This document shows, piece after piece, positions 1 through 64,000 of a DNA stretch of 64,000 nucleotides. Origin of the DNA: Humidesulfovibrio sp. (GTDB taxonomy: Bacteria; Desulfobacterota; Desulfovibrionia; Desulfovibrionales; Desulfovibrionaceae); NCBI RefSeq assembly GCF_030689645.1, contig NZ_JAUYFU010000077.1, forward strand, positions 1 to 64,000, in the 5' to 3' direction. Both the position numbers and the translations under genes were made by a program. Position 1 is the first letter of the stretch, and every line of letters begins with the position of its first letter. Below the pieces are notes generated by a model, which made no database searches, had not been told where the DNA came from, and worked only from the letters and a program-made list of their open reading frames with translations.

Positions 1-2027
1 TCCACCAGATGCAGAAGCCCAGCCAGCCGGGCAGCGGCCCCGTGCAACTTGCCGCCCCAATCGGCTATCAGCTCAAGCTCTCCACCGGGGCGCAGCTCCG
101 CTTCAACGTCGCGGTGGAAGTCCGCCCATTCCCGGTACGCATCCGGCGCAATCTGCAAAAGGTAGGGCACGGGCTTGCCGTCAGAGCCCAGCGCCCACGG
201 CAGGGCCAGAAGGCCGCGCACCTTGGCCGCATATCGGGCTTGCACGGCCTGGGGAATGGCCCTTGGCTCCACCTCCCGGCTGCCAACGCGGCTTTTGGGC
301 AACAGGAACAGGAAGCGCCCCAAGAGGCCACGGCCCCGGAAGCCCGGCTTGTCCGCCAGGCCCCGCACAATGTCCGGCTGAGGGGAGAGGCAGATGGTCA
401 AGGCCGGGTCATGGAGCACAATGTTTTGCCCGCTCCGGCGGTCAACGTGAACGGCTTCCCCGGACCAGAGTTTCAGCACGGCGTCCAGGTTCGGCACCCC
501 CTTGGAATAGCGCCCCGCCAGAATGTCAAACAGGCCGCCCTCTGCCTCTATGATTCCGGCCCGTTCTTGCTGGCGTTCCATGAATGCCGGGATTGCTTCC
601 GGCGTCACGTCATCAATCAGTAGCCGAGGGGCGGCGGGCACTTCGGGCAGTTCCGCTTCAAGCGCCTTGATCTCGTCAATGAGGGCGCGGCGATCCTCTG
701 CCGTCTTGGCGTTGCCCGCTTTTGCCCGCTTGGCTTCAATGGCCTTTTCCAGCGTCTTGCGTTCGCTCAGGGTGTTGCGGATGCTCTCCCGCGCCTCTTC
801 CTGAGCCTCAGTTTCCCAATCAATGAGCGGGCGCTTGCAGGCTTCTGCCGTGGCGCTCTTGCGTTCGCCAGGGGGCAAGGCCGCCAGGGCATAGATGTTG
901 ACGGGCTCCGTGTAGTCCGGGCGCACCTGGACCTTGAACTTGCGTTGCCCGGCCACGGCCACGCAGGAAAGGGCATTGATGAGCACCAACTCAAAGGGCA
1001 CTTGCAGGCCCTCGGCAACAGCCCCGCAGAACTCCCCCAAGATCGGGGGCAGCAAGGCCGGGTCCACGTCCGGCATATTCAGCGCATCGAAGCTCACAGG
1101 CTCTATGGGGGCCTCTGCCACGGCCACGGGCTTGGATGCTCCGGCCAGTTGCGCCCGCACCATGTCCAGGCCCTCGGCTTGATGCAGATCGTTGAAGTCA
1201 GTACGCCCGGCAGGTTCCTTGAAGCTCGGCACGGCCAAGGATGCGCCCACGGCCAGGGCCGCCGCAGTCGCCTTGCTTACGCCAGGGTTAGCTTTGGTTA
1301 ACCTGTCGTCATCCGCGCAAAGCACCAGCTCCCGGTCCGGGTACTTCTGCCGAGCATGGGCCGCCACGGTTTCAAGGTTCCCGGCGTTGAAGGCGCAGAG
1401 GACCGTTTGCCCCGTGGCTTCGTGGATGCTCAGGCCCGTTGCCAAGCCCTCGGCAATGTAGAGCGGGCCAGCGGCCCCCTTGATAGCAAAGTATCCGCCC
1501 TTGGTGCGCCCGCCAGACAGGAACAGCTTGCCGCCGTCCTCTGCGATGAATTGTAGCGACACAGGCTTGCCGTCCTCTCCCAACACAGGCACCACTAGCC
1601 GCCCGTCAATGCCGATCTCGAGGCCGGGGCAGGGCTTTACGCCCTTGCGCTCAAGGTAGGGGTGCGCCTTGCAATCCGTGGCAGCGGCCAGGATGCGCCG
1701 GGCCTTGTCTGCGGCCTCTGCATGGCGCTTGGCCTCTTCCTCTTGCCGGGCGCGGCGGTCCGCCTCGATACGGGCCTGTAGCGCCTGGCGCTCGGCTGGG
1801 CTCAGGGCGCGTTCTTCCTTGGCGGTCCAGGTGCCCCCCTGACCCGTGGCCCAATCCAGCCACCAGAGGGAAGGCGGTTCGTCCAAGTGCGCGATATAGG
1901 CGGCGTTCACGGACCGGGGCTTTTCCACCGTGGCGCAGCGGTGAAGCTGGCCGTCTGCGATGATCTCCCCAGGTACAAGCCCGGCCTCTTCCAGCCGGGC
2001 GCGGAAAGCATTCGCTGCGTCTGTCAT
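1..2027 (-). CDS. Toprim/DUF3987 (YfjI-like) primase-like protein, partial, continues beyond the left edge
   Basis: Reverse strand is open from ATG at 2027 (MTDAANAFRARLEEAGLVPGEIIADGQLHRC...) to base 1; contains a Toprim-like segment LYIAEGLATGLSIHEATGQTVLCAFNAGN; downstream part resembles DUF3987 replication proteins of mobile elements. Confidence 0.75.
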   Translation of the reverse strand, partial: MTDAANAFRARLEEAGLVPGEIIADGQLHRCATVEKPRSVNAAYIAHLDEPPSLWWLDWATGQGGTWTAKEERALSPAERQALQARIEADRRARQEEEAKRHAEAADKARRILAAATDCKAHPYLERKGVKPCPGLEIGIDGRLVVPVLGEDGKPVSLQFIAEDGGKLFLSGGRTKGGYFAIKGAAGPLYIAEGLATGLSIHEATGQTVLCAFNAGNLETVAAHARQKYPDRELVLCADDDRLTKANPGVSKATAAALAVGASLAVPSFKEPAGRTDFNDLHQAEGLDMVRAQLAGASKPVAVAEAPIEPVSFDALNMPDVDPALLPPILGEFCGAVAEGLQVPFELVLINALSCVAVAGQRKFKVQVRPDYTEPVNIYALAALPPGERKSATAEACKRPLIDWETEAQEEARESIRNTLSERKTLEKAIEAKRAKAGNAKTAEDRRALIDEIKALEAELPEVPAAPRLLIDDVTPEAIPAFMERQQERAGIIEAEGGLFDILAGRYSKGVPNLDAVLKLWSGEAVHVDRRSGQNIVLHDPALTICLSPQPDIVRGLADKPGFRGRGLLGRFLFLLPKSRVGSREVEPRAIPQAVQARYAAKVRGLLALPWALGSDGKPVPYLLQIAPDAYREWADFHRDVEAELRPGGELELIADWGGKLHGAAARLAGLLHLV

Positions 2028-2236
2028 CGGCTCCCCCCTTCAATGGCAATGGTGAGCCTGTCCGTCCAGCGACTACAGGCCATGCCCATTTCAGAGGTGA
2101 AGGTACGCAGCCAGCGCAGGGTCCACAGTTTGACGGCGAGGCCCGCCCGGTGTAAGAAAGTCTCACAAGCAACGCAGACTTTCAGCACCAGCACAGAGCC
2201 CCGGACCACAAATCCGGGGTTTTCTGTTTTCTGCAT
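2024..2236 (-). CDS. small hypothetical protein, ATGA overlap with the primase-like gene
   Basis: ORF MQKTENPGFVVRGS... ends by overlapping the start codon of the downstream gene. Confidence 0.35.
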   Translation of the reverse strand: MQKTENPGFVVRGSVLVLKVCVACETFLHRAGLAVKLWTLRWLRTFTSEMGMACSRWTDRLTIAIEGGSR

Positions 2237-2240
2237 GGCG

Positions 2241-2474
2241 CTACCCTTCCGCCTCGGACTGCCCGCCACGTGAGCGCATCCACGCTATGAAATCGGCGCG
2301 GGTGTAGCCCACCTTGCGGCCCAAGGTAATGCGGCGCGGGCCTTGGCCCAGGCAGTCCAGATTGGCGAGGCGTCCGGCGGAAATCAGGCCGCCTGTGAGT
2401 TTCGGGACTTCGGTTCGGGAGAGAATGGGAGGTAGGGTTCTTTCGAGTTCGGTGTAAGAGTCTGGCGTAATCAT
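2241..2474 (-). CDS. AlpA/excisionase-like helix-turn-helix protein
   Basis: 77 aa, ...LSRTEVPKLTGGLISAGRLANLDCLGQGPRRITLGRKVGYTRADFIAWMRSR, typical AlpA/MerR-like DNA-binding layout next to an integrase. Confidence 0.6.
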   Translation of the reverse strand: MITPDSYTELERTLPPILSRTEVPKLTGGLISAGRLANLDCLGQGPRRITLGRKVGYTRADFIAWMRSRGGQSEAEG

Positions 2475-2621
2475 TCTTTCACATCCGTTGGTTTGGGCTC
2501 ACGGGGGAAATCCCGTTGTCCCTACCAATCCGCCGGATGTTCTGAAATAGTTCCGGAACTTGAGACAAAGCGCAAAGGCCCAAGCAACCCCAAGGGCCAC
2601 AAATCTAACGAGAAAAAATAA

Positions 2622-3797
2622 TTACAACTTTCTTTTGCGGTTCTGGTTTTGTTCGTGTTCCTCCAACACTGCCGCAGGGTCGCCGCTACCATCGTCAGAT
2701 AGATTTTCAAGCATCCAGCCTTCCGCCGTACTTGGATGGTTCGCAGCTCTGGCCGCACTGGCTACAAGTTTCCCCTGTTTGTAGGTTTCAGCCCATGCAG
2801 TCAGCACAGCTAAGTCATGGCGGCCTGGGTACCTCTCCGGTCTTTGTACACCTTTGTCCCACTTGCCTACTTGCCTTTCGGTCACGTCACAAAGTACCGC
2901 TGCCACTTTCTGTGTCACCCGAAGGCGCTTTTGCCTAACCTCGGCGGGTTTCGCCTCGGTCTTGGCTTCACCCCTAGCCAGCGGCACAACCTGTTCGGAT
3001 TCCTGGCCGCTGTTGTCGGAAGCGATAGGCTTCAAGGAATCGTATTGAGCCTCTAGGGCCTCCACTTCGGCCATGTCCGCAAAAAGGCGGGACAGATCGT
3101 TGGCGACCTGGCTTCCTTCCGTCCATCCGTTAAGCGAAGCCGCCGCACAATCAATCTCGATTGCCGCCGCGTCTTTTGTTGAAGGGGTGTACAGAATGCG
3201 TGGCCCCGCTTGCCGGGGCTCAAAGAGATGCAGAGCGCCATGTTTGAGGAATCGCACAAGCCTTTCAGAGAGTGCGCCCATGCTCTCGCCGGAAGCGCCC
3301 GACCACCTGGAAAGCAGAGCAAAGACAGAAATGGGGCGGTCTATCTGCCTTTGATTCAGCAGGGGGTCTGGGTTCCCAAGCCAGTCTTGGCTAGGCGTAA
3401 GCGGCACATGGCGGATATCAAGCCCGCCCACTCGGTACCTGTAAGCCTCAAGCGCCTTGAGGTCGGGGCTGATTTCCAAATCAACACCAGCAAGCAAGTC
3501 TTGGTTCGTGTTGCGATTGGCCTCAACCTTGAAAATGTTTTCAATTCTGCGAAGCGATAAATCTTTAACGCCCGCCTCTGTTATGGTTTTTGGGTCAAGG
3601 CATCGCAGTGTGTCGCGATAAGATACGGCCCTTTTTTCAACAAGAATGAGGGGTCTGAATACCAGCCTCTTCTCTTCGGTCAGAGTGTATTCTTCGCCAA
3701 GCTGTACGGGGCGGGAGTATTCAGCCTGGGGGATGCGCTCAAATATGTTGGTAAGCGCAGAAACATAATCTCGCTCAAGGGAATCCACGGTTTGCAT
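2622..3797 (-). CDS. uncharacterised element-encoded protein with possible C-terminal HTH
   Basis: 391-aa ORF between AlpA-like and integrase genes; C-terminal segment VAAVLCDVTERQVGKWDKGVQRPERYPG looks HTH-like. Confidence 0.6.
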   Translation of the reverse strand: MQTVDSLERDYVSALTNIFERIPQAEYSRPVQLGEEYTLTEEKRLVFRPLILVEKRAVSYRDTLRCLDPKTITEAGVKDLSLRRIENIFKVEANRNTNQDLLAGVDLEISPDLKALEAYRYRVGGLDIRHVPLTPSQDWLGNPDPLLNQRQIDRPISVFALLSRWSGASGESMGALSERLVRFLKHGALHLFEPRQAGPRILYTPSTKDAAAIEIDCAAASLNGWTEGSQVANDLSRLFADMAEVEALEAQYDSLKPIASDNSGQESEQVVPLARGEAKTEAKPAEVRQKRLRVTQKVAAVLCDVTERQVGKWDKGVQRPERYPGRHDLAVLTAWAETYKQGKLVASAARAANHPSTAEGWMLENLSDDGSGDPAAVLEEHEQNQNRKRKL

Positions 3798-3935
3798 TAC
3801 AAGCCCCCTTTGCTTGTCCCTGGTGGAGTCCAGGGCCAGGCCGCCAGGGTAGCGGATTTTCGGGGCGGGTAATTAGGCCGTCCCTAGGCCCTGGAAAGTT
3901 GGCTGCCCCGGCCTACTGCGGCCAGAGTGTTGCGT

Positions 3936-5153
3936 CTATTCCGCTCCCCGCAGATGCACCACCTTGGCGGGCTCCACAGGCTTGGCGTGTTGCTCAAGCA
4001 CTCCGATTGCCGCCCGCAGACCTTCAGGCGAAAGGTGCGAGTAGCGTTGCGTCATGTCAAAGTCTGCATGGCCCATGAGTTCCTTCACGGCGTACAGGCT
4101 TGTTCCCGCCTCCACCAGCCAGCTTGCGAAGGTGTGGCGCAGCGTATGGAAGCACACGCGCTGCCTGGGGTCTTCCACGCCCACGTTGAAAAGCTCATCC
4201 GCCACATACCGAAACACGTGGGAAATGCGGTCCATGAGAACGCCACCACGGCCAGGGAACACAAACTGTCCTGTAGCCTCTGCCTTGCGCTTTTTCAACA
4301 TGCGCAGGGTGCGGGCCGTTAGGAAGGCCACGCGGTTGGTCCGGGCCTTGGGGTCGCGGATAAGCACTTGCTTGCGCTCAAGGTCAACATCCTGCCACGT
4401 GAGCCCGGCGATTTCTCCGAAGCGCAGCCCCATGTCCAGGGCGCACAGGGCCATATCGTGAGAAGTGGGGGTGCGTTTCTTGAGTTCCGCCAACAGCAGG
4501 TGCGATTCCTCGGCAGACAGGTAGCGTTGGCGGCGGTTGTCTTTCTTGGGCAGCGTCACCAGCTTGGCCGGGCACGGGCCGGATGCGAAGCCGTCACGTA
4601 CGGCCAGGGTCCAGATTTGCCCCACCACGGCCAGCGCATACTTAACGGAGGCAGCGGCCCGGCCAGCCTTGAGCATGGCGGACTTCACGCGCTCAACGTC
4701 AAAGGCGCTCAACTGCGCCAGAGGCTTGTCCTGCATGGCCGGGGCAATCCACAAGCGCCAAAGCCCTTGCTCCGTTACGCGGCTGCCCTTGGCCTTGTAG
4801 TCCTGAGCGGGCCAGTAGCGTTCATGCCAGAACTGCCCCACGGTCATGGCTGCCCGCTCGGCTTCCAACTTGGCGGCTTCTTTCGCCTGACGCTCGGCTT
4901 CATGCTTGGCCCGGCGCTCAGACAAGGTGCGCTCTCCTGCCCCCGTGCGCTTGGCTTCACGCAGCCTGGAAAGCTCAATACGGGCTTTGTCCAGCGTCCA
5001 GCCCTCGGATGCCCAGCCCAAAGGCTCCTGCCGCTCTTTCCCGTCTACCGTGTAGCGCAGCACAAAATACCTGTCTGGGGTGACGCCATGCTTGCGCGTG
5101 GGGTGTTCCCTGTAGCGGATACCCTTCTCAACGCGGACCCATTTTTCGGCCAT
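3936..5153 (-). CDS. tyrosine recombinase/integrase
   Basis: 405 aa; catalytic motif HTLRHTFASWLVEAGTSLYAVKELMGHADFDMTQRYSHL; lies next to a tRNA 3' fragment. Confidence 0.93.
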   Translation of the reverse strand: MAEKWVRVEKGIRYREHPTRKHGVTPDRYFVLRYTVDGKERQEPLGWASEGWTLDKARIELSRLREAKRTGAGERTLSERRAKHEAERQAKEAAKLEAERAAMTVGQFWHERYWPAQDYKAKGSRVTEQGLWRLWIAPAMQDKPLAQLSAFDVERVKSAMLKAGRAAASVKYALAVVGQIWTLAVRDGFASGPCPAKLVTLPKKDNRRQRYLSAEESHLLLAELKKRTPTSHDMALCALDMGLRFGEIAGLTWQDVDLERKQVLIRDPKARTNRVAFLTARTLRMLKKRKAEATGQFVFPGRGGVLMDRISHVFRYVADELFNVGVEDPRQRVCFHTLRHTFASWLVEAGTSLYAVKELMGHADFDMTQRYSHLSPEGLRAAIGVLEQHAKPVEPAKVVHLRGAE

Positions 5154-5309
5154 TGCGCGCCCCCAGGAAAGTTTGTGCCGGATTTGTGCCGGATTTTTCG
5201 GTGAAATTGAGCGTTTTTCCGTGACCCCTTGTGAAGTACACTAGCGATCAGATTCTATACTGTCAACGTGTTTGTGGCATTCAGTGAAAGTGCGTGAAGG
5301 GCGCTAGAA

Positions 5310-5358
5310 CTGAATGGGGTTCAGGGGGCCGGAGGTTCAACTCCTCTCATCCCGACCA
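5310..5358 (+). other. tRNA-Pro(GGG)-like 3' half, probable att site of the integrase element
   Basis: CTGA-ATGGGGT-TCAG anticodon arm (GGG), GGAGG-TTCAACT-CCTCT T-arm, CATCCCG acceptor 3' strand, A, CCA; no matching 5' half directly upstream. Confidence 0.7.
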
Positions 5359-5370
5359 CTTTTCCCCACT

Positions 5371-5411
5371 AGAATGGGTCTGTTAACTGAGCAAGTTAGC
5401 AGACCCATTCT
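5371..5411 (+). terminator. long hairpin downstream of tRNA fragment
   Basis: AGAATGGGTCTGTTAAC / GTTAGCAGACCCATTCT inverted repeat. Confidence 0.55.
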
Positions 5412-5666
5412 TGCATTTGCTCAGTCTACTTTTCAGGCCTCGTATTACTCCCGCCCGATAAATGCCCTGCGACTTAAAATTTAGTCGCGCAAGGGGCTAG
5501 GCAACGGCACCAAATCAAAGATCATCTGCATAATGCCTATTAATGCATGGTCACCAGATCATGGCCTCACATAACGTCCTTGATGCTAAGGCCATTTCTA
5601 GGCTATTCGTCAAGACTCACCGAGGCCACGCAGCGTTGGTGAAAACAAACTGCGGGAGTAGTCGAG

Positions 5667-7178
5667 ATGGAGGCAACAAATACGACGGAGGACACAACTC
5701 CACTGTTTTCTGTAAGCATGGACATCCCATACGATGTACGGTTCATGGACATTGTTTTGGTCTGGATGGGCGGGAACTCTGTGCTGGCTGGATGCGACCA
5801 AAACGAATCAGACGCCCTTAGTTTGGCCATAGAGGAAACGCTGAGCTTCTTGATCAACGCATACCCTGAAGCTGAGACTTGGGAGCAGATCCGCATCGAG
5901 TATGTGCTTCTGCCAAAGGGCCTGACCCAAATCACCATTGCTAACGCAGGCCCCCCCGTGCACCTGAGCAGAATCCCTCTCTACAATCCGCAAAATCCCT
6001 CTGAATCAGAGATTGATGGATTGTGGTATTTTCTGGCTCGAAGCGTTGTGGACGACCTCACATTCAAAAATCTCGGCTGGGCCGGGTGGCAAGCTGTCAT
6101 TCAAAAACGACTGGCGCGTACATCCTTTAAACATAAGCATGCAGACAAGACCCAGGACGCAAAACCTGATCGGAAAATGTCTTTTACGACACGCGTTGCC
6201 ACTCCCAATGACGCGGCTGAGCTTGTGGATCTCACCTACGACACATATCGCTACAGCTATCCAGCCGAACACTTCTACCATGAACCCAAGCTTCGACAGG
6301 TAATTGAAGAGAGAGGAATACTCTCCATCGTCGTGGAAGCAGACGGCGTCATCATCGGCAATTCGTCCTTCGTTCTCTCGCAGCATACTCCTCGATGCGC
6401 CTATTTGTGTTCTCTGATGATCAAGCGAGCCTTTCGTCAGTCCCGGGCGATCATCCATCTGCTTAATGAAGTGGACAGATTCATTGCGGCCAGCAGCATG
6501 GATGTGGACCTCTGCCATGCTGGCATGGTCACCACCCATACCGGATCACAAAAGGCCGGGACTAAGCTTGGCTTCATGCCCGTTGCGATTCTTCTATCAC
6601 AGACGCCCATCGTTGATTTCCGGGGCATGACAACTGCAAGCGTCGATCGCGAGAGCCTACTGCTTGTCATTCGTCTTACTGCCACGCCTCAAAATCCGAT
6701 ACTATACATTCCAGAACGGCACCATGCAGTCATGGCTCCATTGCTTGCTCAAAGTGGACTGAATTGCAGCATCTCTGGTGAGCAGGAAGCTCCCCTGGCA
6801 ATGCATTCTGCATTCACTTCAAAGGAAGAGCTTAACGACGGCAGCGCCTTTATCACGATGACACAACTGGGGCAGGACATATCACTACGACTGCAAAAGC
6901 GTGTTTTCATGCTAAAAGCAAAGGGAATTCAGACCATCGTCATTCTCATTCCGGCATGGCGCCCCATTCCTCCGAACCTTGACCTCGTTATGGCGAGCAT
7001 GCATGCAATCTTCACTGGCATAAAGCCAGTATCCGCCCAAGAATGTTACCTTGTATACTGCGCAGTATCTGGCCCGGTGGACTTTTCGCTTATCAAGCTC
7101 AGCGACACCCTTGCCGTAGCCCTCAAAGATCATTGCGAACAACTTTTCCAAGAGCTGGTAGCAGAACAATCGGAGTAA
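5667..7178 (+). CDS. fusion protein: RsbW-like GHKL domain + GNAT acetyltransferase-like domain
   Basis: N-terminal DALSLAIEETLSFLINAYPEAE (N-box-like) and ITIANAGPP...GLWYFLARSVVDDLTF; middle FTTRVATPNDAAELVDLTYDTYRYSY...GVIIGNSSFVL GNAT-like. Confidence 0.65.
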   Translation: MEATNTTEDTTPLFSVSMDIPYDVRFMDIVLVWMGGNSVLAGCDQNESDALSLAIEETLSFLINAYPEAETWEQIRIEYVLLPKGLTQITIANAGPPVHLSRIPLYNPQNPSESEIDGLWYFLARSVVDDLTFKNLGWAGWQAVIQKRLARTSFKHKHADKTQDAKPDRKMSFTTRVATPNDAAELVDLTYDTYRYSYPAEHFYHEPKLRQVIEERGILSIVVEADGVIIGNSSFVLSQHTPRCAYLCSLMIKRAFRQSRAIIHLLNEVDRFIAASSMDVDLCHAGMVTTHTGSQKAGTKLGFMPVAILLSQTPIVDFRGMTTASVDRESLLLVIRLTATPQNPILYIPERHHAVMAPLLAQSGLNCSISGEQEAPLAMHSAFTSKEELNDGSAFITMTQLGQDISLRLQKRVFMLKAKGIQTIVILIPAWRPIPPNLDLVMASMHAIFTGIKPVSAQECYLVYCAVSGPVDFSLIKLSDTLAVALKDHCEQLFQELVAEQSE

Positions 7179-7673
7179 GCCGACACAGCAGAAGGCTCTC
7201 AATGCGGTGGACGTCCCCGCACGGAGGTCGCCGCTCGCATCGCGCTGGAGCTGGTGTCGACAAAACCGACACTTGCCATCGTTGCAAACCCAAAACCGCC
7301 CCAGCATTATTGACGGTACACAGTCCGGCGGATATAAACACTCTACTAAACGACTTTTCCAGAAGGGGATTTTTTTTGAAAACGAAAACAATGGACCTTG
7401 TAGCGCTGGTTGCTGGCGAAAGCTGCGGCCGGTAAACGCTTCCAAGGCCTGAGCCTCCTCACTTAGAGGGGGCGTCTATCGCTGCGGAGCGATATTTTCC
7501 GCCCATGCCCATCCAGCCCGACATCCTCGGGCCGGTCATCTATAGTTTTTGTCTGGCAACCTCCTCCTTAGTGTTTCCCTAGGCCATCTCAGGCCATACG
7601 TGTCGCATGGGCAGGGCTTACGCTCGTCTCACCCCATGGCGACGAAGCACCAACGCGCACAAGGAGTTCAGCA

Positions 7674-8180
7674 ATGCTGATCAGAGACGAACGCCCCAAT
7701 GACAAGAGACTCATTTCGCAAATACACTACGCCGCCTTCAAGGGGCATCCAGTCCATGCGCCCGGAGCCGAACCCACCGAACATCTCGTCGTGGAACACC
7801 TGCGAGTCGCCAACGAACTGACCCTATCCCTGCTGGCGGAGGTCGGAGGGGAAGCCGTGGGCCATATCGCCCTCTCGCGCGCCGTCGTGGGCGCAGATCG
7901 CAGCGGATGGTTTCTGCTTGGGCCTATCGGCGTGCTACCGCGCCACCAGAACCTGGGCATCGGCTCCGCCCTCGTCCGCGAGTCGCTTCAGCGAATACGA
8001 AGCATTGGGGCCGTCGGCGTCGTGCTGGTGGGCAATCCAGGCTTCTACGCTCGATTTGGATTTGGAAACGTGCAGGGCCTCACCTACAGCGGAGTTCCAG
8101 ATCAATATGTTCTGGCGATATGCTTCGGCTGCAAGCCGCCGCTAGGCGAAATAATCGCACACGAGGCGTTCACCCTGTAG
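7674..8180 (+). CDS. GNAT family N-acetyltransferase (YhbS-like)
   Basis: MLIRDERPNDKRLISQIHYAAF...LGPIGVLPRHQNLGIGSALVRESLQ...GNPGFYARFGF. Confidence 0.85.
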   Translation: MLIRDERPNDKRLISQIHYAAFKGHPVHAPGAEPTEHLVVEHLRVANELTLSLLAEVGGEAVGHIALSRAVVGADRSGWFLLGPIGVLPRHQNLGIGSALVRESLQRIRSIGAVGVVLVGNPGFYARFGFGNVQGLTYSGVPDQYVLAICFGCKPPLGEIIAHEAFTL

Positions 8181-8291
8181 GGCGCAGAGCACCATAGCGC
8201 ATTACGGCAGGCGGCGTTTGATGCGCCACCTTATGCACAACAGCCAAACACGGGCGCCTGCGCAAGCAGGACGCCTCACACGAGTACAGCC

Positions 8292-9347
8292 ATGAAATTA
8301 AGGGAGTTCGGTTTCGACCAATGGTTTGAGTCACATGCCACAGAGCTGGGACTTGCAGAATGCGCTTTTGCCCGCATATCCACAGTAGACCGCGGCTCGT
8401 ACCGCATACTGATTGGAACGAGCGAAGTTTCTGCTGATTTGGCAGGAAAGCTAGCCTTCCAAATTGAGAGCTCAGTCGACCTGCCATGCGTTGGAGACTG
8501 GGTGACAGCGAGCTGTCACAACAATGACACCGCAGCGATCATCCACAAGGTGCTGCCGCGAAAGACGTTCTTGAGGCGCAAAAAACCTGGAGAGAAAGTC
8601 GATCATCAGATGATTGCAGCCAACATAGATACGGCATTCATCGTTCAATCCTGTCACTTTGACTTTAATCTGAGTCGATTGGAGCGTTATCTGACAATCG
8701 CGGCTGACGGACATGTCGAACCGGTTGTGATACTGACGAAGACCGATTTGATCACGCAAGATGAATTGCGGCAACAGCTAGAAGCAATCAACACTGTAAC
8801 CAGGGGCGAAGTCATTGCCCTCAGCAATATCACTGGATGCGGGTTTGATGAGGTTCAAGAGACGCTTTCTTCAGGCAAAACCTACTGCCTGCTTGGTTCA
8901 TCTGGCGTAGGGAAAACAACCCTCGTCAACCGTCTCGCAGGACAAGAAGCCTTTGCGACAAGAACTGTCAGCAACACAGGAGAAGGCACTCATACGACCA
9001 CACGCCGACAACTCATCGTTCTTGCCAACGGTGCAATGCTTATTGATACGCCCGGCATGCGGGAATTAGGCGTTGTGGGTGCAAGCGATGGGCTCAACGT
9101 GGAATTCAAGCAGCTTGTCGAGCTTTCGGCTCAATGTCGCTTTGCAAATTGCAGCCACGAACACGAACCAGGCTGTGCAGTCAGAGCCGCAATCAAAAAG
9201 GGAGAATTGCCAGAGGAGCGGTACTCCAACTACGTCAAACTCAAGAAGGAGTCAGAGTTCTACGAGATGTCGTACCTGGAGAAACGAAAGAAAGACAAGG
9301 CCTTCGGCAAATTCATCAAATCGGTCAAAAAACAGATGAAGGGCTGA
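8292..9347 (+). CDS. rsgA: ribosome small subunit-dependent GTPase A
   Basis: Circularly permuted GTPase order: TKTDL precedes P-loop LGSSGVGKTTLVNRL, then DTPGMRELG; zinc knuckle CRFANCSHEHEPGC. Confidence 0.9.
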   Translation: MKLREFGFDQWFESHATELGLAECAFARISTVDRGSYRILIGTSEVSADLAGKLAFQIESSVDLPCVGDWVTASCHNNDTAAIIHKVLPRKTFLRRKKPGEKVDHQMIAANIDTAFIVQSCHFDFNLSRLERYLTIAADGHVEPVVILTKTDLITQDELRQQLEAINTVTRGEVIALSNITGCGFDEVQETLSSGKTYCLLGSSGVGKTTLVNRLAGQEAFATRTVSNTGEGTHTTTRRQLIVLANGAMLIDTPGMRELGVVGASDGLNVEFKQLVELSAQCRFANCSHEHEPGCAVRAAIKKGELPEERYSNYVKLKKESEFYEMSYLEKRKKDKAFGKFIKSVKKQMKG

Positions 9348-9380
9348 AGGATTCATCCCACGCCAACATTCTCATAAAGC

Positions 9381-9420
9381 GGCTCAGGGTGCGAAGGCTC
9401 AGCTCCTCGCAGCCCGACCA
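9381..9420 (+). other. degenerate tRNA 3'-end-like fragment (second att-like remnant)
   Basis: GGCTCAGGGTGCGAAGGCTCAGCTCCTCGCAGCCCGACCA aligns by eye with TTCAGGGGGCCGGAGGTTCAACTCCTCTCATCCCGACCA at 5320-5358. Confidence 0.5.
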
Positions 9421-9429
9421 CAAAGTCTC

Positions 9430-9459
9430 AAGGGGTCACTGGAAACAGTGGCCCCTTTT
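9430..9459 (+). terminator. rho-independent terminator
   Basis: AAGGGGTCACTG-GAAA-CAGTGGCCCCTTTT. Confidence 0.8.
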
Positions 9460-9868
9460 CAATTGTCCATGACGCAAGAAAACGCCTTGGGTCATCGGCG
9501 GCAGCAAAACCCAACGTCCAACGTCTCATCAGAAATCAATCTTGCCATGCTTCTTCGCCCAAACGTTGATGCCGTCCACCCTCTGCCCTCAATGTCCACC
9601 TGTTCCCAGATCAAGTGGGCATCATCTTCACAAGACCGGGGTTCGATCGCGAGATGCATTCGAGGGGGAAACGAATTTAGCGTCAGCGAAGGCGCTGTAA
9701 AACTATGCTTGAGGTGTCGTCGAACCAGGTTTTGAAGGATTTTGCAGGAGACACACGCGTAGAGCACCAAAGCGACTTCGACCGGTGTCGCAAAGGGCAT
9801 CGCCTCATTTATGAGGACACGCCTCTGCCATGCACCGACAACAGCACCCCTCGGCGTTGGAGGCGGTC

Positions 9869-10255
9869 TTATTCTGCCATCTGCAGGCGCTGCCGGATGC
9901 GCGCAACCACATCCGCTGCGTTCACAGGCTTGTAGAAAACATCTTCCGGCATCATGCCAAGCTGCTGGAGTGAGCGGCTCAGGCTAAAATCCACAGACCC
10001 CGTGTGCACAATGAACCGCGCGCACAACCCCAGCGCCGCGGCCTTCTCTATGAAGCAGGCGCCATCCATGCCGGGAAGGCGCAAATCAACGACGCAAAGA
10101 GACATGGGCCTGCTCCTGATAACCTCAAGGGCTTCCTCCCCGCTGCCCGATCCGTGCAACTCAAACTCATCAAATTCACTTAGATATTCAAGGAGCAACT
10201 CGCGGACCCGCTCCTCGTCGTCGATGACGAGAATGGATTTTGCTGCCTCAGACAT
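9869..10255 (-). CDS. response regulator, receiver domain only
   Basis: MSEAAKSILVIDDEERVRELLLEYL...VVDLRLPGMDG...YKPVNAADVVARIRQRL; start overlaps the kinase stop (ATGTCTGA). Confidence 0.88.
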   Translation of the reverse strand: MSEAAKSILVIDDEERVRELLLEYLSEFDEFELHGSGSGEEALEVIRSRPMSLCVVDLRLPGMDGACFIEKAAALGLCARFIVHTGSVDFSLSRSLQQLGMMPEDVFYKPVNAADVVARIRQRLQMAE

Positions 10256-13200
10256 TAGAAGCCTCCTGAAGTTCTGCAGGGAGTTCGATGTAGAAAGTCG
10301 CACCCTTCCCCGGACTGGAGGCGACCCACATGCGCCCCATGTGCCCCTTGGTGATGATGAAATAGGACACGGACAAGCCCAACCCGGTGCCAACCCCAGG
10401 CGGTTTGGTCGTGAAGAAGGGCTCAAAGACCTTGCGCATGGTATCCGGCTCCATGCCTGGACCGTTATCCGACACTTCGAGGCGCACGTTGCCGTCCACC
10501 GTCCGCAGCCGGATTTCGATCCTTGGCTTCGGAGTCGGCGGGATGGCCGTGGCCATGGCCTGGGCCGCGTTACGCAAGAGATTCAGAATAACCTGTTCAA
10601 TCTCGGTTTCTGTGCAATTACAAGCGGGAAGGTTCTCGGCCAGATCCAAAACGATCTCGACTCTCTTGAAATCATATGATTTCTTAAGGTCATAATCGGA
10701 CGATGCCAGGAACACCGACTGCTCGATGATCTGGTGCAAGTCGCAAGTATTGCGTTTGGACTCGCTGCGGCGGCTGAAGTTCAGCATGTTCCGGATGATG
10801 CCGGAAGCGCGCATGGCGGCCGCCTGGATGTCCTGCAGAAAGACATCAAGCTTTCGGGCTTTCAAATATTGCTGAAGCAGGCCCATCTCAAGCCCGATGC
10901 TGGCGGCGGTTTCCAGGTTCTTCTTCTGGTCCGGGTTGGTGCGCTGGATAAGGTTCTGCACGGCCTGATGCACAATACCCAAAGGATTGTTGATTTCGTG
11001 GGCGATGCCTGCGGCCAGGCTGCCCACAGACATCATCTTCTCCGACTGGATAAGGACCTCCTGCATCCTGCGTTCGTCGGTGATGTCGTGGATGACGCTG
11101 ATGTAGCATTCTTCGCCCGCGATGCTCACCAACTGCGCAGAGTTGACCACCCGGCGGAGTTCGCCGTCCTTGCGGCGAAGCATAAACTCAAAATTGTGGA
11201 CATTCCCGTCTGCTCCAAGCTGACGAAGAAAATCCTCGCGCATGACGGAGTCGCCCCAAAGCCCCAGGTCGTTCATGGTGCGTCCAATGGCCTCTTCACG
11301 CATATGTCCTGTGATTGTTTCAAAGGCTGCGTTAGCGTCAATGACGACAAGATCCCTGAGCCGCACAAAGTTAATGCTCTCCGGCGCCATCTCGAAAATA
11401 CGCGAAAACTTCTCCTCGCTCTGACGCAAACGCTCTTCGGACAGCTTGCGTTCGGTGATGTCCACAATGATGCCGATGAGTCCGCCTGAACTCCCGTCCG
11501 GCAGCCGGAACCCGGTCACCGAGTAAAGAGTTTGATGGAGGGCGCCGTCGGCGAAGGGGATGGACGTTTCCCTTTGCACCTGCCCCACGTTGGCGATGGT
11601 CGCCTCGTCCTCCGCCTGATAGGCTAGACGGTCTTGCTCCGGTAGGTACTCCAGATCCAACACGCGTTTGCCGATGAGAGTCTCGCGTCGCACGCCGAAG
11701 CACTCTTCATACGCACGGTTAAAACCGACGAATCGGGAATCTGGCCCCTTGTAAAACACCGAGTAGGGGATGGTGTCCAGAAGCGCCTGCTGAAAGGCCA
11801 GCTGATTGGCGAGGCGCAACTCCAGCGACTTGCGGTCGGTTATGTCGCGGAAGGTCCATATCCGGCCATAGAGCTGCCCATCCGCGCCCAACACCGGCCC
11901 AGAATAGCGATCAATCTGCATGCCGCTTTTAAACTCTATCTCGTCGCGGCCTATCTCAAGCGGATTGCGATACAGGTGCTCGACTTGCGACAAAAAACGC
12001 TCGGGGTGGCGAGTCAGGCCGAGCACGTAGCCGAGCAACGCGGAGTCATCGTCACTGTTCATTACCTCTTCTGGAACATTGAACAATTCACCGACCCGGC
12101 GATTCATCAGCACCCGCCGACGTTGTTCATCCACCACCAGAATGCCATCAAGGGTAGCGTTCACCTGCGCTTCAAGCAAAGCCGTTTTCGCGCGCAGAGC
12201 TTCGTCGGAACGCTTGCGTTCCGTGATGTCCTCAATTACGCCGTCAATGTAGCAAGGAGTAGCTTCAACGTCGCATGTAAGCGAGGCGTTAATAATAGCT
12301 GGAAAGATCTCGCCATTAATGCGCTTGAGCCGAATTTCCATGCGCAGCCCCTTGGGAGAGGCCAGCAAAGCGCGCAGCATTTCCTGGCGTTCCTCTGGAG
12401 CGACATACGCCTCGAAGGCGAGGTCATGAATACGGGAGAGCATTTCCGCTGGACTGCTGAAGCCGTGCATCTTCGCCAGAGCAGAATTTACCTCCTGCAC
12501 CCCTCCCTCAAAGGTGGAGCGAAAAATGCCAACGGGAGAGTTGCTGAAAATCGCCCGATACTTTTCTTCGCTCGCCCGGAGCGCCTTGAGCACCGCCCTC
12601 TGCTCCGTTATGTCGCGCCAACTGGTATAAAAGACTTGCTTTCCCCGAATGTGCACGAGGGAGAGCGTGACTTCCACAGGAAACAGGCCACCGTCAGCCC
12701 TCATGTGAATCCATTCAAACCGATGAATCCCTTTCTCCAGGGCGATCGACATCATCCGATCGGCCTTCGTCATAGAAAGCTCATCGTCCTCCTGCCGTTC
12801 CGGGGAAAGAACACCAGGGTGCGAATCAAGTAACTCTTCCTTTTTGTCATAGCCGAGAATAGACACAGCCGCCTTATTGCAATCAATGAAGCGGGCATTG
12901 TGAATGAGGAGCACCGGATCAGGCGAATCGTTGAAGAGCTTTTCAAGTGTTTCGACGTTTTCCTTCAACTGTGCTTCAAAACGTCTGCTTTCTGTAATGT
13001 CGCGCCCCTCTGCAATGAGGAAATTCACGGTGCCATCTGCTTCGATGAGCGGTGAAAGGGAAAAATCAATGATGGCCAGATTGCCATTGGAGTCAAGATT
13101 GACAACCTCGTGACGCTCCAGGCCACCGGCCAGGACCGAGGCTATGGCTTGGCGCAGCATTACCTCCGCCGCCTTGCTGTCCTGCCAGCAAGGGCACTCC

Positions 13201-14714
13201 CAGAAAGGATGGCCGACAGCGTCCTGCGCTGAAACTCCGGTGAAAGCCGCAGCGCTCTTATTAAACTTGATCACAAGACCGCTGGTGTCCAGCAAGGCGC
13301 AAAGCTGGTATGTCTGGTCAAAGGCGGCCCTGGATAGAGCTTCGCTACGGGCCAGTTCCTCCTGAACGGTCTTCATTGCCTGTATGTCCAGGTTCAGGCC
13401 GATGATGCGCGTCGGCTTGCCCCGCTCGTCCCAGGCTATGGCGCGGCCTTTCCCCAAAACCCAACACCAAGAGCCATCGCCCCTTTTCATGCGGTACTCG
13501 GCCTCGTACAGCTCCTGACCGCCGACATTGGAATACTCGACCAAGGCTTGCCCAACGCGCGCGCGATCATCGGGATGCAGAAGACTCATCCAACCGGCAA
13601 AAGTTCCCGGTACAGCGCCTGGGGCAAGCCCCAACATGCCGAACCACTGGTCGCTGAAATACGTCTTCCCCGAAACAGGGTAGTAGTCCCAAATGCCTGC
13701 GTTGGTGGCCTCCGTAGCCAGAGCCAGACGTTTCGTCTGCTCCATGAGTTCCTGTTGCGCCACTCGGAGGCTGCGGACCTTTTCGTTGAGGCGGCGCTTG
13801 AGGAGATAGCTGACGCCAGCAAGACAGATGAGCAGCGTGGCGGCAAAACCACCCCCGAGCTTAAGCATCCGCAGGGTCTCCTGGCTCAGCAAACCCTCCC
13901 CGGTAATGGGGACCCAGCGTTTGTGCGAGGCCTCAATTTCTTCAGGCGGTATCAAGGACAAGGCTTTTTCCACCGCGCTCGCAAGCAGCGGGTACTTGCG
14001 GCTCACGCAGATGCTTATGGGAAACGAGATGTCCAGCGTCCCGGCAACACGCAAATTTGTCAGGGAATCGCGTTCAATAAAGTATGAGGACGTGGCAAGA
14101 TTATCCACAAAGGCGTCAACAACGCCAAATGAGACTCCGCGCAGGCCTTCCAGAACATTGTTTACGGGCACCACGGTGAACTGGCCCTGGGAGTGCTCAA
14201 GCACATAACCCTCAGTCATATAGCCAGAAACCACGGCCACCCTGCGCCCCTTCAGTTCGGACCAGGAGATGTTGCCGGAAAAACCCTTCGGGGTGGTGAT
14301 TATGGCCAGAGGAAGGTCGACATAGGGCGAGGAGCAGATCGCGTAGGCATCCCGTTCTTTTGTTTTGACCATGCTCGCATTGAGGTGGACCTTGCCGCTT
14401 TCAAGGTCAGCCAGAAAGGCCTTCCAGTCGCGGGTCGGAACCTTTTGAAAGGTCACGCCGAGCAGAGCCTCGACCTTGGCGACCATGTCCGCTCCCATGC
14501 CCGCGTAATTGCCTGACTGGTCCTGATACTCCAGAGGCGGAAAGGCTGCGTCATAGGTCAGGATGATGGAATTTCTGTTGTCGTCAAGCCACTGGCGTTC
14601 CGCCGCCGTGAGCGGCACAAGACTGTTGGGCGATTGTTGCGCGAGAGGAGCGTCGGCGCAAAATACGCCGAGCAGCAGCGCCGCCAGAAACATCACGAGT
14701 GCAGTTGCGCGCAA
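10248..14714 (-). CDS. sensor histidine kinase with periplasmic SBP_bac_3 domain and seven PAS-like repeats
   Basis: Signal peptide, ...ILTYDAAFPPLEYQDQSGNYAGMGADMV... (SBP3-like), TM segment AATLLICLAGVSYLL, repeated PAS modules, H-box AAGIAHEINNPLGIV, G-boxes DNGPGM and GTGLGLSVS. Confidence 0.93.
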   Translation of the reverse strand: MRATALVMFLAALLLGVFCADAPLAQQSPNSLVPLTAAERQWLDDNRNSIILTYDAAFPPLEYQDQSGNYAGMGADMVAKVEALLGVTFQKVPTRDWKAFLADLESGKVHLNASMVKTKERDAYAICSSPYVDLPLAIITTPKGFSGNISWSELKGRRVAVVSGYMTEGYVLEHSQGQFTVVPVNNVLEGLRGVSFGVVDAFVDNLATSSYFIERDSLTNLRVAGTLDISFPISICVSRKYPLLASAVEKALSLIPPEEIEASHKRWVPITGEGLLSQETLRMLKLGGGFAATLLICLAGVSYLLKRRLNEKVRSLRVAQQELMEQTKRLALATEATNAGIWDYYPVSGKTYFSDQWFGMLGLAPGAVPGTFAGWMSLLHPDDRARVGQALVEYSNVGGQELYEAEYRMKRGDGSWCWVLGKGRAIAWDERGKPTRIIGLNLDIQAMKTVQEELARSEALSRAAFDQTYQLCALLDTSGLVIKFNKSAAAFTGVSAQDAVGHPFWECPCWQDSKAAEVMLRQAIASVLAGGLERHEVVNLDSNGNLAIIDFSLSPLIEADGTVNFLIAEGRDITESRRFEAQLKENVETLEKLFNDSPDPVLLIHNARFIDCNKAAVSILGYDKKEELLDSHPGVLSPERQEDDELSMTKADRMMSIALEKGIHRFEWIHMRADGGLFPVEVTLSLVHIRGKQVFYTSWRDITEQRAVLKALRASEEKYRAIFSNSPVGIFRSTFEGGVQEVNSALAKMHGFSSPAEMLSRIHDLAFEAYVAPEERQEMLRALLASPKGLRMEIRLKRINGEIFPAIINASLTCDVEATPCYIDGVIEDITERKRSDEALRAKTALLEAQVNATLDGILVVDEQRRRVLMNRRVGELFNVPEEVMNSDDDSALLGYVLGLTRHPERFLSQVEHLYRNPLEIGRDEIEFKSGMQIDRYSGPVLGADGQLYGRIWTFRDITDRKSLELRLANQLAFQQALLDTIPYSVFYKGPDSRFVGFNRAYEECFGVRRETLIGKRVLDLEYLPEQDRLAYQAEDEATIANVGQVQRETSIPFADGALHQTLYSVTGFRLPDGSSGGLIGIIVDITERKLSEERLRQSEEKFSRIFEMAPESINFVRLRDLVVIDANAAFETITGHMREEAIGRTMNDLGLWGDSVMREDFLRQLGADGNVHNFEFMLRRKDGELRRVVNSAQLVSIAGEECYISVIHDITDERRMQEVLIQSEKMMSVGSLAAGIAHEINNPLGIVHQAVQNLIQRTNPDQKKNLETAASIGLEMGLLQQYLKARKLDVFLQDIQAAAMRASGIIRNMLNFSRRSESKRNTCDLHQIIEQSVFLASSDYDLKKSYDFKRVEIVLDLAENLPACNCTETEIEQVILNLLRNAAQAMATAIPPTPKPRIEIRLRTVDGNVRLEVSDNGPGMEPDTMRKVFEPFFTTKPPGVGTGLGLSVSYFIITKGHMGRMWVASSPGKGATFYIELPAELQEASNV

Positions 14715-14817
14715 CCGAGCCTCCTAACAACCAATTCGTGTAGATGAGCCTCGCAACATTATCCGAAGATACTAAGCGGGACAAGAGACGAAGGGACACC
14801 TTGTTGCCGACCTAGAT

Positions 14818-15273
14818 CTAATCAACCCCTATATCCTCATTCCACACCTCGGGCTTGGCCTTGATGAATGCCCCCAAAAGATCACGACAGGTCGCGCTCT
14901 TGAGATCCACCACCTTCACTCCGTTGCGCCGGAGCCACGCAACTCCCCCCTGAAAGGTTTCGCTTTCGCCCACCACAACGGTGCCGATGCCGAACTGACG
15001 AACCAGGCCGGAACAATACCAGCACGGAGCCAAGGTTGTGACCATGATTGTGTCACGGTAACTTGTACGCCTTCCGGCCGCGCGAAAAGCCGCAGTCTCC
15101 GCATGGATGGCCGGGTCAGAATCCTGTACACGCCGGTTATGCCCCCGGCCCAGCAACTTCCCAGTGGAGTCGAACAACGCCGCGCCGATAGGTACGCCGC
15201 CCTCGGCCAGTCCCTGGCGCGCCTCTTCAATGGCAACCTCAAGCATGCGCGCATACTCGCTTTTAGTCACGTA
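14818..15273 (-). CDS. nucleoside/cytosine deaminase family protein
   Basis: HAETAAFRAAG ... TLAPCWYCSGLV zinc motif; probable GTG start at 15273. Confidence 0.8.
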   Translation of the reverse strand, partial: YVTKSEYARMLEVAIEEARQGLAEGGVPIGAALFDSTGKLLGRGHNRRVQDSDPAIHAETAAFRAAGRRTSYRDTIMVTTLAPCWYCSGLVRQFGIGTVVVGESETFQGGVAWLRRNGVKVVDLKSATCRDLLGAFIKAKPEVWNEDIGVD

Positions 15274-15361
15274 AACCTCCTCACAACGAAACGTAGCTTT
15301 TAACCTACCACCCAGCATGAGAACTGGCAACACGACCCGTTGAATTCAGGCATCATTGCTT

Positions 15362-15389
15362 TTGACAGACACCGCCCGCCGCATATATG
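15362..15389 (+). promoter_or_regulatory. putative sigma70 promoter for the aminotransferase-hom operon
   Basis: TTGACA - 16 nt - TATATG upstream of 15448. Confidence 0.4.
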
Positions 15390-15447
15390 GTCCCGGACTA
15401 CAGAATAATCACCTCCGGCCTTTCATGGGGGAGTTAAGGAGCGCACC

Positions 15448-16620
<1,173 letters not shown>

Positions 16621-16628
16621 GAGACTCA

Positions 16629-17924
16629 ATGAACACGTTGCGCCTCGGAATCGCCGGATTCGGCACGGTCGGCTCAGGGCTCGCCCAGATTCTGCACGAG
16701 AATCGCGAGATCATCCTCGCGCGCACGGGGCGCGACATCGCCATCACCACCGTGCTCGTGCGTGATCTGTCCAAAAAGCGCGCTGCGGCCACCGGACCCG
16801 AGGTTCGCTTCACCAACAATCCCGACGACCTGCTCTCAAACGAGGTGGACGTTGTGGTGGAGCTCATGGGCGGCGTTGATCTGGCCCGCGACCTCATCAC
16901 CCGCGCGCTTCAGGCGGGCAAGCATGTGGTCACGGCAAACAAGCACCTGCTGGCGCTGCACGGGCCGGAACTCTCGGCCCTTGCGGCGTCCAAGGGGCTT
17001 GGCCTTTTCTATGAAGCCAGCGTGGCCGGGGGCGTGCCCATCGTGCAGGCCCTGCGAGAAAGCCTGGGGGCCAACCGCATCGAGCGGCTCACAGGCATCA
17101 TGAACGGCACTGCCAACTATATCCTCTCCGAGATGACCACAAATCATCTGGAGTTCGCCACAGCCCTCAAGCAAGCTCAGGACCTGGGCTACGCCGAAGC
17201 CGACCCCACCTTCGACATTGAGGGTTTCGACACCGCACACAAACTGGTGGTCCTTATTCGGCTGGCCTATGGCCGGGACTTCCCGCTCTCCCGCCTTCCG
17301 GTGCGCGGCATCACCCAGGTTACCGGGCTGGATATCGAGTTCGCCCGCGAGTTCGGCTACCGCATCAAGCTTCTGGCCCAGGCGCGCGAGGTGGACGGCA
17401 AGATCGAGGCCAGCGTGGAGCCAACTCTTGTAAAGCACACCTTCCTGCTTGCGCGGGTGGGCGGCAACTACAACGCTGTGCGCGTGGAAGGCAACGCGGT
17501 GGGGCCCATCATGCTCCACGGCCAGGGCGCAGGCGCGCTGCCAACCGGCAGCGCGGTCATGGCCGACATCATGGCCCTGTGCCGGGGCCTGAACGCTCCG
17601 TGCGCGAGTTTCGACAACACCGGCTTCGGCAACAAGCCTCTGCCCCAGGCCGAGATCCTGCCCGCTTCCGAGGGCGTGGCCATGCACTACTTCCGCTTCA
17701 CCGTCACCGACCGCCCCGGCGTCCTGGCGTCCATCGCCAAGACCATGGCAGAGCACGACATCTCCATCGCCCAGGCGGTGCAGAAGGGCGACCACCAGGC
17801 CAGCGACGTGCCCATAGTCTTCTTGACGCACAACGCGCGCGCAAGCGCCGTGGCCGACACGATCCGCATCATCGACGCCATGCCCTTCACCCTGCGGCCC
17901 ACCGTACACTTCCCCATCCTGTAG
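16629..17924 (+). CDS. hom: homoserine dehydrogenase
   Basis: GIAGFGTVGSGLAQIL, VVELMGGVDLARDLI, GIMNGTANYILSEM, GYAEADPTFDIEGFD, C-terminal ACT-like domain. Confidence 0.95.
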   Translation: MNTLRLGIAGFGTVGSGLAQILHENREIILARTGRDIAITTVLVRDLSKKRAAATGPEVRFTNNPDDLLSNEVDVVVELMGGVDLARDLITRALQAGKHVVTANKHLLALHGPELSALAASKGLGLFYEASVAGGVPIVQALRESLGANRIERLTGIMNGTANYILSEMTTNHLEFATALKQAQDLGYAEADPTFDIEGFDTAHKLVVLIRLAYGRDFPLSRLPVRGITQVTGLDIEFAREFGYRIKLLAQAREVDGKIEASVEPTLVKHTFLLARVGGNYNAVRVEGNAVGPIMLHGQGAGALPTGSAVMADIMALCRGLNAPCASFDNTGFGNKPLPQAEILPASEGVAMHYFRFTVTDRPGVLASIAKTMAEHDISIAQAVQKGDHQASDVPIVFLTHNARASAVADTIRIIDAMPFTLRPTVHFPIL

Positions 17925-17935
17925 GCGGAAAGCAC

Positions 17936-19123
17936 ATGAAGCTTCTTTTCCTCATCGCCGACGGCATGGGTGGCTGGGCCGACGAGCATCCTGGCGGCAA
18001 GACCTGCATGGAGGCCGCTGTCACTCCCCACATGGACGAGATGGCCCGCACCGGAACTGTGGGCGTGTGCCGCACAGTGCCTGAAGGCATGCCCCCGGGC
18101 TCCGACGTGGCCAACATGTCGCTGCTGGGCTTCAACCCGGCCAAGCACCACACAGGGCGTGGCCCCATCGAAGCCGCAGCTCAAGGAATTGAACTCGGCG
18201 CCGACGATCTGGTCTGGCGCATGAATCTGGTGAACCTCACCGAGCTTTCGCCCCAGGGCACCATGCTCGACTACTCCTCCGGGCACATCACCACCGAGGA
18301 CTCCACGCCGCTGGTGGAGGATCTGCAGGCCAGCCTTGGCGACGAGACATTCCAGTTCATCCCCGGCGTGCAGTACCGACACCTGCTGGTGCACAAGGGC
18401 GGAGCGGTTGAGGACGAGGCTGACCTGCGCATCAGCCCGCCCCATGACATCACGGGCAAGTCCCTGCACCTGGACATGCGCCAGTTCTCGCGCTCGGCCC
18501 GCATGTGGGACCTGCTGTTCCTTGCAGCGGAGCGCCTGGAGCGCACCGCCGGGCACACCAAGGCCAAGTCCATCTGGCCGTGGGGCCAGGGCAGGCCGCT
18601 TCTATTGCCGAAGTTCAAGGAAGCCTCCGGCCTCACCGGCGCGGTGATCTCCGCCGTGGACCTGGTGCGCGGCCTGGGGCGCGCGGCGGGCATGGAGGTC
18701 ATCCAGGTGCCCGGCGCAACCGGTCTCATCGATACCAACTACCAGGGCAAGGTTGACGCGGCGCTGAAGTACCTGGAGCGCGGCGACTTCGCCTTTGTGC
18801 ACCTGGAAGGCCCGGACGAATGCGGCCATGCTGGCGATGCGGCGGAAAAAGCCGAGGCCATCAGCCGCTTCGACGCGCGCATCGTGGCCCCGCTCAAGGC
18901 CGCGCTGGCCGGGCAGGACGTGGCCTTTGTGGTTACCTGCGACCACTTTACGCCCATTGCCGAAAAAACCCACACCCCGGACCCGGTGCCCTTCCTGCTC
19001 TGGCGCGAGGGCGGCGAGCAAAGCGGGCTTTCAGCCTTTTCCGAGGCCCAGGCGCGCAGCACCGGCCTGGTTGTGGAGTCTGGCCACGACTTTTTGTCCT
19101 GGGTTCTTCACCAGGCGCGTTAG
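17936..19123 (+). CDS. ApgM-family protein: 2,3-bisphosphoglycerate-independent phosphoglycerate mutase-like / proposed homoserine kinase
   Basis: MKLLFLIADGMGGWADEHPGGKTCMEAA...PPGSDVANMSLLGFNPAKHHTGRGPIEAAAQGI; directly downstream of hom. Confidence 0.9.
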   Translation: MKLLFLIADGMGGWADEHPGGKTCMEAAVTPHMDEMARTGTVGVCRTVPEGMPPGSDVANMSLLGFNPAKHHTGRGPIEAAAQGIELGADDLVWRMNLVNLTELSPQGTMLDYSSGHITTEDSTPLVEDLQASLGDETFQFIPGVQYRHLLVHKGGAVEDEADLRISPPHDITGKSLHLDMRQFSRSARMWDLLFLAAERLERTAGHTKAKSIWPWGQGRPLLLPKFKEASGLTGAVISAVDLVRGLGRAAGMEVIQVPGATGLIDTNYQGKVDAALKYLERGDFAFVHLEGPDECGHAGDAAEKAEAISRFDARIVAPLKAALAGQDVAFVVTCDHFTPIAEKTHTPDPVPFLLWREGGEQSGLSAFSEAQARSTGLVVESGHDFLSWVLHQAR

Positions 19124-19132
19124 GCAGGCGGC

Positions 19133-19594
19133 ATGGATTTTCCGAAAGTCTTCCCAGCGTCCGACTCCTGGTACGCGCACCGCGTGTCCTATGGCGAAAC
19201 AGACGCCATGGGCGTTCTTTACTACGCCGAGTACCTGCACATCTTCGAACGAGCCCGGAGTCTCTTCCTGCGTGAGCGCGGCATGGGCTACAACCTCGTG
19301 GAGCAGCGCGGCATCCTCTTGCCCGTGCGCGAGGCATGGTGCCGCTACCGCATCCCGGCCCGCTACGACGACCTGCTGCATGTTCACTGCGGCGTGTCTG
19401 AATGGCGGCGCGCCAGCATGCTCATCGTGTATGAGTTCTGGAACGAGGACAAAACCAAGATAACCGCCCAGGGCGCCACCGAGCACCCCACGGTGAATCC
19501 TCAGGGCAAGCCCGTGGCCGTCCCAGGCTGGTTCAAGGAAGTCTGCGACAGTATTCCCGCAACACGAGAAGCTGACGCAACCCATCAACAGTAA
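19133..19594 (+). CDS. acyl-CoA thioesterase, YbgC-like hotdog fold
   Basis: YAHRVSYGETDAMGVLYYAEYLHIFERARSLFLRERG. Confidence 0.85.
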   Translation: MDFPKVFPASDSWYAHRVSYGETDAMGVLYYAEYLHIFERARSLFLRERGMGYNLVEQRGILLPVREAWCRYRIPARYDDLLHVHCGVSEWRRASMLIVYEFWNEDKTKITAQGATEHPTVNPQGKPVAVPGWFKEVCDSIPATREADATHQQ

Positions 19595-19676
19595 GCACTC
19601 CCTCGCCTCATTTTTCTTGCCCCGCTTCCTGAGCAAGTATAAGTGAACACTCCGACGCAAAGTAGGGAGCTCAACA

Positions 19677-20477
19677 GTGTTTACAGACACGCATACCCAT
19701 GTTTTCCATCCTAAAATTACAGAAAAAGCCATCAATCAGCTGCACTCGCACTACGGGATTCACCCGCAGGGGACAGGGGTGCTGGATGATCTGCTTGCCC
19801 GCGCCGACCGCGCCGGCATCGCCCGCGTTGTCGTGCACACCGCCGCCACCGACCCCTCACAGGTGATCCCGGCAAACAACTGGGCAATTGACATGGAACG
19901 ACAGTCGAAGCGCGTCACGGCCTTCGGCACCCTGCACCCGGACCACCAAGAACCAGAAAAAGAGTTGGGGCGTCTCCGCAAGGCGGGCATCAAAGGCCTG
20001 AAGTTTCACCCGGACTTCCAGGGGTTCTTTCTGGATGATCCCAAATTTTACAAGCTCATGGAGATCATCGGCGACGAGTTCACCTTGATGATTCACGTGG
20101 GCGACACCTTGCCGCCGGAGAAGAACCCCTCCTGCCCGCTGAAGATGGCCAACCTCCGCCGCGCCTTTCCAGGTCCCCGGCTCATCGCCGCGCACTTGGG
20201 CGGGTTCAGCCACTGGCAATACGCCATAGAACATCTCGCAGGGCTCGACGTGTACTTCGACACTTCAAGCTCCCTGTCCTTTATCGACGACGACACTCTG
20301 CGCCAGTTGATCGCCAAGCATCCGTCGGACCGCCTGCTCTTCGGCAGCGACTACCCGCTCTTCGACCCCGCCGATGAGGTCGCCCTTGTGGAGCGCCGCA
20401 TCGTGCCCCTGGGCTTAAAGCTGGAAGAACTCCTCACCGCCGGAACGAAGCTGTTCCCTGAACGCCTGGTCGTGTAG
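19677..20477 (+). CDS. amidohydrolase family protein
   Basis: MFTDTHTHVFHPK..., GIKGLKFHPDFQGF, AAHLGGF, LLFGSDYPLFDP; GTG start. Confidence 0.85.
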   Translation: MFTDTHTHVFHPKITEKAINQLHSHYGIHPQGTGVLDDLLARADRAGIARVVVHTAATDPSQVIPANNWAIDMERQSKRVTAFGTLHPDHQEPEKELGRLRKAGIKGLKFHPDFQGFFLDDPKFYKLMEIIGDEFTLMIHVGDTLPPEKNPSCPLKMANLRRAFPGPRLIAAHLGGFSHWQYAIEHLAGLDVYFDTSSSLSFIDDDTLRQLIAKHPSDRLLFGSDYPLFDPADEVALVERRIVPLGLKLEELLTAGTKLFPERLVV

Positions 20478-20499
20478 CGCCTGCCACCAAGCGCAAGAA

Positions 20500-20535
20500 A
20501 GCCCCCGTCAGGATCGCCTGGCGGGGGCTTTTCGG
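20500..20535. terminator. intrinsic terminator between convergent genes
   Basis: AGCCCCCGTCAGG-ATCG-CCTGGCGGGGGCTTTTC. Confidence 0.85.
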
Positions 20536-20556
20536 TTTAATGTGCCCGAATGCGCC

Positions 20557-21756
20557 TTACTGCTTCGCTGCGTCTTCCAGAGCCTTGAACCCAGGCAGCT
20601 CCTTTCCTTCAAGGAATTCCAGGAACGATCCGCCGCCCGTGGAGATGAAACTGAACTTCTCGCCCAGATGCGCGGCATGAACCACGGCGTCGGTATCCCC
20701 GCCGCCCACGATGCTCAACGCCCCGGATGCTACAATGGCCTTGGCCACGCCGATGGAGCCAGCGGCAAAAGCCGGGTTCTCGAAAGCCCCCATGGGGCCG
20801 TTCCATACTACAGTGCCAGCGCCCTTAAGCACCTGGGCGAAAACCTCAACGCTCTTGGGACCGACATCAAGAGCCATGAGCCCGGCGGGAACCGCGCCGG
20901 TATGCGAGGGCACTGCGGCGGCGCTGTCTTTGAAGCTTCCAGCCAGCACGAAATCCACTGGCAGGTGGATATGCGTGCCGGCATCGGCCGCAGCCGCCAT
21001 GATGCTCCGGGCATCATCCAGGAGCTCGCGCTCCACCAGGGAGTCGCCCATTTCGATCCCCTGGGCGAGCCGGAACGTATTGGCCATGGCTCCGCCGATG
21101 ATCAGATGGTCCACCTTGCCAAGCAGGTTCTTAAGAATGCCGAGCTTGCTCGACACCTTGCTGCCGCCGGAGATGGCCACAAAGGGGCGTTTGGGGTCGG
21201 AGAACGCACCGTTCAGGTACCGCCACTCCTTTTCCATGAGGAACCCGGCGCAGGCTTTTGGCGCTGCCAGCGGGGCCTCGGTGACCGAGGCGTTGGGCCG
21301 GTGGGACACACCAAAGGCATCGCTGACGTAGAGGTCCAGCCCGGCCACAAGTTCCTTGGCAAAGGCCATGCGCTCAGCCGCATCCTTGGAGGTTTCGGCC
21401 TTATGGAAGCGCAGATTCTCAAGCATCAACACCTCGCCGGAAGCCAGGGCCGAGATCTTTGCCTTGACGTCAGCGCCTACGCAATCGCCGGCCAAGGGCA
21501 CGCTCACCCCCAACAGTCCGGCCAAATGTGCGGCCACAGGAGCCAGCGAGAACTCAGGCTTCACCTCACCCTTGGGCTGGCCAAGATGGCAGCATATGAC
21601 AGCAGCCCCGCCGGAAGCCAGGATATGGCGCAGGGTGGGAAGGCTTTCGCGGATGCGCGTGTCGTCGGTAACGCGGGTGCCGTCCAGGGGCACGTTGTAG
21701 TCCACTCGGATGAGCACTTTTTTGCCAGAAGCATCAATATCCTTGAGATAAAGCAT
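20557..21756 (-). CDS. pgk: phosphoglycerate kinase
   Basis: KDIDASGKKVLIRVDYNVPLDG...VICCHLGQPKGE...GGGDTDAVVHAA...STGGGSFLEFLEGKELPG. Confidence 0.97.
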   Translation of the reverse strand: MLYLKDIDASGKKVLIRVDYNVPLDGTRVTDDTRIRESLPTLRHILASGGAAVICCHLGQPKGEVKPEFSLAPVAAHLAGLLGVSVPLAGDCVGADVKAKISALASGEVLMLENLRFHKAETSKDAAERMAFAKELVAGLDLYVSDAFGVSHRPNASVTEAPLAAPKACAGFLMEKEWRYLNGAFSDPKRPFVAISGGSKVSSKLGILKNLLGKVDHLIIGGAMANTFRLAQGIEMGDSLVERELLDDARSIMAAAADAGTHIHLPVDFVLAGSFKDSAAAVPSHTGAVPAGLMALDVGPKSVEVFAQVLKGAGTVVWNGPMGAFENPAFAAGSIGVAKAIVASGALSIVGGGDTDAVVHAAHLGEKFSFISTGGGSFLEFLEGKELPGFKALEDAAKQ

Positions 21757-21765
21757 AACTTGTTC

Positions 21766-22779
<1,014 letters not shown>

Positions 22780-22791
22780 GTCCGCCCCCCC

Positions 22792-23364
22792 CTAGTCTTC
22801 GAAGATGCGGTGCTCGTAGGAGGCCAACATCTCGTAATCGGTTTTCAGGGCCTGGTGCAATCGTGCGTTTTCAATGGCCATAGCGGAGATATCCGCAACG
22901 GCGTGCAGAAAGTCCAAGGACGGCTGATCGAAGGTGCGTTCCGTCTGGGTATAAATGCGCAAAACGCCGATGGCCCTACCATCAACCATGAGCGGCGTCA
23001 CCAGCACGGTGACGATGCCCTCTTTCTTGGCGGCCTCGCCGTACTGAAAGCGCGGATCGTTCTGGGCGTTCAGGATATGAATGGTCTTTCCCGCAATGAC
23101 CTCGCGATCCACCTCGCTGTGGTCGAGGTCAACGGATCCCTTGCGAAAGTACTCTTTGGAAAGCCCGAACGCGGCACTGGGGAGCAGACGCTTGCCGGTG
23201 CGGTCCATGAGACGCAGGGTGCAGCCCTTCGCACGCACGGCCTTCGTGGTCTGCTCTGCAACGGCTGCGAGGACATGTCCGGTCTCAAGACTCGAATTCA
23301 CCACCCTGGCCACATCGGCCAAAGTGCGGAAATACCTTTCAAAACGATCAGGCGTTTTCGTCAT
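22792..23364 (-). CDS. GAF domain protein
   Basis: ARVVNSSLETGHVLAAVAEQTTKAVRAKGCTLRLMDRTGKRL...VLVTPLMVDGRAIGVLRIYT. Confidence 0.88.
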   Translation of the reverse strand: MTKTPDRFERYFRTLADVARVVNSSLETGHVLAAVAEQTTKAVRAKGCTLRLMDRTGKRLLPSAAFGLSKEYFRKGSVDLDHSEVDREVIAGKTIHILNAQNDPRFQYGEAAKKEGIVTVLVTPLMVDGRAIGVLRIYTQTERTFDQPSLDFLHAVADISAMAIENARLHQALKTDYEMLASYEHRIFED

Positions 23365-23490
23365 GGCATCCTCCTCGGGTTACGAACAATATCTACCCAC
23401 GAGAGATAGAAATGTCAGCAAAAATATGCTCGGACGCATGTACGTTATGCTTTTCGTGAATCGCTTCCGCAACAATCCCCACCCTGCACG

Positions 23491-23520
23491 AAAAAAAGGG
23501 GGCCGAAGCCCCCAAAAAAA
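23491..23520 (-). terminator. bidirectional-looking terminator downstream of gap2
   Basis: AAAAAAAGGGGGC-CGAA-GCCCCCAAAAAAA. Confidence 0.85.
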
Positions 23521-23536
23521 CGGTACCGGAAGTAGC

Positions 23537-24520
23537 CTACCCGAACTGGGACACCTGCCGGATGAGGCGCACCAGTTGATGAGTGAATCCAGCCTCGTTG
23601 TCGTACCAAACGATAAGCTTCACCTGGGTGCCGTCCATTACGGTGGTGAGGCCGGAGTCGAGCACGCCGCCAAAGGTGCTGCCCACGAAGTCCGAGGACA
23701 CCAGGGGCTCGTCACAATAACCGAAGCTCTCGTTGGCTGCGGCCTTCATCACTGCATTGACCTCTTCCTTGGTGGTGGCGCGGTCAAGCTCGCAGGTCAG
23801 ATCCACAATGGATACGTCCGGGGTGGGCACGCGAATGGCGAAGCCGTCGAGCTTGCCCTTGAGGGCCGGGATGACCAGCGACAAGGCGCGGGCAGCGCCA
23901 GTGGTGGTGGGCACCATATTGAGCGCTGCGGCGCGAGCGCGGCGGATGTCCTTGTGGGAGCCGTCGTGCAGGCGCTGGTCCATGGTATAGGAATGGATGG
24001 TGGTCATTAGGCCGTGCTTGATGCCGAAGGCGTCATTCAGGGCTTTGGCGGCCGGGGCCAGGCAGTTGGTGGTGCAGCTGGCACTGGAGACGATCTTGTG
24101 TTCGGGCTTCAGGTCCGCGTCATTGACGCCAACCACGATGGTGGAGTCCATCTCCTTGCCGGGGGCGGAAAGGATCACCTTATGGGCGCCGCAGTTCAGG
24201 TGCGTGGAGCACCCAACGCGGTCGTTCAGCTTGCCGGTGGACTCGACCACGATGTCGCAGCCCATGTCCTTCCAACTCCACTCGCCGGTGGCGAAACGGG
24301 TCACGTTGACCTGCTTGCCGTCAAGCAGGAAGCCCTTGTCGTTGCCCTCAACGCGGGGGAACTTCCCGTGCACGGAGTCGTACTTGAGCAGGTGCGCCAG
24401 GTCCTTGTTGGTTGCGCGGGCGTTGATGGCCACAAGCTCCAGGTCGGACTGGTCGGCCAGAAGCCTGGTCAGATAGCGGCCAATGCGGCCAAAGCCGTTG
24501 ATGCCAATTCTCGTCGCCAT
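23537..24520 (-). CDS. gap: glyceraldehyde-3-phosphate dehydrogenase paralogue (NADP-type residues)
   Basis: [68 protein letters not shown]. Confidence 0.96.
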   Translation of the reverse strand: MATRIGINGFGRIGRYLTRLLADQSDLELVAINARATNKDLAHLLKYDSVHGKFPRVEGNDKGFLLDGKQVNVTRFATGEWSWKDMGCDIVVESTGKLNDRVGCSTHLNCGAHKVILSAPGKEMDSTIVVGVNDADLKPEHKIVSSASCTTNCLAPAAKALNDAFGIKHGLMTTIHSYTMDQRLHDGSHKDIRRARAAALNMVPTTTGAARALSLVIPALKGKLDGFAIRVPTPDVSIVDLTCELDRATTKEEVNAVMKAAANESFGYCDEPLVSSDFVGSTFGGVLDSGLTTVMDGTQVKLIVWYDNEAGFTHQLVRLIRQVSQFG

Positions 24521-24553
24521 TTCGTCTCGCTCCTTGCGGGTATTTCTCTCGGC

Positions 24554-25477
24554 CTAGGCTTTGCCGGAGCAGCCCAGGACGTTCTTGATCTTGCGCTGGA
24601 CCATTTCCTTCACTGCGGTGCGCGCCGGAGTAAGGTACTGGCGGGGATCGAAGTCCGCCGGGTTCTCGGCCATGTGTTTGCGGATGGTGGCGGTCATGGC
24701 CAGTCGGATGTCGGTGTCGATGTTGATCTTGCACACGGCCATGCTGGCGGCCTTGCGCAGCAGATCCTCAGGCACGCCGCGGGCGCCGGGAACATGACCG
24801 CCATACTTGTTGGCCATGTCCACGAACTCCTGGGGCACGCTGGATGCGCCGTGGAGCACGATGGGCAGTCCGGGCAGCAGCTTGCTGACCTTCTCCAGGC
24901 GGTCGAAGTCGAGCTTGGCCTCGCCCTTGAACTTATAGGCGCCGTGGCTCGTGCCTATGGCGATGGCCAGGGAGTCGCAACCAGTGCGGGTCACGAAGTC
25001 CTTGGCCTGCTCGGGATCAGTGTAGATGTGTTCATCGGAACTCACGTCTTCCTCGACGCCGGCCAGGCGGCCCAGCTCGGCCTCGACCCAGACGCCGCGA
25101 GCGTGGGCATACTCCACAACGCGTTTGGTCTCCGCGATGTTTTCTTCGTAGGGCAGGTGCGAGCCATCGTACATGACGGAGGTAAAACCGCCGTCGATGA
25201 CTTCCTTGCAAAGCTCGAAATTAGGACCATGGTCCAAATGCAGCACCACGGGAAGATCCGCGCCTTGCAGAGCGGCCTCCATGAGCTTGATGATGTAGTT
25301 CTGACCGGCGTACTTGCGCGCCCCAGCTGAAACCTGGAGGATCAGAGGGGCGTTTTCCGCTTTCCCCGCCTCCATGATGCCCTGGACGATCTCCATGTTG
25401 TTCACGTTGAACGCGCCTATGGCATAGCCACCGGAATAGGCCTTGGCAAACATTTCTTTGGGTGAAACGAGGGGCAT
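24554..25477 (-). CDS. fba: class II fructose-bisphosphate aldolase
   Basis: MPLVSPKEMFAKAYSGGYAIGAFNVNNMEI...VVLHLDHGPNFELCKEVIDGGFTSVMYDGSHLPYEENI...LHGASSVPQEFV. Confidence 0.96.
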   Translation of the reverse strand: MPLVSPKEMFAKAYSGGYAIGAFNVNNMEIVQGIMEAGKAENAPLILQVSAGARKYAGQNYIIKLMEAALQGADLPVVLHLDHGPNFELCKEVIDGGFTSVMYDGSHLPYEENIAETKRVVEYAHARGVWVEAELGRLAGVEEDVSSDEHIYTDPEQAKDFVTRTGCDSLAIAIGTSHGAYKFKGEAKLDFDRLEKVSKLLPGLPIVLHGASSVPQEFVDMANKYGGHVPGARGVPEDLLRKAASMAVCKINIDTDIRLAMTATIRKHMAENPADFDPRQYLTPARTAVKEMVQRKIKNVLGCSGKA

Positions 25478-25559
25478 GGAATCCTCCTTGGCGATCATGA
25501 AAGGGCTAAAAAGTGACAACTGCAAACAGTCTAGGTCATGTCACGCTCTAAACTTTCTG

Positions 25560-26324
25560 TCAACAGAGCTTCGCGGAAAGCATGGGTTCCAAGAGGCTCA
25601 GAGTCTCGTGATCCGTAAAATCAAACTTAAGCGGCGTCAGGGTCACATACCCCTCGGAGAGCAGCCTGCGGTCTCGCCCCTCGCTGATGCGCTCGGCCTT
25701 CAGTTCACCGCACATCCAATAATAGGGACGGCCACGCGGGTCGAGACGCTCCTCGAACCAGTCCTCGTAGGCCACGCGGGTGTGCGGGCAGAGCTTGAGG
25801 CCCAGGACTTCGGCAATGGGCCGTGCCGGAAAATTCAAATTCAGCACGCACTTGGCTGGAAGTCGAGAGAAAGGCAGGCGCGGCAGCAGCGCGGCGGCAT
25901 AGGCGGCCTGGCCCGAGAGATCGGTGGGGTTGAAGTCGTCCATGGACACGGCCAGCGCCGGAAACCCCATGAAAGCGCCCTCGGTGGCGGCAGAAACCGT
26001 GCCGGAGTACAAGAGATCGACGCCGACGTTGGCCCCGGAGTTGATGCCCGAAACCACCATGTCCGGCCTGTCCTTGATGAGCGTTGAAAGAGCCAGCTTC
26101 ACGCAGTCCGCTGGCGTACCAGTGACGCCAAGGCCGAAGAAGCCCTCGTCGCGAAACTCCTTCACGCGCAGGGGCGCGGAAAGGGTGATGGCGTGCCCCA
26201 CTGCGGACTGTTCCGTCACCGGGGCCACGACAAAGACCTCGTGCCCTGCATGGACGAGCGCCTTGTGCATGGCGCGCAGGCCCACGGCCTGAATGCCGTC
26301 GTCGTTGGTGAGGAGGATGCGCAT
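25560..26324 (-). CDS. surE: 5'/3'-nucleotidase SurE
   Basis: MRILLTNDDGIQAVGLRAMHKAL...QSAVGHAITLSAPLRVK...GTPADCVKLAL...VSGINSGANVGVDLLYSGTVSAA. Confidence 0.96.
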   Translation of the reverse strand: MRILLTNDDGIQAVGLRAMHKALVHAGHEVFVVAPVTEQSAVGHAITLSAPLRVKEFRDEGFFGLGVTGTPADCVKLALSTLIKDRPDMVVSGINSGANVGVDLLYSGTVSAATEGAFMGFPALAVSMDDFNPTDLSGQAAYAAALLPRLPFSRLPAKCVLNLNFPARPIAEVLGLKLCPHTRVAYEDWFEERLDPRGRPYYWMCGELKAERISEGRDRRLLSEGYVTLTPLKFDFTDHETLSLLEPMLSAKLC

Positions 26325-26514
26325 GTACAGTCCCCTTGTGTGGGCGATTGGGCCAGTTGGTGCCTTCGTTAACGTTCTCGCGCCAATTACGGGCCATACT
26401 TCGGTTTGACAAGCCGCGTCCCTTGAGGGCAAATGATGCGGCACAAGGGATTTTCTGCCCGCCGCGCGGCGCGGTACAGGCGCAGTACCCCAACATGAGG
26501 GAGTTGGCAAGGCC

Positions 26515-27597
26515 GTGATAGCGAAAGCTGTGTACATACGGGACATTAGCCCCGGACAGACGATACAGGATTACTTTCTCCTGGCAGAGGCCAGAACAGG
26601 ACAATCGCGCAACGGCCCGTACTGGAGCCTGGTGTTGCAAGACGTGAGCGGCCAGATGGAGGCCAAGATCTGGAGCCCGCTTTCCCAGGCGCATCCGAAC
26701 CTGTCCGCCGGGCAGTTGGTGCAGGTGCGCGCCCAGGCCGCCAATTACCGCGACAAGTGCCAGCTCACCATCGACCAGCTCGCCGAGGCGGACATCGCCG
26801 AGGCTGATCTGTCCGAGTTCCTGCCCCCCAGCCCGGTGGAGCCAGAGGTGCTGCTCACCGAAGTTGAAGAGCTGTGCAGGCGCGAGCTGACGCACAAGCC
26901 CTGGCGCTCGCTCATGAAAAAGATTCTGAACGATCCGGAGATTCGTGGCCGCCTGCTGCCAGCCACCGGAGCCAAAGCCGTGCACCACGCCTATGCAGGA
27001 GGATTGCTTGAGCACACACTGGCCGTGGCCCGAACCTGTCTGGCGCTGTCGACCCTGTACCCGCACCTGGACCGCCAGATTCTTCTGGTGGCAGCCATCC
27101 TGCACGACCTGGGCAAGGCCTGGGAGCTCACCAGCGGGCTGTCCTGCGAATACACAGACGAAGGCCGCCTGCTTGGCCATATCCAGCTGGGCCTCGCCCG
27201 CATTGAGCCGTTCCTTGCAAAAACCAAGGACCTGGACGAAACGCTGGCCCTGCACCTCAAGCACCTCATCATCAGCCACCACGGCGAATACGAGTTCGGC
27301 GCGCCCAAACGCCCCAAGACGCCGGAGGCCTTCATCCTGCACTTCGCAGACAACATCGACGCCAAGATGAACACCCTGGCCGGGGCCTACGCCGAGCTTG
27401 AAGGCACTGAACAATCCTGGACGCCCTTCCAGCGCTATCTGGACCGCTATCTGTACCGCGCGCAACGGACCCCGGCGCCCCCTGCCCCGGTCTTCAGCCT
27501 CCTGGGGGGCAGGGACAGCCACAAGCCTGACGCCAGAAAGTCCGACCCGGACAAGATCGATGACCGCTTCCTGCTCCTGCCGCTGGGCTCGGACTAG
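26515..27597 (+). CDS. OB-fold/HD-domain 3'-5' exoribonuclease, YhaM family
   Basis: N-terminal OB fold plus HHAYAGGLLEHTLAVA...ILHDLGKAWE...HLIISHHGEYEFGAPKRPKTPEA. Confidence 0.88.
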   Translation: MIAKAVYIRDISPGQTIQDYFLLAEARTGQSRNGPYWSLVLQDVSGQMEAKIWSPLSQAHPNLSAGQLVQVRAQAANYRDKCQLTIDQLAEADIAEADLSEFLPPSPVEPEVLLTEVEELCRRELTHKPWRSLMKKILNDPEIRGRLLPATGAKAVHHAYAGGLLEHTLAVARTCLALSTLYPHLDRQILLVAAILHDLGKAWELTSGLSCEYTDEGRLLGHIQLGLARIEPFLAKTKDLDETLALHLKHLIISHHGEYEFGAPKRPKTPEAFILHFADNIDAKMNTLAGAYAELEGTEQSWTPFQRYLDRYLYRAQRTPAPPAPVFSLLGGRDSHKPDARKSDPDKIDDRFLLLPLGSD

Positions 27598-27600
27598 CCC

Positions 27601-28251
27601 ATGTTCATCACCTTTGAGGGCATAGAGGGCACGGGCAAGTCCACGCAGATCGCGCTCCTGAAGACCCACCTGGAAAAACAGGGGCACAGGGTCATCGTCA
27701 CCTGCGAACCCGGCGGCAGCCGCATCGGGGCAGAGCTGCGGCGCGTGCTGCTGTCTCTTGAGAACCGCGACCTGTGCGCCCGGGCCGAGCTGTTCCTGTA
27801 TCTGGCCGACCGCGCGCAGCACGTGGCCCAGGTGGTGCGCCCCGCGCTTGAGTCGGGGCAGATCGTGCTCTGCGACCGTTTCGCCGATTCCACTGTCGCG
27901 TACCAGGCATTTGGCCGCGGACTGGACGCCGAACTGCTGCACAGCCTGAACACCCTGGCCGTGGATGGGCTCTGGCCGGACCTGACAATCCTGCTGGACC
28001 TGGAGCCGGAGATTGGGCTGACCCGCGCTGTGGCCCGCAACCACGCCGAAAACAAAACTGTTGCCGAGGGCCGCTTCGAGGCTGAAAGCCTAGCCTTCCA
28101 CGGACGCGTGCGCGCAGGCTACCAAGCCTGGGCAAAGCGGTTCCCGCAGCGCATCAAAACCGTGAACGCTTCGGGTTCGCCAGCCGACATCGCCGCTGAA
28201 GTGCAGCAACTGGTGACCGTGAGACTATCGGAGACGCCTCTGAATGACTGA
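27601..28251 (+). CDS. tmk: thymidylate kinase
   Basis: [43 protein letters not shown]...[19 protein letters not shown]. Confidence 0.95.
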
Positions 28252-29044
28252 CCCCAAGCCCGCACGCACCATTGGGAGATGCTGGCCCGTCCTGCGAGAC
28301 TGGCTGCTTTTCCTGCTGGGGCTTGCGGGCTTGATGTGGCTGGTGGCTCGCGGGGCTGACGGCCTGGGCTACAATTGGCAGTGGTACCGCGTTCCCGCCT
28401 TTCTGGTCACGAGCGAGGGCGGACCAGGCCCGCTCATTCTAGGGCTTCTGATCACCCTCAAGCTCTTCGCCCTTTCCGGCCTGGGCGCACTTGCGGCCGG
28501 AGTCGTCACCGCACTGCTTCGCCTGTCCGGCTCCACGGCCGGGCGCTGGCTCGCGCAAATCTACCTTGAAAGCGTGCGCAACACCCCGCTCTTGATCCAG
28601 CTTTTATTCCTCTACTTCGTGCTTGCGCCTGCCCTGGGCATGGACGCCCTGACCAGCGCGGTGCTGGGTCTCTCGCTCTTTGAAGGCGCCTACGTGTCAG
28701 AGATACTTCGCGCAGGTATCGTTTCCCAGGACCAAGGCCAGTGGGACGCGGCGCGCAGCCTGGGCATGAGCCGTCTGGCAAGCTACCGTCTGGTGATCTT
28801 GCCCCAGGCCGTGCGCCGCGTGATGCCGCCCCTGGCCAGCCAAAGCGTTTCGCTCGTGAAGGATACGTCACTGGCAAGCGTCATCGCAATCAGCGAACTC
28901 ACCTTGCGCGGCAGCACCATTGTGTCCGACACCTTTCTGAGTTTTGAAATCTGGTTTACTGTTGCGGCGCTGTACTGGATCGTCACCACCGTCCTTTCCG
29001 GCTTGGCCGCGACCCTGGAGCGTAGGCTCGCCTACCCGACCTAA
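28244..29044 (+). CDS. polar amino-acid ABC transporter permease
   Basis: [24 protein letters not shown]...[32 protein letters not shown]-loop. Confidence 0.9.
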
Positions 29045-29062
29045 ACCAATGGAGGTTGCACC

Positions 29063-29893
29063 ATGTTCACGAAACGCATGACCATGTTCATCATAGGCCT
29101 CGTTGCCCTGGCCGCTCTGGGCTGCTCCAAGGCCGAGCAGGCTCCGAAGCAGGGTGCCGCCAACTCCGGCGCCGTGGAGCAGATCCTCCAGCGCGGGGTG
29201 CTGCGCGTCGGCTTCTCCACCTTCGTGCCCTGGGCCATGCAGGACAAGAAGGGCGAGTTCATCGGATTCGAGATAGACGTGGCGCGCCGCCTGGCCAAAG
29301 ATATGGGCGTGACCGTACAATTCGAACCCACGCAGTGGTCAGGCATCATTCCTGCGCTTCTCTCCGGCAAGTTCGACATCATCATCGGCGGCATGGGCAT
29401 ACAGCCCCAACGCGCCATGAAGGTCAACTTCAGCATTCCCTACGAGTATTCCGGCATGTCCATCGTGGCCGACAAACTCAAGGCCGGGAAGTTCACGAAC
29501 CTGGCGGACTTCGACCGGCCAGACGTCGTTCTGGCCATCCGCCAGGGCACCACAGCGGCGGATGCCGCCAAGAAGCACATGCCACGAGCGCAGCTGCGCC
29601 TGTTCGACCAGGAGGCCCAGACCATCCAAGAAGTGCTGAGCGGGCGCGCGCACGCCGTTGTGGCTTCTGACCCGTTCCCAGCCTTCCAGGCCCTCAAGTA
29701 CCCGGACAAGCTGGTGCTTCCCCTGACTGATCCCTTCACCAAGGAGCCCATCGCCTTTGCCGTACGCAAGGGAGACCCGGACTTCCTGAACTTCCTGGAC
29801 GCCTGGATCCGCATGGTGGGCGACGAAGGCTGGCTGGCCGAGCGGCACCACTACTGGTTCCGCACCAACGACTGGAAGGACCAGGTGGAGTAG
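29063..29893 (+). CDS. amino-acid ABC transporter substrate-binding lipoprotein
   Basis: Lipobox LAALGC; RGVLRVGFSTFVPWAMQDKKGEFIGFEIDVARRLAKDMG. Confidence 0.92.
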   Translation: MFTKRMTMFIIGLVALAALGCSKAEQAPKQGAANSGAVEQILQRGVLRVGFSTFVPWAMQDKKGEFIGFEIDVARRLAKDMGVTVQFEPTQWSGIIPALLSGKFDIIIGGMGIQPQRAMKVNFSIPYEYSGMSIVADKLKAGKFTNLADFDRPDVVLAIRQGTTAADAAKKHMPRAQLRLFDQEAQTIQEVLSGRAHAVVASDPFPAFQALKYPDKLVLPLTDPFTKEPIAFAVRKGDPDFLNFLDAWIRMVGDEGWLAERHHYWFRTNDWKDQVE

Positions 29894-29902
29894 CCGCTAC
29901 AG

Positions 29903-30838
29903 ATGGCCGATCGCGCTGACAACCCGGCCCCACTCCACGTGCCGCTGGCCGCGCCCGACTCCGGACGTCTTGTGGACGCGCTGGTGCTGCTGCTGCTTGG
30001 CGCAGGGCTTTTCTGGCTGGGACACAGCGCGTCGACACGGCTCAACTACCACTGGAACTGGGCGGCCATCCCGCAGTTTCTGGCCTACACCGACGCCGCC
30101 ACTGGCGAACTTCGAACCGGGCGTCTCCTCTCCGGCCTGTTCGCCACCATCCGCCTGAGCCTCTGGGCCGGGGCGCTGGCCCTTGTGCTGGGCACAATGG
30201 CCGGACTCATGCGCGTCAGCTCCCGGCTGTTCTGGCGGCTCTGCGGCGGAGCCTACGTGCTGGCCGTGCGCAACACGCCCCCCTTGGTGCTCATCTTCCT
30301 GTTCTCGTATTTCCTGTCAGGCCAACTCATTCACGCCCTTGGGCTCGATGCAGCCATGGCGCACATGCCGGAACTGCTTCACGGCCCTGCGCAATTATTA
30401 TTCGGCCCCCTGGGCCAGATGCCGGGATTCCTCACCGCCATCGTCACCCTGGGGCTCATCGAGGGCGCGTATGTGGCCGAGATCGTGCGCGCTGGCGTGG
30501 AGTCCATCGAGTCTGGCCAGTGGGACGCGGCATCGGCTCTTGGGCTGCCGCGCTGGCGCACGCTGCTGCATGTGGTGCTGCCGCAGGCCTTCCAGCGCAT
30601 GGTGCCGCCCCTCACCGGACAGTTCGTGTCCACCCTCAAGGACTCGGCCATCGTGTCCGTCATCTCCATACCGGAGCTGACCTTCCAGGCCCAGGAGCTT
30701 GTCAGCGCCACGTATCTTTCCTTCGAGGTCTGGACCCTGGTGTTCCTGCTGTACCTCGGCCTTGGGCTGCCCTGCTCCATCGCCGCGCGCGCCCTGGAAA
30801 GGCGGCTGGCCAGAAGCGACCGTAGCGCGCCCAATTAA
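29903..30838 (+). CDS. polar amino-acid ABC transporter permease
   Basis: AVRNTPPLVLIFLFSYFLSG...IEGAYVAEIVRAGVESIESGQWDAASALG. Confidence 0.9.
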   Translation: MADRADNPAPLHVPLAAPDSGRLVDALVLLLLGAGLFWLGHSASTRLNYHWNWAAIPQFLAYTDAATGELRTGRLLSGLFATIRLSLWAGALALVLGTMAGLMRVSSRLFWRLCGGAYVLAVRNTPPLVLIFLFSYFLSGQLIHALGLDAAMAHMPELLHGPAQLLFGPLGQMPGFLTAIVTLGLIEGAYVAEIVRAGVESIESGQWDAASALGLPRWRTLLHVVLPQAFQRMVPPLTGQFVSTLKDSAIVSVISIPELTFQAQELVSATYLSFEVWTLVFLLYLGLGLPCSIAARALERRLARSDRSAPN

Positions 30839-30961
30839 CCCGCAACCCACGTTGAGGACAAGCCAATGGCTTTGACAGGCAACTGGTTTTCGCGCATGTT
30901 CAGTAAAATGCATAAAGTTCCTGCATGCTCGCAGGATGTCAAAAACAGTAGGAGCGACCAA

Positions 30962-31213
30962 ATGGCCCCGATAGTGAAAGTTTATGCGCTGTCCACCTGC
31001 ATTCATTGCAAGAAGGCCAAGGAATATCTGGACCTGTGCGGTGTTAAGTACGACTGCGTGCACGTGGACCAGCTCACCGGCGAGGAGCGCAAGATGACCG
31101 TTGAGGAAGTGAAGAAGTTCAACCCCTCGGTGTCGTTCCCCACCATCATCATCAATGGCGAGGCCCTGATTGGGTTCAACCAGGAGAAGATCGACGAGGC
31201 GCTCAAAAAATGA
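30962..31213 (+). CDS. glutaredoxin-family protein
   Basis: MAPIVKVYALSTCIHCKKAKEYLDLCGVKYDCVHVD...SFPTIIINGEALIGFNQEKIDEALKK; SD AGGAG upstream. Confidence 0.88.
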   Translation: MAPIVKVYALSTCIHCKKAKEYLDLCGVKYDCVHVDQLTGEERKMTVEEVKKFNPSVSFPTIIINGEALIGFNQEKIDEALKK

Positions 31214-31542
31214 ACGCGGAAAAACTCTATGAATCCCTGAAAACAATTCAGGAACCTAAGGGCTATTTCTTTAACCCCGACATGAGCATGACCATGCCGC
31301 TCATGGAGAGCCTGCTCATCAACAAGGACCGGATGGGGTACATGGCGTGCCCCTGCCGCCTTGCCAACGGCACCTTCGACGCCGACCGCGACATCGTGTG
31401 CCCGTGCGAGTATCGGGAGCAGGACGTGAAGGAGTATGGGGCGTGCTTCTGCGGCCTGTACGTGAGCAAAGAGTGGCTTGCAGGGACGATTGAGAAGGTT
31501 GTGGTGCCGGAGAGAAGGCCGGTGGAGAAGATTTTGTGGTGA
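31210..31542 (+). CDS. ftrB: ferredoxin-thioredoxin reductase catalytic (beta) subunit family
   Basis: CPCRLANG...CPCEYRE...CFCGLYVSKEW Cys pattern. Confidence 0.92.
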   Translation: MNAEKLYESLKTIQEPKGYFFNPDMSMTMPLMESLLINKDRMGYMACPCRLANGTFDADRDIVCPCEYREQDVKEYGACFCGLYVSKEWLAGTIEKVVVPERRPVEKILW

Positions 31543-32561
31543 GCAAAACCAAATCCTCACGAAAAACAATGCCATGCCCCAGGCATAAAGTCACTATTGG
31601 TAGCCATACGGGGTTTTCACTGGGCCCATTGCCATGGGACGAAGAGCTTCTAATTACAGCATATTTTAACGAGTTTACTAAAGCAACGTCTGCGGTTGAA
31701 GAGCATCCTGGCTTTATTATTCAAGATGACCTCGACTCACTTGGATTTTCGTTAAGGCTATTCAAAAGAGCTGCTTATGACTTTTTTCAAGCAGTACGAG
31801 ATTTCAAAAAAGAAGAACGGGCCGGTGAACTATTCTTCAAGAAAAACGACACACGATTTGCAACACTTGAATTTAATATCGTTAAATCTTTGTATGTTTA
31901 TTCATCAACATTAATGTCTGTTGTTTGTCATGTACGTAGAATAGCGCAAAGATATGACACAACAAGCTTCAGCAAACAGACAACCCAATTCTCTACAGAT
32001 GAAAGGCATAGATTCATTCAAGATTTAAGAAATTGTCTTGAACATGTTCGGCTAATTAAGCCCAATTGGCAGATTACGCATTCCATTGGAGAAGACAACA
32101 AGATACGTTTCCTCCTAGACCATCGCCATCTTTCATCTTTTGAGAACTGGACGCCATTTGCTTTAGCATACATTGAGAGGCACAAAGAGGGTATAGATGT
32201 TGTGCAAACAATCCGAGGCCATATCACTCAATTCTTTCGTCACCAAAATTCATTCCTCTTATGGCTCAACAAACATACCCTAGAATGCAGATCAGATTAC
32301 CTAAGATACAGTCACTACCTTAAAGCCTTGGGAACAAAATCTCACTGGAACATGGTTCTTACTCAAATAGTTATTCCAAACAAAATAAATGTATATGACC
32401 ACCTACACATGTACCTCACTCTAGAAGAGCTTGAGGGCGTGAGAAAATTACCTCATAAATCAAAAGAACAAGTTGATGCCATAATATCCCACATGGACGA
32501 ATACAACGCATGCGATGAAAAACTCAGAGCAATTGTATATGCGGCGTTTAATGTAACATGA
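31536..32561 (+). CDS. uncharacterised HEPN-like protein (RX4H motif RNCLEH)
   Basis: AT-rich ORF with GTG start overlapping ftrB stop; all-helical-looking with FIQDLRNCLEHVRL. Confidence 0.6.
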   Translation: MVSKTKSSRKTMPCPRHKVTIGSHTGFSLGPLPWDEELLITAYFNEFTKATSAVEEHPGFIIQDDLDSLGFSLRLFKRAAYDFFQAVRDFKKEERAGELFFKKNDTRFATLEFNIVKSLYVYSSTLMSVVCHVRRIAQRYDTTSFSKQTTQFSTDERHRFIQDLRNCLEHVRLIKPNWQITHSIGEDNKIRFLLDHRHLSSFENWTPFALAYIERHKEGIDVVQTIRGHITQFFRHQNSFLLWLNKHTLECRSDYLRYSHYLKALGTKSHWNMVLTQIVIPNKINVYDHLHMYLTLEELEGVRKLPHKSKEQVDAIISHMDEYNACDEKLRAIVYAAFNVT

Positions 32562-32637
32562 GCGAAAGAATTCGCTTAGCACAAGTTAAACACTAGAAAC
32601 ACGGAACGCCCGCAAGCAGACCGACAACAAATATAAA

Positions 32638-32671
32638 AAGCCCCGGCCTGCTTTCACAGACCGGGGCTTTA
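32638..32671. terminator. bidirectional intrinsic terminator
   Basis: AAAGCCCCGG-N14-CCGGGGCTTT between convergent genes. Confidence 0.8.
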
Positions 32672-32690
32672 AATGTGCTTCGGGTATGAT

Positions 32691-32960
32691 TTAGTAGCGA
32701 CGGGGCGGACGAGCTTCGCGCTCCTGAGCCTCGTTGACCTTCAGGGCGCGGCCGCCGAGCTCTTTGCCGTTCAGGGCCTGCACGGCCTCGAGGGCGTCAG
32801 CGTCGTTCATCTCGACGAAGCCGAAACCGCGGAAGCGGCCGGTCTCACGGTCGTTGATGAACTTAACGGACAGGACTTCGCCGTACTGGGCGAACACGTT
32901 GCGCAGGTCATCCTCAGAGGTGCTGAAGGCGATGTTTCCGACATAGATAGACTTAGGCAT
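32691..32960 (-). CDS. RRM-domain RNA-binding protein
   Basis: KSIYVGNIAFSTSEDDLRNVFAQYGEV...RFRGFGFVEM RNP motifs. Confidence 0.95.
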   Translation of the reverse strand: MPKSIYVGNIAFSTSEDDLRNVFAQYGEVLSVKFINDRETGRFRGFGFVEMNDADALEAVQALNGKELGGRALKVNEAQEREARPPRRY

Positions 32961-33191
32961 GCGATAAAACTCCTAAAAAAAACAGTAAAAATTGTCGCCC
33001 ATTCCCGCCTGAGCAAATAGCATCCGGGTAGCGTGTCCAGATGGAGCTAACTAACCCCGTACCTGGCAGAAGTAAAGCCCTGAAACCACAAAATCTAAAA
33101 AAAAACACTACGGAGGCCATATTTCTTTTTCTACGCTGCCAAGCAAAGACTCATTCCGCAAAAAAATTGGGCGACTGACCAGAAAAAGGCT

Positions 33192-34556
33192 TTATACGCC
33201 GAAGCGGTTCTTCAGCCACTCGGCAAAGGCGTCGCGGGCGCGCTGCCCGTAGAGTTCCTTGCGAACCTTTTTACCCGCCCGACGGTTCAAATCAGGCATG
33301 AGGCCGAAGTGCGCGTTGGACGGCTGAAAGCGTTTCACCGGCGGGGTGCGCAGGTGGCTCAAAAGCGCGCCCAGGGCCGTGATGTTCGGCGGCGGCGCAA
33401 GGGGCTTCCCTGCCAGCTTCGCAGCCAGCGATAGCCCCACCCACAAACCGCACGCGGCGGACTCAAGATAGCCCTCCACCCCGGTGATCTGCCCAGCCAG
33501 GTGCACGTTCGGACGCGTCTTGAGCGCCAGTTCCTCGTTCAGCACGGTGGGCGCGTCGACAAAGGTATTGCGGTGGATGCTGCCCAGACGCAAAAACTCG
33601 GCATTCTCCAGGCCCGGAATCATGCGAAACACGCGCTGCTGCTCCGGGTACTTGAGCTTGGTCTGAAAGCCCACGAGGTTGAAGGCCGTCTTCTCGGCGT
33701 TCTCTGCTCGCAACTGAACCACGGCAAAGGCTTCCTCACCCGTGCGCGGATTGGGCAACCCCACGGGCTTGAGCGGCCCGAAGCAGAGCGTGAGCCGTCC
33801 GCGCTCCGCCATTTCCTCCACAGGCAGGCAGCCCTCGAAGTGGATCTCCTTCTCGAAATCGTGCGGAGCGACCTTTTCCGCCGCCATGAGTGCTTCCAGA
33901 AAGGCGTCGTATTGGGCCTCGGTCATGGGGCAATTGAGGTAATCGTCCTCCTCTGGCCGATAGCGGCTGCCCCAGAAGGCGATGTCCAGGTCCACACTGT
34001 CGCGGCTGATGATGGGCGCAATGGCGTCGTAAAAATATAGGCGCTTGCCGCCCTCAATCTCCGTCGCCTTGGCCAGGCTGACGGCAAGGGCGTCGCTTGC
34101 AAGCGGACCTGCGGCGACGACCACGGCGTCGAAGCCTTGAATCTCCGGCGCATCCAGGCTCTCAACCTCTTGGCGCACAACCTCTATGTTCGGATCGGCC
34201 TCGATCTGCGCGGTGATGTATTCGGCAAAGCGGTCGCGGTCCACGGCCAAGGCCTTGCCTGCGGGAATGCGGGTAGCGTCCGCAGCCTGCATGACCATGC
34301 TGCCCAGTTCGCGCATCTCAACCTTGAGGATGCCGATGGCCGTGGTCAGCTCATCGGAGCGCAGGGAGTTGGAGCACACAAGCTCGGCCAGGTGCCCGGT
34401 GGTGTGCGCCGGCGACGATTTCTCCGGGCGCATCTCGAACAAGCGCACAACAACGCCAGCCCTGGCCAGGGCCAAGGCGCATTCACACCCGGCCAGTCCG
34501 CCTCCGACTATGGCCACCCGCTTTCCCGACACCTGAGCCTCGTTGTTATCCGGCAT
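33192..34556 (-). CDS. trmFO: FADH2/methylenetetrahydrofolate-dependent tRNA uracil-5-methyltransferase
   Basis: [24 protein letters not shown]...[27 protein letters not shown]...[16 protein letters not shown]. Confidence 0.95.
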
Positions 34557-34626
34557 GATTTCCGTTATCCTCGCGAAAGATTATGTAAGCAATATTTTGC
34601 CACGCACCCAAAACCCGGCGCGGTCC

Positions 34627-35652
34627 ATGAACAACGACACAAGCGAAGCCCTTCCCGACGCCCTGCTTGAAATCCGGGGCCTCACCACCGCCTTTGCACG
34701 GCAGTCCGGAGGCCGCGGCGGCTCACCCATCGCCAGGGCGGTTGATACCGTGAGCCTGACCGTTCGGCAAGGCGAAACCCTGGCCGTTGTCGGGGAATCC
34801 GGCTGCGGCAAGACCGTGCTGGCGCTCTCGGTGTTGGGCCTCATCCCGGACCCTCCGGGCCGGGTCATAGAGGGCGAGGCCTTCTACCATGGCCGCGACC
34901 TGCTGACCATGAGCGAGGCCGAGCTGCAAACCGTGCGCGGCAACCACATCGCCATGATTTTCCAAGAGCCCATGACCTCGCTGAACCCGGTGTTCCGCGT
35001 AGGCGAACAAATTGCCGAGGGCTATCGCCTGCACAGAAAGGCGAGCCGGGTTGAAGCGGCGGAGCGCGCCGTGGAGATGCTCGGGCTGGTGGGCATCCCC
35101 AACCCCGCTGCGCGGGCGCAAAGCTATCCGCACGAGCTTTCCGGGGGCATGCGCCAGCGGGTCATGATCGCCATGGCCCTGTGCTGCGACCCGGACCTGC
35201 TTTTCGCCGACGAGCCCACAACCGCGCTGGACGTCACCATCCAGGCGCAGATTCTGGATCTGATGCGGCGTTTGCAGACCGAAAAGGGGTCGGGCATCCT
35301 CCTCATCACCCACGACCTGGGCGTTGTGGCCGAGACTGCGCAGCGCGTGGCCGTCATGTACGCCGGACAAGTTGTGGAGGAAGCCCCTGTGGCCGAACTG
35401 TTCAGCGCGGCGGCCCACCCGTACACGCAAGGGTTGCTGGCTTCGGTGCCGCGCCTAGGCGTGAAGCGCGTGCTTGCGCCCATTGCGGGAATGGTGCCGG
35501 GCATATTCGATCTGCCTGACGGGTGCCGGTTCCAACCACGGTGCGTCCGAGCCTTTGCCCGTTGCGCCGAGGCTCCGCCGCTGTTCCAGGCAGCGCCAGG
35601 ACACAGCGCCCGCTGCTGGCTGTGCGAAACTTCGCAGGGAGGCTCCGCATGA
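34627..35652 (+). CDS. oligopeptide/dipeptide ABC transporter ATP-binding protein (OppD-like)
   Basis: [18 protein letters not shown]...[38 protein letters not shown] and Opp C-terminal Cys-rich tail. Confidence 0.92.
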
Positions 35653-36632
35653 GCGCCTTGCTGGAACTCTTCGACGTTGCCCGGCACTATGCGGTTTCCG
35701 GCGGCCTGCTGAACCTGAAAAAAGGCGTCGCCCGCGCCGTGGATGGCGTGAGCCTGAGCATCGAGCAGGGGGAAAGCCTTGGCCTGGTGGGCGAAAGCGG
35801 CTGCGGCAAATCCACCCTGGCCCGGTGCGTCCTTGGCCTTGAACCCTTGGCGGCTGGCCGCGTGGAATTCCAGGGCCGCGACATCTCCCACTGGCCGGAA
35901 AAAGATCTGCGCCGCCAGATGCAGATGATCTTTCAGGACCCCTACTCGTCCCTCAATCCGCGCATGCGCGTGGGCTCAATCGTGGCCGAGCCCCTGGTCA
36001 TCCACTCCGTGGGCGCCAGTGCAGAACGCAAGGCCAGGACATCAGACCTGCTGCGTCTTGTGGGCCTGCCGGAATCAATGGCCAACCGCTACCCGCACCA
36101 GCTTTCCGGCGGGCAGCGCCAGCGCGTTGCCGTTGCGCGCGCCCTGGCCCTCAACCCGGCCCTGGTGGTCTGCGACGAGCCCGTGAGCGCGCTGGACGTG
36201 TCCATTCAAGCCCAGGTGCTGCTGCTCTTGCAGGATCTGCGCGAACGCCTGGGCCTGACGTACCTGTTCATTTCCCACGACCTAGCCGTTGTGGGCCAGG
36301 TGTGCGACCGCATCGCAGTGATGTACCTGGGCAAGGTGATCGAAAGCGCCCCGGCGGATGTGCTGGTGCGCGACCCCAAACATCCCTACACCAGAGCCCT
36401 GCTCTCTGCCGTGCCAGTGCCGGACCCAGCCAACCAGCGCACCCGGCAGCACCTGACGGGCGAATTGCCCAGCCCGTTGAACCCGCCCAGCGGATGCCCG
36501 TTCCATCCGCGCTGCCCAAAGGTCATGGACCGCTGCAAGCAGGAGTTCCCGCCGCGCTTCGACACATCCGCCAGCGGAGAAGCCCCGAGTTTCGCGCACT
36601 GCTGGCTCCACGAGCCTCAAGAAAGACCGTAA
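35649..36632 (+). CDS. oligopeptide/dipeptide ABC transporter ATP-binding protein (OppF-like)
   Basis: [20 protein letters not shown]...[38 protein letters not shown]. Confidence 0.92.
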
Positions 36633-36641
36633 GGACCACCA

Positions 36642-37250
36642 ATGCAGATATCCATCATACTGGCGCACCCAGACCCGTTGAGCTTCAATCACGCCATAGC
36701 GTCCACAGCCCAACAGACTCTCATGGACATGGGCTGCCAGGTGCATTTGCACGACCTTTGCTCCGAAGGCTTCGACCCTGTGCTGCCCGCAGCCGAGATC
36801 GCCCGCGGCGCAACGCTGCCCCCCCTTGTGGAGCGCCACTGTCAGGAGCTTCGCGAGGCTGACGGCCTGATCCTGGTGCATCCCAACTGGTGGGGCATGC
36901 CCCCTGCGGTGATGAAAGGCTGGATTGACCGGGTGCTGCGGCCCGGTGTGGCCTATGAATTTCTCCCTGGCGACAACGGCGAAGGCGTGCCTGTGGGGCT
37001 GCTGAAACCAATGACGGCGCTGGTGTTCAATACTACCAACACTCCGCCGGAACGCGAGCTATCCGTTTTCGGCGATCCCCTGGAGCGCACTTGGCGCGAC
37101 TGCGTGCTCTCCTTCTGCGGCGTGCGCAGGATTGAACGCCGCATGTTCGGAGTGGTGTGCACCAGCAACCCGGAAGAGCGCTCCAACTGGCTGGCCGAGG
37201 TCGCCGCCACAGTCCGAAGAGAGTATGCCGCCAAAGCCGCAACTGCATGA
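36642..37250 (+). CDS. NAD(P)H dehydrogenase/flavodoxin-like oxidoreductase
   Basis: ISIILAHPDPLSFNHAIASTAQQTL...LVHPNWWGMPPAVMKGWIDRVLRPGVAYEF. Confidence 0.88.
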   Translation: MQISIILAHPDPLSFNHAIASTAQQTLMDMGCQVHLHDLCSEGFDPVLPAAEIARGATLPPLVERHCQELREADGLILVHPNWWGMPPAVMKGWIDRVLRPGVAYEFLPGDNGEGVPVGLLKPMTALVFNTTNTPPERELSVFGDPLERTWRDCVLSFCGVRRIERRMFGVVCTSNPEERSNWLAEVAATVRREYAAKAATA

Positions 37251-37273
37251 GATAACTCACGGAGTTCTAAACA

Positions 37274-37828
37274 ATGATAGACCGCAACGAAGCCTACGCC
37301 CTGATGACCGCGCATGTGGCCGAACCCGCATTGCAAGCCCACTGTCTTGAATCCGAAGCCGTGCTGCGCGCCCTTGCCGCGCGCCTGGGCCAGGACCAGA
37401 ACCTCTGGGGCATCACCGGGCTCTTGCACGACCTGGACTACGCCACCACAAAAGACAACCCTGCCCGACACGGCCTGGATTCAGCGGAATTCCTTGATGG
37501 CAAGCTGCCGGTTCAGGCTCTGGACGCCATCCGCGCGCACAATTTCGAGCACACGGGCTTCGCGCCGTCCACACCGCTTGATTTCGCCCTGCGCTGTGGC
37601 GAAACTGTCACCGGGCTCATCCACACCAACGCCCTGGTGCGCCCGGCGCGCATGGACGGCATGGACGCCAAGAGCCTCAAGAAAAAGATGAAGGACAAGG
37701 CCTTTGCCGCCAGCGTGAACCGCGAGACCATCGGCGAATGCCAGAAGCTTGGCCTTGAACCGTCGGAGTTCTTCACCATTGCCATCGCCGCCGTGGCGGG
37801 CATTGCTCCGCAGGTTGGCCTGGCCTGA
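37274..37828 (+). CDS. HD-domain protein
   Basis: LWGITGLLHDLDYATTKDNPARHGLDSAEFL. Confidence 0.85.
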   Translation: MIDRNEAYALMTAHVAEPALQAHCLESEAVLRALAARLGQDQNLWGITGLLHDLDYATTKDNPARHGLDSAEFLDGKLPVQALDAIRAHNFEHTGFAPSTPLDFALRCGETVTGLIHTNALVRPARMDGMDAKSLKKKMKDKAFAASVNRETIGECQKLGLEPSEFFTIAIAAVAGIAPQVGLA

Positions 37829-37926
37829 GCCCACAACGTCCACAGCATTGCGCGCCCTTGCTTTCGCAAGCCGGATGTCGCAGAATGCTCAGTGTTAGGA
37901 ACAACCCAAAAAGATGGGGGCTATGC

Positions 37927-38445
37927 ATGAACAAAAGCGCACCAATCATCGCTGCCGTGGCCGGAACTCTGCTCCTGGCCGCTCCAGCCCTGGCTCAAGA
38001 AAAGCTTTACGTCGCCTCTGAAGGGGCCAAGCTCAAGGCCGACAAATCCGCCTCCTCCGACACTGTGGCCGAGTTGCCCGTGGGCACCGCGCTTTCGGTC
38101 CAGGGGCAGGAGGAGAGCTGGTACAAAGTCTCGACCGGGGGCAAAACCGGCTGGATTTATCGCGGCAAGGTGGCCGCCACCCCGCCCGAAGCCTCAAAGC
38201 AGGGCGGCGACAATCTCTTCGGCGGCGCAGGCTCCAGCACCATCATGGTCAGCGAAGCCGACAGCGCGCGCAGCATGCGCGGCCTGAATGCAAGCGAGCA
38301 GGAGGCGGCCAAGGCCGCAGGAAGGCCAGTGCGGCCATTGTCCGACTACAAGCAGGCCCTTGACCGGGTTCTGGCGGAAAAGGTGGACAAGAAGGAGTTG
38401 GAGAATTTCCTCAAGGCCGGCCGCATCGGCGAATACGCGAAGTAG
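37927..38445 (+). CDS. secreted SH3-domain protein
   Basis: Signal peptide; KLYVASEGAKLKADKSASSDTVAELPVGTALSVQGQEESWYKVSTGGKTGWIYRGKV. Confidence 0.82.
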   Translation: MNKSAPIIAAVAGTLLLAAPALAQEKLYVASEGAKLKADKSASSDTVAELPVGTALSVQGQEESWYKVSTGGKTGWIYRGKVAATPPEASKQGGDNLFGGAGSSTIMVSEADSARSMRGLNASEQEAAKAAGRPVRPLSDYKQALDRVLAEKVDKKELENFLKAGRIGEYAK

Positions 38446-38454
38446 GAGGCGGAA

Positions 38455-39321
38455 ATGGACAGAAGAAAATTCATCTTAGGCATTGCCGCCACCGCCATCC
38501 CCCTGGCCCTGCCAGGTACGGTCATGGCAGGCTTCCTGGACGCCATAATGGATCCCAACTCCAAGGAGAGCAAGATCCTCTCAGGCGCCCAAAGCGTGCT
38601 CGCCAGTTCGCAGCAGATGGACTACCAGAGCGAACGCACCATCGGCGAGCGCCTGGCCGTGGAGGGCCTGCGCCGATACGGCATGCCCGTGCAGAACAAG
38701 AACCTCCAGCATTACGTGAACCTCGTCGGCATGGCCGTAGCCACCAACTCGCCGCGGCCCAACATCCCCTACCGCTTCGTGGTGGTCGACAGCGACGTCC
38801 AGAACGCTTTCGCCTGCCCCGGCGGCATCATATTCGTAACTTCGGCGCTCCTTGGCGTCATGCACACCGAGGCGCAACTGGCGGGCATCCTTTCGCATGA
38901 GGTGGGCCATGTGGCCCTGCGCCATGCGCTCAAGAGCATCCAACGCGCGCAGTTCTTCACCGGCGTAGGACAGATCACCGCCGCCACCATGAAGGGCGAC
39001 AAGGGCGCGCAGTTCGAGAGCATGATCGGCGATTTGCAGAACGTGCTCTTCGATAAGGGCCTGGACCAAAACATGGAGTACGAGGCAGACGCCAGCGCCA
39101 TGGAGACGGCCTACCGCACCGGCTACAACCCGGCAGGCATCACCGAAACCCTGCACGCCCTGCAAAAGCTGGAGGCCGGGTCCACAAAACGAGGTTCGTG
39201 GTTCTCCACCCACCCGCCGCTGCCTTCGCGCATCGCCAAGAACCAGACAAGCATGAAGAAGTATCCGGACGCCACGACCCTAGCCGTGCTGGCCGACCGC
39301 TTCAAGGCCCAATCCAAGTAG
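38455..39321 (+). CDS. M48-family metallopeptidase
   Basis: LAGILSHEVGHVALRHALKS (HExxH), EYEADASAMETAYRTGYNP. Confidence 0.93.
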   Translation: MDRRKFILGIAATAIPLALPGTVMAGFLDAIMDPNSKESKILSGAQSVLASSQQMDYQSERTIGERLAVEGLRRYGMPVQNKNLQHYVNLVGMAVATNSPRPNIPYRFVVVDSDVQNAFACPGGIIFVTSALLGVMHTEAQLAGILSHEVGHVALRHALKSIQRAQFFTGVGQITAATMKGDKGAQFESMIGDLQNVLFDKGLDQNMEYEADASAMETAYRTGYNPAGITETLHALQKLEAGSTKRGSWFSTHPPLPSRIAKNQTSMKKYPDATTLAVLADRFKAQSK

Positions 39322-39352
39322 CGCGCTCCAGATTCGCATCATTACCATCCGC

Positions 39353-39387
39353 AGGGCGGAGGCTGACACCAGCTTCCGCCCTTTTTC
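39353..39387 (+). terminator. intrinsic terminator
   Basis: AGGGCGGAGGCTG-ACAC-CAGCTTCCGCCCTTTTTC. Confidence 0.85.
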
Positions 39388-39519
39388 TTGCCACCACCCT
39401 GCGCCTGCAAATGCGCGCATCCCTAAAGTCGCACCGGCACGCAGCCGATAAGAGGGCATCAACACTAGACACTTGAAGGCCATACGCCAGAACGCTTGAA
39501 CGCCACAACGGAGTGCCTC

Positions 39520-39948
39520 ATGTCCAAGAAGCTGCTGCATGCAACAGGATTCGGCAGAATCCACCAGCTCATCTGCGAGAACAGGCCGGAGGAGGCCAGA
39601 GCGTTGCTCAAGGCCCTCCAGCACGAGTACATCGCCCTGGTGGAGGAAAATGAGGCCCTCAAGAACCAGATAATTGAAGTGGCGCAGGTCCTCGACATGG
39701 CGGAGTGCATGGAGTTCGACGGCCAGAAGTATTGGCTCACCGACGAACTGCGGCACAAGGGCCCGTACTGCCAACTGTGCTATGACCGCGATGGCCTGCT
39801 TATGCGCTTGCAGAAGCAGCAGCGCCACTGGAAGTGCCAGAGCTGCGGCAATATTTTTGTAGACGCCAAGATCGTAAAGGAAGCCGCCGCCCGGCGCAAC
39901 TTCCCCACTGCCGTGCCCCGTCCTCCCATTCCGCTGTTCGTTAAATAG
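39520..39948 (+). CDS. zinc-ribbon hypothetical protein
   Basis: YCQLCYDRDGLLMRLQKQQRHWKCQSCGNIF CxxC pairs. Confidence 0.75.
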   Translation: MSKKLLHATGFGRIHQLICENRPEEARALLKALQHEYIALVEENEALKNQIIEVAQVLDMAECMEFDGQKYWLTDELRHKGPYCQLCYDRDGLLMRLQKQQRHWKCQSCGNIFVDAKIVKEAAARRNFPTAVPRPPIPLFVK

Positions 39949-39979
39949 CAGCACACGGCACAACACGCCGCACAACGAC

Positions 39980-40012
39980 AAAGGGCCGAAGCGCAACACG
40001 CTCCGGCCCTTC
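39980..40012. terminator. intrinsic terminator
   Basis: AAGGGCCGAAGCG-CAACA-CGCTCCGGCCCTT. Confidence 0.75.
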
Positions 40013-40032
40013 TTCATTTGATGAAGTGGCGG

Positions 40033-41205
40033 CTACTTCTTTGGCTTGCCCAACACCACATCGCGCCACCAGAACTCGCGAAGGCGACCGTCCTCGTGGA
40101 AGCGTGCCGTGGCGTAAGCCAGACCGTTGGTGTCCATGCCGGTCAAGAAAACCTCTAGCTGAAGATTCTCGTTCTTCTTGCGCTCGGCCTTCCAAATCTC
40201 GCGCACCACCTTGCGCAGAGCCTCCGATGCCGGGGGCTGGGAAAGATCCAGGCGCACGCGCAGGGTCACAATGGGTGGAGTGAGGCGGTCTTCCTTGCGC
40301 TCCAGAACGGCGTAGCCAACATCAGGGTCCTCGTCGGCCTTGGCCGTCTGCGCCTTGGCCGGCGCGACGACGACCTTAGCCGGAGCAGCGGGCTTTGACG
40401 GAGCAGCGGGCTTTGACGGAGCGAGCGAGGGTGCGGGCGTTGCGGGTGCGGGCAAAGAGGCCGGGGCAGGCGCGGCCTCAAACGGTGGACCGGAATAGGA
40501 GCCCTCCGGCACCAGGTATTTGTCGCGGCTGAAGCCCCAAGCCTTGGACAGATCGCGGGTCTTCTCTTCGGGATCAAAAACGGCATACCAGCCGTCTTCA
40601 AGATAATCCACACGTACGCGCTGCCCAGGCTTGAGCAGGCGCTTGAAATCTGAGTCCTTGTCACGCTTGACGCGCACGGTGAGGGGGCGGTCCGCCAGAC
40701 GAATCTCGCCAAAGCCCTTGGCAGGCTTCGCATCTGCTTTGCCGCCTGGCTTTCCTTCAGACCTTGTTGCGGATTTGGCGTCCGGCTTCTCGGCAGGTTT
40801 CCCGGATTTCTCCAACCTGCCGTCAACGAGCACTTCTGGCTTCACGCTGGGTGCTGGCTTGCGAACCTCGATGGAGTTCGCCTGGGCAAGCTCAACTGCG
40901 CCGTTGGCCTTGAGTTCCGACAGCCGAGCATATCCCATGGCCTTGAGTTCCGAACGCACGGACTCCTTGGGGTCAAACACCGCGACCCACACGCCGTCCT
41001 GAAAATCCACGCGCACCTTCTGCCCGGCCTTGAGAACGCGCACTTTGAGGGCGGAATCAGACGGGTTTTCGCGCACGGAGACGTTGGACGCGACCACATA
41101 CAATCTGCCCCAGTGGGGATCCTCAGCCAGGGCCACCCCGCAGACGAGCAACACAGCAAGCAGGCTGAGGCTGAGCAAGCGAAATAATGAAGGTGCCCGA
41201 AACAT
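40033..41205 (-). CDS. secreted protein with SH3-like repeats and Pro/Ala-rich linker
   Basis: Signal peptide; two related segments NVSVRENPSDSALKVRVLKAGQKVRVDFQDGVWVAVFDPKE and LTVRVKRDKDSDFKRLLKPGQRVRVDYLEDGWYAVFDPEE; APSKPAAPSKPAAPAK linker. Confidence 0.8.
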   Translation of the reverse strand: MFRAPSLFRLLSLSLLAVLLVCGVALAEDPHWGRLYVVASNVSVRENPSDSALKVRVLKAGQKVRVDFQDGVWVAVFDPKESVRSELKAMGYARLSELKANGAVELAQANSIEVRKPAPSVKPEVLVDGRLEKSGKPAEKPDAKSATRSEGKPGGKADAKPAKGFGEIRLADRPLTVRVKRDKDSDFKRLLKPGQRVRVDYLEDGWYAVFDPEEKTRDLSKAWGFSRDKYLVPEGSYSGPPFEAAPAPASLPAPATPAPSLAPSKPAAPSKPAAPAKVVVAPAKAQTAKADEDPDVGYAVLERKEDRLTPPIVTLRVRLDLSQPPASEALRKVVREIWKAERKKNENLQLEVFLTGMDTNGLAYATARFHEDGRLREFWWRDVVLGKPKK

Positions 41206-41206
41206 A

Positions 41207-41734
41207 CTATTTGCCTCGTGAATCGAGTTCGCGGGCCACGCGGTCCGTCAGATCCACGGTGGCCTTGTCCACGTAGCCCACGGCTGCGGGATCAGTGATG
41301 ATAATGGCATAGCCGCCCTTCTTGCCGATATCCTCAAGCACGGTGTCGGCCCGGCGCATGACGTACTGCAGCAGCTTGGCCTCCTCGGACTTGATGTCGC
41401 GAGCATTTTCCTGGAGCATGGTCTCGTGCAGATGGCTCTTACGCCGGTAGGCTTCCTCACGCCGAGTGCGCTCCGTTGCAGAAAGCGCAGTGCCTTCGGC
41501 CTCCTTGCGCAGCAGCGCCACCTGGGCGGCGCTCTCCTTGGCCAGGCGGTCCTTCTCCGCTACATAGCGGGCAAGATCGGCCTTGGCCATCTGGCCCAGG
41601 CGCGTCTCGTTCACCACGCGCTGCGGGTTCACAAAGCCGATTTTCTGCTGAGCATGAGCCAGACCGGGCGCAAGCCCAAGCCCGACGAGCACGCAAGCTG
41701 CAAGGACATGTTGGCGAAAAATGAGATGGCGCAT
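41207..41734 (-). CDS. OmpH/Skp-family periplasmic chaperone
   Basis: Signal peptide; QQKIGFVNPQRVVNETRLGQMAKADLARYVAEKDRLAKE coiled-coil. Confidence 0.85.
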   Translation of the reverse strand: MRHLIFRQHVLAACVLVGLGLAPGLAHAQQKIGFVNPQRVVNETRLGQMAKADLARYVAEKDRLAKESAAQVALLRKEAEGTALSATERTRREEAYRRKSHLHETMLQENARDIKSEEAKLLQYVMRRADTVLEDIGKKGGYAIIITDPAAVGYVDKATVDLTDRVARELDSRGK

Positions 41735-41778
41735 GTGGTTGTGATACATCCGGCTACACATCTTGTCGAGGCTTTGAC

Positions 41779-44169
41779 TCACAGCATGTTCACGGGATCG
41801 AGATCAAGTTCCAGGCGGAAGGCTTTCGGCACAGCCCCTGCGCGGGAAAGGGCGCTGTACAGGCTGCGTATGGACTGCCAGTCCGAACATTTCAGCAGAC
41901 AGTTGAAGCGCTTACGCCCTTTCAACTGGGCCAGTGGGGCCGGAGCCGGGCCGAGGACATCCACGCCCAGGGGCTTCGCCGTCTCCCGCAGAGTCTTGCC
42001 GAAAGCCTGAAGACATTGCTGCAAATGCTCGGCGTCAACCGGACAGCTGAGGCGCAGAAGCGCCAAGCGGGTGAAGGGTGGATAACGGAAGCGCTGGCGC
42101 TGGGCAATCTCGCGTTCGTAGAACCCGGCGTAATCTGCGCCTAGCACAAAATGCCAAAACGGATGCGCCGGATTACGCGTTTGGATGAGCACCTGGCCGG
42201 ACTTCTCACCCCGGCCCGCACGCCCCGACACCTGCACCAGCAGTTGAAAGGTGCGTTCGGCCGCCCGGTAATCCGGCAAATTGAGGCCCATGTCGGCGTT
42301 GGCGACCACAACCAGCGTCACGCCTGGAAAGTGGTGCCCCTTGGAGAGCATCTGCGTGCCCACCAACACCTGGGCCTCGCCCGCGGCAAAGCGACGCAGA
42401 ATCTCGTCCAGACGCTCTTGCCTTCGCGCGCTGTCGCGGTCCATGCGCAGCACTGAAACCTTGTGCCCCAGTGTCTGCTGGAAGTATTCCTCGATGCGCT
42501 CAGTGCCATCGCCCATGGGCACGAACATGGTGCCGCCGCACTTGGCGCAGGGCATGGGATAGGGATGGGTAAAACCACAGTAGTGGCAGGTCAGCCGTTC
42601 ACGCAACTTGTGGTAGGTCAGTCCAACCTGGCATTCCGGGCACTTGGGCACTTCCTCACAGGACATGCAGTACATCACCGGCGCATAGCCCCGGCGGTTC
42701 AGCATGACGATGACCTGCTCCCCGCCTTCCAGCGCGCCACGGATGGCCGCGAGAGACTCCGGCGCAAAGGGCTCGTCGGCCTTGGCCCCGGAAATATCCA
42801 CCAGACGGACAGCGGGCATGGGACGGCAGCCCACCCGACGCGCCAGGGCCTGCAACGGCAGTTGGCCGTTTTGCGCAGCATGAAAAGTCTTCACGTCCGG
42901 CGTGGCCGAGCCAAGCACGAGCAGCCCGCCGGACCGCCGGATGCGCGTGAAGGCCAGCTCCTTGGCATGGTAAGGCAGGCGCTCCTCCTGCTTGTAGGAT
43001 TCGTCGTGCTCCTCATCAAGCACCACCAGCCCCAGATTGCGCAAGGGCAGAAACAAGGCTGAGCGCGTGCCCACCACCAGCACCGGCCCGCGCGCAGAGG
43101 CCACGCGGGCAAAGGTTTCCTCCCGGCGGGAAGGGGTCTGGTAGCCGTGTGAGAAGTAAGCTTCGGCATCGGGAAAGGCCGCGCGAACCTGCCGCCACAA
43201 CTGGCTGGCGAGCGCCACCTCCGGCGCCATGAGCAGCGCCGAGCGGCCCAGAGCCAGAGCTCGGCGGGTGAGTTCCAGATAAATGTGCGTTTTGCCGCTG
43301 CCAGTGACCCCGTGCACCAGGGACATCCGCGCCTCCGGGCTTTCCAGGGCGGGCAGCAGTTCGTCCAGGGCGGCGCGCTGTTCGTCCGTTGCGGTCAAGG
43401 CCAAGGGGCCAGGCGCGCACTCGGGAGGATCAGGCGTTATGGCCGGAACATCGTCCAGGGACTCAGCTGCCTCGTCAGGATCGCCCAAACGCACCAGCCC
43501 GGACAGGGTCAGGCGTTTCAATGCCTGCTGGCCAGAATCGCCGAAGACCGCGCGCACTGCGCCCAAACTCATGGGGCCGGACTCGAACAGACGCTCCAGC
43601 AGGCGCAACTGGCTCACGGCATTGGGCCGCACGGGCCAAGGCGGATCTGCCGCCAGGCAGGCGTAGAGTTCCTGGGCCTGCCTGCGCAGACTGATGCGCA
43701 CGCGCATGCGCCCTTCCGCCCAGGCGTGGGCCAGGGCGGTCAACTGCTCCGGCGTCATGGCGGCCAAAGCCTTGGGCGCCAGGCTGCGCGCAAAGTCCTT
43801 GTGATCAACGTCGAAGCGCACCTGGGCCGTGCGCAGGCCGCGCGGCAAGATGAGCTCCAGCACGCGGCCTGGATGGGCCATGTGCCTAGCGGCAAGGTCG
43901 CGCACAAGCTCAAGGGTGTCAGGGTCGAGGACCGGGGTCTGCTCCAGCGGCCAGAGCAGCGGCTTGAGCTCCACGCCCTCTGGCGGGTTATCACAGGGGC
44001 GCTCTAGCACGCCCACGCGCAGGCCCCGGCTCAAGGGAGCAAGGACGCGCAGGCCGGGCACGGGCTCGGGCAGCCAGTGGGGCCAAAGGTACGTGAGCGC
44101 GGCATAAGGCGGGCTGGCCAGCCAGACCTGCCAAATGCCCGGCCCGGAGGCCTGCCTGGGGGCGGCCAT
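41779..44169 (-). CDS. priA: primosomal protein N' (replication restart helicase)
   Basis: LVHGVTGSGKTHIYLELTRRAL, VVLDEEHDESYKQEE, CMSCEEVPKCPECQVGLTYHKLRERLTCHYCGF zinc sites. Confidence 0.95.
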   Translation of the reverse strand: MAAPRQASGPGIWQVWLASPPYAALTYLWPHWLPEPVPGLRVLAPLSRGLRVGVLERPCDNPPEGVELKPLLWPLEQTPVLDPDTLELVRDLAARHMAHPGRVLELILPRGLRTAQVRFDVDHKDFARSLAPKALAAMTPEQLTALAHAWAEGRMRVRISLRRQAQELYACLAADPPWPVRPNAVSQLRLLERLFESGPMSLGAVRAVFGDSGQQALKRLTLSGLVRLGDPDEAAESLDDVPAITPDPPECAPGPLALTATDEQRAALDELLPALESPEARMSLVHGVTGSGKTHIYLELTRRALALGRSALLMAPEVALASQLWRQVRAAFPDAEAYFSHGYQTPSRREETFARVASARGPVLVVGTRSALFLPLRNLGLVVLDEEHDESYKQEERLPYHAKELAFTRIRRSGGLLVLGSATPDVKTFHAAQNGQLPLQALARRVGCRPMPAVRLVDISGAKADEPFAPESLAAIRGALEGGEQVIVMLNRRGYAPVMYCMSCEEVPKCPECQVGLTYHKLRERLTCHYCGFTHPYPMPCAKCGGTMFVPMGDGTERIEEYFQQTLGHKVSVLRMDRDSARRQERLDEILRRFAAGEAQVLVGTQMLSKGHHFPGVTLVVVANADMGLNLPDYRAAERTFQLLVQVSGRAGRGEKSGQVLIQTRNPAHPFWHFVLGADYAGFYEREIAQRQRFRYPPFTRLALLRLSCPVDAEHLQQCLQAFGKTLRETAKPLGVDVLGPAPAPLAQLKGRKRFNCLLKCSDWQSIRSLYSALSRAGAVPKAFRLELDLDPVNML

Positions 44170-44186
44170 GCTGCCGGTCCCGGCCC

Positions 44187-45062
44187 CTACCGGCCCTTGC
44201 AGGGCACGAGTTCCTGGATGCGCCGCACAAGGTCGTCGTGCAGATCCTCGTCGTGCAGGGCGAAGTAGATGTTGGCCGTGAGGTATTCCACCCAGTCGCC
44301 AGCGTCGAAACGCTGTCCGCGCAGCTTCACCGCCAGCAGGCGATTCTTGCTCGCCAGGCCTTGCAGGGCGTCGGTAAGCTGTAACTCGCCGCCCACTCCG
44401 GGTTCAAGCTTCTCCAGGTAGTCGAAAATGTCTGGCGTGAGCACATAGCGGCCCACTATGGCAAGGCGCGAAGGGGCGGTGCCCAGGGCCGGTTTCTCCA
44501 CCAGGCTGCGCACGCGGTACACGCCGGGGCGGTACTCCTCGCCATCGATGATGCCGTAGCGGTCAACCTTGTTCTCGGGCACCTCGATGACGCCCACAAC
44601 GGCCATGTTCTCGCTCTTGGCCACATCGAGAAGCTGCTGAATGCCGGGCTTCATGCCAAACATGAGATCATCGCCCACCATGACAGCAAAGGGCTCGTTC
44701 TTGCAAACCTCGCGCGCGCAAAGCACGGCATGGCCAAGGCCCAGCTGGATCTTCTGGCGCACGGCGATGATCTCCACCATGTTCGCCACATCCCGGACCT
44801 CCTTCAGCAGCTCGGTCTTGCCCTTGCGCTCAAGCAGGTTCTCCAGGGTCAGGTTGTGGTCGAAGTGGTCCTCGATGATGGTCTTGTTCTGGCTGGTGAC
44901 CAGCACCACGGTGTTGATGCCAGAAGCCTGCGCCTCCTCCACAACGTACTGCACCACCGGCTTCTTGAAGATGGGAAGCATCTCCTTGGGGATGTTCTTG
45001 GTGGCGGGAAGCGAGCGGGTGCCCCAACCTGCAACGGGGATCACGACCTTGCGCACGTCCAT
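44187..45062 (-). CDS. galU: UTP-glucose-1-phosphate uridylyltransferase
   Basis: VRKVVIPVAGWGTRSLPATKNIPKEMLPIFKKPVVQYVVEEA. Confidence 0.95.
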   Translation of the reverse strand: MDVRKVVIPVAGWGTRSLPATKNIPKEMLPIFKKPVVQYVVEEAQASGINTVVLVTSQNKTIIEDHFDHNLTLENLLERKGKTELLKEVRDVANMVEIIAVRQKIQLGLGHAVLCAREVCKNEPFAVMVGDDLMFGMKPGIQQLLDVAKSENMAVVGVIEVPENKVDRYGIIDGEEYRPGVYRVRSLVEKPALGTAPSRLAIVGRYVLTPDIFDYLEKLEPGVGGELQLTDALQGLASKNRLLAVKLRGQRFDAGDWVEYLTANIYFALHDEDLHDDLVRRIQELVPCKGR

Positions 45063-45092
45063 GGGCTTTCTCCTCCTGATGCTGCGGCGAAG

Positions 45093-46448
45093 CTAGGAAC
45101 GCAGGCTGCGTTCTAGAAGCTGGGCGATATCGCCAGCGTACTGCTCAACCTTGGCCTTGTCCTCTCCCTCCACCATGACCCGAGCCTTGGGCTCTGTGCC
45201 GGAATAGCGCAAGAGCACGCGGCCTCGGCCACGCATCTCGGCCTCCACTGCGGCCACGGCCTTGCCGACTTCCGGAAGATCCTCGAAGGGCACCTTTTTC
45301 TCAACACGCAGATTGACCATAACCTGAGGAAAGGGCTCGATGAGATGGGCCAGAAGCGACAGGGGCAGATTCTTCTGGCACATGATGCGCAGGAGCTGCA
45401 ATGCGGCAAGGGTCCCGTCTCCGGTGGTGGAGTGGTCCATGAAGATGAGGTGGCCGGACTGCTCGCCGCCCAGCACAGCGCCCTCGCGACGCATGGCCTC
45501 CACAACGTAGCGGTCGCCCACCGGGGTCCGCAGAAGTTTCCCCCCCTGGTCGCGCATGAACATTTCGAGCGCCATGTTGCTCATGACCGTGGCCACAAGC
45601 AACCCGCCCGCCAGCTTGCCCTGCTCCAGCATGTCCTGAGCGCACAGGGCCATGATCTGGTCGCCGTCCAGCACCTTGCCCTGCTCGTCCACCACGATGA
45701 GCCGGTCAGCGTCGCCGTCCAGCGCCAAGCCTATGTCAGCGCCCACCTCGCGCACCTTGGCCGCGAGCTTGTCAGGGAACAGCGAGCCGCAGCCGTCGTT
45801 GATGTTCACGCCGTTGGGCGTAACGCCCATGGTGATGACCTCGGCCCCCAGCTCCTCAAAGACCTGGGGCGCACCGCCGTAGGCTGCGCCATGGGCGCAG
45901 TCCAGCACGATCTTCATGCCGGAAAGGGTCATCTCCCGCGGGAAGGTGTGCTGCAGATACACGATGTAGCGGCCCCAGCTGTCCACGATGCGCTTGGCGC
46001 GCCCCACGCGGTCCGGTGCGGGGAAGTCCCAGACCGGGCTCTCGGCCAGCACCATGGCGGCGATTTCGCTCTCCACTTCGTCGGGCAGCTTGAAGCCCTC
46101 ATGGTCGAAGAACTTAATCCCGTTGTCGCTGAAAGGATTGTGCGAGGCGGATATGACCACGCCCAGATCCGCGCGCATGTTGCGCGTAAGAAAGCTGATT
46201 GCCGGAGTGGGCATGGGGCCCACAAGGAACACATCCATTCCGATGGCGCAAAACCCGCTGGTGAGCGCGGTTTCGAACACGTAGCCGGACAGGCGCGTAT
46301 CTTTGCCGATGATGACTTTGTGCCTGCGCTTGCCGTTGCGGAATTTCTGCCCGGCGGCCAGGCCAAGGCGCAGGGCCACTTCCGGGGTCATGGGATATTC
46401 GTTGACGCGGCCGCGCAGGCCGTCGGTGCCAAACAGCTTTTCACGCAT
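45093..46448 (-). CDS. glmM: phosphoglucosamine mutase
   Basis: [12 protein letters not shown]...[18 protein letters not shown]...[14 protein letters not shown]...[15 protein letters not shown]. Confidence 0.96.
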
Positions 46449-46478
46449 GAACTGGGGATCTCCTCACGCCAAGGGGCG

Positions 46479-47387
46479 CTATTTGCGAATGGTCACGCCG
46501 ACGGTTTCCGTTTCGCGGGAAAGCACGCGGAACCCGTCAGGGGTTGTCAGTTGATACCGCACAGGATGGCGTCCGGGCTTGAGTCCGCCTGGCAATACCA
46601 CAACGGCGGTCAGGCCCTCGATGTCGCGCCCGGCTTCGGCTTCGCGCAGCAGGGGCACCGGCCCTTCCACCTGAACACGCACGTAGCTCTGGCTGCTCTT
46701 GGCCTGCAGGCCGGGGCCAGCCTCCAGGATCACAGGCACGCGAACCCATGCGGTCTTGATCTCCGGGCCGAAGCGCAGGCTCACCTTCACCTGCCCGGGG
46801 TTGGCTTCAACGCCCTCGGCCAGCTTGATGGGCACGTCCTCGGACCACAGGGACGGCGGGTCTTCGAAATCGAGCTGCACGGACACGCGGGCCTGAGTCA
46901 TCTGCTTCACCTGGCGCTCGGCCCCGCGCACCTCCACAACTTCGGGATGCGTCTTGATCTCAATCAGGCGGTAGTCGGGCCGCAGCGAGCCGCGCCATTC
47001 GGCGATGACCGGAACCTCTTTCTTGGCGATGCGGTCCACGGTTAAAAGCAAGCGCGAAGGCTTCACCTCAACCACCTCATACGCCATGGAGAGCGGGATG
47101 CGCTCACGGTCGATATCCACCAGATTTTCGCCGACCTTGAGGCGGCTAACATCGAGGGAATAGGTCCACTTGCGGCGGTCCAGCGAGCGCACAAGGCCCT
47201 TGGGCCCACGCACGCGCACCTCGATCTTGCTTACCAGGCCTTTGCGGATGGTGAGTCCTTCGGGCGCATTGGTCATCTCCACGCTCATGTCCACCCAGGC
47301 CTCGACCTTCTCCCGCCCGGTAAGCAGGTACCAGGTGAGGATGGCCAATGCCAGGGCGATGGCGATATCCTTCCAGTTCTTGAGCAC
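46479..47387 (-). CDS. YbbR-domain protein
   Basis: Single TM then repeated YbbR-like segments; sits between cdaA and glmM. Confidence 0.85.
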   Translation of the reverse strand: MLKNWKDIAIALALAILTWYLLTGREKVEAWVDMSVEMTNAPEGLTIRKGLVSKIEVRVRGPKGLVRSLDRRKWTYSLDVSRLKVGENLVDIDRERIPLSMAYEVVEVKPSRLLLTVDRIAKKEVPVIAEWRGSLRPDYRLIEIKTHPEVVEVRGAERQVKQMTQARVSVQLDFEDPPSLWSEDVPIKLAEGVEANPGQVKVSLRFGPEIKTAWVRVPVILEAGPGLQAKSSQSYVRVQVEGPVPLLREAEAGRDIEGLTAVVVLPGGLKPGRHPVRYQLTTPDGFRVLSRETETVGVTIRK

Positions 47388-47389
47388 GG

Positions 47390-48139
47390 CTACCGCTCCA
47401 GGGCGTTCTTGATGACCCGGCGCAGGCGCAGATCATTCAAGGAGGTTGTGAGGCGTCCGCCCATGGCGATGGACACCGTGCCGCGCTCCTCGGAAACAAC
47501 GATGGACAAGGAGTCGGACTCCTCGCTGATGCCCAGCGCCGCGCGGTGGCGGGTGCCGAAGAGGCTCTGCGCCTTGAGCTTGGAGGACAGGGGCAGAATG
47601 CATCCGGCAGCGGCAATGCGGCCACGTCGGATGATCACCGCGCCATCGTGCAGGGGGGTGCCCACCTGAAAGATCGTCGTCAGCAGCGAGGCGGTTATGA
47701 CGGCGTCCAGGGGAACGCCGCGCTCAACCACATCGCCAAGGGGCTCATAGCGCTCAATGACGATGAGCGCGCCCACCTTGGCCTTGGCCAAAGCCATCAC
47801 CGCCTGGGACAGCTCTTCCACAATGGCCTCGGAGAGCTGCGGCTTTTTCCAGAAACGTCCTGCGCCCATCTGGGCCAGCGCCCGGCGCAGGTCGCCCTGG
47901 AACAAGATGATGACAATGAGCACTATGGAGCCGAGGAAATTGGTCAGAAGCCAGTTGAGGGAATAGAGGCCAAGCTCGTTGGACAGGTAGTACACGAGCA
48001 GGACGAGCACCAGGCCGTAGATCACCGCCACGGCGCGCGTTCCGCGCACCAAGTGGATGATGTAGGCGTAGATGGCCGCCACAAGCAGGATGTCCAGGGC
48101 CTCGCGCCAGGCCACGTTGAACCCGATGAGATATTCCAT
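47390..48139 (-). CDS. cdaA: CdaA-type diadenylate cyclase
   Basis: GTPLHDGAVIIRRGRIAAAGCILPLS...GTRHRAALGISEESDSLSIVVSEERGTVSIA. Confidence 0.94.
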   Translation of the reverse strand: MEYLIGFNVAWREALDILLVAAIYAYIIHLVRGTRAVAVIYGLVLVLLVYYLSNELGLYSLNWLLTNFLGSIVLIVIILFQGDLRRALAQMGAGRFWKKPQLSEAIVEELSQAVMALAKAKVGALIVIERYEPLGDVVERGVPLDAVITASLLTTIFQVGTPLHDGAVIIRRGRIAAAGCILPLSSKLKAQSLFGTRHRAALGISEESDSLSIVVSEERGTVSIAMGGRLTTSLNDLRLRRVIKNALER

Positions 48140-48148
48140 CCACTCGCC

Positions 48149-49021
48149 TTATGCCGATATTGCAGCTGCCACCAAAGCGGCTTGGCGCGAGAGCGCCACT
48201 TCATGCACACGATGCACCAGCACGCCGCGCGCCACCAGCAGGGCCGTGGCAGTGGCCGTAGCCTGCTGCCGTTCCTGCGGGCCAAGCCCAAGGAGTGTGC
48301 CCCAGAGGGCCTTGTTCGACAAGCCCATATATACCGGGCGGCCAAATTTTCTAAAACGCTCTATACTGCGAAGAATCGCCAGATTGTGCTCAAGCAGTTT
48401 GCCAAAACCGATGCCGGGGTCAAGCACGATGTTGGCCTCCGGGAGCCCTGCGGCAGTAAGCACGTCCAGCCGCTCCTCAAAAAATGCGCAGATGTCGTCC
48501 ACCACGTCGCCGTAGCGCGGGGCATTCTGCATGGTGCGTGGTTCGCCCTGGCTGTGCATGAGCACATAGCCGGGCTTGTACTGGGCGACAACATCAAGCA
48601 GAACGGGGTCGAAGCGGCAGGCGGACACGTCGTTGACGATAAGCGCCCCGGCTTCGAGAGCAGCAGCGGCAACCTTGGCTTTATATGTGTCCACCGCCAG
48701 CACGGGAAAAAGACCCGGCAGGCCGTCCATGTCTCGCAGCTGCAAGGCGGCAAGCTCGCGAATCACCGGCACCACGCGCGCCAACTCTTCGGCTTCGGAC
48801 ACCTCCAAAGCGCCAGGGCGGGTGCTCTCACCGCCAACATCCAGGATGTGCGCACCGTCATCAATGAGCCGGCGCCCCTGCAAAACAGCGGCGGCGGGAG
48901 CAACATGCCGCCCGCCGTCATAAAAGGAATCTGGCGTGGCATTAATGATGCCAGCCAACAAAAAGGGGGCAGGGCCGAGCACCCTGCCCCCCATCACGGT
49001 CCACGTTTCCGCGCCGAGCAC
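48149..49021 (-). CDS. folP: dihydropteroate synthase
   Basis: LAGIINATPDSFYDGGRH...ILDVGGESTRPGA...IVLDPGIGFGKLLEHNLAIL. Confidence 0.95.
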   Translation of the reverse strand: MLGAETWTVMGGRVLGPAPFLLAGIINATPDSFYDGGRHVAPAAAVLQGRRLIDDGAHILDVGGESTRPGALEVSEAEELARVVPVIRELAALQLRDMDGLPGLFPVLAVDTYKAKVAAAALEAGALIVNDVSACRFDPVLLDVVAQYKPGYVLMHSQGEPRTMQNAPRYGDVVDDICAFFEERLDVLTAAGLPEANIVLDPGIGFGKLLEHNLAILRSIERFRKFGRPVYMGLSNKALWGTLLGLGPQERQQATATATALLVARGVLVHRVHEVALSRQAALVAAAISA

Positions 49022-51042
49022 TAATCTTCCTGGTCAGGCTTGAATGGCTTCCTGGGCGGGGTCGGCGCGACCTCTTCCAGTTTGAATTCCGCTTCAGGCT
49101 CCTTGGCAGCGCCAGACTCGGCCTGAGCACCAGTCGACGCAGCCGCCTGGCCCTCGATCGGAGGCGTGTCGCCGAACTTGCGGCTCATGTCCTCGTAAAC
49201 CTTGGCCGCACGCCGCACGCTGCCTTCCTCAACCGGGGGCGGCAGAATCTCGCCGCGCATGAGCATGTCGATCTCGTCGCCGCTCAGGCTCTCGCGCTCA
49301 AGCAAGGCCTCGGCGATCTTGTGCAAGTGTTCCATGTTCTCGGAGAGCAGCTTCTTGGCGCGCTGGTAACCATCATCCACAAAGCGGCGGATCTCCGCGT
49401 CGATGAGCCGGGCGGTATCGTCGGAGTAGTCCTTGTGCTGCATGAAGTCGCGGCCAAGGAACACCTGCTGCCCATCGTCGCCGTAGCTCATGGGGCCGAA
49501 CTTGTCGCTCATGCCCCACTGGCAGACCATGTTGCGGGCCATCTTCGTGGCGCGCATGATGTCGTTGCTGGCGCCCGTCGTGAGCTGGTTCAGCACAAGC
49601 TCCTCAGCCACGCGACCGCCGAAGAACATGGCAAGCGTGTTCTCAAGGTATGTGCGAGAGTAATTGTGACGGTCATCCACGGGCAGTTGCTGAGTAAGCC
49701 CCAGGGCCATGCCGCGCGGAATGATGGTCACCTTGTGCACAGGGTCGGTGCCGGGAATGAGCTTGGCCACAAGGGCGTGTCCAGCCTCGTGATAGGCCGT
49801 GGTCTTCTTCTCCTCGTCGGAGAGGATGATGCTGCGGCGCTCCTTGCCCATGAGGACCTTGTCCTTGGCTTCCTCGAAGTCCGTCATGTTCACGCGGTCC
49901 TTGCCCATTTTGGCGGCATGGAGCGCAGCCTCGTTGACCAGGTTCTCCAGGTCCGCGCCGGAGAAGCCTGGCGTGCCGCGGGCGAGGATGTCCAGATCGA
50001 CTTCCTCGGCGAGAGGGCTTTTCCTGGTATGCACGGCCAGAATGCGCTTGCGTCCGCGCACGTCCGGGGTGGGCACCACCACCTGGCGGTCGAAACGGCC
50101 AGGACGAAGCAGCGCAGGGTCGAGCACGTCCGGGCGGTTGGTGGCGGCGATGAGGATGACGCCGTCATTGGACTCGAAGCCGTCCATTTCAACGAGCAGC
50201 TGGTTAAGGGTCTGCTCGCGCTCATCGTGACCGCCGCCCATGCCGGTGCCGCGCTGGCGGCCAACGGCATCAATCTCGTCGATGAAGATAAGGCAAGGCG
50301 CATTCTTTTTGCCCTGCAAGAAGAGATCGCGGACGCGCGAAGCGCCAACGCCGACAAACATTTCAACAAAGTCCGAGCCGGAGATGGAGAAGAACGGCAC
50401 GCCGGCTTCGCCCGCAACAGCTCGCGCAAGCAGCGTTTTGCCTGTGCCCGGAGGGCCGACGAGCAGCACGCCCTTTGGAATGCGCCCTCCAAGGCGAGTA
50501 AACTTCTTGGGCTCGCGCAGGAAGTCGACGATTTCCGACAGCTCCTCCTTGGCCTCATCCACGCCTGCAACATCCTCGAAGGTCACCTTTTGAGTGTCCT
50601 CGCTGATGAGCCGGGCCTTGGAGCGGCCAAAGTTCATGGCGCCCTTGCCGCCGGCCCCGCCTCCCTGCATTTGGCGCATGAAGAAAATCCACACGCCGAT
50701 AAGCAAGAGCATGGGGAACCACGACACCAGAAGCGTCATGTACCAGGGGGAATCCTCTGGGGGTTCTGCAGTCACCTGGATCTTGCTGCTCACAAGCGAG
50801 GGCACCAGGTTCGGGTCGTTGGGCGCAAAGGTTACGAACTTTTTGTCGCCGGTCATGACGCCGGTGATCTTTTGGCCCTGAATCTTGACAGATACGACCT
50901 CTCCGTCCTTTACCCGCGTGACGAAGTCGCTGTATGACAGCTTGAGCTGCGGCGCGGGTGACTGGCTGAAAAGGTTGAAAAGGACGACCATTACCAGGGA
51001 GATGGTCGCCCAGATGAGCAGATTCTTTGTAAAGCTATTCAA
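49021..51042 (-). CDS. ftsH: ATP-dependent zinc metalloprotease FtsH
   Basis: [62 protein letters not shown] start at 51042 with GGAGG 8 nt upstream. Confidence 0.95.
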
Positions 51043-51305
51043 GAGGAGAACCTCCAATGACGGGCTTGCGCTGTGGGTCGGTATCGGATCGTAAGCCGTT
51101 GCAGACGGGCTGTTTCCCGGCTCAAGAACCTGCCAATGGACTGCAAGATAAGCCATACGTGCGAAAAAGCAAGGGGCCAACATCCAAGCCGACCCGCGAA
51201 ACCTACCTCTTAATTATTCCCTTCCTTCCTCCTCAGCATTCCTTTCAGCTCAAGCCCAATATCCTATCATTAAAATTCCAAATGAACGCAAAACAGAGAC
51301 ATCAC

Positions 51306-51330
51306 TGTCAGCCAGACGACAGACCTGTCG
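51306..51330. promoter_or_regulatory. putative CooA (CO-sensor) binding region upstream of cooS
   Basis: TGTCA-GCCAGA-CGACA (51306-51321) overlapping CGACAG-AC-CTGTCG (51317-51330); possible -10 CATACT at 51354-51359. Confidence 0.65.
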
Positions 51331-51418
51331 ACCTCGCTGGGCAATAACCACATCATACTCGGTCCACGGCAACGACCATATGCACACATCAGCCAAGCCC
51401 ACCCGGAGGAAGCCCCCC

Positions 51419-53314
51419 ATGCTCAAGGAACGCAAGGAACTGAACATCGACGACATGACCATCTGGGACGACGCCAAGGAAATGATAGCCAAAGCTCGCG
51501 CCGAGGGCATAGCTACGGCCTGGGACCGCTTACAGGCCCAGACGCCGCACTGCAAATTCTGCGAATTGGGCACCACCTGCCGCAACTGCACCATGGGTCC
51601 CTGCCGTATCAGCAGCAAACCAGGCTCAAAAATGCGCCTCGGCGTCTGCGGCGCTGACGAGCACGTCATAGTGGCCCGAAACTTTGGCCGCTTTGTGGCT
51701 GGCGGAGCCGCAGGGCACTCGGATCATGGCCGCGACTTGATCGAGGTGCTGGAAGCCATCGTGGAAGGTCAAACAGCCGACTACTCCATCCGCGACGAAG
51801 CTAAACTGCTGCGTATCTCCGTCGAGCTGGGCATTGAGTGCGAGGGCCGCGAACTCAATGACGTGGCCCGCGACCTCATGGGCATCTGCTACGCCGACTT
51901 TGGCAGCCGCAAGCGGGAGCTGGCATTTCTTTCACGCGTGCCGCAGAAGCGAAAAGACATCTGGGCCAGGCTCGGCATCACCCCGCGCGGGATTGACCGC
52001 GAAATTGCTGAGATGATGCACCGCACCCATATGGGCTGCGACAACGACGCGCCCAACACCATGCTTCACGCCGCGCGCACGGCCCTGGCCGACGGCTGGG
52101 GCGGCTCCATGATTGGCACCGAGCTTTCCGATGTGATATTCGGAACGCCCACGCCCCGCCGCTCAACCACCAATCTCGCCACCATCAAGAAGAACATGGT
52201 GAACATCCTGGTGCACGGGCACAACCCAGTAGTGTCTGAGATGGTCCTGGCCGCCGCGCGCGACCCCGAGCTCATTGCCAAGGCCAAGGCGCTGGGCGCT
52301 GCTGGCATCAACATCGTCGGCCTGTGCTGCACCGGCAACGAACTGCTCATGCGCCAGGGCATTCCCATGGCGGGCAATCACCTCATGACTGAACTGGCCA
52401 TCATCACCGGCGCGGTGGAGGCCATCGTGGTGGACTACCAGTGCATCATGCCGAGCCTGGTGCAGATCTCCCACTGTTACCACACAAAGTTCTTTGATAC
52501 GGCGAACAAGGCCCGCTTCACCGGGGCCATCCACTACGACATCCATCCGCACAACGCCCTGAGTCAGGCCAAAGAGATGGTAGGCATCGCGGTGGACGGC
52601 TTCGCCCGGCGCGACCCGGCCCGCGTGAATATTCCCGGCGAGCCCGTGGACATAATGACCGGCTTCAGCAACGAGGCTGTCATAGCCGCCCTGGGCGGCA
52701 GCCTCACGCCGCTCATCGACGCCATCAAAGCGGGAAAGATCCGCGGCGCGGTGGGCATCGTCGGCTGCAACAACCCAAAGTTCCAGCAGGATTCCATGAA
52801 CGTGGGCCTGGCCAAAGAACTCATCAAAAGGGACATACTGGTCATCGTCACCGGCTGCGTGACCACGGCGGCCGGCAAGGCCGGGCTGCTGGTGCCCGAG
52901 GGCGCGGGCATGGCCGGGCCGGGCCTCCAGGCCGTGTGCGGAGCCTTGGGCATTCCGCCCGTGCTGCACTACGGCTCCTGCGTCGACAACTCGCGCATCC
53001 TTCAACTCTGCGCCGCCCTGGCCAACGAACTTGGGGTGGACATCAGCGACCTGCCCGTTGGCGCAAGTTCGCCCGAATGGTACTCCGAGAAGGCGGCGGC
53101 CATCGGCCTCTACGCCGTGGCCAGCGGCATCTACACCCACCTGGGCCACCCGCCGCACATACTGGGTTCGAGCGTGGTCACCAACCTTGCCGTGTCCGGC
53201 CTTGAAGGCATGGTTGGCGCCAGCTTCGTCATCGAGCCCGACCCGGTGAAGGCGGCGGAACTCTTCGATGCGCGCATCCGAATGAAGCGGCTGGGCCTTG
53301 GCCTGCCCGCTTAG
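51419..53314 (+). CDS. cooS: Ni-dependent carbon-monoxide dehydrogenase catalytic subunit
   Basis: PHCKFCELGTTCRNCTMGPCRI, GLCCTGNELLMRQGIPMAGN, GIVGCNNPKFQQDSMN, VTGCVTTAAGKAGLL; GGAGG SD before 51419. Confidence 0.95.
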   Translation: MLKERKELNIDDMTIWDDAKEMIAKARAEGIATAWDRLQAQTPHCKFCELGTTCRNCTMGPCRISSKPGSKMRLGVCGADEHVIVARNFGRFVAGGAAGHSDHGRDLIEVLEAIVEGQTADYSIRDEAKLLRISVELGIECEGRELNDVARDLMGICYADFGSRKRELAFLSRVPQKRKDIWARLGITPRGIDREIAEMMHRTHMGCDNDAPNTMLHAARTALADGWGGSMIGTELSDVIFGTPTPRRSTTNLATIKKNMVNILVHGHNPVVSEMVLAAARDPELIAKAKALGAAGINIVGLCCTGNELLMRQGIPMAGNHLMTELAIITGAVEAIVVDYQCIMPSLVQISHCYHTKFFDTANKARFTGAIHYDIHPHNALSQAKEMVGIAVDGFARRDPARVNIPGEPVDIMTGFSNEAVIAALGGSLTPLIDAIKAGKIRGAVGIVGCNNPKFQQDSMNVGLAKELIKRDILVIVTGCVTTAAGKAGLLVPEGAGMAGPGLQAVCGALGIPPVLHYGSCVDNSRILQLCAALANELGVDISDLPVGASSPEWYSEKAAAIGLYAVASGIYTHLGHPPHILGSSVVTNLAVSGLEGMVGASFVIEPDPVKAAELFDARIRMKRLGLGLPA

Positions 53315-53415
53315 TTTCTGATTCTTGATCCTCCTCCTTGGGCTGGCCGGAGTGTACTCCTCCGGCCAGCCAGCAACAAACGGCATCAGACGGCGAGTTG
53401 GCCAGGAGCGGCAGT

Positions 53416-54255
53416 ATGAAGATCGCATTCGCGGGAAAGGGCGGCGCGGGAAAAACGAGCATGGCGGCCTGGCTGGGCGATCACCTGGCCCGGCGCGGCG
53501 AAAGCGTCTGGCTGGTGGACGCGGACACGGCACTGTCCCTCGGCCAGGCCTCGGGTCTCGACCCGTCGGCCCTGCCCGCGCCACTGGCTGAGCGCGAAGA
53601 CATCATTCGAAGCCACATCGGCCAGGGCTACATGAGCCTGAATCCGGATGTTTCGCACCTACCTGAGACGCTAAGCGTGGAGCTGCCCCTGGGCGGGCCT
53701 GCGCTTCCTGGCGTACAGCCCGGCCAGAAGCGCCTGCTGGTCATGGGCGCCATCGGTGGAGAAGGCGGTTGCGCCTGCGCCGCCAACGCCCTGCTCAAGG
53801 CCGTGCTGGCACACCTGATTCTTGACCGCCGAGAGTGGGTGCTGGTGGACATGGAGGCTGGCGTGGAGCACCTTGGCCGGGGCACCGTGGCCGATGTGGA
53901 TGCCCTTGTGGTGGTCAGCGAGCCCAGCCTGCGTGCGCTCTCCACCGCCAGCGAGATCTCGCGCCTGGCACGGGGCCTGGGGCTTTCCAGGCAGATGCTG
54001 GCCCTCAACCGCTGCGATGCGCAAGAGGCTCCGCCCGCGCACCTGGACCTGCCGAAACACATGCTGCGCGTGCCCATGCTGAAGGGCCTCAAGCAGCGTC
54101 AGCTTTCCACGGGCAGCGTGCTCGGCCTGCCGGAGGAGGCCCTGGTGAGCGCCCTGTGTGACGAACTGCTGATCTGCCTGTGCGGTCACTCAAACGCGCC
54201 TAGCCTGCTCCAGAACGCCGGGGTCGCCGTGCCTGCCGCGCACCAATCCCCCTGA
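53416..54255 (+). CDS. cooC: CooC-type nickel-insertion ATPase
   Basis: MKIAFAGKGGAGKTSMAAWLGDHLARRGESVWLVDADTALSLG, CAC motif in GGCACAANALL, downstream of cooS. Confidence 0.92.
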   Translation: MKIAFAGKGGAGKTSMAAWLGDHLARRGESVWLVDADTALSLGQASGLDPSALPAPLAEREDIIRSHIGQGYMSLNPDVSHLPETLSVELPLGGPALPGVQPGQKRLLVMGAIGGEGGCACAANALLKAVLAHLILDRREWVLVDMEAGVEHLGRGTVADVDALVVVSEPSLRALSTASEISRLARGLGLSRQMLALNRCDAQEAPPAHLDLPKHMLRVPMLKGLKQRQLSTGSVLGLPEEALVSALCDELLICLCGHSNAPSLLQNAGVAVPAAHQSP

Positions 54256-54289
54256 ATACAACATTGAAACAAAGCAGGAGGGCCGCGAC

Positions 54290-54928
54290 ATGATGCAAAG
54301 CGGCATCGACATCTTGACGACCCTGAAGCAGCCGGGGATGGAAGCGCTATCGGGCTGCTTCCAGACACGCAACTTTACCCGCAAATCGCAGATATTCCTG
54401 CCGCAGCACAGCGAAGATATCATCTTCATCGTGGGTAAAGGCAGGGCGAGGCTCTACCTGGCATACGAGGACAAGGAGTTCACCTTGGCCATCCTGGAGC
54501 GAGGCGATGTCTACAGCACCCATACGCGGGCCTTTGTCTCCGCCCTTGACGACACGCAGCTTCTCTGCGCAGAGACCTCACAGGTGCGCCGCCACATGCT
54601 GTCCCTGCCGCAGTTCACCGGGGCCATGGTGCGCGTGCTGGGCGAGGTGCTCAAACACTCCATCAGCATCATCGACGACCTGGCCTTCCGCGACGTGCAG
54701 ACCAGGCTGGTGCGTTTTCTGCGCTTCGTGGCCTCCCAAAGCGGCGAAACCCAGCCCGGCGGCGGCGTGCTGCTGAACCTGGGTCTTACCACAGAGCAGT
54801 TCGCCAGCCTGCTCGGCACCACGCGCCAAACCCTCTCAACCATGTTGAACATTTTGGAGCGGGAAGGTCGCGTCGAACTTCGCAAGCGCGGCAGCATCTT
54901 CATCCCCAGCCTGGACTTGCTGGGCTAG
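54290..54928 (+). CDS. cooA: CRP/FNR-family regulator, CooA-like CO sensor
   Basis: CRP fold; EDKEFTLAILERGDVYSTHTRAFVSA aligns with CooA heme region; HTH LTTEQFASLLGTTRQTLSTMLNILEREGRVELRKRG; in cooSC operon. Confidence 0.82.
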   Translation: MMQSGIDILTTLKQPGMEALSGCFQTRNFTRKSQIFLPQHSEDIIFIVGKGRARLYLAYEDKEFTLAILERGDVYSTHTRAFVSALDDTQLLCAETSQVRRHMLSLPQFTGAMVRVLGEVLKHSISIIDDLAFRDVQTRLVRFLRFVASQSGETQPGGGVLLNLGLTTEQFASLLGTTRQTLSTMLNILEREGRVELRKRGSIFIPSLDLLG

Positions 54929-55003
54929 AGAAAACGGCGCTCCCGTGCGCGCTTGCGGCCTTGCGCAGCCCGGGCAAAGCGGTTACACGTTTGAACCCGG
55001 CAC

Positions 55004-55097
55004 GGAAGCGTATCGTCACCGGTGTGGCGCCCAGACTTCAAATCTGGTGTGTGGTCGAGAGGTCACAGGTAGGTTCGACTCCTATACGCTTCCGCCA
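55004..55097 (+). tRNA. selC: tRNA-SeC (anticodon TCA)
   Basis: 94 nt incl. CCA; GGAAGCG acceptor/CGCTTCC, anticodon arm CAGACTTCAAATCTG, long variable arm. Confidence 0.95.
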
Positions 55098-55217
55098 TCT
55101 TGCGCTTTGTGCCAGTTGAGCCATTGGCGCGCAGGGTGCCGAAGCGGAAATTTTGCGGGCTCCCGCAAAAAATGCTTGCCAAGGAGACGGGGGTTGCCTT
55201 AAAGAGTCCTTCCCAAC

Positions 55218-55293
55218 GGGCGATTAACTCAGCGGTTAGAGTGCCACCTTCACACGGTGGAAGTCCCGAGTTCAAATCCCGGATCGCCCACCA
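55218..55293 (+). tRNA. tRNA-Val (anticodon CAC)
   Basis: GGGCGAT/ATCGCCC acceptor, CCACC-TTCACAC-GGTGG anticodon arm, CCGAG-TTCAAAT-CCCGG T-arm, CCA encoded. Confidence 0.96.
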
Positions 55294-55302
55294 GGAGAAA
55301 TC

Positions 55303-55327
55303 AGCCCCGCCTCGCGGGGCTTTTTTC
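55303..55327 (+). terminator. intrinsic terminator after tRNA-Val
   Basis: GCCCCGCCTCGCGGGGCTTTTTTCG. Confidence 0.9.
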
Positions 55328-55361
55328 GTTCTGAGTCCCGGCCTTCTACACAGGAAACATC

Positions 55362-55829
55362 ATGCGCATCGTGCTCTACCAGCCGGAAATTCCGCCCAAC
55401 ACCGGGAACATCGCCCGGCTCTGCGCGGCAACTGCCACCCCGCTTCATCTCATCGAGCCGCTGGGCTTCAAGATCGACGACAAGCATCTGAAACGCGCCG
55501 GGCTGGACTACTGGCCAAACGTGAACCTTTACGTGCACCCACACTGGGCCGCCTTTGAATCCGCCCTCATATCGGTGGGGCCGAGCCGCGTGGTGCTTAC
55601 CAGCGCGCGCGGCGGCGTGCCGCACCATGATTTCCGGTTCGAGCCCGGCGACGCCATAGTACTTGGGCCGGAAACGCGCGGTCTGCCGGAATTTCTTTTC
55701 GACCTCTGCCCGCTTCGCGTGCGCATCCCCACCCTGGACACAGTGCGCAGCCTGAATCTCTCCACCGCGGCGGGAATCCTGCTGTACGAGTCTCTGCGCC
55801 AGACAAACGGCCTGGGCGCCTTGTCCTGA
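55362..55829 (+). CDS. trmL: tRNA (cytidine/uridine-34 2'-O)-methyltransferase
   Basis: MRIVLYQPEIPPNTGNIARLCAATATPLHLIEPLGFKIDDKHLKRAGLDYW, LGPETRGLPE, LNLSTAAGILLYE. Confidence 0.95.
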   Translation: MRIVLYQPEIPPNTGNIARLCAATATPLHLIEPLGFKIDDKHLKRAGLDYWPNVNLYVHPHWAAFESALISVGPSRVVLTSARGGVPHHDFRFEPGDAIVLGPETRGLPEFLFDLCPLRVRIPTLDTVRSLNLSTAAGILLYESLRQTNGLGALS

Positions 55830-55905
55830 GGTTTGCCCAACGCCCTTGCACACGGGCCAACCAGCGGGTACTACACGCTGAACCATAAAGCATAAGGAGC
55901 GACTC

Positions 55906-56925
55906 ATGCGCCTTCTCGTCACCGGCGGCTGCGGATTCATCGGGGCCAATTTCCTCTACGCCATGCGCCAGCGCCACCCCGACTGGCAGCTCGTCAATCT
56001 GGACAAGCTCACCTACGCGGGCAACCTGGGCAGCCTGCGGGCCCTTGAGGCTGAGGCGGGCAGCGCCTACGTCTTCATCCATGGCGACATCTGCGACCGC
56101 GACCTGGTTTCCGCCCTGCTGGCGGAGCATGCCGTCGACGCAGTGGTGAATTTCGCGGCTGAAAGCCATGTGGATCGCTCCATCGACGACCCCGCTCCCT
56201 TTGTGGTGACCAACGTACTGGGTGCGCAGAACGTTTTGGATTGCGCCCGGCGCGCCGGAATCAAGCGCGTGGTGCATGTCTCCACGGACGAAGTTTACGG
56301 TTCCCTGGGCGAAACAGGACAGTTCCACGAAAACACGCCCCTGGCGCCCAACAGCCCATACTCGGCCTCCAAGGCCGGGGCCGACCTGCTGGCCCGCGCC
56401 TACCACGAGACCTACGGCCAGGACGTGGTCGTCACCCGCTGCTCCAACAACTACGGCCCCTACCAGTTCCCGGAAAAGCTCATCCCCCTCATGTACACCA
56501 AAGCCATCAAGGGCGAGCCTTTGCCCGTATACGGCGACGGCCAGAATGTACGCGACTGGATCTTCGTGGATGACCACTGCCGGGGCGTAGAACTGGCGTT
56601 GTTAAAGGGACGTCCGGGGGCAGTGTACAACTTCGGCGGCGCGGCGGAGATGCCGAACATCGAAGTGGTGCGCACCATCCTGCGCCTCACCGGGCAGAAC
56701 GACAGCCTCATCCGCTTCGTCACCGACCGCCCCGGCCATGACCGCCGCTATGCCATGAACTTCGACCTGGCGGAGCGTGAGCTTGGCTTTGCCCCGTCCG
56801 TCACCTTTGCCGAGGGCATGTCGCGCACCATCGCCTGGTACCAGGCCAATTCCGTGTGGCTGGACGAGGTGCAAAGCGGCGCCTACCTCAAATTCATGGA
56901 CCGCTGGTACAAGGAGCGCTCATGA
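55906..56925 (+). CDS. rfbB: dTDP-glucose 4,6-dehydratase
   Basis: MRLLVTGGCGFIGANFLY, VNFAAESHVDRSI, HVSTDEVYGSLG, YSASKAGADLLARAYHETYG. Confidence 0.96.
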   Translation: MRLLVTGGCGFIGANFLYAMRQRHPDWQLVNLDKLTYAGNLGSLRALEAEAGSAYVFIHGDICDRDLVSALLAEHAVDAVVNFAAESHVDRSIDDPAPFVVTNVLGAQNVLDCARRAGIKRVVHVSTDEVYGSLGETGQFHENTPLAPNSPYSASKAGADLLARAYHETYGQDVVVTRCSNNYGPYQFPEKLIPLMYTKAIKGEPLPVYGDGQNVRDWIFVDDHCRGVELALLKGRPGAVYNFGGAAEMPNIEVVRTILRLTGQNDSLIRFVTDRPGHDRRYAMNFDLAERELGFAPSVTFAEGMSRTIAWYQANSVWLDEVQSGAYLKFMDRWYKERS

Positions 56926-57842
56926 GCCTGCCCGAAAAAGCGCTGGTCTTCGGCGGCAGAAACGGCCTGCTGGGACGCGCCGTGGTTGACGCGCTGGCCG
57001 CTGCCGGTGTTGAGGCCATACCCGTTTCCAACGCCGACGTGGACTACTTCGACGCCGACGCCCTGGACGATTTCCTGGACACCTTCGAGCCGCCCCTTTC
57101 CGACGAGGACTACGACCCGGCCACGCTTTGCCTGGTCAACGCCGTGGCCTACACCCAAGTGGACAAGGCCGAGGACGCCCCAGAGGAGGCTTACCGCCTC
57201 AACGCCGCCCTGCCCGCCCTGCTCGGCGTGCTGGCCGAAGAACGCGGCCACAGGCTGGTGCATTTTTCCACGGACTTCGTTTTCGACGGCGCCAAGCGCA
57301 CCCCCTACCTGCCCACTGACGCCACGGACCCGCTGTCGGTCTATGGCGCTTCCAAGCGGGCAGGCGAAGAGGCCTTGCTGGCCCTCGACATCCCCGGCCT
57401 GCTCATCCTGCGCACGGCCTGGCTCTTCGGGCCGGGCAAAATGAACTTCGTGCAACGGATGATTGAACTGGCAGCCGAACGACCAGAACTCAGCGTCGTG
57501 TCAGACCAGTTCGGATCGCCCACATACACCCTTGATCTGGCCGCGCTGACCGTGGCGCTGCTGAAAAACGGAGCGGCGGGCCTTCTGCACGCAGCCAACT
57601 CCGGCCCGGCCACCTGGCATGAGCTGGCCTCCGCGGCAATCGAACTGGCCCATAGCCCATGCAAGGTGATCCCCATCCGCACCAGCGGCTACCCCACCCG
57701 CGCCAAACGCCCGGCATACTCTGTGCTTGATCTCTCCGAGACCGCACGACGGGCGGGATACACGCCTCGACACTGGCGCGAAGCCCTGGCGGAGTATGTT
57801 GCGAAGCTCTTGGCCGAAGGGGCGGCCCAGCCACAGCCCTGA
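56922..57842 (+). CDS. rfbD: dTDP-4-dehydrorhamnose reductase family
   Basis: LVFGGRNGLLGRAVVDAL, VNAVAYTQVDKAEDAPEEAYRLNA, STDFVFDGAKRTPYLPTD, YGASKRAGE. Confidence 0.92.
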   Translation: MSLPEKALVFGGRNGLLGRAVVDALAAAGVEAIPVSNADVDYFDADALDDFLDTFEPPLSDEDYDPATLCLVNAVAYTQVDKAEDAPEEAYRLNAALPALLGVLAEERGHRLVHFSTDFVFDGAKRTPYLPTDATDPLSVYGASKRAGEEALLALDIPGLLILRTAWLFGPGKMNFVQRMIELAAERPELSVVSDQFGSPTYTLDLAALTVALLKNGAAGLLHAANSGPATWHELASAAIELAHSPCKVIPIRTSGYPTRAKRPAYSVLDLSETARRAGYTPRHWREALAEYVAKLLAEGAAQPQP

Positions 57843-57879
57843 GCCCGGCTTGCCAAAGCCCGGCGATTGTGGTTTGCCA

Positions 57880-58917
57880 ATGGTCATGCGGACATTCTTC
57901 TTTCTGCCGCCCGTGCGCCAGGCCGCCGGAGGCATCACCGTCATCCGGCGCATGGCCGCCTTCCTTACAGCCTCGGGCCGCGAGGCCTTTCTTGTCCCGC
58001 GCGAAACGTCCGGCCAAGGCCAGGGCTGGTCTCCCTCCGAGGCCTGGGTGGATGCGCCCGTGGTCCCCTGGGACCAGCTCCAGCTCACCCCGCAGGATCT
58101 CTGGGTCGTGCCGGAAGGCTGGGTCAACGCCCTTGCGCCCGGCTTCAACGCAGGCGCCCGCTGCCTGGTCTACGTGCAGAACTGGGCCTACCTGCTCTCC
58201 GCCTTGCCGGAGGGAGTCAGCTGGCGCAAGCTGCCTGTGATTTTCGCCGCCGTGTCCGACCCGGTGGCGCAGTTTGTCGCCGCCACCACCGGCCAGAGCG
58301 CGCCCGTACTGCGTCCTGGCATCGACACAAACCTTTTCCGCGCTCCCAAAGCAAAGCCCGACCCGGCCGATGGCATCCGCATCGCCTGGATGCCGCGCAA
58401 GAACAAAGCCCTGGCTAAACAGATTCAGGAAACATTCCAGAACCTGGACGAAGACCTTGCCGCACGATGCGATTGGGTGGAGATCTCCGGCCTGCCCGCC
58501 TCCGGCGTGGCCGAGGCCCTGGCCTCCGCGCACATATTTCTGGCCACGGGCTTCCCCGAGGGCTGCCCCCTGCCGCCCCTTGAGGCCATGGCCTGCGGCT
58601 GCCTGCCCGTCGGCTTCATGGGCTTTGGCGGCGCGGACTACATGCGTCAGGCGCTCGCCGCTGACCAGGACCCTGCTCCCTTCGCCCCCTGGTGGCCGGT
58701 GCGTGATGTCCCATGGGGCGGCAACGGCCTCTGGAGCGCCGACGCGGACATCCTGGGCGCGGCCCTGCACCTGAAAACAGCCGCAACCTGGGCGCTTGCG
58801 GATAGTCCCAATCTCTCCACAACCCTGGCCAATGCCCGCGCCACCGCCGACGCATACACCTTGGACATCCAGCGCCACAGCGTGCTTGAGCTCTGGTCGC
58901 GCCTGGAAACCACCTGA
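57880..58917 (+). CDS. glycosyltransferase family protein
   Basis: FFLPPVRQAAGGITVIRRMAAFL...VLRPGIDTNLF...FLATGFPEGCPLPPLEAMACGCLPVGF. Confidence 0.85.
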   Translation: MVMRTFFFLPPVRQAAGGITVIRRMAAFLTASGREAFLVPRETSGQGQGWSPSEAWVDAPVVPWDQLQLTPQDLWVVPEGWVNALAPGFNAGARCLVYVQNWAYLLSALPEGVSWRKLPVIFAAVSDPVAQFVAATTGQSAPVLRPGIDTNLFRAPKAKPDPADGIRIAWMPRKNKALAKQIQETFQNLDEDLAARCDWVEISGLPASGVAEALASAHIFLATGFPEGCPLPPLEAMACGCLPVGFMGFGGADYMRQALAADQDPAPFAPWWPVRDVPWGGNGLWSADADILGAALHLKTAATWALADSPNLSTTLANARATADAYTLDIQRHSVLELWSRLETT

Positions 58918-58934
58918 GAAGAACCCAGAGCAGC

Positions 58935-59786
58935 ATGTCAAAAAAGAACAAGCCCCCCCGGCCAGAGCCGGAGACCCTCGGCCTGCCCCTGGCCGGAGTG
59001 GATTCCCACGCGCACATGGACCTGGACGACTTCGACGCCGACCGTGAAGATCTTCTCGACCGTGCCCGCGCCTGCGGCGTGTCCCGCATCGGCAACGTGT
59101 TTCTCGGTCCGCAGGCCTACCACAAGAACCGCCATTACTTCGACCACAGGCCGGAGGTGTTCTTCATCCTCGGCATCCATCCTGGCAATGCCGACCAGTG
59201 CACGCCGGAAACGGTGGAAGCCATGCGCCAAGCCTTTGCCGCAGACCCGCGCCTCAAGGCCCTGGGCGAAATCGGCCTGGACTACTACTGGGACGACCAC
59301 CCGCACGAACTGCAACAGCAGGTGTTCCGCACGCAGTTGGCCCTGGCCGCAGAACTCGGCCTGCCCCCGGTGATTCATTGCCGCGACGCGTCAGACAGCC
59401 GCAACGCCTTTGACGACACCATACGCACGCTTGAAGACGCCGGCTTCAGCGGGCGCAAGCTTTTGTGGCACTGCTTCGGCGGCGATGCGTCCCAGGCGCG
59501 GCTGGTTCTGGACCACGGCTGGCATGTGAGCATCCCCGGCCCAGTGAGCTACGGACGCAACAGCGCACTGCGCGAAGCAGTGGAGACGATCCCCCTTGAG
59601 CGCATGCTGATCGAAACAGACTGCCCGTACCTTACCGCCGAGCCCTGGCGCGGCAAACGCAATCACCCGGCCCTGGTTGGCTTTACCGCAGCCTGCGTGG
59701 CCGAGGTCAAAGGCCTTGCGTCAGAGGCTGTTTGGATCGCCACAGGCCGGAACGCCAGCTCCTTTTTCAATCTGGAGGACAGCTGA
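58935..59786 (+). CDS. TatD-family metal-dependent hydrolase
   Basis: GVDSHAHMDLDDFDADREDLL, GLDYYWDDHPHELQQQVFRTQLALA, LIETDCPYLTAEPWRGKRNHPA. Confidence 0.93.
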   Translation: MSKKNKPPRPEPETLGLPLAGVDSHAHMDLDDFDADREDLLDRARACGVSRIGNVFLGPQAYHKNRHYFDHRPEVFFILGIHPGNADQCTPETVEAMRQAFAADPRLKALGEIGLDYYWDDHPHELQQQVFRTQLALAAELGLPPVIHCRDASDSRNAFDDTIRTLEDAGFSGRKLLWHCFGGDASQARLVLDHGWHVSIPGPVSYGRNSALREAVETIPLERMLIETDCPYLTAEPWRGKRNHPALVGFTAACVAEVKGLASEAVWIATGRNASSFFNLEDS

Positions 59787-60244
59787 TGACCACCCCGCAC
59801 CTGACCAACGCCGAACGCGCCGAACGTTACGCCAGGCTCAAGCGTTTCTTCAACAACCGCGACAGATTGTGTATGAATCTTGGCATTCAGGTGACGGACG
59901 TCAGCCTGGGTGTGGCCACTGCGGCCATGACCATTGAGGAGAAACACCTGAACGGGGCGGATGTGGCGCAGGGCGGGGCGATCTTCACCCTGGCGGATCT
60001 GGCCTTTGGCGCGGCTGCCAACTCCCACGGCACCCTGGCCCTTGGGGTCAACGCCAGCATAGCCTTCACCAAGGCTGCCACCTGCGGCAGCAGCCTTACT
60101 GCACACGCGCGGGAGACCGCCGTTTCCGGCCCCCTGGCGACCTATGTGGTGGAAGTCAAAAACGAGGACGGCGAGACCATCGCCACCTTCCAGGGCACAG
60201 CCTACCGCAAGCGCGAACGCCTCGACCTTTCCGCCTGGGGTTGA
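59786..60244 (+). CDS. PaaI-type hotdog thioesterase
   Basis: HLNGADVAQGGAIFTLADLAFGAAANSHGTLALGVNASIAFTKAA. Confidence 0.9.
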   Translation: MTTPHLTNAERAERYARLKRFFNNRDRLCMNLGIQVTDVSLGVATAAMTIEEKHLNGADVAQGGAIFTLADLAFGAAANSHGTLALGVNASIAFTKAATCGSSLTAHARETAVSGPLATYVVEVKNEDGETIATFQGTAYRKRERLDLSAWG

Positions 60245-60272
60245 ACGCAGGGTAGAGAGACCGCCCAGACAC

Positions 60273-62888
60273 CTACATTTGGGCAGCCCGGTTCTTGGCG
60301 TTTTCCTCGGCAACGCGCTCGGCCAGGAGGGTAACGATGAAGCGGTTCACCGCCGCCGCCAACTGCGGGGCCTTTTGCTGGATAAGCGTGAAGCGCTCCA
60401 CCGAAAGCTTGAACGCAACGCAGCGCTCCGTGGCGATGACTGAGGCGGAGCGCGGGGCGTTGGTATAAATGCCCATTTCGCCGAACACGGTGCCCGGTCC
60501 CATCTTCTTCAAACGCAAAAGCTTGCCGCCCGGCAACGCCAGCTCCACCTGCACCTTGCCAGATTGGAGGAAATACATGCAGTCCGAGGCTTCGCCCTGC
60601 TGCATCAAGCGATGCTTCCTGGGCACCTCAACCCGCTCCAGGCACTTCATAAGCGCAGGCACCAGCCGTGGATCCGGGAAGGTTGCCGCCAGCAACTCCT
60701 CCAAGGTCGTCTGATGCTGCTCCTGTAATCCATCTCCAGCTTCAGCCGCGACTCCGGCTAGAATCGCGTCCTCGCAGAACTCTAAAGCATAGTCCAGGTT
60801 CAATGCCACGCGGCACACGCCTCCGGAATCATCCATGCGATAGCCCAACCCCTCAAGATGCTCCTCAAGCTCCAAAGGCACGCTGGTGAGATAGAGCAAA
60901 AGCCCGCGTTGCCGCGCCAGGGTCTCCAGCCGTCGAAAGCCGGTGGAGGCAGAGGCACCAAGCCCGGTGACGGCCCCGAAATCAAGCAGCACGTAACGCA
61001 GGGACTGCGAAGCAAGCCGGTTGGCGACGATGCGCCAAAGGTCGTATAACGTGCCCAAAAACAAGAATCCCTGAAGCCGCAGCACAAGGATCTGTCCCCC
61101 GCGCTCCCGCAAGGTTCGACGCTCAGCGGGTGAGCGGTCGACATTGCTGTGATATACGTCGCCGCTTTGCGTAAAGCGAACCCCCCCACCGGAAACGGCG
61201 CGCGCAAGGCTCAGCATTGCTCCCAGGCCCAGGGTGGCGAAAACGCCCAGCACCGGCCCCAAAAACGCCACCATCAGGCATGAGGTCCAGGCAGCGCGAT
61301 TGTCATCCTTGCGCGACAGTGGGTTGCGAGCATCGCGCAGCAACCAGCTCACGGGCATGACGAGCCCCATGGCCAGCAGGATGCCCAGGGGGACAAATGT
61401 CGGAATATGCTGCAAAATCGGCTGTCCAGCCAACAGAAAGCCAAGGCACGCGAGACCGACGGTGAACCCGGCCAAGGGCCCGGCGGCTCCCAGAGCCCGC
61501 AGCCCCAAGCTGCCGGAAAGCGACAAGGATGAAGGCAAAGCCCCCGCAAGGCCGGATAGCAGGGAGGAGGCGCCGACCATGCACATCTGCTTATCCGGGT
61601 CGGAGTCGCGCTCAAGAACAGACTCCAAAATGGGCGTGCGCATGAGTGAAGGGAGAATGGCGACAACAACCGCTGCGGCGAAGAAGTCAGCGCGAGAGGC
61701 CAGCGCCGGCCAATCGATGTGCGCCAGATGCTGCGCTTGAAAAAGACCCGGCAGCGCGCTCAGGTCCAGCATTGGCGGAAGACCCGGCTGTGCGGCGGCC
61801 AGGACGGCCAGGCCAGACAATGGCCCGGTGGTCAGCCCTGGCACCAGATGAGGGAACACGGCCAGCAGATTCCAGACGCCAATGGTCAGCGTAGCGAGCA
61901 AAAGCGGCCAGATGAGGCCGCCCAGAGTCATTTGCACCAGAAAATATGCCGCGCCGAAGCCCACGGCAGGCCCCCAGATATGCGACGCGCTGGCAAGAGC
62001 GTTGGGCACTTCGACGAGCGGCAGGACGGTAAGAGCGGCCAAGGCCGGGTCGACCTGAGCCATAACCTCAAGCCACGCCTTGACCAGCAGCAGGCCAAAG
62101 CCTGCAAGCATTCCGCCAAGCACCTCCGACGGCAGAAAACGGACTCGCTCCGCAAGTCCAAACCGTGACAGCAGCACCCCAAAAGCACCGGATAAAAGCA
62201 CAGAAAGAGTCAGCCCCGCCACAAGGGTTGCGGTCAAGGTCGCCCCAGATACATGGCCCAGGAGATCCGCACTCAAGACCCCCAGAAGCAGAAACACCGA
62301 CACCGTCGCTGCGGGGTCCGGCCCGCCAAGGGCGACGGGCAGCCTTCCATGCAGGGCAAAGAACACGGAGCCCAGCACTGCGGGCACGAGGGTGAGCACC
62401 AGCGCGTGCGGCGTGAGCCCGGCTGCGGTGTTGACCGTGAGGGCCAGCATGGCCAGAGCCATACAGACCAGCAGTTCGTAGCCGCCGCCGACAATGCCGG
62501 AAAAGAAGTTCACCAGCAAATTGCCGGAAAAGAAATGGCGCAGATGCCCCATGGTGGTTTCAAGCCGTGGGCCTGCATCCACGGCCAGAGCTCCAGGGCT
62601 TTCCGCTGGCGTTGCGGAAACGGCCTTTGGCGGTTCGGCCTCAACCAGATCGTCCAGCTTTACGTCGTCGACGCCCGGCTCGGGCTGCGGGGGACGCACC
62701 ACCTTGCCATGCTGCCCACATTGGGGGCACTTGGCCTCGCGTCCAAGGAGCTGTTCCGGAAGAGCCTGGGTGTGGCCGCATGAGGCGCAGGAGAACATAG
62801 CCCCGCCTGGTGCCGCTGCGTGATCGAGATCTGTATGCTTTTCGTCGGACACTGCGCCCTCCGCACTTGGTGGCGTCACATGACACAT
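60273..62888 (-). CDS. SulP anion transporter-STAS fused to cyclic-nucleotide-binding domain, with N-terminal zinc ribbon
   Basis: CASCGHTQALPEQLLGREAKCPQCG; SulP TM region; STAS YVLLDFGAVTGLGASASTGFRRL; cNMP FGEMGIYTNAPRSASVIA. Confidence 0.9.
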   Translation of the reverse strand: MCHVTPPSAEGAVSDEKHTDLDHAAAPGGAMFSCASCGHTQALPEQLLGREAKCPQCGQHGKVVRPPQPEPGVDDVKLDDLVEAEPPKAVSATPAESPGALAVDAGPRLETTMGHLRHFFSGNLLVNFFSGIVGGGYELLVCMALAMLALTVNTAAGLTPHALVLTLVPAVLGSVFFALHGRLPVALGGPDPAATVSVFLLLGVLSADLLGHVSGATLTATLVAGLTLSVLLSGAFGVLLSRFGLAERVRFLPSEVLGGMLAGFGLLLVKAWLEVMAQVDPALAALTVLPLVEVPNALASASHIWGPAVGFGAAYFLVQMTLGGLIWPLLLATLTIGVWNLLAVFPHLVPGLTTGPLSGLAVLAAAQPGLPPMLDLSALPGLFQAQHLAHIDWPALASRADFFAAAVVVAILPSLMRTPILESVLERDSDPDKQMCMVGASSLLSGLAGALPSSLSLSGSLGLRALGAAGPLAGFTVGLACLGFLLAGQPILQHIPTFVPLGILLAMGLVMPVSWLLRDARNPLSRKDDNRAAWTSCLMVAFLGPVLGVFATLGLGAMLSLARAVSGGGVRFTQSGDVYHSNVDRSPAERRTLRERGGQILVLRLQGFLFLGTLYDLWRIVANRLASQSLRYVLLDFGAVTGLGASASTGFRRLETLARQRGLLLYLTSVPLELEEHLEGLGYRMDDSGGVCRVALNLDYALEFCEDAILAGVAAEAGDGLQEQHQTTLEELLAATFPDPRLVPALMKCLERVEVPRKHRLMQQGEASDCMYFLQSGKVQVELALPGGKLLRLKKMGPGTVFGEMGIYTNAPRSASVIATERCVAFKLSVERFTLIQQKAPQLAAAVNRFIVTLLAERVAEENAKNRAAQM

Positions 62889-62955
62889 TGCTGACTATGG
62901 CAAAGAATGCCGCATTTCTCAAGACCGCTTTGTCCGGCCACAGAAACTGCTGCGG

Positions 62956-64000
62956 CTACGAGAAAGTGGCGCGCATGAGGCCCAACAACTCCGCCATCCT
63001 GTGAACGTATGTATGCTGCGCAAGTATGCGTGCCCGTGCGGCATCGCCCACCCGCGAGCGCAAGGCGCTGTCTTTCAGGCAGCGCAACGCGAGCTCCGCG
63101 ACCTCTCCAGGCTCATCATACACCAGAACCTCGCGTCCTGGCTCAAACAGACGATCCAACTGCTCGCGCCTGTCGGTAAGCACAAAGCCTCCGCTGGCAG
63201 GCACGTCGAACACCCGTTGATTCACCGCGCCCTTCATTTGCCGGCTGGTGCAATTGAGGCTTACGCGGCTCATGGGATAGAACCGGGGCAGATCGTCATA
63301 GTAGTCCAGGCGCGGTAAAAACCTCGCAGAACTTACCGGTCCGAAGGCGTTGCACCACCCCTCGGAATCACCAGCGATGACCGGCGCAAAGGGCTCCAGG
63401 GCGGTCACGCAGGCCCAGCGATACTGACGCGTGGCCTCCCAGGTCAAAAGCGACTCGCAGGCCAGACGCTGGGTCGTGTCAGGCAGTGCGCGCAGCCTCG
63501 CGGCAAGCTCCGGATGCGCGCTTGCAAGATAGGCGTCAACGTCGCGCTCGGACGACTCACCGAACCCTGCGGCGATGTCAACGTAGTTACGGACAAGTTC
63601 GGGCACGGCTGCGCAGGCCGCCAGGCTCTCGGACACGGCGCGGACCATGGAGTCGCCCACGAAGGAGACATCCGCGCGCCAGGTTTCCGGGCCAGAGGGC
63701 AATCCAGGGCGAAAACGGCTCACGTCCGTGGCCAGAGGCAGATAGTGGACATGCTCGAACCCCGCGGCGCCCAGGCTCTGAACATTGTCCGCGTCCCAGG
63801 TGAACAGGGCGGTGCCGGGCCGGGCAAGGCCCTGATAGCGGGAAAGGATGAGGTGCGGGTTGTCCACGAACCAAGAGGCCAACGGGAGGCCAAGACGTTC
63901 CAGCAATTCCGACAGGCGGCCCTGGCTGTCCAGGCCAAAATGATTCACCGTGAGGACGAAATCAGGCCGGAAGTCCAGCACCCTGCGCAGCAGGTCTTCC
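62956..64000 (-). CDS. CgeB-like glycosyltransferase-family protein, partial at right edge
   Basis: ...[37 protein letters not shown]...[12 protein letters not shown]...[64 protein letters not shown]; open to the window end. Confidence 0.82.

Follow-up and report, generated by a model that had tools for sequence, protein, structure and literature searches.

The locus

The window, meaning the whole 64-kb stretch of DNA analysed here, contains an ORF of 341 aa (31536..32561, + strand) that immediately follows a glutaredoxin-ftrB gene pair. The glutaredoxin gene (PF00462; 30866..31213, +) is the upstream partner of ftrB (31210..31542, +), which encodes the catalytic beta chain of ferredoxin-thioredoxin reductase (PF02943). 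On its 3′ side the ORF is followed by a terminator-like hairpin with T/A flanks (32637..32670, strand unassigned), a convergent core gene for an RRM RNA-binding protein (PF00076; 32691..32960, −), and a conserved flanking gene of the GidA/TrmFO family (33192..34556, −). The ftrB product also gives a weak match, below cut-off, to the NCBIfam double-selenoprotein model FtrB_double_U; a tRNA-Sec gene lies in the same window, at 55004-55097. The gene content would suit a sulfate-reducing deltaproteobacterium.

The initial annotation described the ORF as AT-rich and unlike its GC-rich flanks, which is the case: its GC content is 0.39, against 0.61 for the window, 0.62-0.67 for most flanking genes and 0.51-0.56 for grx and ftrB, and positions 31401-33300 are the stretch richest in AT within the 64 kb. 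The overlap of a GTG start with the ftrB stop codon, also reported there, is equally evident: the stop is TGA 31540-31542, and GTG 31536 and GTG 31539 both lie over the 3′ end of ftrB, where the latter forms GTGA with the stop. A GGAGAAG sequence inside ftrB (31524..31530, +) reads as a possible ribosome-binding site for the overlapping GTG. Whether translation starts at GTG 31536, GTG 31539 or ATG 31569 is uncertain, because homologs show conservation only from about residue 29 onward, and the model gives residues 1-25 a pLDDT below 50. The gene is a lone one, as the same annotation had remarked in pointing out the absence of an antitoxin partner: there is no further ORF up to the terminator and the RRM gene.

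A one-gene hotspot at the ftrB stop codon

In the host genus, sampled at one genome per species, ftrB was recovered in 13 of 15 genomes, and in 11 of these 13 species a single AT-rich gene separates the ftrB stop codon from a GC-rich hairpin terminator (the RRM gene at the right is beyond the available sequence in three of the 13). Where both borders are on one contig, in seven occupied relatives, the ftrB-RRM gap is 0.84-1.28 kb long with a GC content of 0.38-0.44. In the other two species the site is empty, with the hairpin, the same right border, about 80 bp past the ftrB stop. The left border is the stop codon itself: nucleotide conservation, as the majority share across species, is 0.84 in the 60 nt up to it and 0.41 in the 60 nt after it. 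In most genomes the other measured distances separating the block's anchor genes are small or hardly vary, with a few small exceptions (the abcA-sbp values are artefacts of paralogous hits). By BLASTP, the cargo genes are all unrelated to one another except for one pair. The ftrB-terminator site is a replacement-type, genus-specific hotspot, occupied by one gene at a time and with its turnover observed between species. The two species with an empty site (L061, genome G009, and L069, genome G013) have a second RRM copy beside the first.

Core defence hotspots and replacement islands (PMC10250203; PMC5635113; PMC10121019) are likewise framed by conserved core genes and contain defence-like cargo that varies, and the concept of a replacement-type hotspot is set out in PMC10250203. 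The ftrB site differs from them in having only one gene per site, in the absence of a tRNA gene at the window site, and in its sharp borders, a stop codon at the left and a terminator at the right. It is also common to the species of a genus, whereas the known hotspots are shared by strains of a species.

The first annotators had suggested that the gene could be an effector controlled through the redox (glutaredoxin/FTR) transcript. On such a reading it would be the third functional component of the grx-ftrB operon, an RNase effector switched by redox state, and the start-codon overlap and shared strand would fit. Comparison with related genomes does not support this idea. Sister species carry mostly unrelated genes in the same place, and two carry none; in two further genera, g5 and g14, none of the 21 grx-ftrB loci read has an RRM neighbor or comparable cargo; and homologs of the window gene adjoin lgt, der or hldE-like genes. 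Since 10 of the 11 cargo genes are co-directional with ftrB and begin no more than about 60 nt from its stop codon, the most fitting view of the overlap with ftrB is that it provides a convenient place for expression. A redox-controlled effector is therefore unlikely, and the operon-member reading as a whole is hardly credible.

How genes come and go at such a site is a separate question. An integron or transposon cassette was rejected, as no mobility gene was seen in the slots and the window site has no direct or terminal inverted repeat, as was a tRNA-linked island at the window site, where there is no tRNA; here the contrast is with the site downstream of der in genus g5 (L117-L146), a second variable site, which has integrase-like genes in several genomes. 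Another possibility is an unrecognised one-gene mobile unit that targets the ftrB stop codon or the terminator. The very sharp left junction, the restriction to one gene per site and the mostly unrelated cargos would all fit such a unit; against it, no integrase or other mobility gene was seen in the slots of relatives, the cargo ends have no visible sequence in common, and the window site lacks an integrase, a direct repeat, a tRNA and a long terminal inverted repeat, all of which makes it quite unlikely. Half of the hotspots described elsewhere have no recognisable mobile elements, and their flanking core genes recombine more often (PMC5635113); the simplest explanation for the ftrB slot would therefore be that homologous recombination between conserved flanks swaps the cargo. 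Single-gene exchange at so precise a border, with no visible mobility functions, is a question that the site raises in its own right.

Occupants of the slot

Besides the HEPN-like gene of the window, the slots of the 11 species hold a varied set. Two species have related genes for transmembrane/coiled-coil proteins, which are 39.9% identical (their ftrB genes are 79% identical). Others hold genes for a transmembrane protein with a response-regulator receiver (5.5e-5, below the curated cut-off), a TIR-TM protein (encoded on the opposite strand to ftrB; PADLOC E 9.9e-58), a HEPN-domain protein (PF05168, 1.2e-3, below cut-off, with a plasmid homolog of 37.5% identity annotated as HEPN), an Mrr-type protein (Mrr_cat, 7.6e-6), and a nuclease-like and a metallopeptidase-like protein, the latter with a HELGH motif, both judged by eye. 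The remaining two encode a 375-aa protein with the motif RNSVSH (L067:2320-3447) and a 292-aa protein with RNELIH (L070:2663-3541), neither belonging to any Pfam family. The 292-aa and the 375-aa protein have plasmid homologs, in Acinetobacter and Burkholderia and in Rubrobacter and Bradyrhizobium, among which the R and H of the R-x4-H motif are invariant, and some of which lie near BrnT/A, RelE or AbiEii genes.

Defence families among the cargos are clear for TIR-TM (the only cargo clearly scored by PADLOC) and Mrr_cat, and marginal for the Pfam HEPN protein; the rest include the two R-x4-H proteins and several unnamed ones, and the names of several cargos rest on motif reading. Because 11 of 13 species have one foreign gene here, mostly a different one and several of them resembling known anti-virus genes, the slot is worth searching for new bacterial immune genes. 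It offers at least seven uncharacterised candidates, including the new HEPN-like family, and a very clean test of guilt by association, in that each occupant of a one-gene slot should act alone. A bolder extension is that the ftrB-terminator interval is a dedicated immune slot, in which each lineage keeps one self-contained anti-phage gene that the grx-ftrB promoter drives and that an undescribed mechanism exchanges whole, every unnamed occupant being a new single-gene defence system. We regard this as doubtful.

Homologs and motif conservation

The 341-aa protein has no match that would name it in Pfam, PADLOC, PHROG or NCBIfam (hmmscan against the four libraries), and no sequence relative in the PDB. 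A whole-genome search gave two divergent homologs, and a profile of the three sequences found seven more, all in the host's taxonomic family; family-wide, nine of 288 genomes have a match. Eight of the nine homologs in total come from that family, and the phylum-wide sample yielded a convincing match in the host genome and one other only. When genome contigs, viral contigs, phages and plasmids were scanned directly with the single protein, the first two homologs or alignment A1, the result was either nothing or the two known loci. Genome matches at E 0.01-0.1 were left out of the homolog set; the one among them that was examined, L025, was rejected as resembling a transport protein of the MlaD type.

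In the ten-row alignment of these sequences (A2), each homolog shares 16-26% identity with the window protein. Invariant columns are limited to G59, R165, F192 and I213, with F120, N166, H170 and W178 nearly so. Three of these eight positions make up the motif R165-N166-x3-H170 (RNCLEH; residues 165-170, 32028..32045, +), predicted as a HEPN RNase motif: R165 is found in 10 of 10 rows, N166 in nine (with D in the tenth), and H170 in nine (with K in the tenth). The variants are RNCLEH, RNNLNH, RNEMSH, RNNVSH, RNYSVH (in two near-identical rows), RNIISH, RDAMSH and RNRLNH, with RNCVLK as the exception. The presence of R[ND]xxxH by itself is weak evidence, since shuffling 11 hotspot proteins at constant composition leaves about 0.5 of them with it by chance; its conservation across homologs as divergent as these is not. 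The initial annotation had singled out RNCLEH as a HEPN-like RN-x3-H motif and proposed its conservation among homologs as one test; with R in 10 of 10 rows, N or D in 10 of 10 and H in nine of 10, the motif makes up the conserved core of a family that had no name and looks HEPN-like.

Structure and HEPN membership

HEPN domains carry an Rx4-6H motif, with a polar residue after the R, at the end of helix 3 and the start of the loop to helix 4 (Anantharaman et al., 2013; PMC3710099). An AF2 model built on A2 (mean pLDDT 80.8) has helices at residues 58-95, 105-139, 143-153 and 156-168, a beta-hairpin at 177-194, and a long helix at 222-279. The end of one helix carries R165 and the loop that follows carries H170, with pLDDT values of 83 and 78 in the blocks around the motif and lower ones just after it. 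The motif is thus placed in the model as in known HEPN domains, which makes a HEPN-type RNase likely.

Searches by fold and profile gave no significant match to a HEPN family. Neither outcome that the initial annotation had named as refuting, a model lacking the four-helix bundle or a motif not kept among homologs, was obtained, although no fold search returned a significant hit. With the full model, Foldseek against PDB and BFVD found generic long-helix proteins only, with no PDB match below E 0.3. A core-only model without the long C-terminal helix was of low confidence; in its search, chains of the HepT toxin of MntA-HepT (6m6u, 7bxo) ranked 2, 4 and 6, at non-significant E values of 0.37-0.81. 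Alignments by hhalign with two small locally built sets (DUF4145 and AbiU2) were also non-significant, their local alignments lying near or at the motif. HEPN families are mutually very divergent. For that reason the missing profile match leaves room for membership.

An all-helical protein of unrelated fold, in which RN-x3-H is merely structural, would account for the lack of a significant HEPN match by any method and for the one homolog without the H (RNCVLK), and such a protein would still be horizontally acquired cargo. It is nevertheless unlikely, as conservation falls precisely on the R, polar N/D and H of HEPN domains, at the expected helix-3/loop position. We are fairly confident that the 341-aa protein is a HEPN protein, most likely a metal-independent HEPN-type RNase. 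With the HEPN superfamily (PMC3710099) it would share the Rx4-6H motif and polar residue at the helix-3 end or loop, a helical bundle, and ties to Abi genes and defence loci; it differs in that sequence comparison links it to none of the catalogued families, and in its additional beta-hairpin and 58-residue C-terminal helix.

Proposed function and gene neighborhoods of the homologs

Its company in the slot, its motif and its apparent mobility suggest a role in defence. The explanation that we favor, with moderate confidence for the whole of it, is that the 341-aa protein represents a new HEPN-like family and is a lone RNase effector in a one-gene defence hotspot. It would need no partner to bring about abortive infection or growth arrest, likely by metal-independent RNase activity. 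The slot, which extends from the ftrB stop to the terminator that the convergent RRM gene also uses, would allow cargo to be co-transcribed from the grx-ftrB promoter with neither neighbor harmed. The suggestion of a single-gene defence effector, already made in the initial annotation, is plausible in this setting, given that the slot is a hotspot of defence-like genes and that one homolog lies in an operon with Abi_alpha.

That homolog, in L038, is also relevant to whether the protein is instead the toxin of a toxin-antitoxin pair, with an antitoxin that is unlinked, is an RNA or is formed by the protein's own long C-terminal part. Pairing is common among HEPN toxins, as in HepT-MntA (PMC7641770), and the L038 gene is followed by two small genes in an operon. 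The window gene differs from MntA-HepT in having no adjacent MNT antitoxin gene; there is no room for a partner gene between ftrB and the terminator, the slots of relatives hold a single gene each, and most of the homologs are also lone, making a paired toxin quite unlikely next to the lone effector favored above.

Like the window gene, the homologs are AT-rich (GC 0.31-0.42 in all those for which composition was computed) and often stand amid GC-rich genes. The L038 homolog is the first of a three-gene run (L038:9685-10973 plus the homolog itself), of which the second gene is DUF4145/HepT-like (a weak match, E 0.014-0.016) and the third Abi_alpha (E 1.3e-26); this may be a three-gene defence unit, and it sits at the der site of genus g5.
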